Under the pieces are notes generated by a model. It searched no databases. It worked only from the letters and a program-made list of their open reading frames with translations, and was not told the origin of the DNA. 38,678 bases of DNA from a virus. The first letter of the stretch is position 1. Every line of letters begins with the position of its first letter. The stretch spans positions 1 through 38,678 of the IMG/VR virus record IMGVR_UViG_3300020438_000105; one strand, written 5' to 3'. The translations under genes were made by a program, and so were the position numbers. Of this stretch, positions 1 through 38,678 are shown piece after piece.

Positions 1-2
1 TA

Positions 3-1547
3 TCTAATACAGTATATCAAATGCTTTCACTTGGTAGTGATAGAACTATAGACGATTATGGTGGAGTAAATAAAGATTACTGGAGACTAAATCTTGCAAC
101 TCCTGGCTCTAGTACAGATGGTGGAAGTTCAGCACATGCATACGGTACATTAATATTCTCTGGTGTAACTGGAAGTAATACAACATATGCTGATAGGATG
201 GCAATAACAGCAGGTGGTAATGTTGGTATAAACGAAACAAATCCAGATTCCAGATTACATATTACTGGTACTGATGGAGGTTGGGATAAACATATTACCC
301 TTGAACATGATGGAAGTGATATAGGTAAAATTATAGTTGATACTGATGGTATGAAGTTTAGAAACATGAGCAGTGGCAATGGTTTCTACTTTAGAGATAG
401 TTCAAACAATACCGATGTGGTCATAGATTCATCGGGCCAGGTTGGTATAGGAGTAGGTAGTAATCCGGGACAAAAATTAGATGTAGCTGGTATCATAAGA
501 AGTTACTCTACAAGTCCACAAGTTAGAATACACACATCATCTGGTACGGGAACTGGTTATTTAGTCTTTGGAGATTCTGCAGATGATGATGTAGGTCAAA
601 TTTATTATAGTCATGCCAACGAAGAAATGGTATTTAAAGTTGGTACTGATACTAAGATGATTATTAAATCCAATAATTCGATTGTCCTTGGTAATCGTAT
701 ATTAGATTTTAATACAGATGGTGGTGTATCTACTCAACCACAATTTATTGGCGATCGATCAACAACAGACTTAAACAGTAGAGCATTTACTAATGAAGGT
801 GGGTTCTCATATACTACTTTTGATAGTACTACTAGTAATAAACCATCACATAGTAGTAATAATGCAAATGGTCTTATTACATTAAATTCACATGGTGGAT
901 CATATAATCATCAATTAGCATTTACAAATTTAGGTAATATAGCTCATAGAAAAAGAGATGGGGGTGGTTTTTCTTCTTGGTATAATTTAATTACAGATGC
1001 AGCTCCTAATGCTCCAAGTATTACATCTACAACAGTAGTAAATGAAACAATTGAAATTGTATTTGCTGCTTCAACAAGTGCCAACCAAGATACTGCAACT
1101 TCATATGAAGTCTGGAGTGATGGTGGTACTGGAGACTTTTCATTAATTGCTAGAATTCCTTATAATGATATTGCATCTTCAATGAGTGTAATAGATTCAT
1201 CATTTGATGATAGTGGAACTATTGCGTATAGAGTATATGCAATTAAACATGGGGTATATTCAACTGCAGCAACTACTACTAGGTCATTTACTATGCCGGC
1301 TCTTGATGTTTCAACTATGTCGGTAGTACCAGATACGAATTCGTTTAAAATACAATATAACTTACCTAATACAAGATTTTTGGATCATGTTGAAATTTAT
1401 ATGGATGCAGAGGCCTCAAGTAGTAATTTAGCTAGGTCAGGGGCCTCACTTGTTTATAGTGGTAAAAACCCATCTTATTGTTATAGTATAAGTAGTAGTG
1501 ATATGGCAAAATATCATCAATTTTGGGTGGAGTGTGTAAGTGTCTAA
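3..1547 (+). CDS. Tail fiber-like protein, 5' truncated by window edge
   Basis: Probable receptor-binding or fiber-associated virion protein. The frame is open to the window edge with no stop upstream of the ATG at 21, so I treat it as the 3' part of a longer gene. The N-terminal half has beta-rich fiber repeats (GNVGINETNP followed by LHITG; QVGIGVGSNPGQKLDVAG) that recur in the giant fiber at 3433. A middle stretch near residues 285-330 ends in SSWYNLIT, which resembles knob-type fiber domains. The last about 175 residues look like two fibronectin-III-like domains (PNAPSITSTTV, then alternating beta strands to AYRVYAIKHG). Its stop overlaps the GTG of the next small gene. Fiber role is inferred from composition and repeats; the exact protein is not recognised. 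Confidence 0.7.
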   Translation, partial: SNTVYQMLSLGSDRTIDDYGGVNKDYWRLNLATPGSSTDGGSSAHAYGTLIFSGVTGSNTTYADRMAITAGGNVGINETNPDSRLHITGTDGGWDKHITLEHDGSDIGKIIVDTDGMKFRNMSSGNGFYFRDSSNNTDVVIDSSGQVGIGVGSNPGQKLDVAGIIRSYSTSPQVRIHTSSGTGTGYLVFGDSADDDVGQIYYSHANEEMVFKVGTDTKMIIKSNNSIVLGNRILDFNTDGGVSTQPQFIGDRSTTDLNSRAFTNEGGFSYTTFDSTTSNKPSHSSNNANGLITLNSHGGSYNHQLAFTNLGNIAHRKRDGGGFSSWYNLITDAAPNAPSITSTTVVNETIEIVFAASTSANQDTATSYEVWSDGGTGDFSLIARIPYNDIASSMSVIDSSFDDSGTIAYRVYAIKHGVYSTAATTTRSFTMPALDVSTMSVVPDTNSFKIQYNLPNTRFLDHVEIYMDAEASSSNLARSGASLVYSGKNPSYCYSISSSDMAKYHQFWVECVSV

Positions 1548-1707
1548 TATAGAAACTATAGATTTGGCCTATTGGGAAGCTAGAAAAACTGACTATGAGG
1601 AGTGTATAGAGCAAGAACTTGCTATGGAAAATCCTGATGATACTTTAATATCATTATTAAGAGAACATATAGAAGAATGTATAAGAGAAATCGATGTCAG
1701 AGATTAA
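1540..1707 (+). CDS. Small 55-aa protein of unknown function, GTG start
   Basis: A short gene squeezed between two structural genes. GTG at 1540 directly follows an in-frame TAA (1537-1539), so it is the only long start. A GGTGGAG stretch at about 1526-1532 can serve as ribosome binding site. It overlaps the fiber stop by 8 nt and the next gene start (1694) by 14 nt, the tight packing expected of a translationally coupled gene. The product starts (V/M)SNIETIDLAYWEARK, is acidic and predicted helical, has two cysteines each in an EEC context, and ends IREIDVRD. No domain is recognised. Its place in a fiber operon suggests an assembly helper, but that is only inference. Confidence 0.6.
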   Translation: MSNIETIDLAYWEARKTDYEECIEQELAMENPDDTLISLLREHIEECIREIDVRD

Positions 1708-3433
1708 GAACACAAAATTAGAAAGAAGTAATTTATTAACTATTACTGGTGCTTTGATGAGTGAGGCCAATGGTATGTGCTGTATTGTCCCAGTTCAAAA
1801 AGCTGGACTTTCTAATACTACTACAAGTAGTAGTTCAGGGGAATATGATGGTGGAGATAGAGTTATTGGCTTAGGTGCATATGGAGTTGATGGAGACTTA
1901 TTACTAACAACTGGTTGGGGTGATGGTTGTGCGATTCGTAGAATCAATAACGATGGGTCCATGACAAAATTATACCATGATAACAATGCACTTATGAGAG
2001 ATACATCATCTACATATAACCATATTAACTCAATGGCCTTTCATGCTGCATCAAGTCAAATTTGTTTAACAACACACAATGTTAATGGTTATTCAATGAT
2101 TGACTATAGTGATATAAAAGATACAAGTACAAGTACAAATAATGTTGTTAATACGAGACCGTCATCGCAATATGTTTTTGACGATGGTACTGTAAGAATT
2201 GATAGGTCTGGTTTGTATTATTGTAGTGGAACAGTTACAGCTGGAGATTGGTTATATATATTAGATTATGACGCAACACATTATTGTCAAATTCCAAGAA
2301 GAAAATGGACAGATGGAACAGAAGAATTACTATCTGGTAAAACTGGTTCAAGTGATTTATATTCAGGTAGCGCTGTAATTGACAGAAATGGTTATCGTGG
2401 ATATATTGCATATGATGAAATAAATGATAGAGTGTTTTATAATTTTTATTATAATGGTAACTTTGTTGTTGTTGATGACGCGTCAACAGCAAACCCAAAA
2501 ATTATATGGTGTGACCTAGGAGATGCTGGGGCCGGTGATGATGGATATGAAAATGGTGTATTTGTTCCAGATCCTACAAATTATCCAAATAAAATAGTTA
2601 TTGGGGCAAATGGTAGACACGTGTATGTTGATATTACTCCATGTTTATCAGGAAATGCACCTACAATTATAAAAACATATTGGACTGATAATGCCTCTAA
2701 CGGCCAGGGAATTGCTCCTGGTATTTTATTTAGAGCAGGAACTAATAGACAGACTTCAAGTAATAGTGCAGATTGGATAGATAAAATGCCTGGTTACCCA
2801 AATTATATGCCTATTTGTTCTGACCGTGGTAAAATGACCATGGGTGGTTGGATAGATTTTGATAACGATAATATTGTTGCACCAATGCGACATGAAAGTA
2901 GAACAGAAGATACCACAACAGGTGGAAGAGGTGCTACATATTACGCTGATTACTGTAATCCAATGTTTAGAATGAAATCAGCAAACGGAACAAAATGGTG
3001 GGTAAAAACTGCTTATGGTGGTAATGGTCATTCATTTAAAGTTTGGTCAGATACATACGGAAATCAACTAATAGGAAACTGGTCTGTTGAGTTTGGAACA
3101 TTTCAAATGACGAATACAAGTCAAAATATTGATTTTGTTCACGTTGCTACTCATGATCATTTTGTTACTGGTGGTCATTCACTATCAATGGTAGTAAGTA
3201 ATAATAATGGAACTACATATGAAAGTTACACTGCGAATAGTGTGCATACTTTCTCAAGTTCTGGTACTCAATTAAGAGTAAAATATATTGCCACTGGAGG
3301 TCCAGATAAGGCACCATATAAAATGTCATTTGACAAAGATCAAGTAACATACGGAATATTATACACAGGTTTAACAACATCTGATATTCCAACAAAAATT
3401 GTAAGAAGAAAAATTAGAGGGAGAAAAAGTTAA
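1694..3433 (+). CDS. Putative virion-associated protein, 579 aa
   Basis: Unrecognised protein in the fiber operon. Glycine-, serine- and asparagine-rich with many short beta-strand-like segments and frequent D-G turns (for example GLGAYGVDGDLLLTTGWGDG near residues 60-80), consistent with a beta-propeller or beta-sandwich surface protein. No signal peptide or membrane segment is visible. The C-terminus is basic (IVRRKIRGRKS). The start lies inside the preceding small gene and the stop overlaps the ATG of the giant fiber gene as TAATG, so the genes are translationally coupled. A structural or receptor-binding role is inferred from neighbours and composition only. Confidence 0.6.
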   Translation: MSEIKNTKLERSNLLTITGALMSEANGMCCIVPVQKAGLSNTTTSSSSGEYDGGDRVIGLGAYGVDGDLLLTTGWGDGCAIRRINNDGSMTKLYHDNNALMRDTSSTYNHINSMAFHAASSQICLTTHNVNGYSMIDYSDIKDTSTSTNNVVNTRPSSQYVFDDGTVRIDRSGLYYCSGTVTAGDWLYILDYDATHYCQIPRRKWTDGTEELLSGKTGSSDLYSGSAVIDRNGYRGYIAYDEINDRVFYNFYYNGNFVVVDDASTANPKIIWCDLGDAGAGDDGYENGVFVPDPTNYPNKIVIGANGRHVYVDITPCLSGNAPTIIKTYWTDNASNGQGIAPGILFRAGTNRQTSSNSADWIDKMPGYPNYMPICSDRGKMTMGGWIDFDNDNIVAPMRHESRTEDTTTGGRGATYYADYCNPMFRMKSANGTKWWVKTAYGGNGHSFKVWSDTYGNQLIGNWSVEFGTFQMTNTSQNIDFVHVATHDHFVTGGHSLSMVVSNNNGTTYESYTANSVHTFSSSGTQLRVKYIATGGPDKAPYKMSFDKDQVTYGILYTGLTTSDIPTKIVRRKIRGRKS

Positions 3434-6400
3434 TGGCTACAGTTGCAGGTTCATTAAGGAACAAAGTATTAGTATTAGATGATTTAACAACAGGTGATTT
3501 GACTGTAACGGGTGCATTAACTCTTAGCGGTACAGCCACCCAAATAAATTCAACTAATACAACAATAAGTGATCATTTAATAGAATTAGGATCAGGATTA
3601 ACTAATGCAAATACAAATGATCTTGGTTTAATTTTAGAAAGAGGGTCAACCGGTAATAATGTATTTATTGGTTGGGACGAAAGTGCAGATAAAGTAGTAG
3701 TTGCTACTACAACTGCGGTTGGTACAGCAACTGGTAATTTAACATTAGCAGCTGCTAACTTCCAAGCTGCAGATATTAGTATGTCAACAGGAGCATCATC
3801 TGGAAAGTTTGCTGTTATGTCATCTGCTGTTCATGGCTCTTATGATTTCTATAATAATGGAACATCTTATTTTAATGGAGATGTGGAAGTAAATGCAGAA
3901 TTCAAAATAAGTAGTTCATCTTCTTATATAACCCATTTTAATTACCTAGATGGTGGAAATAATATTATTTCTCAAGCCAATGGTGGTTCGACTGCAATTA
4001 GAAATAGTAATGGTAATTTATTTAGTATTGGTTCAAACGGAAGCATAACATCTACTGGTTTAGACCATACCTTTTATTCAGGTGCAACTGATATTGATTT
4101 TTCTATTGGAAGAGATGCAACACAAGCACTTCATATAAATGTAGATGACGGAAATATTAAACTAACAGCTGACCAAGATGCAGATGCTAATGGTACACAT
4201 GAGTTTATATTAGATAGAACATTTGATGGAACAGGTGCCAATAATTTTGAAGTAAGAAAAGCCGGCAGTATGCAAATGCGATTAGACACAAACTCTAATG
4301 CAACATTCACGGGCTCGATTACATCAAATGCTACATCAGGTAGTAGTTTTTATGGTATAACTTTAACAAGAAGTAGTACTGGTATTACAACACCAGACCT
4401 TTGGGGTAGTAATAATACTCTTGTCTTAGGTACATCTTCGAGTGAAGAAGTAATTGGAATGGCTGGTTCTAATGCTACTTTCTATGGTGATATATATGCC
4501 AAAGATAGTGATTCAACTACTGATCCTACAATATCATTTGTTGGTCATACAGATTCTGGACTGAGTATGTCTGTTTCTGGTGGCGCTGATCAGTTAAGTG
4601 TTATTACCGATGGAACGCGCAGAGGATACATTAATAGCGCAGGTATTACTTCAGCTTCTAATGTTTATACATCTGGTGGTGGCAATTTTAGAAACTATGG
4701 TAGCCCTTGGATAGCTAGTACAGGTGTAACAGGAAATGGATTTTCTTTCTTAAATAGTGTCGATGGTACACCAATGACAATAAGTTCTACAGGTACTGTT
4801 ACTGCAACAGCTGATATGAGAGCTCCGATATTCTATGATTCTTCAAACACAGATTTTTATGTTGACCCTGTAGGTAGTTCAAAACTATACGGAACATTAT
4901 ACTTAGGTCATACTAATTCACAATCAGGTAATTTAGCAATTTATGATACTGGTAATAATTATTTAGATTTTAAATCTACTGGTGCCAATGCGTTTTCAAT
5001 GGATATGGCCGGAACTGGTTCTGTTGGTCAACTTACATTTAATGATTTTAATGTTGATGTTACAGGTCATCTACAACACTTTGGAACTTTATATTCAAGG
5101 GCAAATTTACAAGTATTAAATGCAGCTTCAAATGGTTGGAATACTTGGGCTACTAGAAATAATGGCACATTTGATTTAACTGTAGGAAGTGTTACTTCCG
5201 TAGGAAACTCAGTATTTACTGGAAGTGGTACTTCTGGAAATGCCTTTGAAATTAAAAGAGGTGCAAATTCTCAACAACAAGCATTTAGAGTTCAGAACAG
5301 TGGTGAAGTTATAGTATCAAGTAATTACTTATATTGCACACATACTGGTGTTGCATTTTACGCACAGGGCGCTGCTGTATTTAGAGGTGGTATTACAAAC
5401 GATGGTGGTAATGATTTATCAATAACATCACCTACTGCAGCAATTGATTTTAATAATAAAACCTTAACAGATGTAGCTGGAGTAGATGTAGATAATGCAG
5501 GATTTGTTTCATTCTATGGTAATGGTTCAAGAGACCACTCAATAGGTGCAGTAGGTGATGATGATATTAGAATTAACTCGTATGGTTCTATATTCCTTAG
5601 TCTTGATTCAAATGGTAATAACGATTCGGCTGCAGACTTTAAAATTGTAAAACACGCTGGTGGAACAAGTAGTTGGGCTAATAACCAAGAATTACTTTGT
5701 TTGAGAGGTGATAATAGTAATGGTGATTTAACTATTGGTGGTAGCTTTGGTTTAAGTGATCAACCATATTACGCAAAACTAGCTATTCCTGGAACAGAAG
5801 CAGCATGGGGTGGTAATGGTACTACAACAGGTGCAGTAGTTATTGATCTACCTGGAACATTAACTAATTACGATATGTTATATTTAGAGATAGATGTCTT
5901 TGAATATAATGGTAAAGGTGGATCAAAAATTATTATTGGTACACATAACTGGAACTCAGGTGCTAACAGCAATACAAGTAGTACAATGTGGCATAATACC
6001 GATGTGAGAATCGTTGGTAGATTTGATAAAGAGATTTATTTTGGCTGGAGAAACGATGGAACAAATAATCGAAGAGTTATTGTTTTAGGTAATCATACAT
6101 CATCATGGTCATATGCTACAGTTCACGTAGGTAAAGTATCAGGTGCAACTGATTTTTATACTGCAGCTATAGATTACACAGGAAATTGGAATATAACACA
6201 AACTACAAGTTCAAGTTTTTATACTAAGAGTCCTACAACAGATTTTAATGGCTCTGATAAAAGAACAATGAGAGTTCATAGAGCCATGCATGCAAATAGA
6301 GTGTACGCTGACTCTGATATGAGAGCTCCTCATTATTACGATTTAGATAACACTTCATATTATACAAATCCAGCCTCTACTTCACACATGAATGCTATCG

Positions 6401-9400
6401 CTCTTGCGGATGGTATTTATCATAAAGATGATCTTGATACTTCTATTAATTTTACAGGAAATGAACAAGATTTCTTAGTAGGTGGTGTAACGGCCTTACA
6501 TATGGATTCGAGTAGACTTAATATAAATCCAAATGCAGGTAATTATGATTTTAGAGTTTCAGGAGATAGTGAAACTAATCTTATTTATGCAGATGCAAGT
6601 GCTGATAGAGTTGGTATTGGAACAAGTGCTCCAAGTAACTTATTAAGTCTCAAAGGTCTGGGCAATAATTGGAACACTAGTCCAGCTATGAAGCTTTGGG
6701 ACGCCCAATATAGTCAAGGTTGGTATGTTGGTACCGCAAACAACCAGGCTTCAGGAGACTACTATATAAGATCGGTTACTTCAGAGTCAGCTTATCCTGT
6801 CGCAGCTAATCAACAATTTACTATTAAACAAAACGGCAATGTAGGTATTGGAACAATTGCTCCATTACAGAAGTTAGACGTCCGTGGTGGTAATATATTT
6901 GTTGGTGGATATGGTGGTGGTGTTGATTATGGTATGATATTTAGTCCAGCTGATGGATCATCATACTGGAACATTTATAATGATACTGGTGGAGAGTTAG
7001 CCTTTTGTAGAAATCTTACTATTGGTACCAGTGAAATGGCTAGGTTTGATAGTGCTGGTTATCTTGGTATTGGAACAGCTGATCCGCAAAAGAAATTACA
7101 CATAAGTGGTGTTGGTAATACTGACGGTATTAAGATTCAAGGTACTGGAGCAAATACATCTTTAATCATTGAAAATGATGCTACTAACGGAGTCCCATGG
7201 AATATTTCTTCTACTGGTGGTGGACATGGTCACGGCGATGGAAGTTTACAGTTTGGAGTATCCTTTGCATTTCCAAAGGTAAAATTTGAAAGTAACGGAA
7301 ACGTTGCCATTGGTGCGCTTACTCCAGAAAAAAATCTTACAATAGGTGGTGCACAGGCCGAAGGTATTCAGTTTAACTATGATACTACAAACAGCTATAG
7401 AAATCAGATACTAAATTATTGGAATTCTAATGCTGATACACGTATGGACTTTAATATTGCAAGAACTAGTGGTGCTACTCCTGCGACAATTATGTCCGTT
7501 GGTTATAACTCAAATGTTGGAATTGGAACAACTACTCCAGGGTCATTGCTGGATGTCGCTGGTGAGATAAGAGGTACTATTCTTAAGGATAGAGATAACA
7601 CTGGTTATTACTTAGACCCTAGCAGTACTAGTAACTTAAATACTGTTGGTGTGGGTAAGCTACTGATAGATGGTAAGCAAGTACTTGATATGAACAGTAA
7701 TAGTACAGAAAGAGGACCATGGAATCCTATTGTTACTTCTCTTAGACATTCTGGCCGACAACTATATGGAGACGAAGACTTCTCTGATGGTACTAACAGT
7801 GTTAACGTATATAATAATGCTGGTGGTGGTGTAGTTACACATACACGTGAAGATGCAACTACAAACTCAGGCGGAAATGCACCTAATTCTTCTGGAAAGG
7901 TAATAAGAATTAATCATAATGGTGGAACATCATCTCCAGGGTTTGGTGGATTTTATCAGACTATTCCTTCAGAAGATAATCATACCTTTGTGCAAATTTT
8001 CCAAGCTAAATTACCAGTAGGTAAGAGTGTAGTTATTGCAGAAAATTCTCAAGGTAGTAATGCAACTTCATACTTCCTTACAAATACTGCTGGTACAGGT
8101 AAATGGGAATGGTACGCTAGGGTATCACATTGTGGAGTTTCTGGCAACTTCCATGGCGGTGGTCATATATATGTATCTGGTGGTTCTGGAAACTTTAATT
8201 GGTATCTTGCAAGTTGTACTTGTTATGACGTAACAGAAAGCCATCAACTATTTAATAGACAATTTATAGCTGCTATGGACATGAGAGCTCCAATCTTCTA
8301 TGATTCAAATGATACGAATTATTATATAGATGCACATGGCACAAGTCAGTTAAACTCTTTAGTAGTTAATAGCTCTTTAGATGTTAATGAAAATGTCACA
8401 CTTGCAAAAAGCGGAAATGGCCGTGGAGTATTTTTAAACTATAATACTTCAAATTCTTATAGAGGATATCACGATTGGAGAACTTTACAATTTGGTAATA
8501 ACGGTGCTAATAATGTTCTCTTTGGAAACACCTCTGCAAATGGTTATGGAAGATTCTATACAAATGCTACGGCAATAAGTCAAACAGGTGGGGTTTCAGG
8601 CACACTTACGATGCAAATGTTGGCTGATGGAACTGTAGAAATGGCCAAAGTTGCTCCTATTACATCACAAATTAATTTTACAGGTGCAGCTGATGGTACT
8701 TTCTCCTTTACAAATGCTGGAGGTGGTTCTGCTCATTATACAAACCGTGCAGGTAGAGTACTTACATCAAACTCAAGTGGTTGGCATCAAGATGGTGAAG
8801 ACCCGGTTATATCAATTGTAGATAGCCATACTGGTACTGACCTTGATAGTGCTGGTATTGGTCTTTACATGCACAATGAGCAAAGCACAAATAGTGCATA
8901 TTCTCCAGGAATCTTATTTGGGTCGAAATCAAATAGCGGCGGCTATAATAGTATGTATGGCGCTATCTATGGAAGAAAAACCGGACAAGGGCCAGATTCA
9001 AACTGGAATGCTGGAGAAATGCATTTCTTTACAGTTGATGCATCGACTTCTAGTTATGTTACATCAACGCCTGATTTAACACTTAAAAATCATGGTACAG
9101 CTATTGTGAAAAACGATGTTCGAACTCCTATAGTATATGATAGTGATAATACTTCTTATTATTTTAATGGTGCTACAACTGGAACTAGTTTAAGTCTTGC
9201 TGGGTCCTCCTTAGCGCAAAATTATAATGTTATCGCAGGGGCAGGTAATGCTCTTAAATTCTGGAATGGAAGTACATCATATCAAATTACAATGGCAAGT
9301 CAAGGTAGTGCTGGATATGGTAGAATAGCTGGAGAAACTACTTCCGATTATAATATGTACTTTAGAATGAATGGAGGCACAAATAGAGGATTTGTATTTC

Positions 9401-10044
9401 AGAACGGACCTTCAACCAATGTTGCGGGTATAGATGCATCTGGGAATGCAAGATTTACAGGACACTTAGATATAGGTAGCAGTAAAAATTATAAGATTAA
9501 TAATATTGCAGTTATTGGTAAATCTAGTACAACATTAAGAATAGGTGATATAGATGAAAATGATGAGTGGGGAACTGTAGATATTCTTGCCATGGCTGGT
9601 ACAGGTAGAGTATATATTGCTGATGGTGAAATATTCTTTAATGGAACAAGTAATTCAAGTGCCGGATTTAAAATGATTGGAACAACTGGTGCCTTCCATG
9701 CAAATAATGATATAATAGCATATTCATCTACTTTAACGGCCTCTGATGGTAGATTAAAAGAAAATGTTAGACCTATAGAATCTTCACTTAATAAGATACT
9801 AACACTTGATGGTGTTAAATTTGATTGGAAAGATAAAGATAAACCAAATGATCAATTAGGGTTTATTGCACAAGATGTAGAAAAAGTATTGCCTGAAGTC
9901 GTAAATGAAATTGAAAATGGACTTGGAGATTACGATGGACATAAGGTTGTTAATTATCAGGCAGTTGTACCAGTCTTAGTAGAGGCTATTAAAGAGTTAA
10001 AAGCAGAAATTGATGAACTAAAAGAGCAATTAAAGAAAAAATAG
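3433..10044 (+). CDS. Giant tail fiber protein with C-terminal peptidase S74 chaperone domain
   Basis: Long fiber of 2203 residues. The N-terminus (DLTTGDLTVTGALTLSG, then NTTISDHLIELGSG and FIGWDES near residue 80) is the type seen in marine phage fibers. The shaft carries repeated GIGT-x-x-P-x-x-x-L-x-V units (residues about 1055-1375) and five copies of a DMRAP-x-x-YD-x-x-N-x-x-YY motif. A glycine-rich globular insert lies at about 1450-1600. The last 100 residues are an intramolecular chaperone of the S74 family: Ser2104 and Lys2109 in SDGRLKEN form the expected Ser-Lys dyad, followed by LGFIAQDVEKVLPEVV and a C-terminal coiled coil (IKELKAEIDELKEQL). In this family the domain helps trimerisation and then cleaves itself off before the Ser. 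Host recognition role is inferred. Confidence 0.88.
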   Translation: MATVAGSLRNKVLVLDDLTTGDLTVTGALTLSGTATQINSTNTTISDHLIELGSGLTNANTNDLGLILERGSTGNNVFIGWDESADKVVVATTTAVGTATGNLTLAAANFQAADISMSTGASSGKFAVMSSAVHGSYDFYNNGTSYFNGDVEVNAEFKISSSSSYITHFNYLDGGNNIISQANGGSTAIRNSNGNLFSIGSNGSITSTGLDHTFYSGATDIDFSIGRDATQALHINVDDGNIKLTADQDADANGTHEFILDRTFDGTGANNFEVRKAGSMQMRLDTNSNATFTGSITSNATSGSSFYGITLTRSSTGITTPDLWGSNNTLVLGTSSSEEVIGMAGSNATFYGDIYAKDSDSTTDPTISFVGHTDSGLSMSVSGGADQLSVITDGTRRGYINSAGITSASNVYTSGGGNFRNYGSPWIASTGVTGNGFSFLNSVDGTPMTISSTGTVTATADMRAPIFYDSSNTDFYVDPVGSSKLYGTLYLGHTNSQSGNLAIYDTGNNYLDFKSTGANAFSMDMAGTGSVGQLTFNDFNVDVTGHLQHFGTLYSRANLQVLNAASNGWNTWATRNNGTFDLTVGSVTSVGNSVFTGSGTSGNAFEIKRGANSQQQAFRVQNSGEVIVSSNYLYCTHTGVAFYAQGAAVFRGGITNDGGNDLSITSPTAAIDFNNKTLTDVAGVDVDNAGFVSFYGNGSRDHSIGAVGDDDIRINSYGSIFLSLDSNGNNDSAADFKIVKHAGGTSSWANNQELLCLRGDNSNGDLTIGGSFGLSDQPYYAKLAIPGTEAAWGGNGTTTGAVVIDLPGTLTNYDMLYLEIDVFEYNGKGGSKIIIGTHNWNSGANSNTSSTMWHNTDVRIVGRFDKEIYFGWRNDGTNNRRVIVLGNHTSSWSYATVHVGKVSGATDFYTAAIDYTGNWNITQTTSSSFYTKSPTTDFNGSDKRTMRVHRAMHANRVYADSDMRAPHYYDLDNTSYYTNPASTSHMNAIALADGIYHKDDLDTSINFTGNEQDFLVGGVTALHMDSSRLNINPNAGNYDFRVSGDSETNLIYADASADRVGIGTSAPSNLLSLKGLGNNWNTSPAMKLWDAQYSQGWYVGTANNQASGDYYIRSVTSESAYPVAANQQFTIKQNGNVGIGTIAPLQKLDVRGGNIFVGGYGGGVDYGMIFSPADGSSYWNIYNDTGGELAFCRNLTIGTSEMARFDSAGYLGIGTADPQKKLHISGVGNTDGIKIQGTGANTSLIIENDATNGVPWNISSTGGGHGHGDGSLQFGVSFAFPKVKFESNGNVAIGALTPEKNLTIGGAQAEGIQFNYDTTNSYRNQILNYWNSNADTRMDFNIARTSGATPATIMSVGYNSNVGIGTTTPGSLLDVAGEIRGTILKDRDNTGYYLDPSSTSNLNTVGVGKLLIDGKQVLDMNSNSTERGPWNPIVTSLRHSGRQLYGDEDFSDGTNSVNVYNNAGGGVVTHTREDATTNSGGNAPNSSGKVIRINHNGGTSSPGFGGFYQTIPSEDNHTFVQIFQAKLPVGKSVVIAENSQGSNATSYFLTNTAGTGKWEWYARVSHCGVSGNFHGGGHIYVSGGSGNFNWYLASCTCYDVTESHQLFNRQFIAAMDMRAPIFYDSNDTNYYIDAHGTSQLNSLVVNSSLDVNENVTLAKSGNGRGVFLNYNTSNSYRGYHDWRTLQFGNNGANNVLFGNTSANGYGRFYTNATAISQTGGVSGTLTMQMLADGTVEMAKVAPITSQINFTGAADGTFSFTNAGGGSAHYTNRAGRVLTSNSSGWHQDGEDPVISIVDSHTGTDLDSAGIGLYMHNEQSTNSAYSPGILFGSKSNSGGYNSMYGAIYGRKTGQGPDSNWNAGEMHFFTVDASTSSYVTSTPDLTLKNHGTAIVKNDVRTPIVYDSDNTSYYFNGATTGTSLSLAGSSLAQNYNVIAGAGNALKFWNGSTSYQITMASQGSAGYGRIAGETTSDYNMYFRMNGGTNRGFVFQNGPSTNVAGIDASGNARFTGHLDIGSSKNYKINNIAVIGKSSTTLRIGDIDENDEWGTVDILAMAGTGRVYIADGEIFFNGTSNSSAGFKMIGTTGAFHANNDIIAYSSTLTASDGRLKENVRPIESSLNKILTLDGVKFDWKDKDKPNDQLGFIAQDVEKVLPEVVNEIENGLGDYDGHKVVNYQAVVPVLVEAIKELKAEIDELKEQLKKK
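4810..9171 (+). repeat. Five dispersed copies of a DMRAP-YD-YY motif in the fiber
   Basis: Five coding repeats at about 4810-4872, 6315-6377, 7586-7624, 8275-8337 and 9112-9171. The shared pattern is D-(M/V)-R-(A/T)-P, two residues, YD, two or three residues, N-T-x-(Y/F)-Y and often x-D/N-P; the third copy has only the RDNTGYYLDP part. They are separated by hundreds of residues and probably mark boundaries between shaft modules. The nucleotide sequences have diverged, so these are old protein-level repeats rather than recent DNA duplications. Confidence 0.7.
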
Positions 10045-10045
10045 T

Positions 10046-10053
10046 TATAAATA
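10046..10053 (+). promoter_or_regulatory. T4-type late promoter TATAAATA
   Basis: Exact match to the T4 late promoter element, lying in the 45-bp gap between the fiber gene and the 123-aa gene. It would drive the 10090-16219 unit (neck, terminase, RimK-like). The downstream leader has a strong AAGGAGG ribosome binding site. Confidence 0.8.
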
Positions 10054-10089
10054 GTATAGTAATATAAACACCTTGAAGGAGGACATATA

Positions 10090-10461
10090 ATGGCAATTAC
10101 ATATACCTGGGCAATTACAGGTTTAAAAAAGAAAGATGAAGGCAGTAATAAAGATGCTGTCGTTCAAACATATTGGACAAAAACTGGTACTGATGACAAT
10201 GATAACACTGGAGTATTTGCAGGTGCTACACCATTTACTTCAGCTGCAGCATCTCCATTTGTAACATTTGCTGAATTAACAGAAGTAAGTGTACTAACTT
10301 GGATTAAGGCTGTTGCTGATGTTGATGGACCATATAAGGATCACATTAACGCACAAATTCAAAAACAAATTGATGAGTCAATTACTCCTGTTACTGAAGC
10401 TGCTATGCCTTGGGCACCAGCAGAAGAATCACCAGCCGAATCTGAAGAAGGCGGAGAATAA
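10090..10461 (+). CDS. Conserved marine phage protein, DUF7936-like, 123 aa
   Basis: Small acidic protein starting MAITYTWAITGLKKKDEG and ending in a Glu/Pro tail (ESPAESEEGGE). It resembles a small family common in marine T4-like phages just upstream of or within the structural cluster (DUF7936 from memory, not checked). The start has the best ribosome binding site in the region (AAGGAGG, about 8 nt upstream) and is the first gene after a late promoter, so it is probably made in quantity. Function is unknown; a virion or assembly role is inferred. The C-terminal Glu residues make it one possible substrate for the RimK-like ligase of the same unit. Confidence 0.7.
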   Translation: MAITYTWAITGLKKKDEGSNKDAVVQTYWTKTGTDDNDNTGVFAGATPFTSAAASPFVTFAELTEVSVLTWIKAVADVDGPYKDHINAQIQKQIDESITPVTEAAMPWAPAEESPAESEEGGE

Positions 10462-10463
10462 TA

Positions 10464-11435
10464 ATGGCCAAACCTAACAGCAGAAGTACTTTAATAGATT
10501 ATTCGCTAAGAGCGTTAGGTCACCCCGTTATTGAAATAAATGTAGATGATGAACAGTTAGATGATAGATGTGATGAAGCACTACAATTTTATCAACACTA
10601 TCATCAAGATGCAATAGAAAAAGTTTTTTTAAAACATAAAGTAACTGGATCAACATTAACCCTTACTACTGCGACTGCAGGTAACTTTAATTCTGGTGAA
10701 AAAATAACTGGAGGTACTTCAGGCGCGACTGCAACAGTGCATCCAGATACTTCCGGAAATAAAATCATATACACAATTCTAACTCACAAAGATGAAATAC
10801 CATTTGTTGCTAATGAAGTTATAACTGGTAAGGATTCAAATACTACTGCAACAATTAGTAGTATAACAATTGGCGATATGGAAAATGAATATATTCCTGT
10901 CCCAGAATTAGTTACTGATGTGATTAGATTAATGCCTATTAGAGAAACCTTTGGCACAAACAACTTATTTGATATTAAATATCAAATGCATTTAAATGAT
11001 ATGTTTAGTTTAGGTTATTTAGGTTCTTTACTTGAATATTCTATGGCACAACAATATCTATCAACACTTGATGTAGTTATAGATTCAGACGATAAGTTTA
11101 CTAGTTTTGATAGACATAAGGACCAATTACGAATAGATATGGCCTGGCAAGAAGAAGTCAAGATAGGAGATTATCTTGTTGTCGAGGCATATAGAATTAT
11201 AGACCCTGATACTTTTACTGATGTGTATAATGATTACTACCTTAAAAAATACTTTACTGCATTAGTTAAAAAACAATGGGGTATGAACTTATTAAAATTT
11301 GAAGGTATGCAAATGCCCGGCGGTGTTCAGTTTAATGGCCGACAATTGTTTGATGATGCAACTCAAGAATTAGAAAGATTAGAAGAAGAAGTTAGATTGA
11401 ATTGGGAGCAACCAGTCGACTTTTACATAGGATAA
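10464..11435 (+). CDS. 13: Neck protein gp13 (head completion)
   Basis: Homologue of T4 gp13, which with gp14 forms the neck that closes the filled head and joins the tail. The N-terminus (RSTLIDYSLRALGHPVIEINVDDEQL then DALQFYQHYH-type helix) and the C-terminal half (LGSLLEYSMAQQYL, WGMNLLKFEGMQMPGG) are typical of the family. Residues about 55-130 carry an inserted beta-domain with two repeats of F-x-x-GE-x-I-TG-x-(T/D)S-x-(A/T)TA. Length 323 aa against about 309 in T4. It sits 5 bp before gp14 in the T4 order. Confidence 0.9.
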   Translation: MAKPNSRSTLIDYSLRALGHPVIEINVDDEQLDDRCDEALQFYQHYHQDAIEKVFLKHKVTGSTLTLTTATAGNFNSGEKITGGTSGATATVHPDTSGNKIIYTILTHKDEIPFVANEVITGKDSNTTATISSITIGDMENEYIPVPELVTDVIRLMPIRETFGTNNLFDIKYQMHLNDMFSLGYLGSLLEYSMAQQYLSTLDVVIDSDDKFTSFDRHKDQLRIDMAWQEEVKIGDYLVVEAYRIIDPDTFTDVYNDYYLKKYFTALVKKQWGMNLLKFEGMQMPGGVQFNGRQLFDDATQELERLEEEVRLNWEQPVDFYIG

Positions 11436-11439
11436 AAAA

Positions 11440-12372
11440 ATGCCTAGAAATGTTTACTTTTCACAGGCTGTGAAATCCGAACAAAATTTATACGAGGATT
11501 TAATAGTCGAGTCTCTAAAAATATTTGGACAAGATGTCTATTATATTCCGCGTACACTTGTAAATAGAGACAACATCTTAAATGAGGATCCTTCCTCTAA
11601 ATTTGATGACGCGTATTTAATAGAGGCCTATATTGAAAATGTTGATGGCTTTGAAGGTTCAGGCGACCTATATTCTAAGTTTGGTTTAGAAATTCAAGAC
11701 GAAGCTACATTTATTATATCCAGAAAGTCATGGAATCATTCAGTAGGTTTATATGAACAGAAACCCAAACCTAATGAAGGAGATTTAATATTCCTTCCTA
11801 TGACTAATGCGTTCTTTGAAATAACATTTATAGAACATGAACAACCATTTTATCAATTATCTAATTTGCCTGTTTATAAATTATCTTGTGCTAGATTTGA
11901 ATACTCAGATGAAGATTTTGAAACTGGTATAAATGAAATAGATGATAAGACAGGGGCCGCGGCATATCAGGTTGCCATGGACCTAACAGTAACTGGTGGT
12001 AATCACTTTAAACAAGGTGAAATAGTAACACAAGAATTAGTTGCAGCCTCAGGCAGTACACCAGCAATAAAAATCTTTGGTGAAGTACAAACATTATCTA
12101 AGACTACAGACATAGTTGGGTCTATTAGTGTATCAAATATAGGTGTATCAGGTTCTGATACTTATCGTGAGTTTGCAGTATCAGCCACAAAGGGTCTTAT
12201 TGGTAGTGAATCTAACAATACTTGTCTTATAACAAAGGTTTATGGAATTGATGATAATGATACTAATAATGTATTCCCATCAGATTCTGCAGCACAAAAT
12301 GTAGCCTTTGAACATATAGCAGATAACTTTATAGACTTTACTGAAAGTAATCCATTTGGAGATGCAACATAA
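11440..12372 (+). CDS. 14: Neck protein gp14
   Basis: Homologue of T4 gp14, partner of gp13 in the neck. Family features are the N-terminal NVYFSQAVKSEQNLYEDLIV, the VYYIPRTLV segment, and FEGSGDLYSKFGLEIQDEAT followed by LPMTNAFFEITFIEH. At 310 aa it is longer than the T4 protein (about 256); the extra length is a beta-rich section at about residues 180-280 (HFKQGEIVTQE and after). Its last base is the first base of the gp15 ATG, so translation is coupled. Confidence 0.9.
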   Translation: MPRNVYFSQAVKSEQNLYEDLIVESLKIFGQDVYYIPRTLVNRDNILNEDPSSKFDDAYLIEAYIENVDGFEGSGDLYSKFGLEIQDEATFIISRKSWNHSVGLYEQKPKPNEGDLIFLPMTNAFFEITFIEHEQPFYQLSNLPVYKLSCARFEYSDEDFETGINEIDDKTGAAAYQVAMDLTVTGGNHFKQGEIVTQELVAASGSTPAIKIFGEVQTLSKTTDIVGSISVSNIGVSGSDTYREFAVSATKGLIGSESNNTCLITKVYGIDDNDTNNVFPSDSAAQNVAFEHIADNFIDFTESNPFGDAT

Positions 12373-13139
12373 TGTTTGGTGGACACTATTATCACGCAAC
12401 TATGAGAAAATCAGTGGCCATTTTTGGTACGCTATTTAATAATTTAAGCATAGTTAGAAAAGATGGCTCTGGTGGTATTTTATCACAACAGAAAGTGCCT
12501 CTTGCGTATGGACCAAAACAAAAGTTTTTGGCCAGACTTGACCAAGACACAGGATCAGATGCGACTATGGCAATTAAGTTGCCTAGAATGGCGTTTGAAA
12601 TTACATCACTTACACAAGATAGTAGTTCAAAATTAGGTAAACTAAATAAGATAGTTGAAAATAATGCGAGTGATGTAACAAAGAAAAAGACAATAGATTT
12701 TTTTACTAATTACGATATAGGTATTTCATTATATATTATGGCCAAAAACCAAGATGATGGTTTACAAATTATGGAACAAATAATACCATACTTTCAGCCA
12801 GAGTATACAGTTACTATAAAACCTGTTGATGGATTTGATTTAAAACAAGATGTCCCTATCACTTTATCCACAACAACGATAACGGACGATTATGAGGCCG
12901 ATTTTCTAACAAGAAGAGTTTTAATTTATCAATTAGACTTTAATATGAAAATGAGATTTTATGGCCCAACAAACACTAATGCCAATATCATTAGAGAAGT
13001 AAATATTGATTTTGAAAAGTTTGGTACGGCAAATAATGCCGATAGATTTGAGGAGATGGACTTCACAGTAGGCGTAACAGATACGTCTGATAACTTTACT
13101 GTAACTACAACTATTGATGAAACTCCAGAAGTAGATTAA
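12372..13139 (+). CDS. 15: Tail sheath stabiliser / tail terminator gp15
   Basis: Homologue of T4 gp15, the hexameric terminator that caps the tail and connects it to the neck. Recognised from the start MFGGHYYHATMRKSVAIFG, the segment VPLAYGPKQKFLARLDQD, and DVPITLSTTTITDDYEADF with a following RRVLIYQLDFNMKMRFYGP. Length 255 aa, near the T4 value of 272. Starts in TAATG overlap with gp14 and precedes the terminase genes, as in T4. Confidence 0.92.
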   Translation: MFGGHYYHATMRKSVAIFGTLFNNLSIVRKDGSGGILSQQKVPLAYGPKQKFLARLDQDTGSDATMAIKLPRMAFEITSLTQDSSSKLGKLNKIVENNASDVTKKKTIDFFTNYDIGISLYIMAKNQDDGLQIMEQIIPYFQPEYTVTIKPVDGFDLKQDVPITLSTTTITDDYEADFLTRRVLIYQLDFNMKMRFYGPTNTNANIIREVNIDFEKFGTANNADRFEEMDFTVGVTDTSDNFTVTTTIDETPEVD

Positions 13140-13143
13140 TAAT

Positions 13144-13554
13144 ATGGAAAAACGAGATAAGATGAAAGCCTCTTTAGAGAAGAACTTGCCTACAGTACAA
13201 AATGATAGGCCAATTGAACTTGATAAAGATGTGAAAGATGATTATGAATTTTCACGAGACACTTACCGAGATTTAATTAACACTGGTGTTAGATCACTAG
13301 ATGTTTTGGCAGAACTTGCCAGGGAATCCGAACACCCAAGAGCATTCGAAGTATTATCCAAATCCATAAAAGATATAGGTGACACAACAGAAAAGCTTAT
13401 GGCTCTTCAAAAAACTAAGAAGGACCTTAAGAAAGAAGCTGATGAATCTAAAAGGATTACCAATAATAATGTATTTGTAGGTAGTACTACTGAACTACAA
13501 AGACTTCTATTAGATGATGGTGAAAAGGATAATGTTATAGATGTCGACACTTAA
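13144..13554 (+). CDS. 16: Terminase small subunit gp16
   Basis: DNA-packaging small subunit. The central helical coiled-coil region (YEFSRDTYRDLINTGVRSLD, HPRAFEVLSKSIKDI, then TEKLMALQKTKKDLKKEAD) matches the T4 gp16 family, which forms a ring that recognises concatemer DNA and stimulates gp17. Length 136 aa against 164 in T4. The C-terminus (VFVGSTTELQRLLLDD) is the segment conserved in marine relatives. It overlaps the gp17 start by 14 nt. Confidence 0.88.
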   Translation: MEKRDKMKASLEKNLPTVQNDRPIELDKDVKDDYEFSRDTYRDLINTGVRSLDVLAELARESEHPRAFEVLSKSIKDIGDTTEKLMALQKTKKDLKKEADESKRITNNNVFVGSTTELQRLLLDDGEKDNVIDVDT

Positions 13555-15148
13555 AAACGCACTCCTTGGTTATTTAGGAAATCCGTCTGTAAAAAAAGAT
13601 GGAGTTCAATCTCAATTTACTAAAGAAGAAGTATTAGAATATTCAAGGTGTATGAAAGACCCTTGTTACTTTGCACAAAAGTATGTAAAGGTAATCTCAC
13701 TTGATCAAGGATTAGTTCCTTTTACATTATACCCATATCAGAAAAAAATGTTTAAAGAGTTTAACAATAATAGATTTAATATTGTACTCGCGTGTAGACA
13801 GTCAGGTAAATCAATTTCATCTGTTATATTTTTATTATGGTATGCGTGTTTTCACCCAGAAAAAAATATAGCAATATTAGCAAACAAAGGTGCGGTGGCA
13901 AGAGAAATGTTATCCAGAATAACACTTGCACTTGAAAATTTACCATTCTTTCTACAGCCAGGTTGTAAGGCTTTAAATAAAGGTTCAATAGAATTTAGTA
14001 ATAATTCAAAGATTATTGCAGCTGCAACATCAGGTAGTTCTATTAGGGGTCTATCTATTAACTTGTTGTTCTTAGATGAGTTTGCATTTATTGATAATGA
14101 TGGTCAGTTCTATACATCAACATATCCTGTAGTTTCAGCTGGTAAAGACACAAAGGTTATTATTACTTCTACAGCAAATGGAGTAGGTAATGTTTTTCAT
14201 AAAATATGGGAAGGAGCACAACAAGGTACCAATGAATACAAACCATTTAGAGTTGACTGGTGGGACGTTCCGGGTAGAGATGACGAATGGAAAAGACAAA
14301 CTGTGGCGAATACTTCGGAATTACAGTTTGATCAAGAATTTGGTAACTCTTTTCATGGTAGAGGTAATACACTTATTGATGCAAACCACTTACTAACTCA
14401 AAAGGCCTGTGATCCTATATCGTATTCAGAAAATATATATCAGTATAAGGAGCCCGACCCTACACATGAATATATTATGACAGTAGATGTTGCGAAAGGT
14501 AGGAATCAAGACTACTCTACATTTACTATATTTGATATAACAACTAAACCTTTCGAACAAGTGTGTGTCTTTAGAGATAATAAAATATCTCCAATGTTAA
14601 TGCCTGATATAATATACAAATATGCCAATATTTACAATAAGGCTTATACAGTTATAGAAAGTAACGACCAAGGTGCGGTGGTATGTAATGGTCTGTATTA
14701 TGATTTAGAGTATGAAAATATATTTGTAGAATCATCTATTAAAAGTAGTGCGATTGGTGTTACTATGACAAAAAGAGTAAAAAGAATAGGTTGTTCTACC
14801 ATAAAAGATTTAATTGAACAAAAGAAACTTATGATATATGACTCGGAAACTATTATAGAAATGAGTACATTTGTTTCTAAGGGTACATCATATGCGGCAT
14901 CAGCACCTAATCATGATGACCTTATGATGAACTTAGTATTATTTGGTTGGTTCTCATCTACTGATGTATTTGAAAACTTAACTAATATTAATATGAAAAA
15001 TATGTTATATAGAGAGAGACTTGCCGAAATACAAGACGATATGTTACCGTTTGGATTCATAGATGACGGCGAAACTAATATAAATAAAGGTGAGAAAGGA
15101 GAAGATGGTAATATATGGTTTGAACAAGAGTGGAAACAGGGGTTTTAA
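13541..15148 (+). CDS. 17: Terminase large subunit gp17 (ATPase and nuclease)
   Basis: Packaging motor. The ATPase part shows Walker A ACRQSGKS (residues 84-91), Walker B LLFLDE (175-180) and coupling motif ITSTANG (208-214). The nuclease part has the RNase-H-like acidic residues D316 (TVDVAKGRNQDYS), E373 (VIESNDQG) and D460 (NHDDLMMN), which fit the three metal ligands of T4 gp17. Length 535 aa against 610 in T4. The stop TAA is directly followed by the ATG of the RimK-like gene, with a CAGGGG binding site inside the end of gp17. Confidence 0.95.
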   Translation: MSTLKNALLGYLGNPSVKKDGVQSQFTKEEVLEYSRCMKDPCYFAQKYVKVISLDQGLVPFTLYPYQKKMFKEFNNNRFNIVLACRQSGKSISSVIFLLWYACFHPEKNIAILANKGAVAREMLSRITLALENLPFFLQPGCKALNKGSIEFSNNSKIIAAATSGSSIRGLSINLLFLDEFAFIDNDGQFYTSTYPVVSAGKDTKVIITSTANGVGNVFHKIWEGAQQGTNEYKPFRVDWWDVPGRDDEWKRQTVANTSELQFDQEFGNSFHGRGNTLIDANHLLTQKACDPISYSENIYQYKEPDPTHEYIMTVDVAKGRNQDYSTFTIFDITTKPFEQVCVFRDNKISPMLMPDIIYKYANIYNKAYTVIESNDQGAVVCNGLYYDLEYENIFVESSIKSSAIGVTMTKRVKRIGCSTIKDLIEQKKLMIYDSETIIEMSTFVSKGTSYAASAPNHDDLMMNLVLFGWFSSTDVFENLTNINMKNMLYRERLAEIQDDMLPFGFIDDGETNINKGEKGEDGNIWFEQEWKQGF

Positions 15149-16219
15149 ATGAAAAGAAAATTAGTATCAAAATTAATGGAAAAAAGATATACACAAGAAC
15201 AGTTTGCTGAACATACTAGAATGCTCGAAGAAGAAGCAGAGAATTCGTCAAACTATAAATTTGTTTACCTATGGTATGATGATCCAGAAGATCCAGATGA
15301 CCCTGAAAAAACAGCAGACGACTTTATCGAAGAAGGTGAAAAATTAGGTATAAAAGCCTTTAAAGTGGATATTCAAGGTGCGTATTCAGATTTAGAAGGA
15401 ACCGATAGATATATCTATGATGGTCTTGCAGAAAAAGAAAGAAAGTTTAAAATAGATAAAGACACTATAGTATTTGTAAGAGCTCCATGTACTAAAAGAA
15501 AGGCATGGTCCAATTTCTTAACACAGTTAGAGAGAGCTGGTGTAGTGTGTGTTAATACTCGTGCCTGTATGGAAATTACATCAGACAAGTATAGAACAAG
15601 TTTATATCTTGCAGAAGCAGGATTAAGTCAGCCTAAAACAGTTTTAGTACATCATCAAGAAAAAGCCATAGATGCAATGAAAAGATTGGGTGGTAAATAT
15701 CCAATTATTCTTAAAACACTTACTGGTTCACTTGGTGTTGGTGTTATAAAAGTAGATTCAGAAAGTTCATTACATTCAACAGTTCAATTATTATATAAAC
15801 TTGATCCTAATATGGGTGTATTATTACAACAAATGGTATCTGTGGAATATGATATTAGAGCCCATATTGTTGGAGGTAAATATCACGGTGCTATAAAAAG
15901 ACCAGTAGTTGCAAAGGACTTTAGAAGTAATGTATCACTAGGTTCCAAACCTTCGAAAATAGAATTAACTGATTTAGAAATAGAACATTGTGAAAGAGCT
16001 GCAAAAGCAGTAGATGGTTTATGGGTAGGAGTTGATATATTTCCTTCAAAAAATAGAGAAAAAACACCACCAATGTTTATAGAGATTAATTCAACCCCAG
16101 GAACAAAGGGTTATAGAAAGGCTACAGGTGAAAATCTGGCCAAAAACATACTAATTAAGTTTAAAAATCGTGATATGTGGTTAAAACCTAATACATATAC
16201 TTCAATGTATGATGAATAA
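15149..16219 (+). CDS. RimK-like ATP-grasp ligase
   Basis: Member of the ATP-grasp superfamily, closest in motif layout to RimK-type glutamate ligases. The ATP-binding core begins near residue 140 (CMEITSDKYRTSLYLAEAG), with Lys189 and a glycine loop TGSLGVGVI (192-200), LLQQMV and EYDIRAHIVGGK (225-244), RPVVAKDFRSNVSLGSKPSK (251-270, like the FRSN segment of RimK), WVGVDI (292-297) and the metal-binding IEINSTPGTKG (311-321, D296, E312, N314). The N-terminal 110 residues differ from cellular RimK and include an acidic DDPEDPDDPE stretch. RimK adds glutamates to the C-terminus of ribosomal protein S6; the substrate here is unknown. It abuts gp17 and is last in the late unit, before gp18. Confidence 0.85.
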   Translation: MKRKLVSKLMEKRYTQEQFAEHTRMLEEEAENSSNYKFVYLWYDDPEDPDDPEKTADDFIEEGEKLGIKAFKVDIQGAYSDLEGTDRYIYDGLAEKERKFKIDKDTIVFVRAPCTKRKAWSNFLTQLERAGVVCVNTRACMEITSDKYRTSLYLAEAGLSQPKTVLVHHQEKAIDAMKRLGGKYPIILKTLTGSLGVGVIKVDSESSLHSTVQLLYKLDPNMGVLLQQMVSVEYDIRAHIVGGKYHGAIKRPVVAKDFRSNVSLGSKPSKIELTDLEIEHCERAAKAVDGLWVGVDIFPSKNREKTPPMFIEINSTPGTKGYRKATGENLAKNILIKFKNRDMWLKPNTYTSMYDE

Positions 16220-16238
16220 GAGTTAGGATATAGTTCCT

Positions 16239-16246
16239 TATAAATA
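16239..16246 (+). promoter_or_regulatory. T4-type late promoter TATAAATA
   Basis: Exact late-promoter element in the 88-bp gap before gp18. The leader of about 60 nt ends with a GAGAGG ribosome binding site. It should drive gp18 and gp19. Confidence 0.82.
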
Positions 16247-16307
16247 ATAGTAGTGAAAATTCGTATTATGAAACATATTAACTAACTCAATTTGAGAGGA
16301 TAAAGCG

Positions 16308-17993
16308 ATGGCATTTCAAGTATCACCAGGCGTTCAGTTCAAAGAAATTGACGCAACGAACGTCGTACCGGCAGTCTCATCTTCTATAGGTGGATTTGCT
16401 GGCAGCTATAATTGGGGTCCCGTAGAAGAAATCAGAACAGTCTCATCTGAAGACGAAATGGCTTCTGTTTTCGGAACACCGGATCTAGTTACAGCTAAAT
16501 ACTTTTTAACTGCATCATCTTTTCTAAAATATGGTAGTTCACTTAAAGTTGTCAGGGTAGGAACAGGGCTTTTAAACGCTGTTTCAACTGATGATGAAGC
16601 AGGTGCTGGTACACCTTTACTAATAAAAAATGAAACAGATTATGCTGGCCAAACAATAGATGGCGTTTGGGCTGCAAAATATGCTGGTGCATTAGGTAAT
16701 AGTTTAAAGGTAGAAGTTTGTACTGCAGGCGGTGGATTTTCTGGGTGGAACTACAAAGGTAACTTTGCTGAAGCCCCTGGAACATCACCTTACGCAGGAA
16801 ACATTACCACATCTGTTGCAGATGAATTACATATTGTAGTAATAGATGAAGATGGTTTATTTACTGGAACAAAGGGACAAGTGTTAGAATCTTTTGGATT
16901 CTTATCACAAGGTCTTGATGTGAAAGATATAAATGGATCATCTGTGTATTATAAAGAAGTAATTAATAATAAATCAGACTATATTTGGTTTGGAGAACAT
17001 GATGATGTACTAGCAGAGGCGGGTCAAGCCGTTTCAGCAGTTGGTGCAGCATTTACGTCACCAAGTACAGTTAAAACATACTCACTTACAGGTGGATCCG
17101 ATGCAACTTCTGTTGCAGCCGGTGACATTACAGGTGGTTTAAATCTATTTGCAGATGTAGATACAGTTGATGTAAATCTACTATTTGCATTTCCAGATGC
17201 AAACACTACCAATACTATAGGTGAAAAATTAATTTCAGTATGTGAAGGAAGAAAAGATTGTATGGCATTTATTTCGCCACCAATCGACGACACAAAAAAC
17301 GCAACTACTCCAGTTGAAAATGTGTTGCAATATGAGACTACATTAACCGCGTCATCATACGCTTCACTTGATTCAGGTGCAGTATATGTGTATGACAAAT
17401 ATAATGATGTATATGATTGGATAGGTTCTGCAGGTTTATGTGCAGGCTTATGTGCAAATGTAGACAACGTGGCTGACGCATGGTTCTCACCAGCAGGTGT
17501 GAACAGAGGTCAACTATTAGGAGTCGCAAAACTTGCTCATAATCCAACAGCAACGCAAAGAGACCAACTTTATGTAGGTAAAGTTAATCCATTAGTATCT
17601 TTCCCAGGACAGGGAACTATGTTATTCGGAGATAAAACTCTTGCTGGAAGAGCTTCTGCATTTGATAGAATCAATGTAAGAAGATTATTTGTCGTATTAG
17701 AGAAGTCAATTAGTACTGCTGCTAAAGCACAACTATTTGAATTCAACGATGAATTTACTAGAGCTCAATTTAGGAACTTAGTTGAACCATTTTTGAGAAA
17801 TGTAAAAGGTCGAAGAGGTTGTGAAGACTTTAGGGTAGTATGTGACTCAACAAATAACACATCAGCAGTTGTTGATGGTAATAAGTTTGTTGCAGATATA
17901 TACATTAAGCCTTCAAGATCAATCAACTTTATTACTTTAAACTTTGTAGCCACAAGATCCGGGGTTGAATTCTCGGAAATAGCTGGTAATTAA
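16308..17993 (+). CDS. 18: Tail sheath protein gp18
   Basis: Contractile tail sheath subunit. The N-terminus (MAFQVSPGVQFKEIDATNVV, then VSSSIGGFAGSYNWGPVEE) is typical of phage sheath proteins. The C-terminal core has the conserved NVRRLFVVLEKSISTAAK and FNDEFTRAQFRNLVEPFLR, then GCEDFRVVCDSTNNT and a final ADIYIKPSRSINFITL beta hairpin that in T4 links neighbouring subunits. Length 561 aa against 659 in T4, the difference lying in the variable outer domains. Followed 12 bp later by gp19 in the same unit. Confidence 0.95.
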   Translation: MAFQVSPGVQFKEIDATNVVPAVSSSIGGFAGSYNWGPVEEIRTVSSEDEMASVFGTPDLVTAKYFLTASSFLKYGSSLKVVRVGTGLLNAVSTDDEAGAGTPLLIKNETDYAGQTIDGVWAAKYAGALGNSLKVEVCTAGGGFSGWNYKGNFAEAPGTSPYAGNITTSVADELHIVVIDEDGLFTGTKGQVLESFGFLSQGLDVKDINGSSVYYKEVINNKSDYIWFGEHDDVLAEAGQAVSAVGAAFTSPSTVKTYSLTGGSDATSVAAGDITGGLNLFADVDTVDVNLLFAFPDANTTNTIGEKLISVCEGRKDCMAFISPPIDDTKNATTPVENVLQYETTLTASSYASLDSGAVYVYDKYNDVYDWIGSAGLCAGLCANVDNVADAWFSPAGVNRGQLLGVAKLAHNPTATQRDQLYVGKVNPLVSFPGQGTMLFGDKTLAGRASAFDRINVRRLFVVLEKSISTAAKAQLFEFNDEFTRAQFRNLVEPFLRNVKGRRGCEDFRVVCDSTNNTSAVVDGNKFVADIYIKPSRSINFITLNFVATRSGVEFSEIAGN

Positions 17994-18005
17994 TAGGAGA
18001 CAGAC

Positions 18006-18533
18006 ATGGCAATTTTAGGAATTGATGATTTTAAATCAAGACTAACCGGTGGCGGTGCTCGTGCGAATATGTTCAAGGCAACCTTGAACTTTCCAGGGTA
18101 TGCTGATGGGGATGTTGAATTATCATCTTTCATGTGTAAGGCTGCTCAATTACCCGCATCAGTACTTTCACCTGTAGAGGTTCCCTTTAGAGGTAGAAAA
18201 CTGATTATGGCTGGAGACAGAACATTTGAACCGTGGAATATTACGGTTATTAATGATACTGACTTTAAAGTAAGAGACGCCTTTGAAAGATGGTCAAATG
18301 GTATTAACCAACACAACGCAAATGTTGGTTTGGCCAATCCTAATGATTATATGGCAGATATGATCGTTGAACAATTAGATAAAGAAGGTAACCCTGTAAA
18401 AGAATATACTTTTAGAGGAACTTTCCCAACTAATATTTCTGCAATTGATCTTTCTTATGAAAATGAGAATACAATTGAAGAGTTCACGGTTGAACTGCAA
18501 GTACAATATTGGGAATCAAATACAACTTCATAA
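18006..18533 (+). CDS. 19: Tail tube protein gp19
   Basis: Inner tail tube subunit. Features are MFKATLNFPGY, the CKAAQLPASVLSPVEVPFRG segment, AGDRTFEPWNITVINDTDF and DAFERWSNGIN, followed by the strand-rich end (YTFRGTFPTNISAIDLSYE). Length 175 aa against 163 in T4. Co-transcribed with gp18; AGGAGA provides the binding site. A tube-fold relative occurs at 23818. Confidence 0.94.
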   Translation: MAILGIDDFKSRLTGGGARANMFKATLNFPGYADGDVELSSFMCKAAQLPASVLSPVEVPFRGRKLIMAGDRTFEPWNITVINDTDFKVRDAFERWSNGINQHNANVGLANPNDYMADMIVEQLDKEGNPVKEYTFRGTFPTNISAIDLSYENENTIEEFTVELQVQYWESNTTS

Positions 18534-18538
18534 GAGGT

Positions 18539-18546
18539 TATAAATA
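18539..18546 (+). promoter_or_regulatory. T4-type late promoter TATAAATA
   Basis: Exact late-promoter element just after the gp19 stop and 88 bp upstream of the portal gene. The transcribed leader contains the long hairpin at 18555-18607. Confidence 0.8.
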
Positions 18547-18554
18547 CTATTGAA

Positions 18555-18607
18555 AGAGAGACTTCAAAAGAGCTTGGTATTAATTTACTGGACAGCTCGG
18601 TCTCTCT
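18555..18607 (+). other. Two-tier hairpin in portal gene leader
   Basis: Perfect 8-bp outer stem AGAGAGAC (18555-18562) with GTCTCTCT (18600-18607), and an inner stem GAGCT (18570-18574) with AGCTC (18594-18598) closed by a 19-nt loop. No T-run follows, so it is not a classical terminator. It may stabilise or process the gp20 leader, or end gp18-19 read-through RNA. Confidence 0.6.
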
Positions 18608-18634
18608 GACAATATTATTACGCGAGGTTAGAAT

Positions 18635-20143
18635 ATGGCAGAAAATAACGGACTCTCATTATTTGGGTTCGAGATAAAAAGAAAGGGTCAACAAGAAGAA
18701 CCTATCAGACCATCATTTGTTCCAAATACAGATGAAGATGGTGCTGGTGTTATTCAAGCAGGTGGACACTTTGGAGCTTATCTTGACTTAGATGGAGATA
18801 AAGCCAAATCTGAAGTAGATTTAATTGTTAAATATAGAGATATCGCAACACAACCAGAGTGTGATGCTGCGATTGAAGATATTGTAAATGAATCTATATG
18901 TGGTGATTATAATGATGTACCAGTCAGATTGGTACTAGACGAAGTAGAAGCTTCTGATAAGATTAAAGAATCTGTACAACAAGAATTTGCAAAAATAATG
19001 TCATTATTGAATTTTAATTCATATGGACATGATATTTTCCGTAGATGGTATGTTGATGGAAGACTTCCATATCATATTATTATTGATGAAAAGAATCCAA
19101 AAGGTGGTATTAAAGAATTAAGATACATCGACCCAATTAAACTTAGAAAAGTAAAAGAAATTGAGGAAGAAAAGGATCCTAAAACTGGTGCTCAAATTAT
19201 TAAAAGTCAACAAGAGTACTTTTTATTTGAAGATAAGGCATTAGGTAAATATAACCAAGGCCTAAAAATACACCCAGATGCAATAGTTTATTGTACTTCA
19301 GGTGTACTTGATTCTAGTAGAAAACGAATTTTAAGTTTCTTACAAAAGGCTCTAAAACCAGTTAACCAATTAAGAATGATGGAAGACTCATTGGTTATCT
19401 ATCGTATATCAAGAGCTCCTGAAAGAAGAATATTTTATATTGATGTAGGTAACTTACCTAAAGGTAAGGCTGAAGAATATCTAAAAAATATCATGGGTCA
19501 GTATAGAAATAAAATGATTTATGATGCAAAGACAGGTGATATAAAAGATGATAAGAAACACATGTCAATGTTGGAAGATTTCTTCTTACCTCGAAGAGAG
19601 GGTGGCCGTGGTACTGAAATTACTACATTACCTGGTGGAGAAAATCTTGGTCAGATTGATGATATCATATACTTCCAAAAGAAACTATATAAATCACTTA
19701 ATGTTCCGGTTGATAGATTAGAACAAGAATCTGGATTTAACCTAGGTAGAGCAAGTGAAATATCAAGGGACGAAGTTAAGTTTAAGAAGTTTATTGATAG
19801 ATTAAGAAAGAGATTTAGTGATTTATTTATGCAAACACTTAAAACTCAGCTTTTACTAACAGGTGTTATCACTAAAGAAGATTGGGCCGAATGGAAAGAA
19901 AGCATTCAATTTAACTATATCGAGGATAACTATTTCTCAGAATTAAAAGAAGCTGAGATATGGAGAGAAAGGTTTGATATGTTAGGTTCAGTTGAAAATT
20001 ACTTAGGTAAGTTTATCTCTACGGAGTGGGTTACTAAAAATGTTTTAAAACTGGATGATGAAGAAATCAAGATTATGCAAGACCAGATTTCGAAGGAAAA
20101 AGAAGCTGGTGGTGATGAAGAAGATGATGACCTTGATTTTTAG
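18635..20143 (+). CDS. 20: Portal vertex protein gp20
   Basis: Portal ring subunit through which DNA enters and leaves the head, and initiator of prohead assembly in T4. Recognised from IVKYRDIATQPECDAAIEDIV-type start region (near residue 70), GRLPYHIIIDEKNPKGGIKE, KRILSFLQKALKPVNQLRMM, EDSLVIYRISRAPERRIFYI and VDRLEQESGFNLGRASEI. Length 502 aa against 524 in T4. Ends in an acidic tail (GGDEEDDDLDF). First gene of its own late unit, with a GAGG binding site. Confidence 0.95.
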   Translation: MAENNGLSLFGFEIKRKGQQEEPIRPSFVPNTDEDGAGVIQAGGHFGAYLDLDGDKAKSEVDLIVKYRDIATQPECDAAIEDIVNESICGDYNDVPVRLVLDEVEASDKIKESVQQEFAKIMSLLNFNSYGHDIFRRWYVDGRLPYHIIIDEKNPKGGIKELRYIDPIKLRKVKEIEEEKDPKTGAQIIKSQQEYFLFEDKALGKYNQGLKIHPDAIVYCTSGVLDSSRKRILSFLQKALKPVNQLRMMEDSLVIYRISRAPERRIFYIDVGNLPKGKAEEYLKNIMGQYRNKMIYDAKTGDIKDDKKHMSMLEDFFLPRREGGRGTEITTLPGGENLGQIDDIIYFQKKLYKSLNVPVDRLEQESGFNLGRASEISRDEVKFKKFIDRLRKRFSDLFMQTLKTQLLLTGVITKEDWAEWKESIQFNYIEDNYFSELKEAEIWRERFDMLGSVENYLGKFISTEWVTKNVLKLDDEEIKIMQDQISKEKEAGGDEEDDDLDF

Positions 20144-20155
20144 GATTTAAATTTT

Positions 20156-20163
20156 TATAAATA
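20156..20163 (+). promoter_or_regulatory. T4-type late promoter TATAAATA
   Basis: Exact late-promoter element between gp20 and gp67, 22 bp upstream of the gp67 ATG. No TATAAATA is seen before gp23, so this promoter probably serves the whole 67-68-21-22-23 unit up to the terminator at 23774. Confidence 0.82.
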
Positions 20164-20184
20164 TATACAAGAGGAAAAAATATA

Positions 20185-20349
20185 ATGAGTATTGAGAACG
20201 TAATTAATGATTTGAAAAAAGGCGATAATGTTAATGCTGGTAAAAACTTTAACACTGTTATGGCCGATAAACTTAGTGCTGCTTTAGACGCGAAGAAGAT
20301 TGAAATTGCATCTTCTATGGGTTCTAAAGAGACAAAAGAGGAAGAATAA
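20185..20349 (+). CDS. 67: Prohead core protein gp67-like, 54 aa
   Basis: Short gene located exactly where T4 has gene 67, between portal and gp68. It starts MSIENVINDLKKGDNVNAG and continues NTVMADKLSAALDAKKIEIA, the helical pattern seen at the start of many phage prohead core peptides, and ends in an acidic SKETKEEE tail. T4 gp67 (about 80 aa) is a scaffold core component that the gp21 protease degrades to internal peptides. A clear AGAGG binding site lies 10 nt upstream. The C-terminal EEE is notable as a possible target of a RimK-type ligase, but that is speculation. Confidence 0.75.
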   Translation: MSIENVINDLKKGDNVNAGKNFNTVMADKLSAALDAKKIEIASSMGSKETKEEE

Positions 20350-20352
20350 TTA

Positions 20353-20592
20353 ATGCTGTCTTTTGCTGAACTTAGAGAAAAGACTACTAAATTGGCATCT
20401 GGAGAAAAACAGGTAAAAGCCTATAGAGGTGGTAAAAGGAAAAAGTTAGATGTAGTTATTGCCAAGAAAGGTAATAAATTCTCCGCGTATATTGATGGAG
20501 AAAGGTTGGACGATAACTATAAAAATGCAAAAGACGCTGAAAAATCAGTAAATGATTTTATCAAGCTAATGGGCGAGGAAATAGAAGTATGA
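20353..20592 (+). CDS. 68: Prohead core protein gp68-like, 79 aa
   Basis: Small lysine-rich protein (MLSFAELREKTTKLASG, then YRGGKRKKLDVVIAKKGNKF and AYIDGERLDDNYKNAKDAEK) in the gene 68 position. The C-terminal half resembles a short beta-hairpin plus helix module found in marine-phage versions. T4 gp68 is longer (141 aa), so assignment rests mainly on position. The end overlaps gp21 as ATGA, giving coupled translation. Confidence 0.7.
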   Translation: MLSFAELREKTTKLASGEKQVKAYRGGKRKKLDVVIAKKGNKFSAYIDGERLDDNYKNAKDAEKSVNDFIKLMGEEIEV

Positions 20593-21245
20593 AGCTTATA
20601 GCAGAATACATAGAAACAGATTTAGATGTCATAGTTGAAAAAGCAGCTAATGGTAAAAAGAATCTGATTATTGAAGGCGTGTTTATGCAGGCCAACAAGA
20701 AAAATAGAAACGGTAGAGTGTACGAAAGAAAAGTACTTGAATCTGCCGTAAACAAATATATAAAAGAACAAGTTCAAACTGGTAGAGCGGTCGGAGAGTT
20801 AAATCACCCTGACGGACCGACTATTAATTTGGACAAAGTTTCACACAAAATTACCGACCTTAGATGGGAAGGTAATGATGTTGTTGGAAAGGCATCTATA
20901 CTGCAAACCCCTATGGGAAAAATAGTTGAAGGATTATTAGAAGGTGGTGTAAAGTTAGGTGTCTCTAGTCGTGGTATGGGAACTCTTGTACAAAAACAGG
21001 GCGTTCAACATGTTGGTGGCGATTTTATGCTATCAACCGTTGACATTGTTCAAGATCCATCCGCTCCTGAAGCCTTTGTAAATGGCATCATGGAGGGGGT
21101 AGATTGGGTCTGGAATAATGGTGTTCTAGTTGCACAAGAAATTGAATCAATTGAGACTGAAATAAAAGAATCAAAATTAGTATCGGGCGATACTGAAATT
21201 AGAGCCTTTAAAAATTTCCTCTCTAAACTAAACTCTAAACTATAG
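20589..21245 (+). CDS. 21: Prohead core scaffold protease gp21
   Basis: Maturation protease that removes the scaffold and trims capsid proteins. Conserved His73 in GELNHPDGPT, Ser126/Ser127 in LGVSSRGMG and Asp in VDIVQDPSAPEAFVNG fit the catalytic signature of the T4 gp21 family (a herpesvirus-assemblin-like serine protease). Length 218 aa against 212 in T4. Lies between core proteins and scaffold gp22, as in T4. Its likely cleavage site in gp23 is after MISE (see gp23). Confidence 0.93.
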   Translation: MKLIAEYIETDLDVIVEKAANGKKNLIIEGVFMQANKKNRNGRVYERKVLESAVNKYIKEQVQTGRAVGELNHPDGPTINLDKVSHKITDLRWEGNDVVGKASILQTPMGKIVEGLLEGGVKLGVSSRGMGTLVQKQGVQHVGGDFMLSTVDIVQDPSAPEAFVNGIMEGVDWVWNNGVLVAQEIESIETEIKESKLVSGDTEIRAFKNFLSKLNSKL

Positions 21246-21254
21246 GAGAAAGCT

Positions 21255-22382
21255 ATGTCAATCGACGATAATAAAATAGCCGATAACATACAAGAAGAGC
21301 AGACAGAAGAGCTCGTTGAGAATGATGAGATTGTTTTAGACGAGGATTCTCTTGTTGAAGGGAAAGACGAAGACGAAGTTGAAGAAGAAGAAGAGGAAGT
21401 AAAAGAGGAAACTCCTTCCGTTTCTATGCCTAAAACTAAGGCTGGAGTCATTCAAGCTGCTGTTGATATGTTAAAGAAAGCTAGAAAAGAAGATGCTCAA
21501 AAGCTTTATGCCAAAATGGCTAAAGTAGATGAGACTTCAGAAGAAGATTCAATTAAATCTGTTGATGATGCTAAGAAGAATGTTAAAAAAATGCCAGTAC
21601 CTGCAGGCAAAGGCGCCGACACCAATCACGGTGAAGTCGTTAAAGCTAAGGTAGAAAGTATTGATTTTGACGAAGATTTAGATGCGCTTATTTCAGAAGA
21701 AGCAACTCTTTCCTCAGAATTTAAAGGAAAGGCTGGTGCGATTTTTGAAGCGGTACTAACTTCTAAGCTCACTCAAGAGGTTGAAAGACTCGAAGCTGAA
21801 TATGCTCACAATTTGGAAGAAGAAGTAACTGAAGTTCAAACTTCACTTGTAGAAAAAGTAGATTCCTACTTGAACTATGTAGTTGAAAATTGGATGACAG
21901 AAAATGAAGTTGCCATCAATAACGGTTTAAGAACTGAAATTGCTGAAGAGTTCATGTCTTCATTACAAAAAGTGTTCGCAGAACATTATGTTCAAGTTCC
22001 TGATAGTAAAGTTGACCTTGTAGATGAATTATCTACATCTGTTACTGAACTAGAAGAAAGCTTAAACAAAACAACCGAAGAAAATATCAAACTTACTGAA
22101 TCTGTTTCTAATTTAGAAAGAGCTGAAGTGGTTAGAGAACAGTCTTCAGGGCTTGCTGAAACAGAGGCTGAGAAATTAGCATCTTTAGTAGAAGATATAG
22201 ATTACGATAACAAAGAAACTTTTGAAATGAAAGTTAAAACTGTTAAAGAATCTTACTTCAAAAAAGATATTACAGAATCAGTTGATGAAGTAGAAAGTAT
22301 CATTGGAAATGACGAGTCACCAGTTGACGTGTCTGACACAATGGCTAGATACACACAAGCTATTACTAAATTTAATAAATAA
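21255..22382 (+). CDS. 22: Prohead scaffold protein gp22
   Basis: Main scaffold of the prohead core. Almost wholly helical and highly charged, with coiled-coil heptads at about residues 165-300 (LTQEVERLEAEYAHNLEEEV; LEESLNKTTEENIKLTESVS). An acidic run of Asp/Glu occupies residues about 33-52. The C-terminal MARYTQAITKFNK matches the conserved end that contacts the shell. At 375 aa it is longer than T4 gp22 (269). Preceded by an AGGAG site and followed by gp23 after 25 bp. Confidence 0.92.
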   Translation: MSIDDNKIADNIQEEQTEELVENDEIVLDEDSLVEGKDEDEVEEEEEEVKEETPSVSMPKTKAGVIQAAVDMLKKARKEDAQKLYAKMAKVDETSEEDSIKSVDDAKKNVKKMPVPAGKGADTNHGEVVKAKVESIDFDEDLDALISEEATLSSEFKGKAGAIFEAVLTSKLTQEVERLEAEYAHNLEEEVTEVQTSLVEKVDSYLNYVVENWMTENEVAINNGLRTEIAEEFMSSLQKVFAEHYVQVPDSKVDLVDELSTSVTELEESLNKTTEENIKLTESVSNLERAEVVREQSSGLAETEAEKLASLVEDIDYDNKETFEMKVKTVKESYFKKDITESVDEVESIIGNDESPVDVSDTMARYTQAITKFNK

Positions 22383-22407
22383 TCTAAACATATAGGGGAA
22401 ACTAAAA

Positions 22408-23751
22408 ATGTTTAACGCAGATTCACAATTAATCGAAAAATGGGGTCCAGTTCTCGAGCACAATAGTGCTCCTGAAATCCAGGACCGTTACAAGAAAGCT
22501 GTTACAGCTAGATTGTTAGAAAACCAGGAAATTGCTCTAAGAGAGGAATCACACCAGGCACAAGGAAATATGATATCAGAAGCAGCTGCAGCCAACAACA
22601 TGGGCTCAGGTTCTGCTCCTAATAATATCGGAAAATTCGATCCTGTCTTGATTTCACTAGTTAGAAGAGCAATGCCTAACCTTATTGCATATGATATCGC
22701 TGGTGTTCAACCAATGACTGGTCCTACAGGACTTATCTTTGCAATGAAATCAAAATACGGCTCACAAGCTGGTGCAGAAGCATTGTTCGGAGAAGCAGAC
22801 ACTGATTTTTCAGGTGCTGGTACTCACAATGCATTAGTTACTGGTCTTGAAGGCGTAACTGACGCTACAGGTTCTAACTCTGACCTTTCAGACGAAGACA
22901 CAATCGGTGGAACAGGTATCGGTATCGCTACTGCTGCTGCTGAGAGACTTGGTGTTGGCGCTTCAGGCGACGGCGTATTTGGTGAAATGGCATTTACTAT
23001 TGAGAAATCAACTGTAACTGCTAAGTCAAGAGCTCTAAAAGCTGAGTACACAATGGAACTTGCTCAAGACCTTAAAGCTATCCACGGGTTGGATGCTGAA
23101 GGCGAATTGGCTAACATTCTATCTGCTGAAATCCTTGCGGAAATCAACAGAGAAGTTGTTAGAACAATTATGTTAAGAGCTAAGTTAGGTGCTCAACAAT
23201 CATCAGTCGCACTAAAAGGTGCTTTTGATGTTGCTACTGACTCAGATGGTAGATGGATGGTTGAGAAGTTCAAAGGACTTATCATGCAACTAGAAAGAGA
23301 AGCAAATATTATTGCTAAAGAAACAAGAAGAGGAAAAGGTAACTTTGTAATCTGTTCTTCTGATGTTGCTTCTGCTCTTGCAGCTGCTGGTATGATGGAC
23401 TACTCTCCTGCATTATCAACACAATTAAATGTTGATGATACTGGTAATACTTTTGTTGGTGTGCTTAACGGCAAAATGAAAGTATATATTGATCCATATG
23501 CTACTGGTGATTTCGCACTTGTTGGTTATAGAGGAAATAACCCATATGACGCAGGTTTATTCTACTGCCCATACGTTCCACTAACAATGGTTAAAGCCGT
23601 TGGTGAGAATGATTTCCAGCCAAGAATCGGATTCAAAACTAGATACGGAATGGTAGAAAACCCATTTGTATCTCTTGGAGATGTTTCATACAGTGCTAGA
23701 GGTAACCAATACTTCAGAATCTTTAGAGTAGACGACATAATGGTTGACTAA
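22408..23751 (+). CDS. 23: Major capsid protein gp23
   Basis: HK97-fold shell protein of T4-like phages. Diagnostic segments are LVRRAMPNLIAYDIAGVQPM, GPTGLIFAMKSKYG, KSRALKAEYTMELAQDLKAI, EINREVVRTIMLRAK, NFVICSSDVASALAAAG and YGMVENPFVSLGDVSYSARG. A probable gp21 cleavage site (I-S-E before A59) leaves a mature protein of about 389 residues. Length 447 aa against 521 in T4, in the range of marine relatives. An AGGGG site precedes the start; the unit is closed by the terminator just downstream. Confidence 0.97.
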   Translation: MFNADSQLIEKWGPVLEHNSAPEIQDRYKKAVTARLLENQEIALREESHQAQGNMISEAAAANNMGSGSAPNNIGKFDPVLISLVRRAMPNLIAYDIAGVQPMTGPTGLIFAMKSKYGSQAGAEALFGEADTDFSGAGTHNALVTGLEGVTDATGSNSDLSDEDTIGGTGIGIATAAAERLGVGASGDGVFGEMAFTIEKSTVTAKSRALKAEYTMELAQDLKAIHGLDAEGELANILSAEILAEINREVVRTIMLRAKLGAQQSSVALKGAFDVATDSDGRWMVEKFKGLIMQLEREANIIAKETRRGKGNFVICSSDVASALAAAGMMDYSPALSTQLNVDDTGNTFVGVLNGKMKVYIDPYATGDFALVGYRGNNPYDAGLFYCPYVPLTMVKAVGENDFQPRIGFKTRYGMVENPFVSLGDVSYSARGNQYFRIFRVDDIMVD

Positions 23752-23773
23752 TCATTAGTTTACACTAATTTCT

Positions 23774-23800
23774 AAGGGAGGCTTCGGTCTCCCTTTTTTT
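23774..23800 (+). terminator. Rho-independent terminator after gp23
   Basis: Stem AAGGGAG (23774-23780) and CTCCCTT (23789-23795), extended by a G-T pair and a C-G pair over a TTCG tetraloop, followed by a run of T to 23800. The best terminator in the window; it ends the head operon. Confidence 0.88.
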
Positions 23801-23804
23801 CTTG

Positions 23805-23812
23805 TATAAATA
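23805..23812 (+). promoter_or_regulatory. T4-type late promoter TATAAATA, very close to start codon
   Basis: Exact late-promoter element between the gp23 terminator and the gene at 23818. In T4 the start point lies about 6 nt after the element, which would fall at or next to the ATG, so the mRNA should have almost no leader. Confidence 0.78.
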
Positions 23813-23817
23813 CTACT

Positions 23818-24279
23818 ATGGTTACTTTAAATAAAAATTTCTTATCTCCAATTGGTTTTCAGTTCTCTATAGACAGAGCCAAATTCTCTAATATTGAATA
23901 CTTTTGTACTGGTATCTCATTACCAGATATTTCACTACCAGAAAGTCCACAGCCTTACAGAGGTGCAAATCTTGCATTTACAGGTGATAGATTACAGTTT
24001 GGTGATTTATCAATTACATTTAATGTTACAGAAGATATGGAAAACTATATTGAAACATTTAACTGGATGCATAGATGTATCAATGAAGTAGAGGATCAGA
24101 AAGAAGACGCTGAACTTATAATACTTAATAGTCATAATAATGTATCTAAAAAGGTGAAAATAAAAGACGTATTCCCAATATCACTATCCGAACTTGCATT
24201 TGATGTAAAGGGTACTGAAGTAGAATACTTACAAGCTACAGTAACATTTGCATACTCAACATACGAATTTGTAACATAA
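23818..24279 (+). CDS. Tail tube-fold protein, likely gp3 tail terminator homologue
   Basis: 153-aa protein resembling gp19 in layout: FLSPIGFQFSIDR, then CTGISLPDISLPESPQPYRG (cf. the CKAAQLPASVLSP region of gp19), FTGDRLQFGDLSITFNVTED (cf. AGDRTFEPWNITVINDTD) and a helix ENYIETFNWMHRC. The tube fold is shared in T4 by gp19, gp48 and gp54 and, more distantly, gp3. Its place right after gp23 and before uvsY is where cyanophages carry gp3, so a tail-completion role is likely. A second tube or baseplate-tube protein is the alternative. No Shine-Dalgarno is visible and the late promoter touches the start. Confidence 0.72.
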   Translation: MVTLNKNFLSPIGFQFSIDRAKFSNIEYFCTGISLPDISLPESPQPYRGANLAFTGDRLQFGDLSITFNVTEDMENYIETFNWMHRCINEVEDQKEDAELIILNSHNNVSKKVKIKDVFPISLSELAFDVKGTEVEYLQATVTFAYSTYEFVT

Positions 24280-24282
24280 CAC

Positions 24283-24311
24283 TTTACTTTTAAGGTAAAG
24301 TATGATATAAT
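24283..24311 (+). promoter_or_regulatory. Sigma70-type promoter for uvsY
   Basis: -35 TTTACT (24283-24288), 17-bp spacer, -10 TATAAT (24306-24311). The -35 lies in an inverted repeat ACTTTAC (24281-24287) / GTAAAGT (24295-24301). The predicted start point is within 1 nt of the uvsY ATG. Confidence 0.82.
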
Positions 24312-24318
24312 ATACATT

Positions 24319-24765
24319 ATGAATAATCTCGAACAAATACACAAAATGTGGAAAAAGGACTCTGAAATAGATGAAATGAATCTTGATGAGTCATCTAGGC
24401 AATCTGCCAAACTTCATTCTAAATACTTAGAACTACTAAGTGTTAATAGACTAAAACTAAAAAAACTCGATATGGACTTTAAGGTACTACTTAGAGACAA
24501 ATGGTCGCATTATAACGGCAAGTTAAGTCAAGAAGAATTAAACAAAAAAGGGTGGGAATATGACCCACTAAATGGTCTTACTGTACTTAAAGGTGATATG
24601 GATAAATGGTATGACGCAGACCCATTAATTCAAGAGCATCAAGCCAAAATGCAGTATTCACAAGAAATATGTGATATACTAAAAGAAATACTTGAAAACA
24701 TTAAATGGCGACATCAGAATATTAAAAATATGATTGAGTGGAGAAAGTTTACTAGCGGAATGTAA
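24319..24765 (+). CDS. uvsY: Recombination mediator UvsY
   Basis: Homologue of T4 UvsY, which loads the UvsX recombinase on gp32-coated single-stranded DNA. Helical 148-aa protein with the family pattern DESSRQSAKLHSKYLELLS, KLKKLDMDFKVLLRDKWSHY and a C-terminal HQNIKNMIEWRKF helix; T4 UvsY is 137 aa. Followed by uvsW with a TAATG overlap, the same pair as in T4. The upstream sigma70 promoter ends so near the ATG, with no Shine-Dalgarno, that translation is probably leaderless. Confidence 0.88.
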   Translation: MNNLEQIHKMWKKDSEIDEMNLDESSRQSAKLHSKYLELLSVNRLKLKKLDMDFKVLLRDKWSHYNGKLSQEELNKKGWEYDPLNGLTVLKGDMDKWYDADPLIQEHQAKMQYSQEICDILKEILENIKWRHQNIKNMIEWRKFTSGM

Positions 24766-26255
24766 TGGAAACATTAATTATCAAAAAGAAGAATGAGTCG
24801 TTCTTACACATAGAAACAGAACCAAGTATAGAAAGAGAACTTTCAGAACACTTTTGTTTCTTTGTCCCTGGATATAAATTTATGCCAGCATATCGTAATA
24901 GAATGTGGGATGGTAAAATTAGACTTTTTGACCAAAGAAAGAAAACAATGTATTGTGGCCTTTATGATTATATAAAAGAGTTTGCAGAAACTCGTGGTTA
25001 TAATATAGTAATAGATGACAATAAAAGATATGGTAATCCAAATGATAAACAGGAAGTAGATTTGGATTATATAACAAATGGTTTGTCTCTTACTGCTGGT
25101 GGTAATAAGATACAACCTAGAGACTATCAATTAGGAGCTTTAGAACATGCGTTATCAAATAAAAAAAGTTTATTATTATCACCTACTGCCTCGGGTAAAT
25201 CACTTATCATTTATATGGCTATCAGAGCCTTTCTGGATTCTAGTAATCTTAATGTACTCATTATTGTTCCAACTACATCACTAGTTGAACAAATGTATTC
25301 TGACTTTGCAGATTACTCAAAGACAGATGATTGGTCTACAGAAGATAATTGCCATAAAATATATTCAGGTCGCGAAAAATTTAATCTATCTCAAAGAGTT
25401 ATTATTACTACATGGCAGTCTGTTTATAAACTACAGGCAAAATGGTTTGAAGATTTTGGTATGGTTATAGGCGATGAGGCACATCAGTTTAAGGCAAAGT
25501 CACTTACTTCTATTATGGAAAAATGTACTAATGCTGAGTATCGTATGGGCACTACAGGAACACTTGACGGAACACAGACACACCAGTTAGTATTAGAAGG
25601 ATTATTTGGTCCTGTACATAGAGTTACTACTACTAAAAAACTTATAGATAATAAGGATCTTGCTGAACTAAATATTAATATACTTCTTTTAAAATATAAA
25701 GACGAGTTTTGTAAGACCAAAAGAGATTATCAAACAGAGATGGACTTTATAGTTAAGTATGGTCCTAGAAATAATTTTATTGCTAATCTTGGAGTTAAGA
25801 GCGAAGGTAATACTCTTATATTGTTTCAATATGTTGAGAAACATGGAAAACCACTACATGACTTGTTAAAAGATAAAGTTGAGAAAGACAGAAAACTTTT
25901 TTATGTTTCTGGCGAGACAGATGTAGATACTAGGGAGAAAGTTCGTGAGATTACTGAAACACAATCCGATGCCATTATTGTTGCTTCCATGGGTACCTTT
26001 TCTACTGGTATTAATATTCGTAATCTTCATAACATTGTCTTTGCTAGTCCATCTAAAAGTCAAATTAGAGTCCTTCAGTCAATAGGTAGAGGATTAAGAA
26101 AATCTGTTAATGGTAAACCTACTACAATATATGATGTTGCAGACGATTTACATTGGAAGAGTAGAAAGAACTATACACTACAACACGCAGCAGAACGCAT
26201 AAAAATTTATAGTAAGGAAAGATTTTCGTACAAAGTTTACGATATAAATATATAG
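24765..26255 (+). CDS. uvsW: DNA/RNA helicase UvsW
   Basis: Superfamily 2 helicase that unwinds branched DNA and R-loops and shifts T4 from origin-dependent to recombination-dependent replication. N-terminal DNA-binding region (FVPGYKFMPAYRNRMWDGKI, residues 33-52), Q-like PRDYQ (118-122), Walker A SPTASGKS (139-146), motif II DEAH (237-240), motif III TGTLDG, and motif VI QSIGRGLRKS (438-447). Length 496 aa against 503 in T4. Confidence 0.94.
   Translation: METLIIKKKNESFLHIETEPSIERELSEHFCFFVPGYKFMPAYRNRMWDGKIRLFDQRKKTMYCGLYDYIKEFAETRGYNIVIDDNKRYGNPNDKQEVDLDYITNGLSLTAGGNKIQPRDYQLGALEHALSNKKSLLLSPTASGKSLIIYMAIRAFLDSSNLNVLIIVPTTSLVEQMYSDFADYSKTDDWSTEDNCHKIYSGREKFNLSQRVIITTWQSVYKLQAKWFEDFGMVIGDEAHQFKAKSLTSIMEKCTNAEYRMGTTGTLDGTQTHQLVLEGLFGPVHRVTTTKKLIDNKDLAELNINILLLKYKDEFCKTKRDYQTEMDFIVKYGPRNNFIANLGVKSEGNTLILFQYVEKHGKPLHDLLKDKVEKDRKLFYVSGETDVDTREKVREITETQSDAIIVASMGTFSTGINIRNLHNIVFASPSKSQIRVLQSIGRGLRKSVNGKPTTIYDVADDLHWKSRKNYTLQHAAERIKIYSKERFSYKVYDINI
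26243..26250 (+). promoter_or_regulatory. Possible late promoter TATAAATA at the end of uvsW
   Basis: Exact TATAAATA inside the last codons of uvsW, 6 bp before the ATG at 26257. It could start a leaderless late mRNA, but such AT-rich octamers also occur by chance in coding DNA here. Confidence 0.35.
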
Positions 26256-26256
26256 T

Positions 26257-26670
26257 ATGATCATAAGACAATTTAAATTACTTAATGGTGACGATATAAT
26301 TGCTGTAATGCAAACTAAGAATGTCGACAATTATATTATAGAAAGACCAGTTATGGTTACAACTCATATGTTTGGACATATTACTTTTGATCACTGGTTT
26401 CCTCTTTCGTCCCAAAAAATATTTAAATTATATAAGAATAGATGTATACAGCATGTTCCTATTGATGAAGATATACAAGAAGCATATACTAAGTTTATTT
26501 TAAATTCTCAGAAAAAGCAACAGTTTAAAGTCCAAAGTCCGGACCAACTTTTAAAAGCTTTGGTAGATAAAAATGATCAATACACTAAAATGATAGAAGA
26601 TGAACTAGAAATTTCAACCGATGATGACTCTGATTTAGTCTCAGATACAGAGGAACCAACGATACATTAG
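26257..26670 (+). CDS. Sm/SH3-like small protein of unknown function, 137 aa
   Basis: Begins one base after the uvsW stop. The first 55 residues (RQFKLLNGDDIIAVMQTK, YIIERPVMVTTHMFG) have the five-strand pattern L-x-(N/T)G-(D/E)-x-(I/L)-x-A of small Sm-like or SH3-like phage proteins; a charged helix and acidic tail follow (STDDDSDLVSDTEEPTIH). Similar small proteins are common between uvsW and gp55 in marine T4-like phages. No Shine-Dalgarno is clear, so it depends on coupling to uvsW or on a leaderless transcript. Function is unknown. Confidence 0.7.
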   Translation: MIIRQFKLLNGDDIIAVMQTKNVDNYIIERPVMVTTHMFGHITFDHWFPLSSQKIFKLYKNRCIQHVPIDEDIQEAYTKFILNSQKKQQFKVQSPDQLLKALVDKNDQYTKMIEDELEISTDDDSDLVSDTEEPTIH

Positions 26671-26766
26671 TTTGGTATACCTCTAACCTCCCGGTTGACT
26701 TATATATTATATCACAAAAAGAGCAGTTTGTAAAGTGTTTTTTGAAAAAAAATGTAAAAAAAATGG

Positions 26767-26795
26767 TTTACTTTTATTAAAAAGTGTAGTATAAT
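26767..26795 (+). promoter_or_regulatory. Sigma70-type promoter for gp55
   Basis: -35 TTTACT (26767-26772), 17-bp spacer, -10 TATAAT (26790-26795). GTAAAGTG at 26730-26737, about 30 bp upstream, is the reverse complement of the CACTTTAC word found at the -35 of four other promoters here. The rest of the gap 26671-26766 is AT-rich with no gene. Confidence 0.8.
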
Positions 26796-26815
26796 ATAAC
26801 ATTATGGAGAAAAAA

Positions 26816-27385
26816 ATGGCTAAAGCTAAAAACAAAGCACATTATGTAAACAATAGAGACTTTTCAGAAGCAGTTATGGATTACGCAGTTGACGCTCGTA
26901 ACGCAAAAGAAAAGGAACAACAACAACCAAAAGTTACTGACTATATCGCAACATGTTTTATTAAGATTGCAGAGGGTCTTTCACATAGACCAAACTTTGT
27001 AAGATATACATATCGCGAAGAAATGGTAATGGATGCAGTAGAAAATTGTTTAAGGGCTATTGGTAATTATAATATTGAGGCAGCAACAAGAACAGGAAAA
27101 CCTAACGCGTTTTCTTACTTTACTCAAATATGTTACTATGCCTTTATACGAAGAATTACCAAAGAAAAGAAACAACAAGACATTAAATTTAGATTTATTG
27201 AGAAAATGGGTATTGAAGATTTTGTACAAATGGGTATGGATAACGAAGGTGCAGAACAAACACTAGCGTATGTAGACACTTTGAGAACTAGAATATCTCA
27301 AGTGAAAGCAAAAGATACCGCAATAAAAGATTTCGCGAAGGAGGAAAAAGCCAAGAAAGAGAAATTAGAACTCTTTATGGTTTAA
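26816..27385 (+). CDS. 55: Late transcription sigma factor gp55
   Basis: Phage sigma that directs host RNA polymerase to TATAAATA promoters. The family core is YIATCFIKIAEGLSHRPNF, YREEMVMDAVENCLRAIGNY (region-2-like helices) and NAFSYFTQICYYAFIRRITKE. I choose ATG 26816 over an in-frame ATG at 26804 because GGAG (26806-26809) then sits 6 nt upstream and MAKAKNKAHYV matches the usual start; this gives 189 aa (T4: 185). Followed 2 bp later by gp47. At least seven matching late promoters lie in this window. Confidence 0.92.
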   Translation: MAKAKNKAHYVNNRDFSEAVMDYAVDARNAKEKEQQQPKVTDYIATCFIKIAEGLSHRPNFVRYTYREEMVMDAVENCLRAIGNYNIEAATRTGKPNAFSYFTQICYYAFIRRITKEKKQQDIKFRFIEKMGIEDFVQMGMDNEGAEQTLAYVDTLRTRISQVKAKDTAIKDFAKEEKAKKEKLELFMV

Positions 27386-27387
27386 TT

Positions 27388-28449
27388 ATGAAAGTTGCTA
27401 TATTGAACGACACTCATTGTGGTGTCCGTAATTCGTCAGATATATTCTTAAAGTATCATGAAAGGTTTTATAATGAAATATTCTTTCCTTATTTAAAAGA
27501 ACATAATATAAAGAACATTCTTCACTTAGGTGATTATTATGAACATAGAAAATTCGTCAACTTCAAAGCGCTTAATGCGAATCGCAAGCATTTCCTTGAG
27601 CCTATGCGTGATATGGGTATCACTATGGACATTATACCAGGGAACCACGACGTCTATTTCAAGAATACCAATGAGTTATGCTCACTTAAGGAATTACTCG
27701 GTTACTTTACCACGAATGTAAATATCATTATGAAACCTACAGTCCTGGATTATGATGGACTAGGTGTTGCAGTTATTCCTTGGATTAATAATTCAAACTA
27801 TCAAGAATATACTAAATTTGCCATGACTTGTAATGCTCCTATTTTAGGCGCGCATTTAGAGTTAAAAGGTTTTGATATGATGGCTGGAATACCTAACCCA
27901 CATGGTATGAATGCCGATGTTTTCTCCAGATTTGAAATGGTATTATCTGGACATTTTCATACTAAATCAAGTCAGGGTAATGTACATTACTTAGGTTCTC
28001 AGATGGAGTTTACTTGGGCAGATGTAGATGATCCAAAATATTTCCACGTATTAGATACTGAAACAAGAGAAGTTACTCCAGTGCGTAATACTATTACTAT
28101 GTTCAAGAAAGTTATATACGATGATGAAAAAACTGATTATAGTAAAATGGACGTAAAACAGTTTGAGAAAAAGTTTATTAAACTGATAGTACTAAATAAA
28201 AATGACCTATATATGTTTGATCAATTTGTTGACAGACTACAAAATATAGAAACATATGAACTTAAAATTGCAGAGTCATTTGAAGAGTATTTAGGAGAGA
28301 GTGTCGAGGACGATAAAGTTTCTCTTGAAGATACTACTACTTTACTAGATTCATATGTAGATGCTGTTGAAACAGAACTTGACAAGGATCATTTAAAGGT
28401 CGAATTGAGAAAATTATATACTGAAGCACAGAACTTAGAGGTAGTATGA
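27388..28449 (+). CDS. 47: Recombination nuclease subunit gp47 (Mre11-like)
   Basis: Metallophosphoesterase subunit of the gp46/gp47 complex, which resects DNA ends for recombination and degrades host DNA. Metal-binding motifs are all present: D8 and H10 (NDTHCG), GD at 48-49 (HLGDYYEHR), GNHD at 85-88, H156 (GAHLE), and H189/H191 (SGHFHTKS). Length 353 aa against 339 in T4. Ends 4 nt inside gp46 (ATGA overlap), consistent with balanced production of the two subunits. Confidence 0.95.
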   Translation: MKVAILNDTHCGVRNSSDIFLKYHERFYNEIFFPYLKEHNIKNILHLGDYYEHRKFVNFKALNANRKHFLEPMRDMGITMDIIPGNHDVYFKNTNELCSLKELLGYFTTNVNIIMKPTVLDYDGLGVAVIPWINNSNYQEYTKFAMTCNAPILGAHLELKGFDMMAGIPNPHGMNADVFSRFEMVLSGHFHTKSSQGNVHYLGSQMEFTWADVDDPKYFHVLDTETREVTPVRNTITMFKKVIYDDEKTDYSKMDVKQFEKKFIKLIVLNKNDLYMFDQFVDRLQNIETYELKIAESFEEYLGESVEDDKVSLEDTTTLLDSYVDAVETELDKDHLKVELRKLYTEAQNLEVV

Positions 28450-30161
28450 TACATTTTAAATCATGTAAATGGCAGAATTTTCTGTCTACGGGTAACGACC
28501 CTATTGAAATTAAATTAGATAAATCCCCATCAACACTCATTGTTGGTCATAATGGGGCTGGTAAGTCTACACTATTGGACGCATTGTCATTTGGCCTATT
28601 TGGTAAACCTCATAGAGATATTGGTAAAATGCAATTGGTTAATTCTATTAATCAAAAGAAAACAATAGTTGAAGTAGAATTTAGTGTTGGCAATCAAGAC
28701 TTTAAAATTGTACGTGGTATTAAACCAAATAAATTTGAGATATGGCAGAATGGTAATATGACCAATCAGTCATCTAATATGAGAGATTTTCAAAAGTATT
28801 TGGAAACAAACATACTTAAACTAAATCACAAAAGTTTCCACCAGGTAGTTGTGTTAGGCAGTAGTTCCTTTATTCCTTTTATGCAACTACCAGCGTGGTC
28901 CAGAAGAGCAGTCATAGAAGATTTACTTGATATTAATATCTTTAGTAAGATGAATACATTACTTAAAGAAAGAAATTCAAAGGTCAGAGATAATTTAAGT
29001 GATATAACTCATCAAATAGATTTAGTCAATACTAAGATAGATGCACAAACCAAATATATAAAAGGTTTAGATGCTCTAAATCAGGACCAAATTGAAAAGA
29101 AACGCGATTCTATAGAAGTTTATAAAAAAGAAATCGATGAAACATTTGTTGAATCCAAGGACTTAGGTAAGAATCTAACATCACTTATATCTGAAGAAGA
29201 AAAGAACCATAAACATTTTATGGAAAGAATATCAGAAATCAAGTCCATGGATAAAGATTATAAGAATCAAATTAAAACTCTGGTAAAAGACGCTAGATTT
29301 TATGATGAGAATGATAACTGTCCTACATGTGAACAAGAAATAACACTTGAAATTAAAGACCAAAAACTAAGTGGTATTAAGTCTACTGCAAGTGATGTCC
29401 AAAACAAAATGGATATATTAAATAAAGAATTTAGTACTACCGAAAAAGAAGGTGTTCAAATTGGTAATAATCTAAATAAGTTAAGGCAAAGACAATCTAA
29501 AATAAACACGAATAATGAAAAAATCGCACTCTTACAGAAAGAAGTTGATAAGGTTCAGACGGAGATTAATACACTTTCCTCGCAAACAGGTGATACAGGA
29601 TCAGCAAAAAAAGAACTATCAACCTTAAGAAAAGCCAAAGAAAAATCCACAGAATCTAAATTATCATTAGTAGAAGAAAGAACTTATAATGAAGTCATAG
29701 GGGAAATGCTTAAAGATACTGGTATTAAAACTAAAGTCATTAAACAATATTTACCAGTAATGAATCGTCTGATTAATCAGTATCTTCAAATCTTGGACTT
29801 CTTTGTCGCATTTCATCTCGATGAAAACTTTAACGAAACTATTAGGTCAAGACATAGAGATACATTTAACTATGCCTCATTTAGTGAAGGTGAAAAACAG
29901 AGAATTGATTTATCATTACTGTTCACTTGGAGACAAATTGCCAAACTTAAAAATAGTGCGGCCACTAATCTTCTTATACTAGATGAAACTTTTGACTCAA
30001 GTCTTGACCATGATGGTATAGAAAACTTAACAAAAATACTAAGCACACTCGAAGATGGTACCAATGTCTTTATTATTTCTCATAAAGGAGATATCCTTGA
30101 AAATAAATTTAGAAGTAAAATTGAATTCTTTAAACAAAAGAACTTTTCAAAGATAGCATAG
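28446..30161 (+). CDS. 46: Recombination nuclease subunit gp46 (Rad50-like)
   Basis: SMC-type ATPase partner of gp47. Walker A GHNGAGKS (residues 34-41), a Q-loop region LGSSSFIPFMQLP, two coiled-coil arms (about 170-280 and 305-420) meeting at a zinc hook CPTC (292-295), the ABC signature FSEGEKQRIDLSLL (about 479-492) and Walker B LLILDETFD (about 513-521). Length 571 aa against 560 in T4. The stop is 8 bp before a tRNA gene. Confidence 0.95.
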   Translation: MIHFKSCKWQNFLSTGNDPIEIKLDKSPSTLIVGHNGAGKSTLLDALSFGLFGKPHRDIGKMQLVNSINQKKTIVEVEFSVGNQDFKIVRGIKPNKFEIWQNGNMTNQSSNMRDFQKYLETNILKLNHKSFHQVVVLGSSSFIPFMQLPAWSRRAVIEDLLDINIFSKMNTLLKERNSKVRDNLSDITHQIDLVNTKIDAQTKYIKGLDALNQDQIEKKRDSIEVYKKEIDETFVESKDLGKNLTSLISEEEKNHKHFMERISEIKSMDKDYKNQIKTLVKDARFYDENDNCPTCEQEITLEIKDQKLSGIKSTASDVQNKMDILNKEFSTTEKEGVQIGNNLNKLRQRQSKINTNNEKIALLQKEVDKVQTEINTLSSQTGDTGSAKKELSTLRKAKEKSTESKLSLVEERTYNEVIGEMLKDTGIKTKVIKQYLPVMNRLINQYLQILDFFVAFHLDENFNETIRSRHRDTFNYASFSEGEKQRIDLSLLFTWRQIAKLKNSAATNLLILDETFDSSLDHDGIENLTKILSTLEDGTNVFIISHKGDILENKFRSKIEFFKQKNFSKIA

Positions 30162-30169
30162 GAACTACT

Positions 30170-30246
<77 letters not shown>

Positions 30247-30314
30247 TATATCATCTGGTTATATGTATATAACAAATAGATATAAAAAATATATACTTTT
30301 TTTCGTCAAAACAC

Positions 30315-30343
30315 TTTACAGACCTCCTTTTTTGTAGTATAAT
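30315..30343 (+). promoter_or_regulatory. Sigma70-type promoter for the vWA gene
   Basis: -35 TTTACA (30315-30320, within CACTTTACA), 17-bp spacer, -10 TATAAT (30338-30343). The leader is about 18 nt and includes an AAGGAG binding site before ATG 30368. Confidence 0.85.
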
Positions 30344-30367
30344 GTATACATAAAATAAGGAGTACAA

Positions 30368-32542
30368 ATGCTACAATACAATAAATCAGTTCTACCAAAA
30401 CTACTTGCTAAAGAAAATATTACTGTTAAACACGGTAATTATTCTACAGCTTGGTTTAATATTAAAGACAGAGAATTAGGTCTACCTTTATGGAAAGATA
30501 TGGGTAAAGATGTATATGACCTACTTATTGGTCATGAAGTAGGACACGCACTAGAAACACCTTATGAAGGTTGGCATGATAGTCCTGAAAAACTAGAAGG
30601 TTGTCCTAGGTCTTATATTAATGTAGTAGAAGATGCTAGAATAGAAAGAAAAATTCAAACTAGATATCCAGGTCTTGTTGGTTCTATGACCAGAGGTTAC
30701 CAAGAATTACTAAAAAGAGAGTTTTTTGGAGATATCGACAACATTGATTGGGCTGAAACTAAACTAATTGACAAGATTAATCTAAAGACAAAATTAAGAA
30801 ATCTAATAGAAGTACCTTTTAATGACGAAGAATTAGAGTATTATAACAGAGCTTGTACTACTCAAACCTTTGACGAAGTAGTTGACCTAGTAAAAGACAT
30901 TTACGGTTGGACTAAAGACAATCAACAAGAACTTCTACAACAACCTGAAGTTCAAGAATCAGATAATAATAATAATGAAGACCAGGGAGAGGAAACTCCT
31001 ATGGGTCACGACGATATGGAGAACAAAGATGAACAAGAAGAAGATACTGAAAATGAGCAACAATCATCTAGTGCTGAAACTTCTAATGAAGACGAAGAAG
31101 AAACAGAAGAAGATACCCAAGAATCTGCCTCGAATCTCCCTGAACATACTGAAGATGTTTCATTAACAGATGAAATCTTTAGAAAGAACGAAGAGAAACT
31201 TATTGAAAAAGATAAGTTAGGTAGACAGCCAAATATAATTCAAGAGTTACCTAAAAAGTTTAGAGATGCCGCAGTTATTTCATACAAGAAATTGGCAGAA
31301 GATAGGATCAGAGTTAGAAACAAACTTGATGAGGAAATTGCAAAAGATGATACATCATATTGGATTAAAACACAGTTAGAATGCCTTGATAAGGCTGATG
31401 CAGAGTATTCTTCATACATGAAAAGTGTTAAGAAATCTGTCCAAAACTCAATAAAAGAATTTGAAATGAAAAAGGCCGCAACACAATGGGCCAACGCAAC
31501 AACTGCAAAAACTGGTACACTAGATGTTAATAAAATGTGGTCATACAAAACGAATGATGATATTTTCCTAAGGTCTACAAGACTGGCCGACGCAAAAGAC
31601 CATGGTATGATGATGCTTATTGACTTCTCTGGTTCTATGTCTGGTTCAATGAAGTATGTAATGGATCAAGTAATGCATACAATTATGTTCTGTAAAGGTG
31701 TTAATATACCTTTTGAAGTATACGCATTTACTACAGAGGGTTGGAGACATGATACATCAAATAAATTTGATAATATCCCAAGCGGATGCATTCACATGGA
31801 CGATTTAACAATGCCTTTACTTGTTTCATCTGAATTAAAAAAGAAAGATTTTGAAAATGCTACAAGACAATTATACTATAGAATTAATGACGAGTCAAGA
31901 AGAGGTTATACTTCACATATGTCAAGATGGGAAGAGTGGGGTTCAACTCCATTAAACCAGGCCTTAATAGTTGCTCATGATTTAGTTAAAAAGTTTATTA
32001 TAAAACACAATATTGAAAAGATGAACTTTATCACATTTACTGATGGAGATGCCAACAGAGTTAGTAAAATTGATAGAGAGTATAAGTACGGAGAATATTC
32101 AAACGAAACAAAACTTATTGTTCAAGGTAAAGTTCTTGATTGCAGTAATGGTAGGAATTCAATGACTGAAGAGTTGTTAAAAAGTATTTCAAAAAAATAT
32201 AATACTAATAACATTGGATTCTTTATGGCTGATTCGGCCAGTGATTGGAGATTTAGATTAAACAATATTAATTGGTCCTTAGATAATAAGTTCGAAGATG
32301 ACTTTAGAAAGGAAGTTAATGCTGAATATAGAAAAAACAAGTGTGTAGAATTTAACAATATTTATGGTTATGACACATACTATATGGTCAAAGGTGGTTC
32401 AGTTTTGTCTACCGATGAAGATGATTTCGAGGTCACTACAGATGCTTCGGATTCTCAGATTAGAACTGCGTTCAAGAAGTTCGCAAAGTCTAAAAAAACA
32501 AATAAAGTTATAATGACTAAATTTGGGGCAGCTGTTGCCTAA
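30368..32542 (+). CDS. CobT-like vWA protein with HExxH metallopeptidase motif
   Basis: 724 aa in three parts. Residues 1-190 have HEVGH (56-60) followed by NVVEDARIE (85-93), a layout like zinc peptidases with a third Glu ligand (E88 suggested). Residues about 195-265 are a very acidic, disordered linker. The C-terminal half is a von Willebrand A domain with complete metal site: DFSGSMSGS (419-427), T527 in GSTPLN and D559 in FTDGDANR. vWA plus acidic linker is the layout of the CobT chelatase subunit and of MoxR-partner proteins. The next gene is a CobS/MoxR-like AAA+ ATPase, so the two probably form one machine. Marine T4-like phage relatives are annotated as peptidase or CobT; true cobalt chelation is doubtful. 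Early promoter upstream. Confidence 0.82.
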   Translation: MLQYNKSVLPKLLAKENITVKHGNYSTAWFNIKDRELGLPLWKDMGKDVYDLLIGHEVGHALETPYEGWHDSPEKLEGCPRSYINVVEDARIERKIQTRYPGLVGSMTRGYQELLKREFFGDIDNIDWAETKLIDKINLKTKLRNLIEVPFNDEELEYYNRACTTQTFDEVVDLVKDIYGWTKDNQQELLQQPEVQESDNNNNEDQGEETPMGHDDMENKDEQEEDTENEQQSSSAETSNEDEEETEEDTQESASNLPEHTEDVSLTDEIFRKNEEKLIEKDKLGRQPNIIQELPKKFRDAAVISYKKLAEDRIRVRNKLDEEIAKDDTSYWIKTQLECLDKADAEYSSYMKSVKKSVQNSIKEFEMKKAATQWANATTAKTGTLDVNKMWSYKTNDDIFLRSTRLADAKDHGMMMLIDFSGSMSGSMKYVMDQVMHTIMFCKGVNIPFEVYAFTTEGWRHDTSNKFDNIPSGCIHMDDLTMPLLVSSELKKKDFENATRQLYYRINDESRRGYTSHMSRWEEWGSTPLNQALIVAHDLVKKFIIKHNIEKMNFITFTDGDANRVSKIDREYKYGEYSNETKLIVQGKVLDCSNGRNSMTEELLKSISKKYNTNNIGFFMADSASDWRFRLNNINWSLDNKFEDDFRKEVNAEYRKNKCVEFNNIYGYDTYYMVKGGSVLSTDEDDFEVTTDASDSQIRTAFKKFAKSKKTNKVIMTKFGAAVA

Positions 32543-32575
32543 ACGAAAAAAAGTAAAGTTTTTTTCAAAAAACAC

Positions 32576-32604
32576 TTTACATTGTACCAGTTTTATGTTA
32601 TAAT
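32576..32604 (+). promoter_or_regulatory. Sigma70-type promoter for the AAA+ gene
   Basis: -35 TTTACA (32576-32581), 17-bp spacer, -10 TATAAT (32599-32604). Near-identical over 38 bp to the promoter at 38355-38392. GTAAAG (32553-32558) upstream forms an inverted repeat with CTTTAC (32575-32580) across the poly-T/poly-A segment. Confidence 0.87.
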
Positions 32605-32640
32605 GGACAAGTAATTTAAAAAATAAGGAGTAAATATATT

Positions 32641-33774
32641 ATGAATAACGCGATGAAAACCTCAACCAAAATAATCCTCGAAGAACTGATCAAGGTATTT
32701 CCTGATCAAACTGCTTTTAGGAAATCTCAAGTGATGGATACTGGAAAGAAATTCGGCTATACTGGCAAGGATTGGGATCCTCTATTCACTGCTGACAACA
32801 GGGTCAAGATTGGGACCTATGATTTTGCCAATCAAATGGAACCATTAAGAAATGCTGTGTCCAATATCCCACAAGAAACACCAGCTGGTGTAATGAAAAT
32901 GCAATCAATAGTTAACGAAGAATCTAACTATGCTAAGAAAGACCCAACTTTTGTACCTTGGGGTTCATTCAATGACGTGGTTAGAATTATTAAATCAGAG
33001 ATGTTTTATCCTGTATATGTTTCTGGTCTATCTGGAAATGGTAAAACTTTTATGGTAGAACAGGCCGCTGCAAAACTCGGAAGAGAATTTATCAGAGTTC
33101 AGATTAATCCTGAAACAGACGAAGATGATTTGTTAGGTGGTTTCAGATTGATTAATGGCGAGACTGTCTTTTCAAAAGGTCCAGTTCTAAAGGCTATGGA
33201 AAACGGTGCGATACTTCTTCTCGATGAGATTGATAGAGCGACCAATAAGATTATGTGTCTACAAGGCATATTAGAAGGAAAACCAGTATTAGTCAAAAAG
33301 ACTGGAGAGGTTGTAGAACCTGCTTCTGGTTTTAATGTGATTGCCACTGCTAACACTAAAGGTAAAGGATCCGAGGACGGAAGATTTACGGCGGCCACTA
33401 TTATAGATGACGCCTTTTTAGAAAGATTCACAGTTGCAATTGACCAACAGTTTCCAAGTAAGGCTGTAGAAACAAAGATTGTTTCGAAACATATGGAAAA
33501 GTTTGGTAAAACTGATTCAGAGTTTGCTGATAAGTTGGTTACATGGGCCGATATTATTAGAAAAACATTTTATGACGATGGAGTAGATGAAGTAATTTCT
33601 ACAAGAAGGCTCTGCCACATCGTTCAAACTTTCTCTATCTTTAAGGATAGAATGAAATCAATTGACCTTTGTATTGCAAGGTTTGACGACGATACAAAAT
33701 CTGCTTTCTTGGACTTATACTCCAAAGTGGATTCAGGTGTAACATTTGAGGAAAATGATGAAGAAACAGAATAA
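32641..33774 (+). CDS. cobS: CobS/MoxR-like AAA+ ATPase
   Basis: 377-aa AAA+ protein. Walker A GLSGNGKT (129-136), Walker B ILLLDEID (191-198), sensor-1 Asn in IATANTKGKG (about 238) and an arginine-finger-like DAFLERF (257-263). The first 110 residues form a separate domain with winged-helix-like pattern (FRKSQVMDTGKKFGYTGKDW, then KIGTYDF). It is annotated as cobS in marine T4-like phages because of similarity to the CobS chelatase subunit; MoxR-type remodelling of a target with the vWA partner is equally likely. Own early promoter; AGGAG lies 10 nt upstream. Overlaps the next gene by 17 nt. Confidence 0.88.
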   Translation: MNNAMKTSTKIILEELIKVFPDQTAFRKSQVMDTGKKFGYTGKDWDPLFTADNRVKIGTYDFANQMEPLRNAVSNIPQETPAGVMKMQSIVNEESNYAKKDPTFVPWGSFNDVVRIIKSEMFYPVYVSGLSGNGKTFMVEQAAAKLGREFIRVQINPETDEDDLLGGFRLINGETVFSKGPVLKAMENGAILLLDEIDRATNKIMCLQGILEGKPVLVKKTGEVVEPASGFNVIATANTKGKGSEDGRFTAATIIDDAFLERFTVAIDQQFPSKAVETKIVSKHMEKFGKTDSEFADKLVTWADIIRKTFYDDGVDEVISTRRLCHIVQTFSIFKDRMKSIDLCIARFDDDTKSAFLDLYSKVDSGVTFEENDEETE

Positions 33775-34063
33775 ACCAGATTTTAAGTTTAATGAAGGGG
33801 CTCTAATCCAAGAGCTCCTTGATTATGTAAGTAAAACCTATGACGGACATTATAGTAAAAGTAAATTCCAATCAACCGAATTTATTATTGACTGTGGTCA
33901 TGGTATGGGTTTTTCTTTAGGAAATGTGCTGAAATATGCTCAACGATACGGCAAAAAAGAAGGATATAATAGGAAGGACCTATTAAAAATACTACACTAC
34001 GCTATCATTGCTTTGCATGTACATGACTTAAATGAGAGTCACACAGGGGTTTACAAAAACTAA
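33758..34063 (+). CDS. DUF3310-like small protein (nucleotide-kinase-associated family)
   Basis: 101-aa protein with the DUF3310/SaV pattern: HYSKSKFQSTEFIIDCG, then GFSLGNVLKYAQRYGKKEGY and RKDLLKILHYAIIALH; the family consensus has F-x-x-GN-x-x-KY-x-x-R followed by a DL-x-K-A helix. The function of the family is not established. I choose ATG 33758, giving GAGG (33748-33751) 6 nt upstream, over ATG 33755 or a TTG at 33746. It overlaps the AAA+ gene and shares its transcript. Confidence 0.75.
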   Translation: MKKQNKPDFKFNEGALIQELLDYVSKTYDGHYSKSKFQSTEFIIDCGHGMGFSLGNVLKYAQRYGKKEGYNRKDLLKILHYAIIALHVHDLNESHTGVYKN

Positions 34064-34078
34064 AATGTGTGATATAAT
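34050..34078 (+). promoter_or_regulatory. Sigma70-type promoter for gp45
   Basis: -35 TTTACA (34050-34055), 17-bp spacer, -10 TATAAT (34073-34078). The -35 overlaps the last codons of the DUF3310-like gene. Confidence 0.82.
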
Positions 34079-34107
34079 ATTAACCAATATAAATTATGGA
34101 GATGCAT

Positions 34108-34773
34108 ATGCAATTATCAGATAATACCCTGAAAATTTTATCTAACTTCGCAACAGTAAATGCGAATATGGTATTAAAACCAGGACAACAACTTAAAACC
34201 ATTTCAGAGGCGAAGAACATTTTGGCGACAGCAGATATCGTTGAAGACTTTCCTAAAGAAATGGGTATTTATGATTTAAATGAATTTTTATCTATTCATG
34301 GTTTAGTAGAAAATCCTACACTCGAGTTCGAAGAGAATGCAGTGCTGATCAAAGATGGTTCCAATAAGGTTCGATATTTCTTTGCTCAACCTAGTATCTT
34401 AACAACTCCAGATAAAGATATTACTATGCCTGAAACTGATGTACAAATTCATTTTACTGAAGAATCTCTTGGCCGAATCAAGAAAGCAGCCAGTGTGTTA
34501 GGTCACATTGACTTCTGTATTGAAGGTAAAGAAGATGTAATCGCTAAAGTATACGACGCTAAAGATTCTAGTGCCAATACTTATGAGCTTAATCTAGGAC
34601 CTAATACAACTGGTCATAGTTTTAATTTCGTCATGAATATTTCAAACTTGAAATTAATTGACGGATCGTATGATGTATTTATTTCATCTAAGTTGATTTC
34701 TAAATGGCAAAATATTACTGTTCCAGTAAATTATTTTATCGCTTTAGAGAAAACATCAACTTTTAATGTATAA
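34108..34773 (+). CDS. 45: Sliding clamp gp45
   Basis: Trimeric DNA polymerase clamp, which in T4 is also the mobile activator of late transcription. Family features are LSNFATVNANMVLKPGQQL near the N-terminus, MGIYDLNEFLSIHGLV (about 46-61), and the C-terminal FNFVMNISNLKLIDGSYDVF and PVNYFIALE. I choose ATG 34108 because GGAG (34098-34101) is 6 nt upstream and MQLSDNTLK aligns with the T4 start; an in-frame ATG at 34096 overlaps that site. 221 aa against 228 in T4. Confidence 0.92.
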   Translation: MQLSDNTLKILSNFATVNANMVLKPGQQLKTISEAKNILATADIVEDFPKEMGIYDLNEFLSIHGLVENPTLEFEENAVLIKDGSNKVRYFFAQPSILTTPDKDITMPETDVQIHFTEESLGRIKKAASVLGHIDFCIEGKEDVIAKVYDAKDSSANTYELNLGPNTTGHSFNFVMNISNLKLIDGSYDVFISSKLISKWQNITVPVNYFIALEKTSTFNV

Positions 34774-34776
34774 ATA
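34769..34776 (+). promoter_or_regulatory. T4-type late promoter TATAAATA
   Basis: Exact late element overlapping the gp45 stop codon, 105 bp before the 91-aa gene. Its transcript would contain the hairpin at 34818-34845. Confidence 0.78.
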
Positions 34777-34817
34777 TAATATACAACCAAATTCTCATAT
34801 TAATTATGAGGATAATA

Positions 34818-34845
34818 AAGAGAGTGCCGATGGTCGGGCTCTCTT
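34818..34845 (+). other. Hairpin with TGCCGA/TCGGG core, possible terminator after gp45
   Basis: Outer stem AAGAGAG (34818-34824) / CTCTCTT (34839-34845), then a T-G pair and a bulged G, then inner stem CCGA (34827-34830) / TCGG (34834-34837) over a TGG loop. Only AAATT follows, so it would be a weak terminator at best. The inner core is the same as in the hairpin at 37563. Confidence 0.7.
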
Positions 34846-34880
34846 AAATTAGTCTAACTAACTTTGCAAAGGAGAAAAAA

Positions 34881-35156
34881 ATGGCTGAATTAGATAACAA
34901 AGTCCTTCCACAGGAAGGCGAACAACCGGAAGCTCCTCAGCTTTCACTTCAAGACATTGCTACTGTCGTACAGATTATTGATATCTGTTCAAGACGTGGT
35001 GGGTTTGAAGGTCAGGAACTTGAGGCAGTAGGTGGTGTAAGAAACAGGATTGTTGCATTCTTAAATGCGGCGGCACCTAAGGACGGAGAAGTTCCTGAAG
35101 GTCAAGTACCTGTTGAAGAACCATCAGTTGAAGAAGTCACTGCAGAAGAGGCTTAA
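34881..35156 (+). CDS. Acidic 91-aa protein of unknown function, late-expressed
   Basis: Conserved-looking small protein with a helical core (LSLQDIATVVQIIDICSRRG, then FEGQELEAVGGVRNRIVAFL) and a Pro/Glu/Val-rich tail ending SVEEVTAEEA. Similar small proteins occur in several marine phages, but I cannot name a function. It has its own late promoter and a strong AAGGAG site, although the surrounding genes (gp45, gp44) are replication genes of the early/middle class. This suggests a virion or late-lysis-stage role and an inserted cassette. The acidic C-terminus is another candidate for modification by the RimK-like enzyme. Confidence 0.65.
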   Translation: MAELDNKVLPQEGEQPEAPQLSLQDIATVVQIIDICSRRGGFEGQELEAVGGVRNRIVAFLNAAAPKDGEVPEGQVPVEEPSVEEVTAEEA

Positions 35157-35175
35157 TCACTGTAAGGTTGGGGAA

Positions 35176-35234
35176 GGCCGGGAGTCCTGGACACCTGAAT
35201 CCCCACGACAGTCCTTTTATTAGGACTCCCGGCC
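35176..35234 (+). other. GC-rich 13-bp inverted repeat, structured RNA or terminator
   Basis: Perfect arms GGCCGGGAGTCCT (35176-35188) and AGGACTCCCGGCC (35222-35234). The loop can form GGAC (35189-35192) / GTCC (35211-35214), and loop bases CCCCA (35201-35205) can pair with TGGGG (35169-35173) outside the stem, a possible pseudoknot. Very GC-rich against AT-rich surroundings. No T-run follows. Fills most of the gap 35157-35262. Confidence 0.75.
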
Positions 35235-35262
35235 ACATTTATTATATTATTAAAGGAATATT

Positions 35263-35520
35263 ATGCAAACAAGTGAAGTAAAAAATCTTATAGATTCTCT
35301 TAAACTCGGTCGAGTTTGGGTTAAATTCAAAAAAATAGGAACAGGCGAGATTCGCAACATGGAATCAACCCTTAATCCAGACCTACTAAAAGAAGCAGGT
35401 ATAGAAACAGTATTAGAAAGTGTAAATCCAGAGTCGGATCATATCGCCGTATGGTGTATTGATAAGAATGCCTGGCGTTCATTTCGTGTTAATACAGTAA
35501 TTAGTTGGGAGACAGAATAA
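35263..35520 (+). CDS. SH3-like beta-barrel small protein (WYL_2/DUF2693-like)
   Basis: 85-aa protein with the pattern GRVWVKFKKIGTGEIRNMES, then TLNPDLLKEAG and HIAVWCIDKNAWRSFRVNTV. This matches my recollection of the DUF2693/WYL_2 SH3-like family common in T4-like phages, where V-x-V-x-F-x-K-x-x-G is followed by a T-L-(N/D)-P turn and a final W-R-x-F strand. Function is unknown; nucleic-acid binding is a guess. AAGGA lies about 7 nt upstream and the stop overlaps the gp44 ATG (TAATG), so the gene belongs to the clamp-loader operon. Confidence 0.72.
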   Translation: MQTSEVKNLIDSLKLGRVWVKFKKIGTGEIRNMESTLNPDLLKEAGIETVLESVNPESDHIAVWCIDKNAWRSFRVNTVISWETE

Positions 35521-36455
35521 TGCAAGAGTATCTATGGGTCGAGAAGTATCGACCACAAACAGTGGCAGACACAGTTTTGCCAAAACCACTAAAACAATCT
35601 TTTACCAAAATCCTGGAAACAGGTGAAATACCAAATCTGTTATTTACAGGTACTGCTGGTGTTGGTAAAACTACAGTTGCCAAGGCTCTATGTAATGAAC
35701 TAGGTCTTGACTATTTATTGATCAATGGATCCGAAGAAGGTAATATTGATACACTTAGAACAAAAATTAAACATTTCGCATCGACAGTTTCCTTACAAGG
35801 TGGCTATAAAGTTGTTATCTTGGACGAGGCAGACTATCTTAATCCACAATCGACACAACCTGCTCTGCGTGGATTCATAGAGGAGTTTAGTAATAACTGC
35901 CGATTTATTATGACCTGTAATTTTAAAAATAGAATTATAGAACCATTACATTCAAGATGTTCAGTAGTAGAATTTAATATTGCCAAAAAAGATATGCCTC
36001 AATTATGTGGGTCATTTCTTGAAAGATGTGGTACTATTCTAAAAACTGAAGGTATTAAATTTGAAGAACCAGTTTTGGCTGAACTGATTATGAAACACAT
36101 GCCAGACTGGAGACGAGTTCTTAATGAACTTCAAAGATACAGTGTTGCTGGCCAAATAGATTCTGGTATATTAGTATCACTATCGGAAGTTTCTATGGCT
36201 GACCTTATGGAACATCTTAAACTTAAAAACTTTAAACTTATGAGACAGTGGACAGCCGATAATATCGACCAAGAACCTGCTGCATTATTTAGAAAAATTT
36301 ATGACAATATGTATGAATATGTTGAACCACAATCTATTCCTCAGCTAGTTCTTATACTTGCGGATTATCAATTTAAGAATAGTTTTGTTGCTGACCATGA
36401 ACTTAACATGGTTGCTTGTCTAACTGAAGTTATGGCAGGAGTACAGTTTAAATGA
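35520..36455 (+). CDS. 44: Clamp loader large subunit gp44
   Basis: AAA+ ATPase that opens and loads gp45, like eukaryotic RFC subunits. N-terminal LWVEKYRPQTVAD (RFC box II type), Walker A GTAGVGKT (44-51), Walker B with DEAD (102-105), and the SRC motif HSRCSVVEF (144-152) with the arginine finger. I start at ATG 35520, overlapping the preceding stop, with GGGAGA upstream; a TTG at 35505 is unlikely. 311 aa against 319 in T4. Confidence 0.94.
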   Translation: MQEYLWVEKYRPQTVADTVLPKPLKQSFTKILETGEIPNLLFTGTAGVGKTTVAKALCNELGLDYLLINGSEEGNIDTLRTKIKHFASTVSLQGGYKVVILDEADYLNPQSTQPALRGFIEEFSNNCRFIMTCNFKNRIIEPLHSRCSVVEFNIAKKDMPQLCGSFLERCGTILKTEGIKFEEPVLAELIMKHMPDWRRVLNELQRYSVAGQIDSGILVSLSEVSMADLMEHLKLKNFKLMRQWTADNIDQEPAALFRKIYDNMYEYVEPQSIPQLVLILADYQFKNSFVADHELNMVACLTEVMAGVQFK

Positions 36456-36667
36456 AAAAGTTTATGATTAATCCTATAACAGGTGAAAAAACAGAAATGG
36501 TGGAAAAAGAAACCAAAACATGGAAAATAGTAGAAGTTCATTATAGTGTTGATAACCACAGATTCAGGGCAGTTGCCTATAATGATAAAAAGATTATCAT
36601 GGAAGAAAAACTATGTAATACTAGGGTTGACGCAGAAATGTATATCGCCCATCAAATGGAAGTATAA
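36452..36667 (+). CDS. Small protein of unknown function, 71 aa
   Basis: Sits between the two clamp-loader genes, overlapping the gp44 stop as ATGA. Starts MKKFMINPITGEKTEMVEK and continues with alternating strands (TWKIVEVHYSVDNHRFRAVA, then KIIMEEKLCNTRVDAEMYIA). The GGAG near 36438 can act as binding site. The tight coupling on both sides argues that it is real. No family is recognised; T4 has no gene here. Confidence 0.7.
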   Translation: MKKFMINPITGEKTEMVEKETKTWKIVEVHYSVDNHRFRAVAYNDKKIIMEEKLCNTRVDAEMYIAHQMEV

Positions 36668-36668
36668 G

Positions 36669-37049
36669 ATGAATCCATTTGATTATGTAAACGCTATTAC
36701 GAATACTAAAAAGAATATCATGGTAGATGATATTGCAGAAAAAGAATACGCACCATTTATAGTAAATAAGGCACTTGGAAACTTTAGGGATACTGTACTA
36801 TATGCTAATGAAATGAATATTAACCATCACTTGGAACACCGCCTTCAATTTGATTTTTTTATAAATATAGTAAAGAAACAGAAAAGATGGTCCAAGTGGA
36901 TTAAATCTGAATCTGTTTCGGACTTAGAGCTTATTAAAGAATATTATGGATATAGTAATGAGAAAGCTAAATCTGTATTGTCCTTGCTAAGTAATGAACA
37001 AATAAATGATTTGAAATTAAGGATTTATAAAGGTGGAAAACGAAAATAA
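36669..37049 (+). CDS. 62: Clamp loader small subunit gp62
   Basis: Partner of gp44 in the clamp loader. Recognised by position between gp44 and regA and by the helical pattern YAPFIVNKALGNFRDTVLYA, HHLEHRLQFDFFINIVKKQK, RWSKWIK and YGYSNEKAKSVLSLLSNEQ, like the T4 protein. 126 aa against 187 in T4, so it is short for the family. I start at ATG 36669, just after the preceding stop, with GGAAG upstream; a longer frame begins at 36546 inside the previous gene but is less likely. The end overlaps the regA start. Confidence 0.85.
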   Translation: MNPFDYVNAITNTKKNIMVDDIAEKEYAPFIVNKALGNFRDTVLYANEMNINHHLEHRLQFDFFINIVKKQKRWSKWIKSESVSDLELIKEYYGYSNEKAKSVLSLLSNEQINDLKLRIYKGGKRK

Positions 37050-37467
37050 CAACCAAGTCACAGATTGGACTCCAGCATCTATGTTGGAAGTTAGTCTAAA
37101 CGAACCTGATGATTTTCTAAAAATACGAGAAACGCTAACGCGTATCGGTGTAGCTTCAAGAAAGGATCAAAAATTATACCAGTCATGTCATATCTTGCAT
37201 AAGCAAGGTAGATATTTTATAGTTCACTTTAAAGAACTATTTTTACTAGATGGAAAACCTTCTAATCTAGTTGAGAATGACCTAGAACGTAGGAACACAA
37301 TTGCTACTCTTCTAGCCGACTGGGGATTAGTATCATTTACTAATCCAACTGCTAGTAGAATTCTAGCGCCATTGCGACAAATAAAGGTCATTCCGTACAA
37401 AGAGAAAACGCAATGGGAACTGTGTCCTAAATACAATATAGGAAACAGTAATGGAGAAAAAACTTAA
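37033..37467 (+). CDS. regA: Translational repressor RegA
   Basis: RNA-binding repressor of early phage mRNAs, which in T4 competes with ribosomes at start sites, including its own. Strong family match: EPDDFLKIRETLTRIGVASR, KLYQSCHILHKQGRYFIVHF, RRNTIATLLADWGLV and TQWELCPKYNIGN. The GTG at 37033 gives 144 aa with a 16-residue extension; T4 RegA (122 aa) aligns from the internal ATG at 37081 (MLEVSLNEPDDFLKI), so the shorter form of 128 aa is possible. Neither start has a good binding site; the GTG overlaps gp62 and may rely on coupling. Confidence 0.92.
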   Translation: MENENNNQVTDWTPASMLEVSLNEPDDFLKIRETLTRIGVASRKDQKLYQSCHILHKQGRYFIVHFKELFLLDGKPSNLVENDLERRNTIATLLADWGLVSFTNPTASRILAPLRQIKVIPYKEKTQWELCPKYNIGNSNGEKT

Positions 37468-37543
37468 ACTTTATTCAATGACATTTCACGAATTTATGAA
37501 ACAAAACAGAATTCAAAATGTATGGAGAATAATTACAAACTAA
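37451..37543 (+). CDS. Possible 30-aa peptide overlapping the end of regA
   Basis: Short frame starting ATG 37451, 17 nt before the regA stop, reading MEKKLKLYSMTFHEFMKQN and ending RIITN. The segment MTFHEFMKQ looks like the start of many small phage proteins of the S/T-F-x-E-F-M type, so it could be a real mini-gene or the remnant of a longer one. No ribosome binding site is clear. Low certainty. Confidence 0.3.
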   Translation: MEKKLKLYSMTFHEFMKQNRIQNVWRIITN

Positions 37544-37555
37544 CAACGAAAGTTG

Positions 37556-37563
37556 TATAAATA
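37556..37563 (+). promoter_or_regulatory. T4-type late promoter TATAAATA
   Basis: Exact late element 62 bp before the hsp20 ATG. The hairpin at 37563-37595 begins at its last base, so a transcript starting about 6 nt later would lack most of the left arm. Confidence 0.8.
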
Positions 37564-37595
37564 AATGTGACTGCCGAATTATCGGGGTCACATTT
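37563..37595 (+). other. Hairpin with TGCCGA/TCGGG core before hsp20
   Basis: Perfect 9-bp outer stem AAATGTGAC (37563-37571) / GTCACATTT (37587-37595), T-G pair and bulged G, inner stem CCGA (37574-37577) / TCGG (37582-37585) over an ATTA loop. A TTTT run lies at 37593-37596. It probably acts on read-through RNA from the regA operon, as a weak terminator or processing site. Confidence 0.72.
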
Positions 37596-37625
37596 TAACC
37601 TTGCTAAACATAATAGGAGGAAGCT

Positions 37626-38081
37626 ATGGTAAGAAGTACTATGAACGTGCCACGTTCTTTATTCATTGGGTTTGAACCCATACTAAACGAACTTGAGAGA
37701 ATCCACTCAGCTGGAAGGGCTCAAGATAACTATCCACCCCACAACGTAGTGAAGGTCGATGATGAAAATTTTATCATTGAACTAGCTGTCGCGGGTTTCT
37801 CGGAAGAGGATATCCAAGTGGAAGTCAAAGATGGAATTCTTTTAGTTATGGCATCTCACTCAGAGAAAGATGAACGTGAATATGCACATAAAGGTATCTC
37901 GTCCCGCAAATTTGAGAAGTCCTTCCGACTCTCTGAATTTGTCGTTATCGACGGTGCCAATCTAGTGAACGGAATACTTGTGGTAAATGCCAGAGTAGAA
38001 GTTCCAGATGAGAGGCGTCCTAGGAAGATCGAAATAGGGTCTGCTGGGAAATCAAAGAAGAAGGAATTTATTCAAGAATAG
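37626..38081 (+). CDS. hsp20: Small heat-shock protein Hsp20 (IbpA-like)
   Basis: Alpha-crystallin family chaperone of 151 aa, a common gene of marine T4-like phages. The core domain spans about residues 40-135: PPHNVVKVDDENFIIELAVA, GFSEEDIQVEVKDGILLVMA, the RKFEKSFRLSEFV segment, and VNGILVVNARVEVP. The I-x-I tail motif used in oligomer contacts is present (RKIEIG), followed by a basic end. It has its own late promoter and an AGGAGG site, so it is made with the virion proteins and probably helps their folding. The promoter-gene-terminator layout resembles an independent cassette. Confidence 0.93.
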   Translation: MVRSTMNVPRSLFIGFEPILNELERIHSAGRAQDNYPPHNVVKVDDENFIIELAVAGFSEEDIQVEVKDGILLVMASHSEKDEREYAHKGISSRKFEKSFRLSEFVVIDGANLVNGILVVNARVEVPDERRPRKIEIGSAGKSKKKEFIQE

Positions 38082-38141
38082 ATTCCGGTGAGCAGCGAAA
38101 ATACTAGTAGATATGTACTAACACATTTACTGGAGAACAAC

Positions 38142-38282
38142 ATGAAACATATGATTCACTTTGTTGAAAAATATGATGACGTTGCCGAGGCCTTACGAAC
38201 TACTTTACTTGCGTTAAGTATAACAGGATTAATTTTAGGATTAGCACCTTTTATAATATTAATGACTTTAAATGGTTCATAA
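38142..38282 (+). CDS. Small membrane protein, 46 aa
   Basis: One hydrophobic helix (ALRTTLLALSITGLILGLAP and the following FIILMTL) after an amphipathic N-terminus MKHMIHFVEKYDDVAE. I choose ATG 38142 because GGAG (38132-38135) lies 6 nt upstream; a GTG at 38088 in the same frame would add 18 polar residues without a good site. Follows hsp20 in the same late transcript and is closed by the terminator at 38303. Function is unknown; size and helix would suit an inner-membrane effector, but there is no specific evidence. Confidence 0.65.
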   Translation: MKHMIHFVEKYDDVAEALRTTLLALSITGLILGLAPFIILMTLNGS

Positions 38283-38302
38283 GACCAAATTGACAATCAT
38301 GC

Positions 38303-38330
38303 GGGGGTAAGAAATTACCCCCATTTTATA
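38303..38330 (+). terminator. Rho-independent terminator after hsp20 unit
   Basis: Stem GGGGGTAA (38303-38310) / TTACCCCC (38315-38322) with a GAAA tetraloop, followed by ATTTTATA. Strong stem, moderate T-run. It separates the hsp20 cassette from the next early promoter. Confidence 0.8.
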
Positions 38331-38363
38331 CATTTAAATATACAAAATAAATCAAAAAAACAC

Positions 38364-38392
38364 TTTACATTGTACCAGTTTTATGGTATAAT
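38364..38392 (+). promoter_or_regulatory. Sigma70-type promoter, duplicate of the one at 32576
   Basis: -35 TTTACA (38364-38369), 17-bp spacer, -10 TATAAT (38387-38392). 37 of 38 bases (38355-38392) equal 32567-32604. It begins an unusually long leader of about 155 nt before the TTG-start gene at 38556. Confidence 0.87.
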
Positions 38393-38413
38393 ATACACAT
38401 CAGGAATCGAGAA

Positions 38414-38513
38414 AGGACTGTAGTTGGTTGGTTGTTGTGAAGTCCTATGAAACGCCCGGTTATAACTGTTTTAAAATCAATTAAGACGTGATATATGGTA
38501 TTGAGGTTATAAC
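38414..38513 (+). repeat. Leader with hairpin and duplicated GGTTATAAC
   Basis: AGGACT (38414-38419) pairs with AGTCCT (38441-38446) around a G/T-rich loop of GGTT repeats. GGTTATAAC occurs at 38458-38466 and 38505-38513; since GTTATAAC is its own reverse complement, the copies can also pair with each other. A 14-codon frame (ATG 38447) lies between but has no binding site. The gap 38283-38555 otherwise holds only the terminator and promoter. Confidence 0.55.
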
Positions 38514-38555
38514 AAAAGGTAACAATGAAATGTCTGAAATTATTTAGGAGTAAAT

Positions 38556-38678
38556 TTGGGAAGACATGGAAAACGAGAAACCTTATGGTCACTACCTATT
38601 GACCTAGATAAAATCCAGGTAAGGCCTGGCATAGAAGGACACGGTGTAAAGAATTGGGGTAATACCCATGAAATTGAA
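38556..38678 (+). CDS. Start of an unrecognised gene, TTG start, cut by window end
   Basis: Open frame from TTG 38556 to the end of the window, 41 codons, reading (M)GRHGKRETLWSLPIDLDKI and then QVRPGIEGHGVKNWGNTHE. AGGAG (38546-38550) sits 5 nt upstream, which favours the TTG. A competing frame from ATG 38525 (25 codons, basic) ends at 38602 and looks less protein-like. No family is recognised from this fragment. Its early promoter with a long leader suggests post-transcriptional control. Confidence 0.55.
   Translation, partial: MGRHGKRETLWSLPIDLDKIQVRPGIEGHGVKNWGNTHEIE

What the first reader, a model, noticed from the sequence alone, without database searches (positions are those of the whole stretch)
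15149..16219. RimK-like ATP-grasp ligase inside the packaging/tail late operon
A modifying enzyme lies directly between terminase (gp17) and sheath (gp18), abutting gp17, so it should be made late with virion proteins. Its motifs match RimK-type ligases that add glutamate to protein C-termini. Several late proteins here end in acidic residues (gp67 SKETKEEE, the 123-aa gene ESEEGGE, the 91-aa gene VTAEEA). Either a phage structural protein is tailed with amino acids or host ribosomal protein S6 is modified late in infection. The substrate is not known.
Basis: partly seen in the sequence, partly recalled or inferred. Interest (0 to 1): 0.75.

Follow-up and report, generated by a model that had tools for sequence, protein, structure and literature searches.

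The report
Phage RimK ligase with capsid-targeting relatives
A marine T4-like phage carries an intact enzyme of the kind that adds glutamate tails to proteins, and in most of its phage relatives the enzyme begins with the short tag T4 uses to pack proteins into its head, so it may be injected into the host with the DNA rather than decorate phage parts.

Summary
The gene is real: 15149-16219 (+), 356 aa, starting on the base after the terminase gp17 stop, with gp18 sheath 88 bp downstream. It passes the curated RimK-family cut-off. A confident model (pLDDT 88.8) superposes residues 36-345 on whole RimK, and the catalytic residues are invariant in 59 relatives. It belongs to a phage-only clade (100/99 support) found in hundreds of marine virus contigs. 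Synteny gp17-RimK-gp18 holds in 60 of 76 close relatives; 13 carry it after regA instead.

New: the 15-35 residues ahead of RimK's own start are, in nearly all other lineages, a T4-type capsid-targeting peptide (FxxF/Y[IL]xE, cut by gp21). It matches T4 IPII/IPIII, or IPI in the window's sister clade. Basal members also carry a C-terminal RimB retropepsin, the eraser of polyglutamate. Most likely ancestral mode: made late, packed in the head, trimmed, injected, then tailing a host protein (S6 the leading candidate). In the window's own sub-clade the tag is degenerate although other proteins of a sister phage keep it, so packaging of this copy is unproven.

Substrate unknown.

The parts
15149..16219 (+). 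RimK-family ATP-grasp ligase gene, 356 aa
   Evidence: fold
15149..15253 (+). codons 1-35: N-terminal extension absent from cellular RimK; MKRKLVSKLME|KRYTQEQFAEHTRMLEE|; position of the capsid-targeting peptide in relatives, degenerate here (LxE at 9-11 and 26-28; no aromatics at 4 and 7)
   Evidence: low pLDDT (43-61 in residues 1-30)
15254..16183 (+). codons 36-345: complete RimK fold (pre-ATP-grasp plus ATP-grasp); invariant K147, K189, Q227, D235, R237, R251, R259, N261, D296, E312, N314
15079..15086 (+). TATAAATA, T4-late-promoter-like, 70 bp upstream of the ligase start, inside the gp17 3' end
   Evidence: number of sites no more than chance; strand bias 10:0
16239..16246 (+). TATAAATA, T4-late-promoter-like, 69 bp upstream of gp18
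13541..15148 (+). gp17 terminase large subunit
16308..17993 (+). gp18 tail sheath
20589..21245 (+). gp21 prohead protease, the predicted processing enzyme
   Evidence: phrog_207, 4.8e-79

Best explanation
The gene encodes a catalytically intact RimK-family amino-acid ligase (shown by family, fold and residues) from a phage-specific clade whose ancestral form was virion cargo: a cleavable T4-type capsid-targeting peptide, then RimK, and in basal lineages a C-terminal RimB retropepsin. Inferred working: late synthesis, co-assembly into the prohead core through the N-terminal peptide, trimming by gp21 at [LI]xE, ejection with the DNA, then ATP-dependent addition of glutamate residues to the C-terminus of a host protein at the start of infection. 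Ribosomal protein S6 is the leading candidate because RimK and RimB are the known S6 polyglutamate writer and eraser. In the window's own sub-clade RimB is lost and the targeting peptide is degenerate, so whether this copy is still packaged, or only acts inside the cell that made it, is open.
For: RimK family over cut-off. VIA Z 29-30 to RimK (7qys, 7qyr, 5zct, 5zk6 RimK-RpsF) and ArgX/LysX over model 36-345 against residues 1-291 of RimK, so residues 1-35 are an added extension. Catalytic residues invariant in 59 sequences including cellular RimK. Phage clade of 35 rows at 100/99, apart from cellular and cyanophage RimK. N-terminal FxxF/Y[IL]xE in 33 of 33 distinct peptides, nearly all Mosig-like, with F and E invariant and the x positions mostly free; also in Melnitz, regA-clade, L057/L058, L201, L207 and L090. 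T4 control: strict motif found only in ipII and ipIII among 36 CDS; ipI MKTFKEFTSTTTPVSTITE has the form of the sister clade's MQNFNEFTAEKTVITE. 0 of 786 internal methionines in Melnitz match; shuffle rate 0.001-0.007. T4 rules (targeting residues 4 and 7, processing 8 and 10, L/I-X-E) from PMC9026906. RimK genes in L057/L058 sit among other tagged genes. PF05618 RimB domain over cut-off in Mosig and YerA41. RimB erases S6 polyglutamate and stimulates RimK; RimB-RimK hybrids occur in bacteria (PMC11957791). The YerA41 homologue is annotated as a structural protein, in a phage whose paper reports 63 particle proteins by LC-MS/MS.
Against: The window's own peptide fails the strict motif, while a phage of its sub-clade (G003, 64.7 kb) has four other proteins that pass: the tag may be lost here. 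No virion proteomics of a close relative was found. The YerA41 particle list includes a ribonucleotide reductase subunit, so carry-over is possible, and YerA41 lacks a clear tag. In the regA clade no late-promoter-like site lies within 500 bp upstream. No substrate was tested; host and host S6 tail unknown.
Confidence: 0.55

Rival explanations
1. The enzyme is not packaged in this phage: it is made late, remains in the cell and tails a host protein (S6 or another) during late infection.
For: Degenerate tag in the window sub-clade while other genes of a sister phage keep it; TATAAATA 70 bp upstream in the window and 66 bp upstream in L008; position in the late operon.
Against: N-terminal [LI]xE at residues 9-11 is kept in all variants of the sub-clade; the sister clade has an IPI-like tag; T4 head propeptides vary in length (7 residues in Alt to 65 in gp23, PMC9026906).
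Confidence: 0.4
2. It adds amino acids to the C-terminus of a phage head or tail protein, for example the acidic tails of gp67 or the portal.
For: Synteny with gp17/gp18 in 60 of 76 contigs; gp67 tails stay Glu-rich across relatives.
Against: Acidic gp67 tail also in T4, which gave no RimK match; portal tail not conserved; clade B has the gene next to regA, not to structural genes.
Confidence: 0.15
3. It makes or modifies a small metabolite or carrier (glutathione, F420/H4MPT glutamylation, LysW-type carrier) rather than a protein C-terminus.
For: MptN model scores 147 and LysX 121 bits; ArgX and LysX structures are as close as RimK; some relatives are annotated glutathione synthetase.
Against: Scores are far below the MptN (350), LysX (275.6) and GSH (272-408) cut-offs; C-terminal RimB partner in basal lineages; no pathway genes beside it.
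Confidence: 0.12

Closest known systems
Bacterial RimK (TIGR00768; E. coli, Pseudomonas), S6:glutamate ligase
   Same: Fold over its whole length, ATP-grasp residues, DFRSN-type motif
   Different: About 30% identity or less; separate phage clade; 35-residue N-terminal extension; below the E. coli RimK equivalog cut-off (79 against 331 bits)
RimBK hybrid (Desulfotalea; PMC11957791)
   Same: RimK joined to a RimB retropepsin, in basal phage relatives
   Different: RimB is N-terminal in the bacterial hybrid, C-terminal in the phage proteins; absent from the window protein
T4 internal proteins IPI/IPII/IPIII and Alt
   Same: Relatives share the capsid-targeting peptide and [LI]xE site; Alt is the precedent for an injected modifying enzyme
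   Different: Different enzyme; the window copy has a degenerate peptide
Cyanophage 'ribosomal protein S6 glutaminyl transferase' (phrog_2599; S-RIM8, S-RIM12, S-RIM32, S-CAM8)
   Same: RimK family in T4-like marine phages, sometimes near head genes
   Different: Separate clade; no N-terminal extension or tag
R2K clade ATP-grasp enzymes of phages (PMC4431377)
   Same: Phage ATP-grasp proteins proposed to modify host proteins
   Different: Other families; the window protein has no R2K match at E 0.01

Membership tests
RimK family (TIGR00768) | score over curated cut-off | tested here: met
   148.8 against 143.4 bits
RimK family (TIGR00768) | RimK fold and catalytic residues | tested here: met
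RimK family (TIGR00768) | ATP-dependent glutamate ligase activity | not testable with these tools
   needs an enzyme assay
S6--L-glutamate ligase equivalog (NF007764) | score over cut-off 331 | tested here: not met
   78.9 bits
T4 capsid-targeted internal proteins | N-terminal aromatics at 4 and 7 (or the same spacing) and [LI]xE site, in the phage clade | tested here: met
T4 capsid-targeted internal proteins | same, in the window protein itself | tested here: not met
   only LxE sites and FxxH at 19-22; strict and IPI forms fail
T4 capsid-targeted internal proteins | presence in virions, cleaved by gp21 | not testable with these tools
   needs virion mass spectrometry; YerA41 annotation is suggestive only
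RimB/RimK hybrid | PF05618 domain with DTG | tested here: not met
   absent from the window record; present in Mosig and YerA41
Glutathione synthetase | equivalog cut-off | tested here: not met
   50.9 against 272 bits

The most novel reading that the evidence does not exclude
Marine T4-like phages package a RimK polyglutamate ligase, in some lineages fused to its RimB eraser, in the capsid and inject it to retune host ribosomes or another host target in the first minutes of infection, a peptide-ligase counterpart of T4 Alt.
Probability: 0.5. Interest if true: 0.85.

Novelty: new variant of a known kind. Interest (0 to 1): 0.64.

Why it matters
Among phage-injected enzymes, T4 Alt shows that virion cargo can modify host proteins at once. 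An injected amino-acid ligase, with a ligase-plus-eraser fusion in some relatives, would be a different chemistry for host takeover, found here in hundreds of marine virus contigs related to phages of SAR11 and OM43 hosts. The targeting peptide also gives a simple sequence test for other head cargo in these phages. The library searched holds no paper describing it; subscription journals and preprints were not searched.

Tried and rejected
Small substrate gene between RimK and gp18 in the sister clade: the roughly 230-bp gap is an in-frame C-terminal extension of about 50 aa, not a separate gene. Acidic C-termini as substrates: T4 gp67 control argues against. 'Cellular' homologue L090 (Parcubacteria MAG): carries the phage tag and a DTG-containing C-terminal part, probably a misbinned phage contig. 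First structure model from 28 close relatives had a poor ATP lid; replaced by a 59-sequence model. RimB elsewhere in the window: none. Host S6 tails: SAR11/OM43 genomes could not be reached through the genome tool. Number of TATAAATA sites in the window is not above chance (10 against 7.5); only their strand bias is.

Full report
Observation. The ORF at 15149-16219 is real and abuts gp17; its neighbours are T4-type terminase large subunit and tail sheath. It scores over the curated cut-off of the RimK family but far below every equivalog: MptN, LysX, CofF, E. coli RimK and glutathione synthetase. Best solved relatives by sequence are Pseudomonas RimK (7qyr, 1e-23).

Fold and active site. With 59 aligned relatives the model reaches pLDDT 88.8. 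Residues 36-345 superpose on RimK residues 1-291 (Z 29-30, rmsd 2.7-2.9; ArgX and LysX equally close). RimK, LysX and ArgX cannot be told apart by fold. Lys147, Lys189, Gln227, Asp235, Arg237, Arg251, Arg259, Asn261, Asp296, Glu312 and Asn314 are invariant across phage and cellular sequences.

Distribution. 76 close relatives fall into: window-like and sister contigs with gp17-RimK-gp18 (60), contigs with regA-RimK (13; followed by a small ORF and DNA polymerase in L060), and three others. Melnitz and Mosig also have it after regA. Scans with Mosig and Melnitz proteins gave 221 and 68 further encoding stretches, with some overlap possible. A tree of 56 rows puts window, sister, regA-clade, Melnitz-like, Mosig-like, L090 and YerA41 proteins on one side of a 100/99 branch; cellular RimK and cyanophage RimK lie on the other (YerA41 is on a long branch).

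Targeting peptide. The extension ahead of the RimK fold was inspected in all lineages. T4 internal proteins carry a 10-residue capsid-targeting sequence: residues 4 and 7 target, 8 and 10 direct cleavage, and gp21 cuts after L/I-X-E (PMC9026906). A motif written from those rules finds ipII and ipIII only, among 36 T4 CDS. It also finds RimK in Mosig-like (MQVQPFKNYLEE), Melnitz (LTQKFSQFITE), regA-clade (MEAQKFRDFITE), L057/L058 (MKTFGAHLQE), L201, L207 and L090 proteins. In 33 distinct peptides F and E are invariant, the second aromatic is always Y or F, and the positions between are mostly free. No internal methionine of 786 in Melnitz matches, and composition shuffles match at 0.1-0.7%. The sister clade of the window (MQNFNEFTAEKTVITE) has the form of T4 IPI (MKTFKEFTSTTTPVSTITE). 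In L057/L058 RimK sits among several small genes with the same start. Exceptions within the clade: YerA41, L061 and the most divergent Melnitz-like rows L318-L320 fail the strict motif, though L318 and L319 keep LKDYIAE and LKQYLQE, with Leu in place of the first aromatic, a little further in.

The window copy. Its sub-clade has MKRKLVSKLMEKR... with LxE at 9-11, a more variable stretch, then FxxH and LxE at 26-28 in the nearest relatives. It fails both motif forms. A 64.7-kb phage of the same sub-clade has four other proteins that pass the motif, so the head system still reads it and this RimK departs from it. Packaging of this copy is therefore about even odds. A TATAAATA 70 bp upstream (66 bp in L008) suggests its own late promoter; all ten such sites in the window are on the coding strand, though their number is not above chance.

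RimB. Mosig and YerA41 proteins carry PF05618 at the C-terminus, over the gathering cut-off, with a DTG motif. RimB is a retropepsin-like protease that removes glutamates from S6 and stimulates RimK; bacterial hybrids have RimB N-terminal (PMC11957791). Window-like and Melnitz-like proteins lack it; the sister clade ends in about 50 extra residues that may or may not be a remnant.

Function. Shown: family, fold, intact active site, clade, tag in relatives, RimB partner in basal lineages. Inferred: glutamate as donor, packaging, injection, host target S6. Synteny with gp17/gp18 and acidic tails do not identify a virion substrate: T4 gp67 has an acidic tail and no T4 record matched the RimK query, and the gene sits elsewhere in sister clades. 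The YerA41 homologue is labelled structural in a phage whose particles were analysed by mass spectrometry, which fits packaging but may reflect carry-over.

Noticed in passing
L057 1655-9693; L061 2352, 3626, 4925; L051 4641; record behind L016 (G003) 48007-53964: Many other genes of these marine phages start with the same capsid-targeting motif: cytidylyltransferase-like, 5'-nucleotidase-like, DUF6267 and a weak ADP-ribosyltransferase match; a candidate set of injected enzymes.
   Followed up: partly
Melnitz L081 13272; L061 2352: DUF6267 (PF19782, phrog_455, no known function) carries the capsid-targeting motif in two phages, which suggests it is a head protein.
   Followed up: no
window, ten TATAAATA sites, all + strand: T4-late-promoter-like octamers lie 13-197 bp before gene starts and none is on the minus strand.
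   Followed up: partly
L013-L054, C-terminus of RimK: Sister clade has about 50 extra C-terminal residues ending NPIIEFNSQEVELIR; possibly a decayed RimB domain, not shown.
   Followed up: partly
L090 (PBQF01000074.1): Contig binned as Parcubacteria encodes the tagged phage RimK with a DTG-containing C-terminal part; probably a phage contig.
   Followed up: no
L062 and L060, end of regA: RegA in the regA-RimK clade ends in an acidic tail (read from the upstream DNA of L062; L060 ends ETDTPQDESTKV) directly before the RimK start.
   Followed up: no
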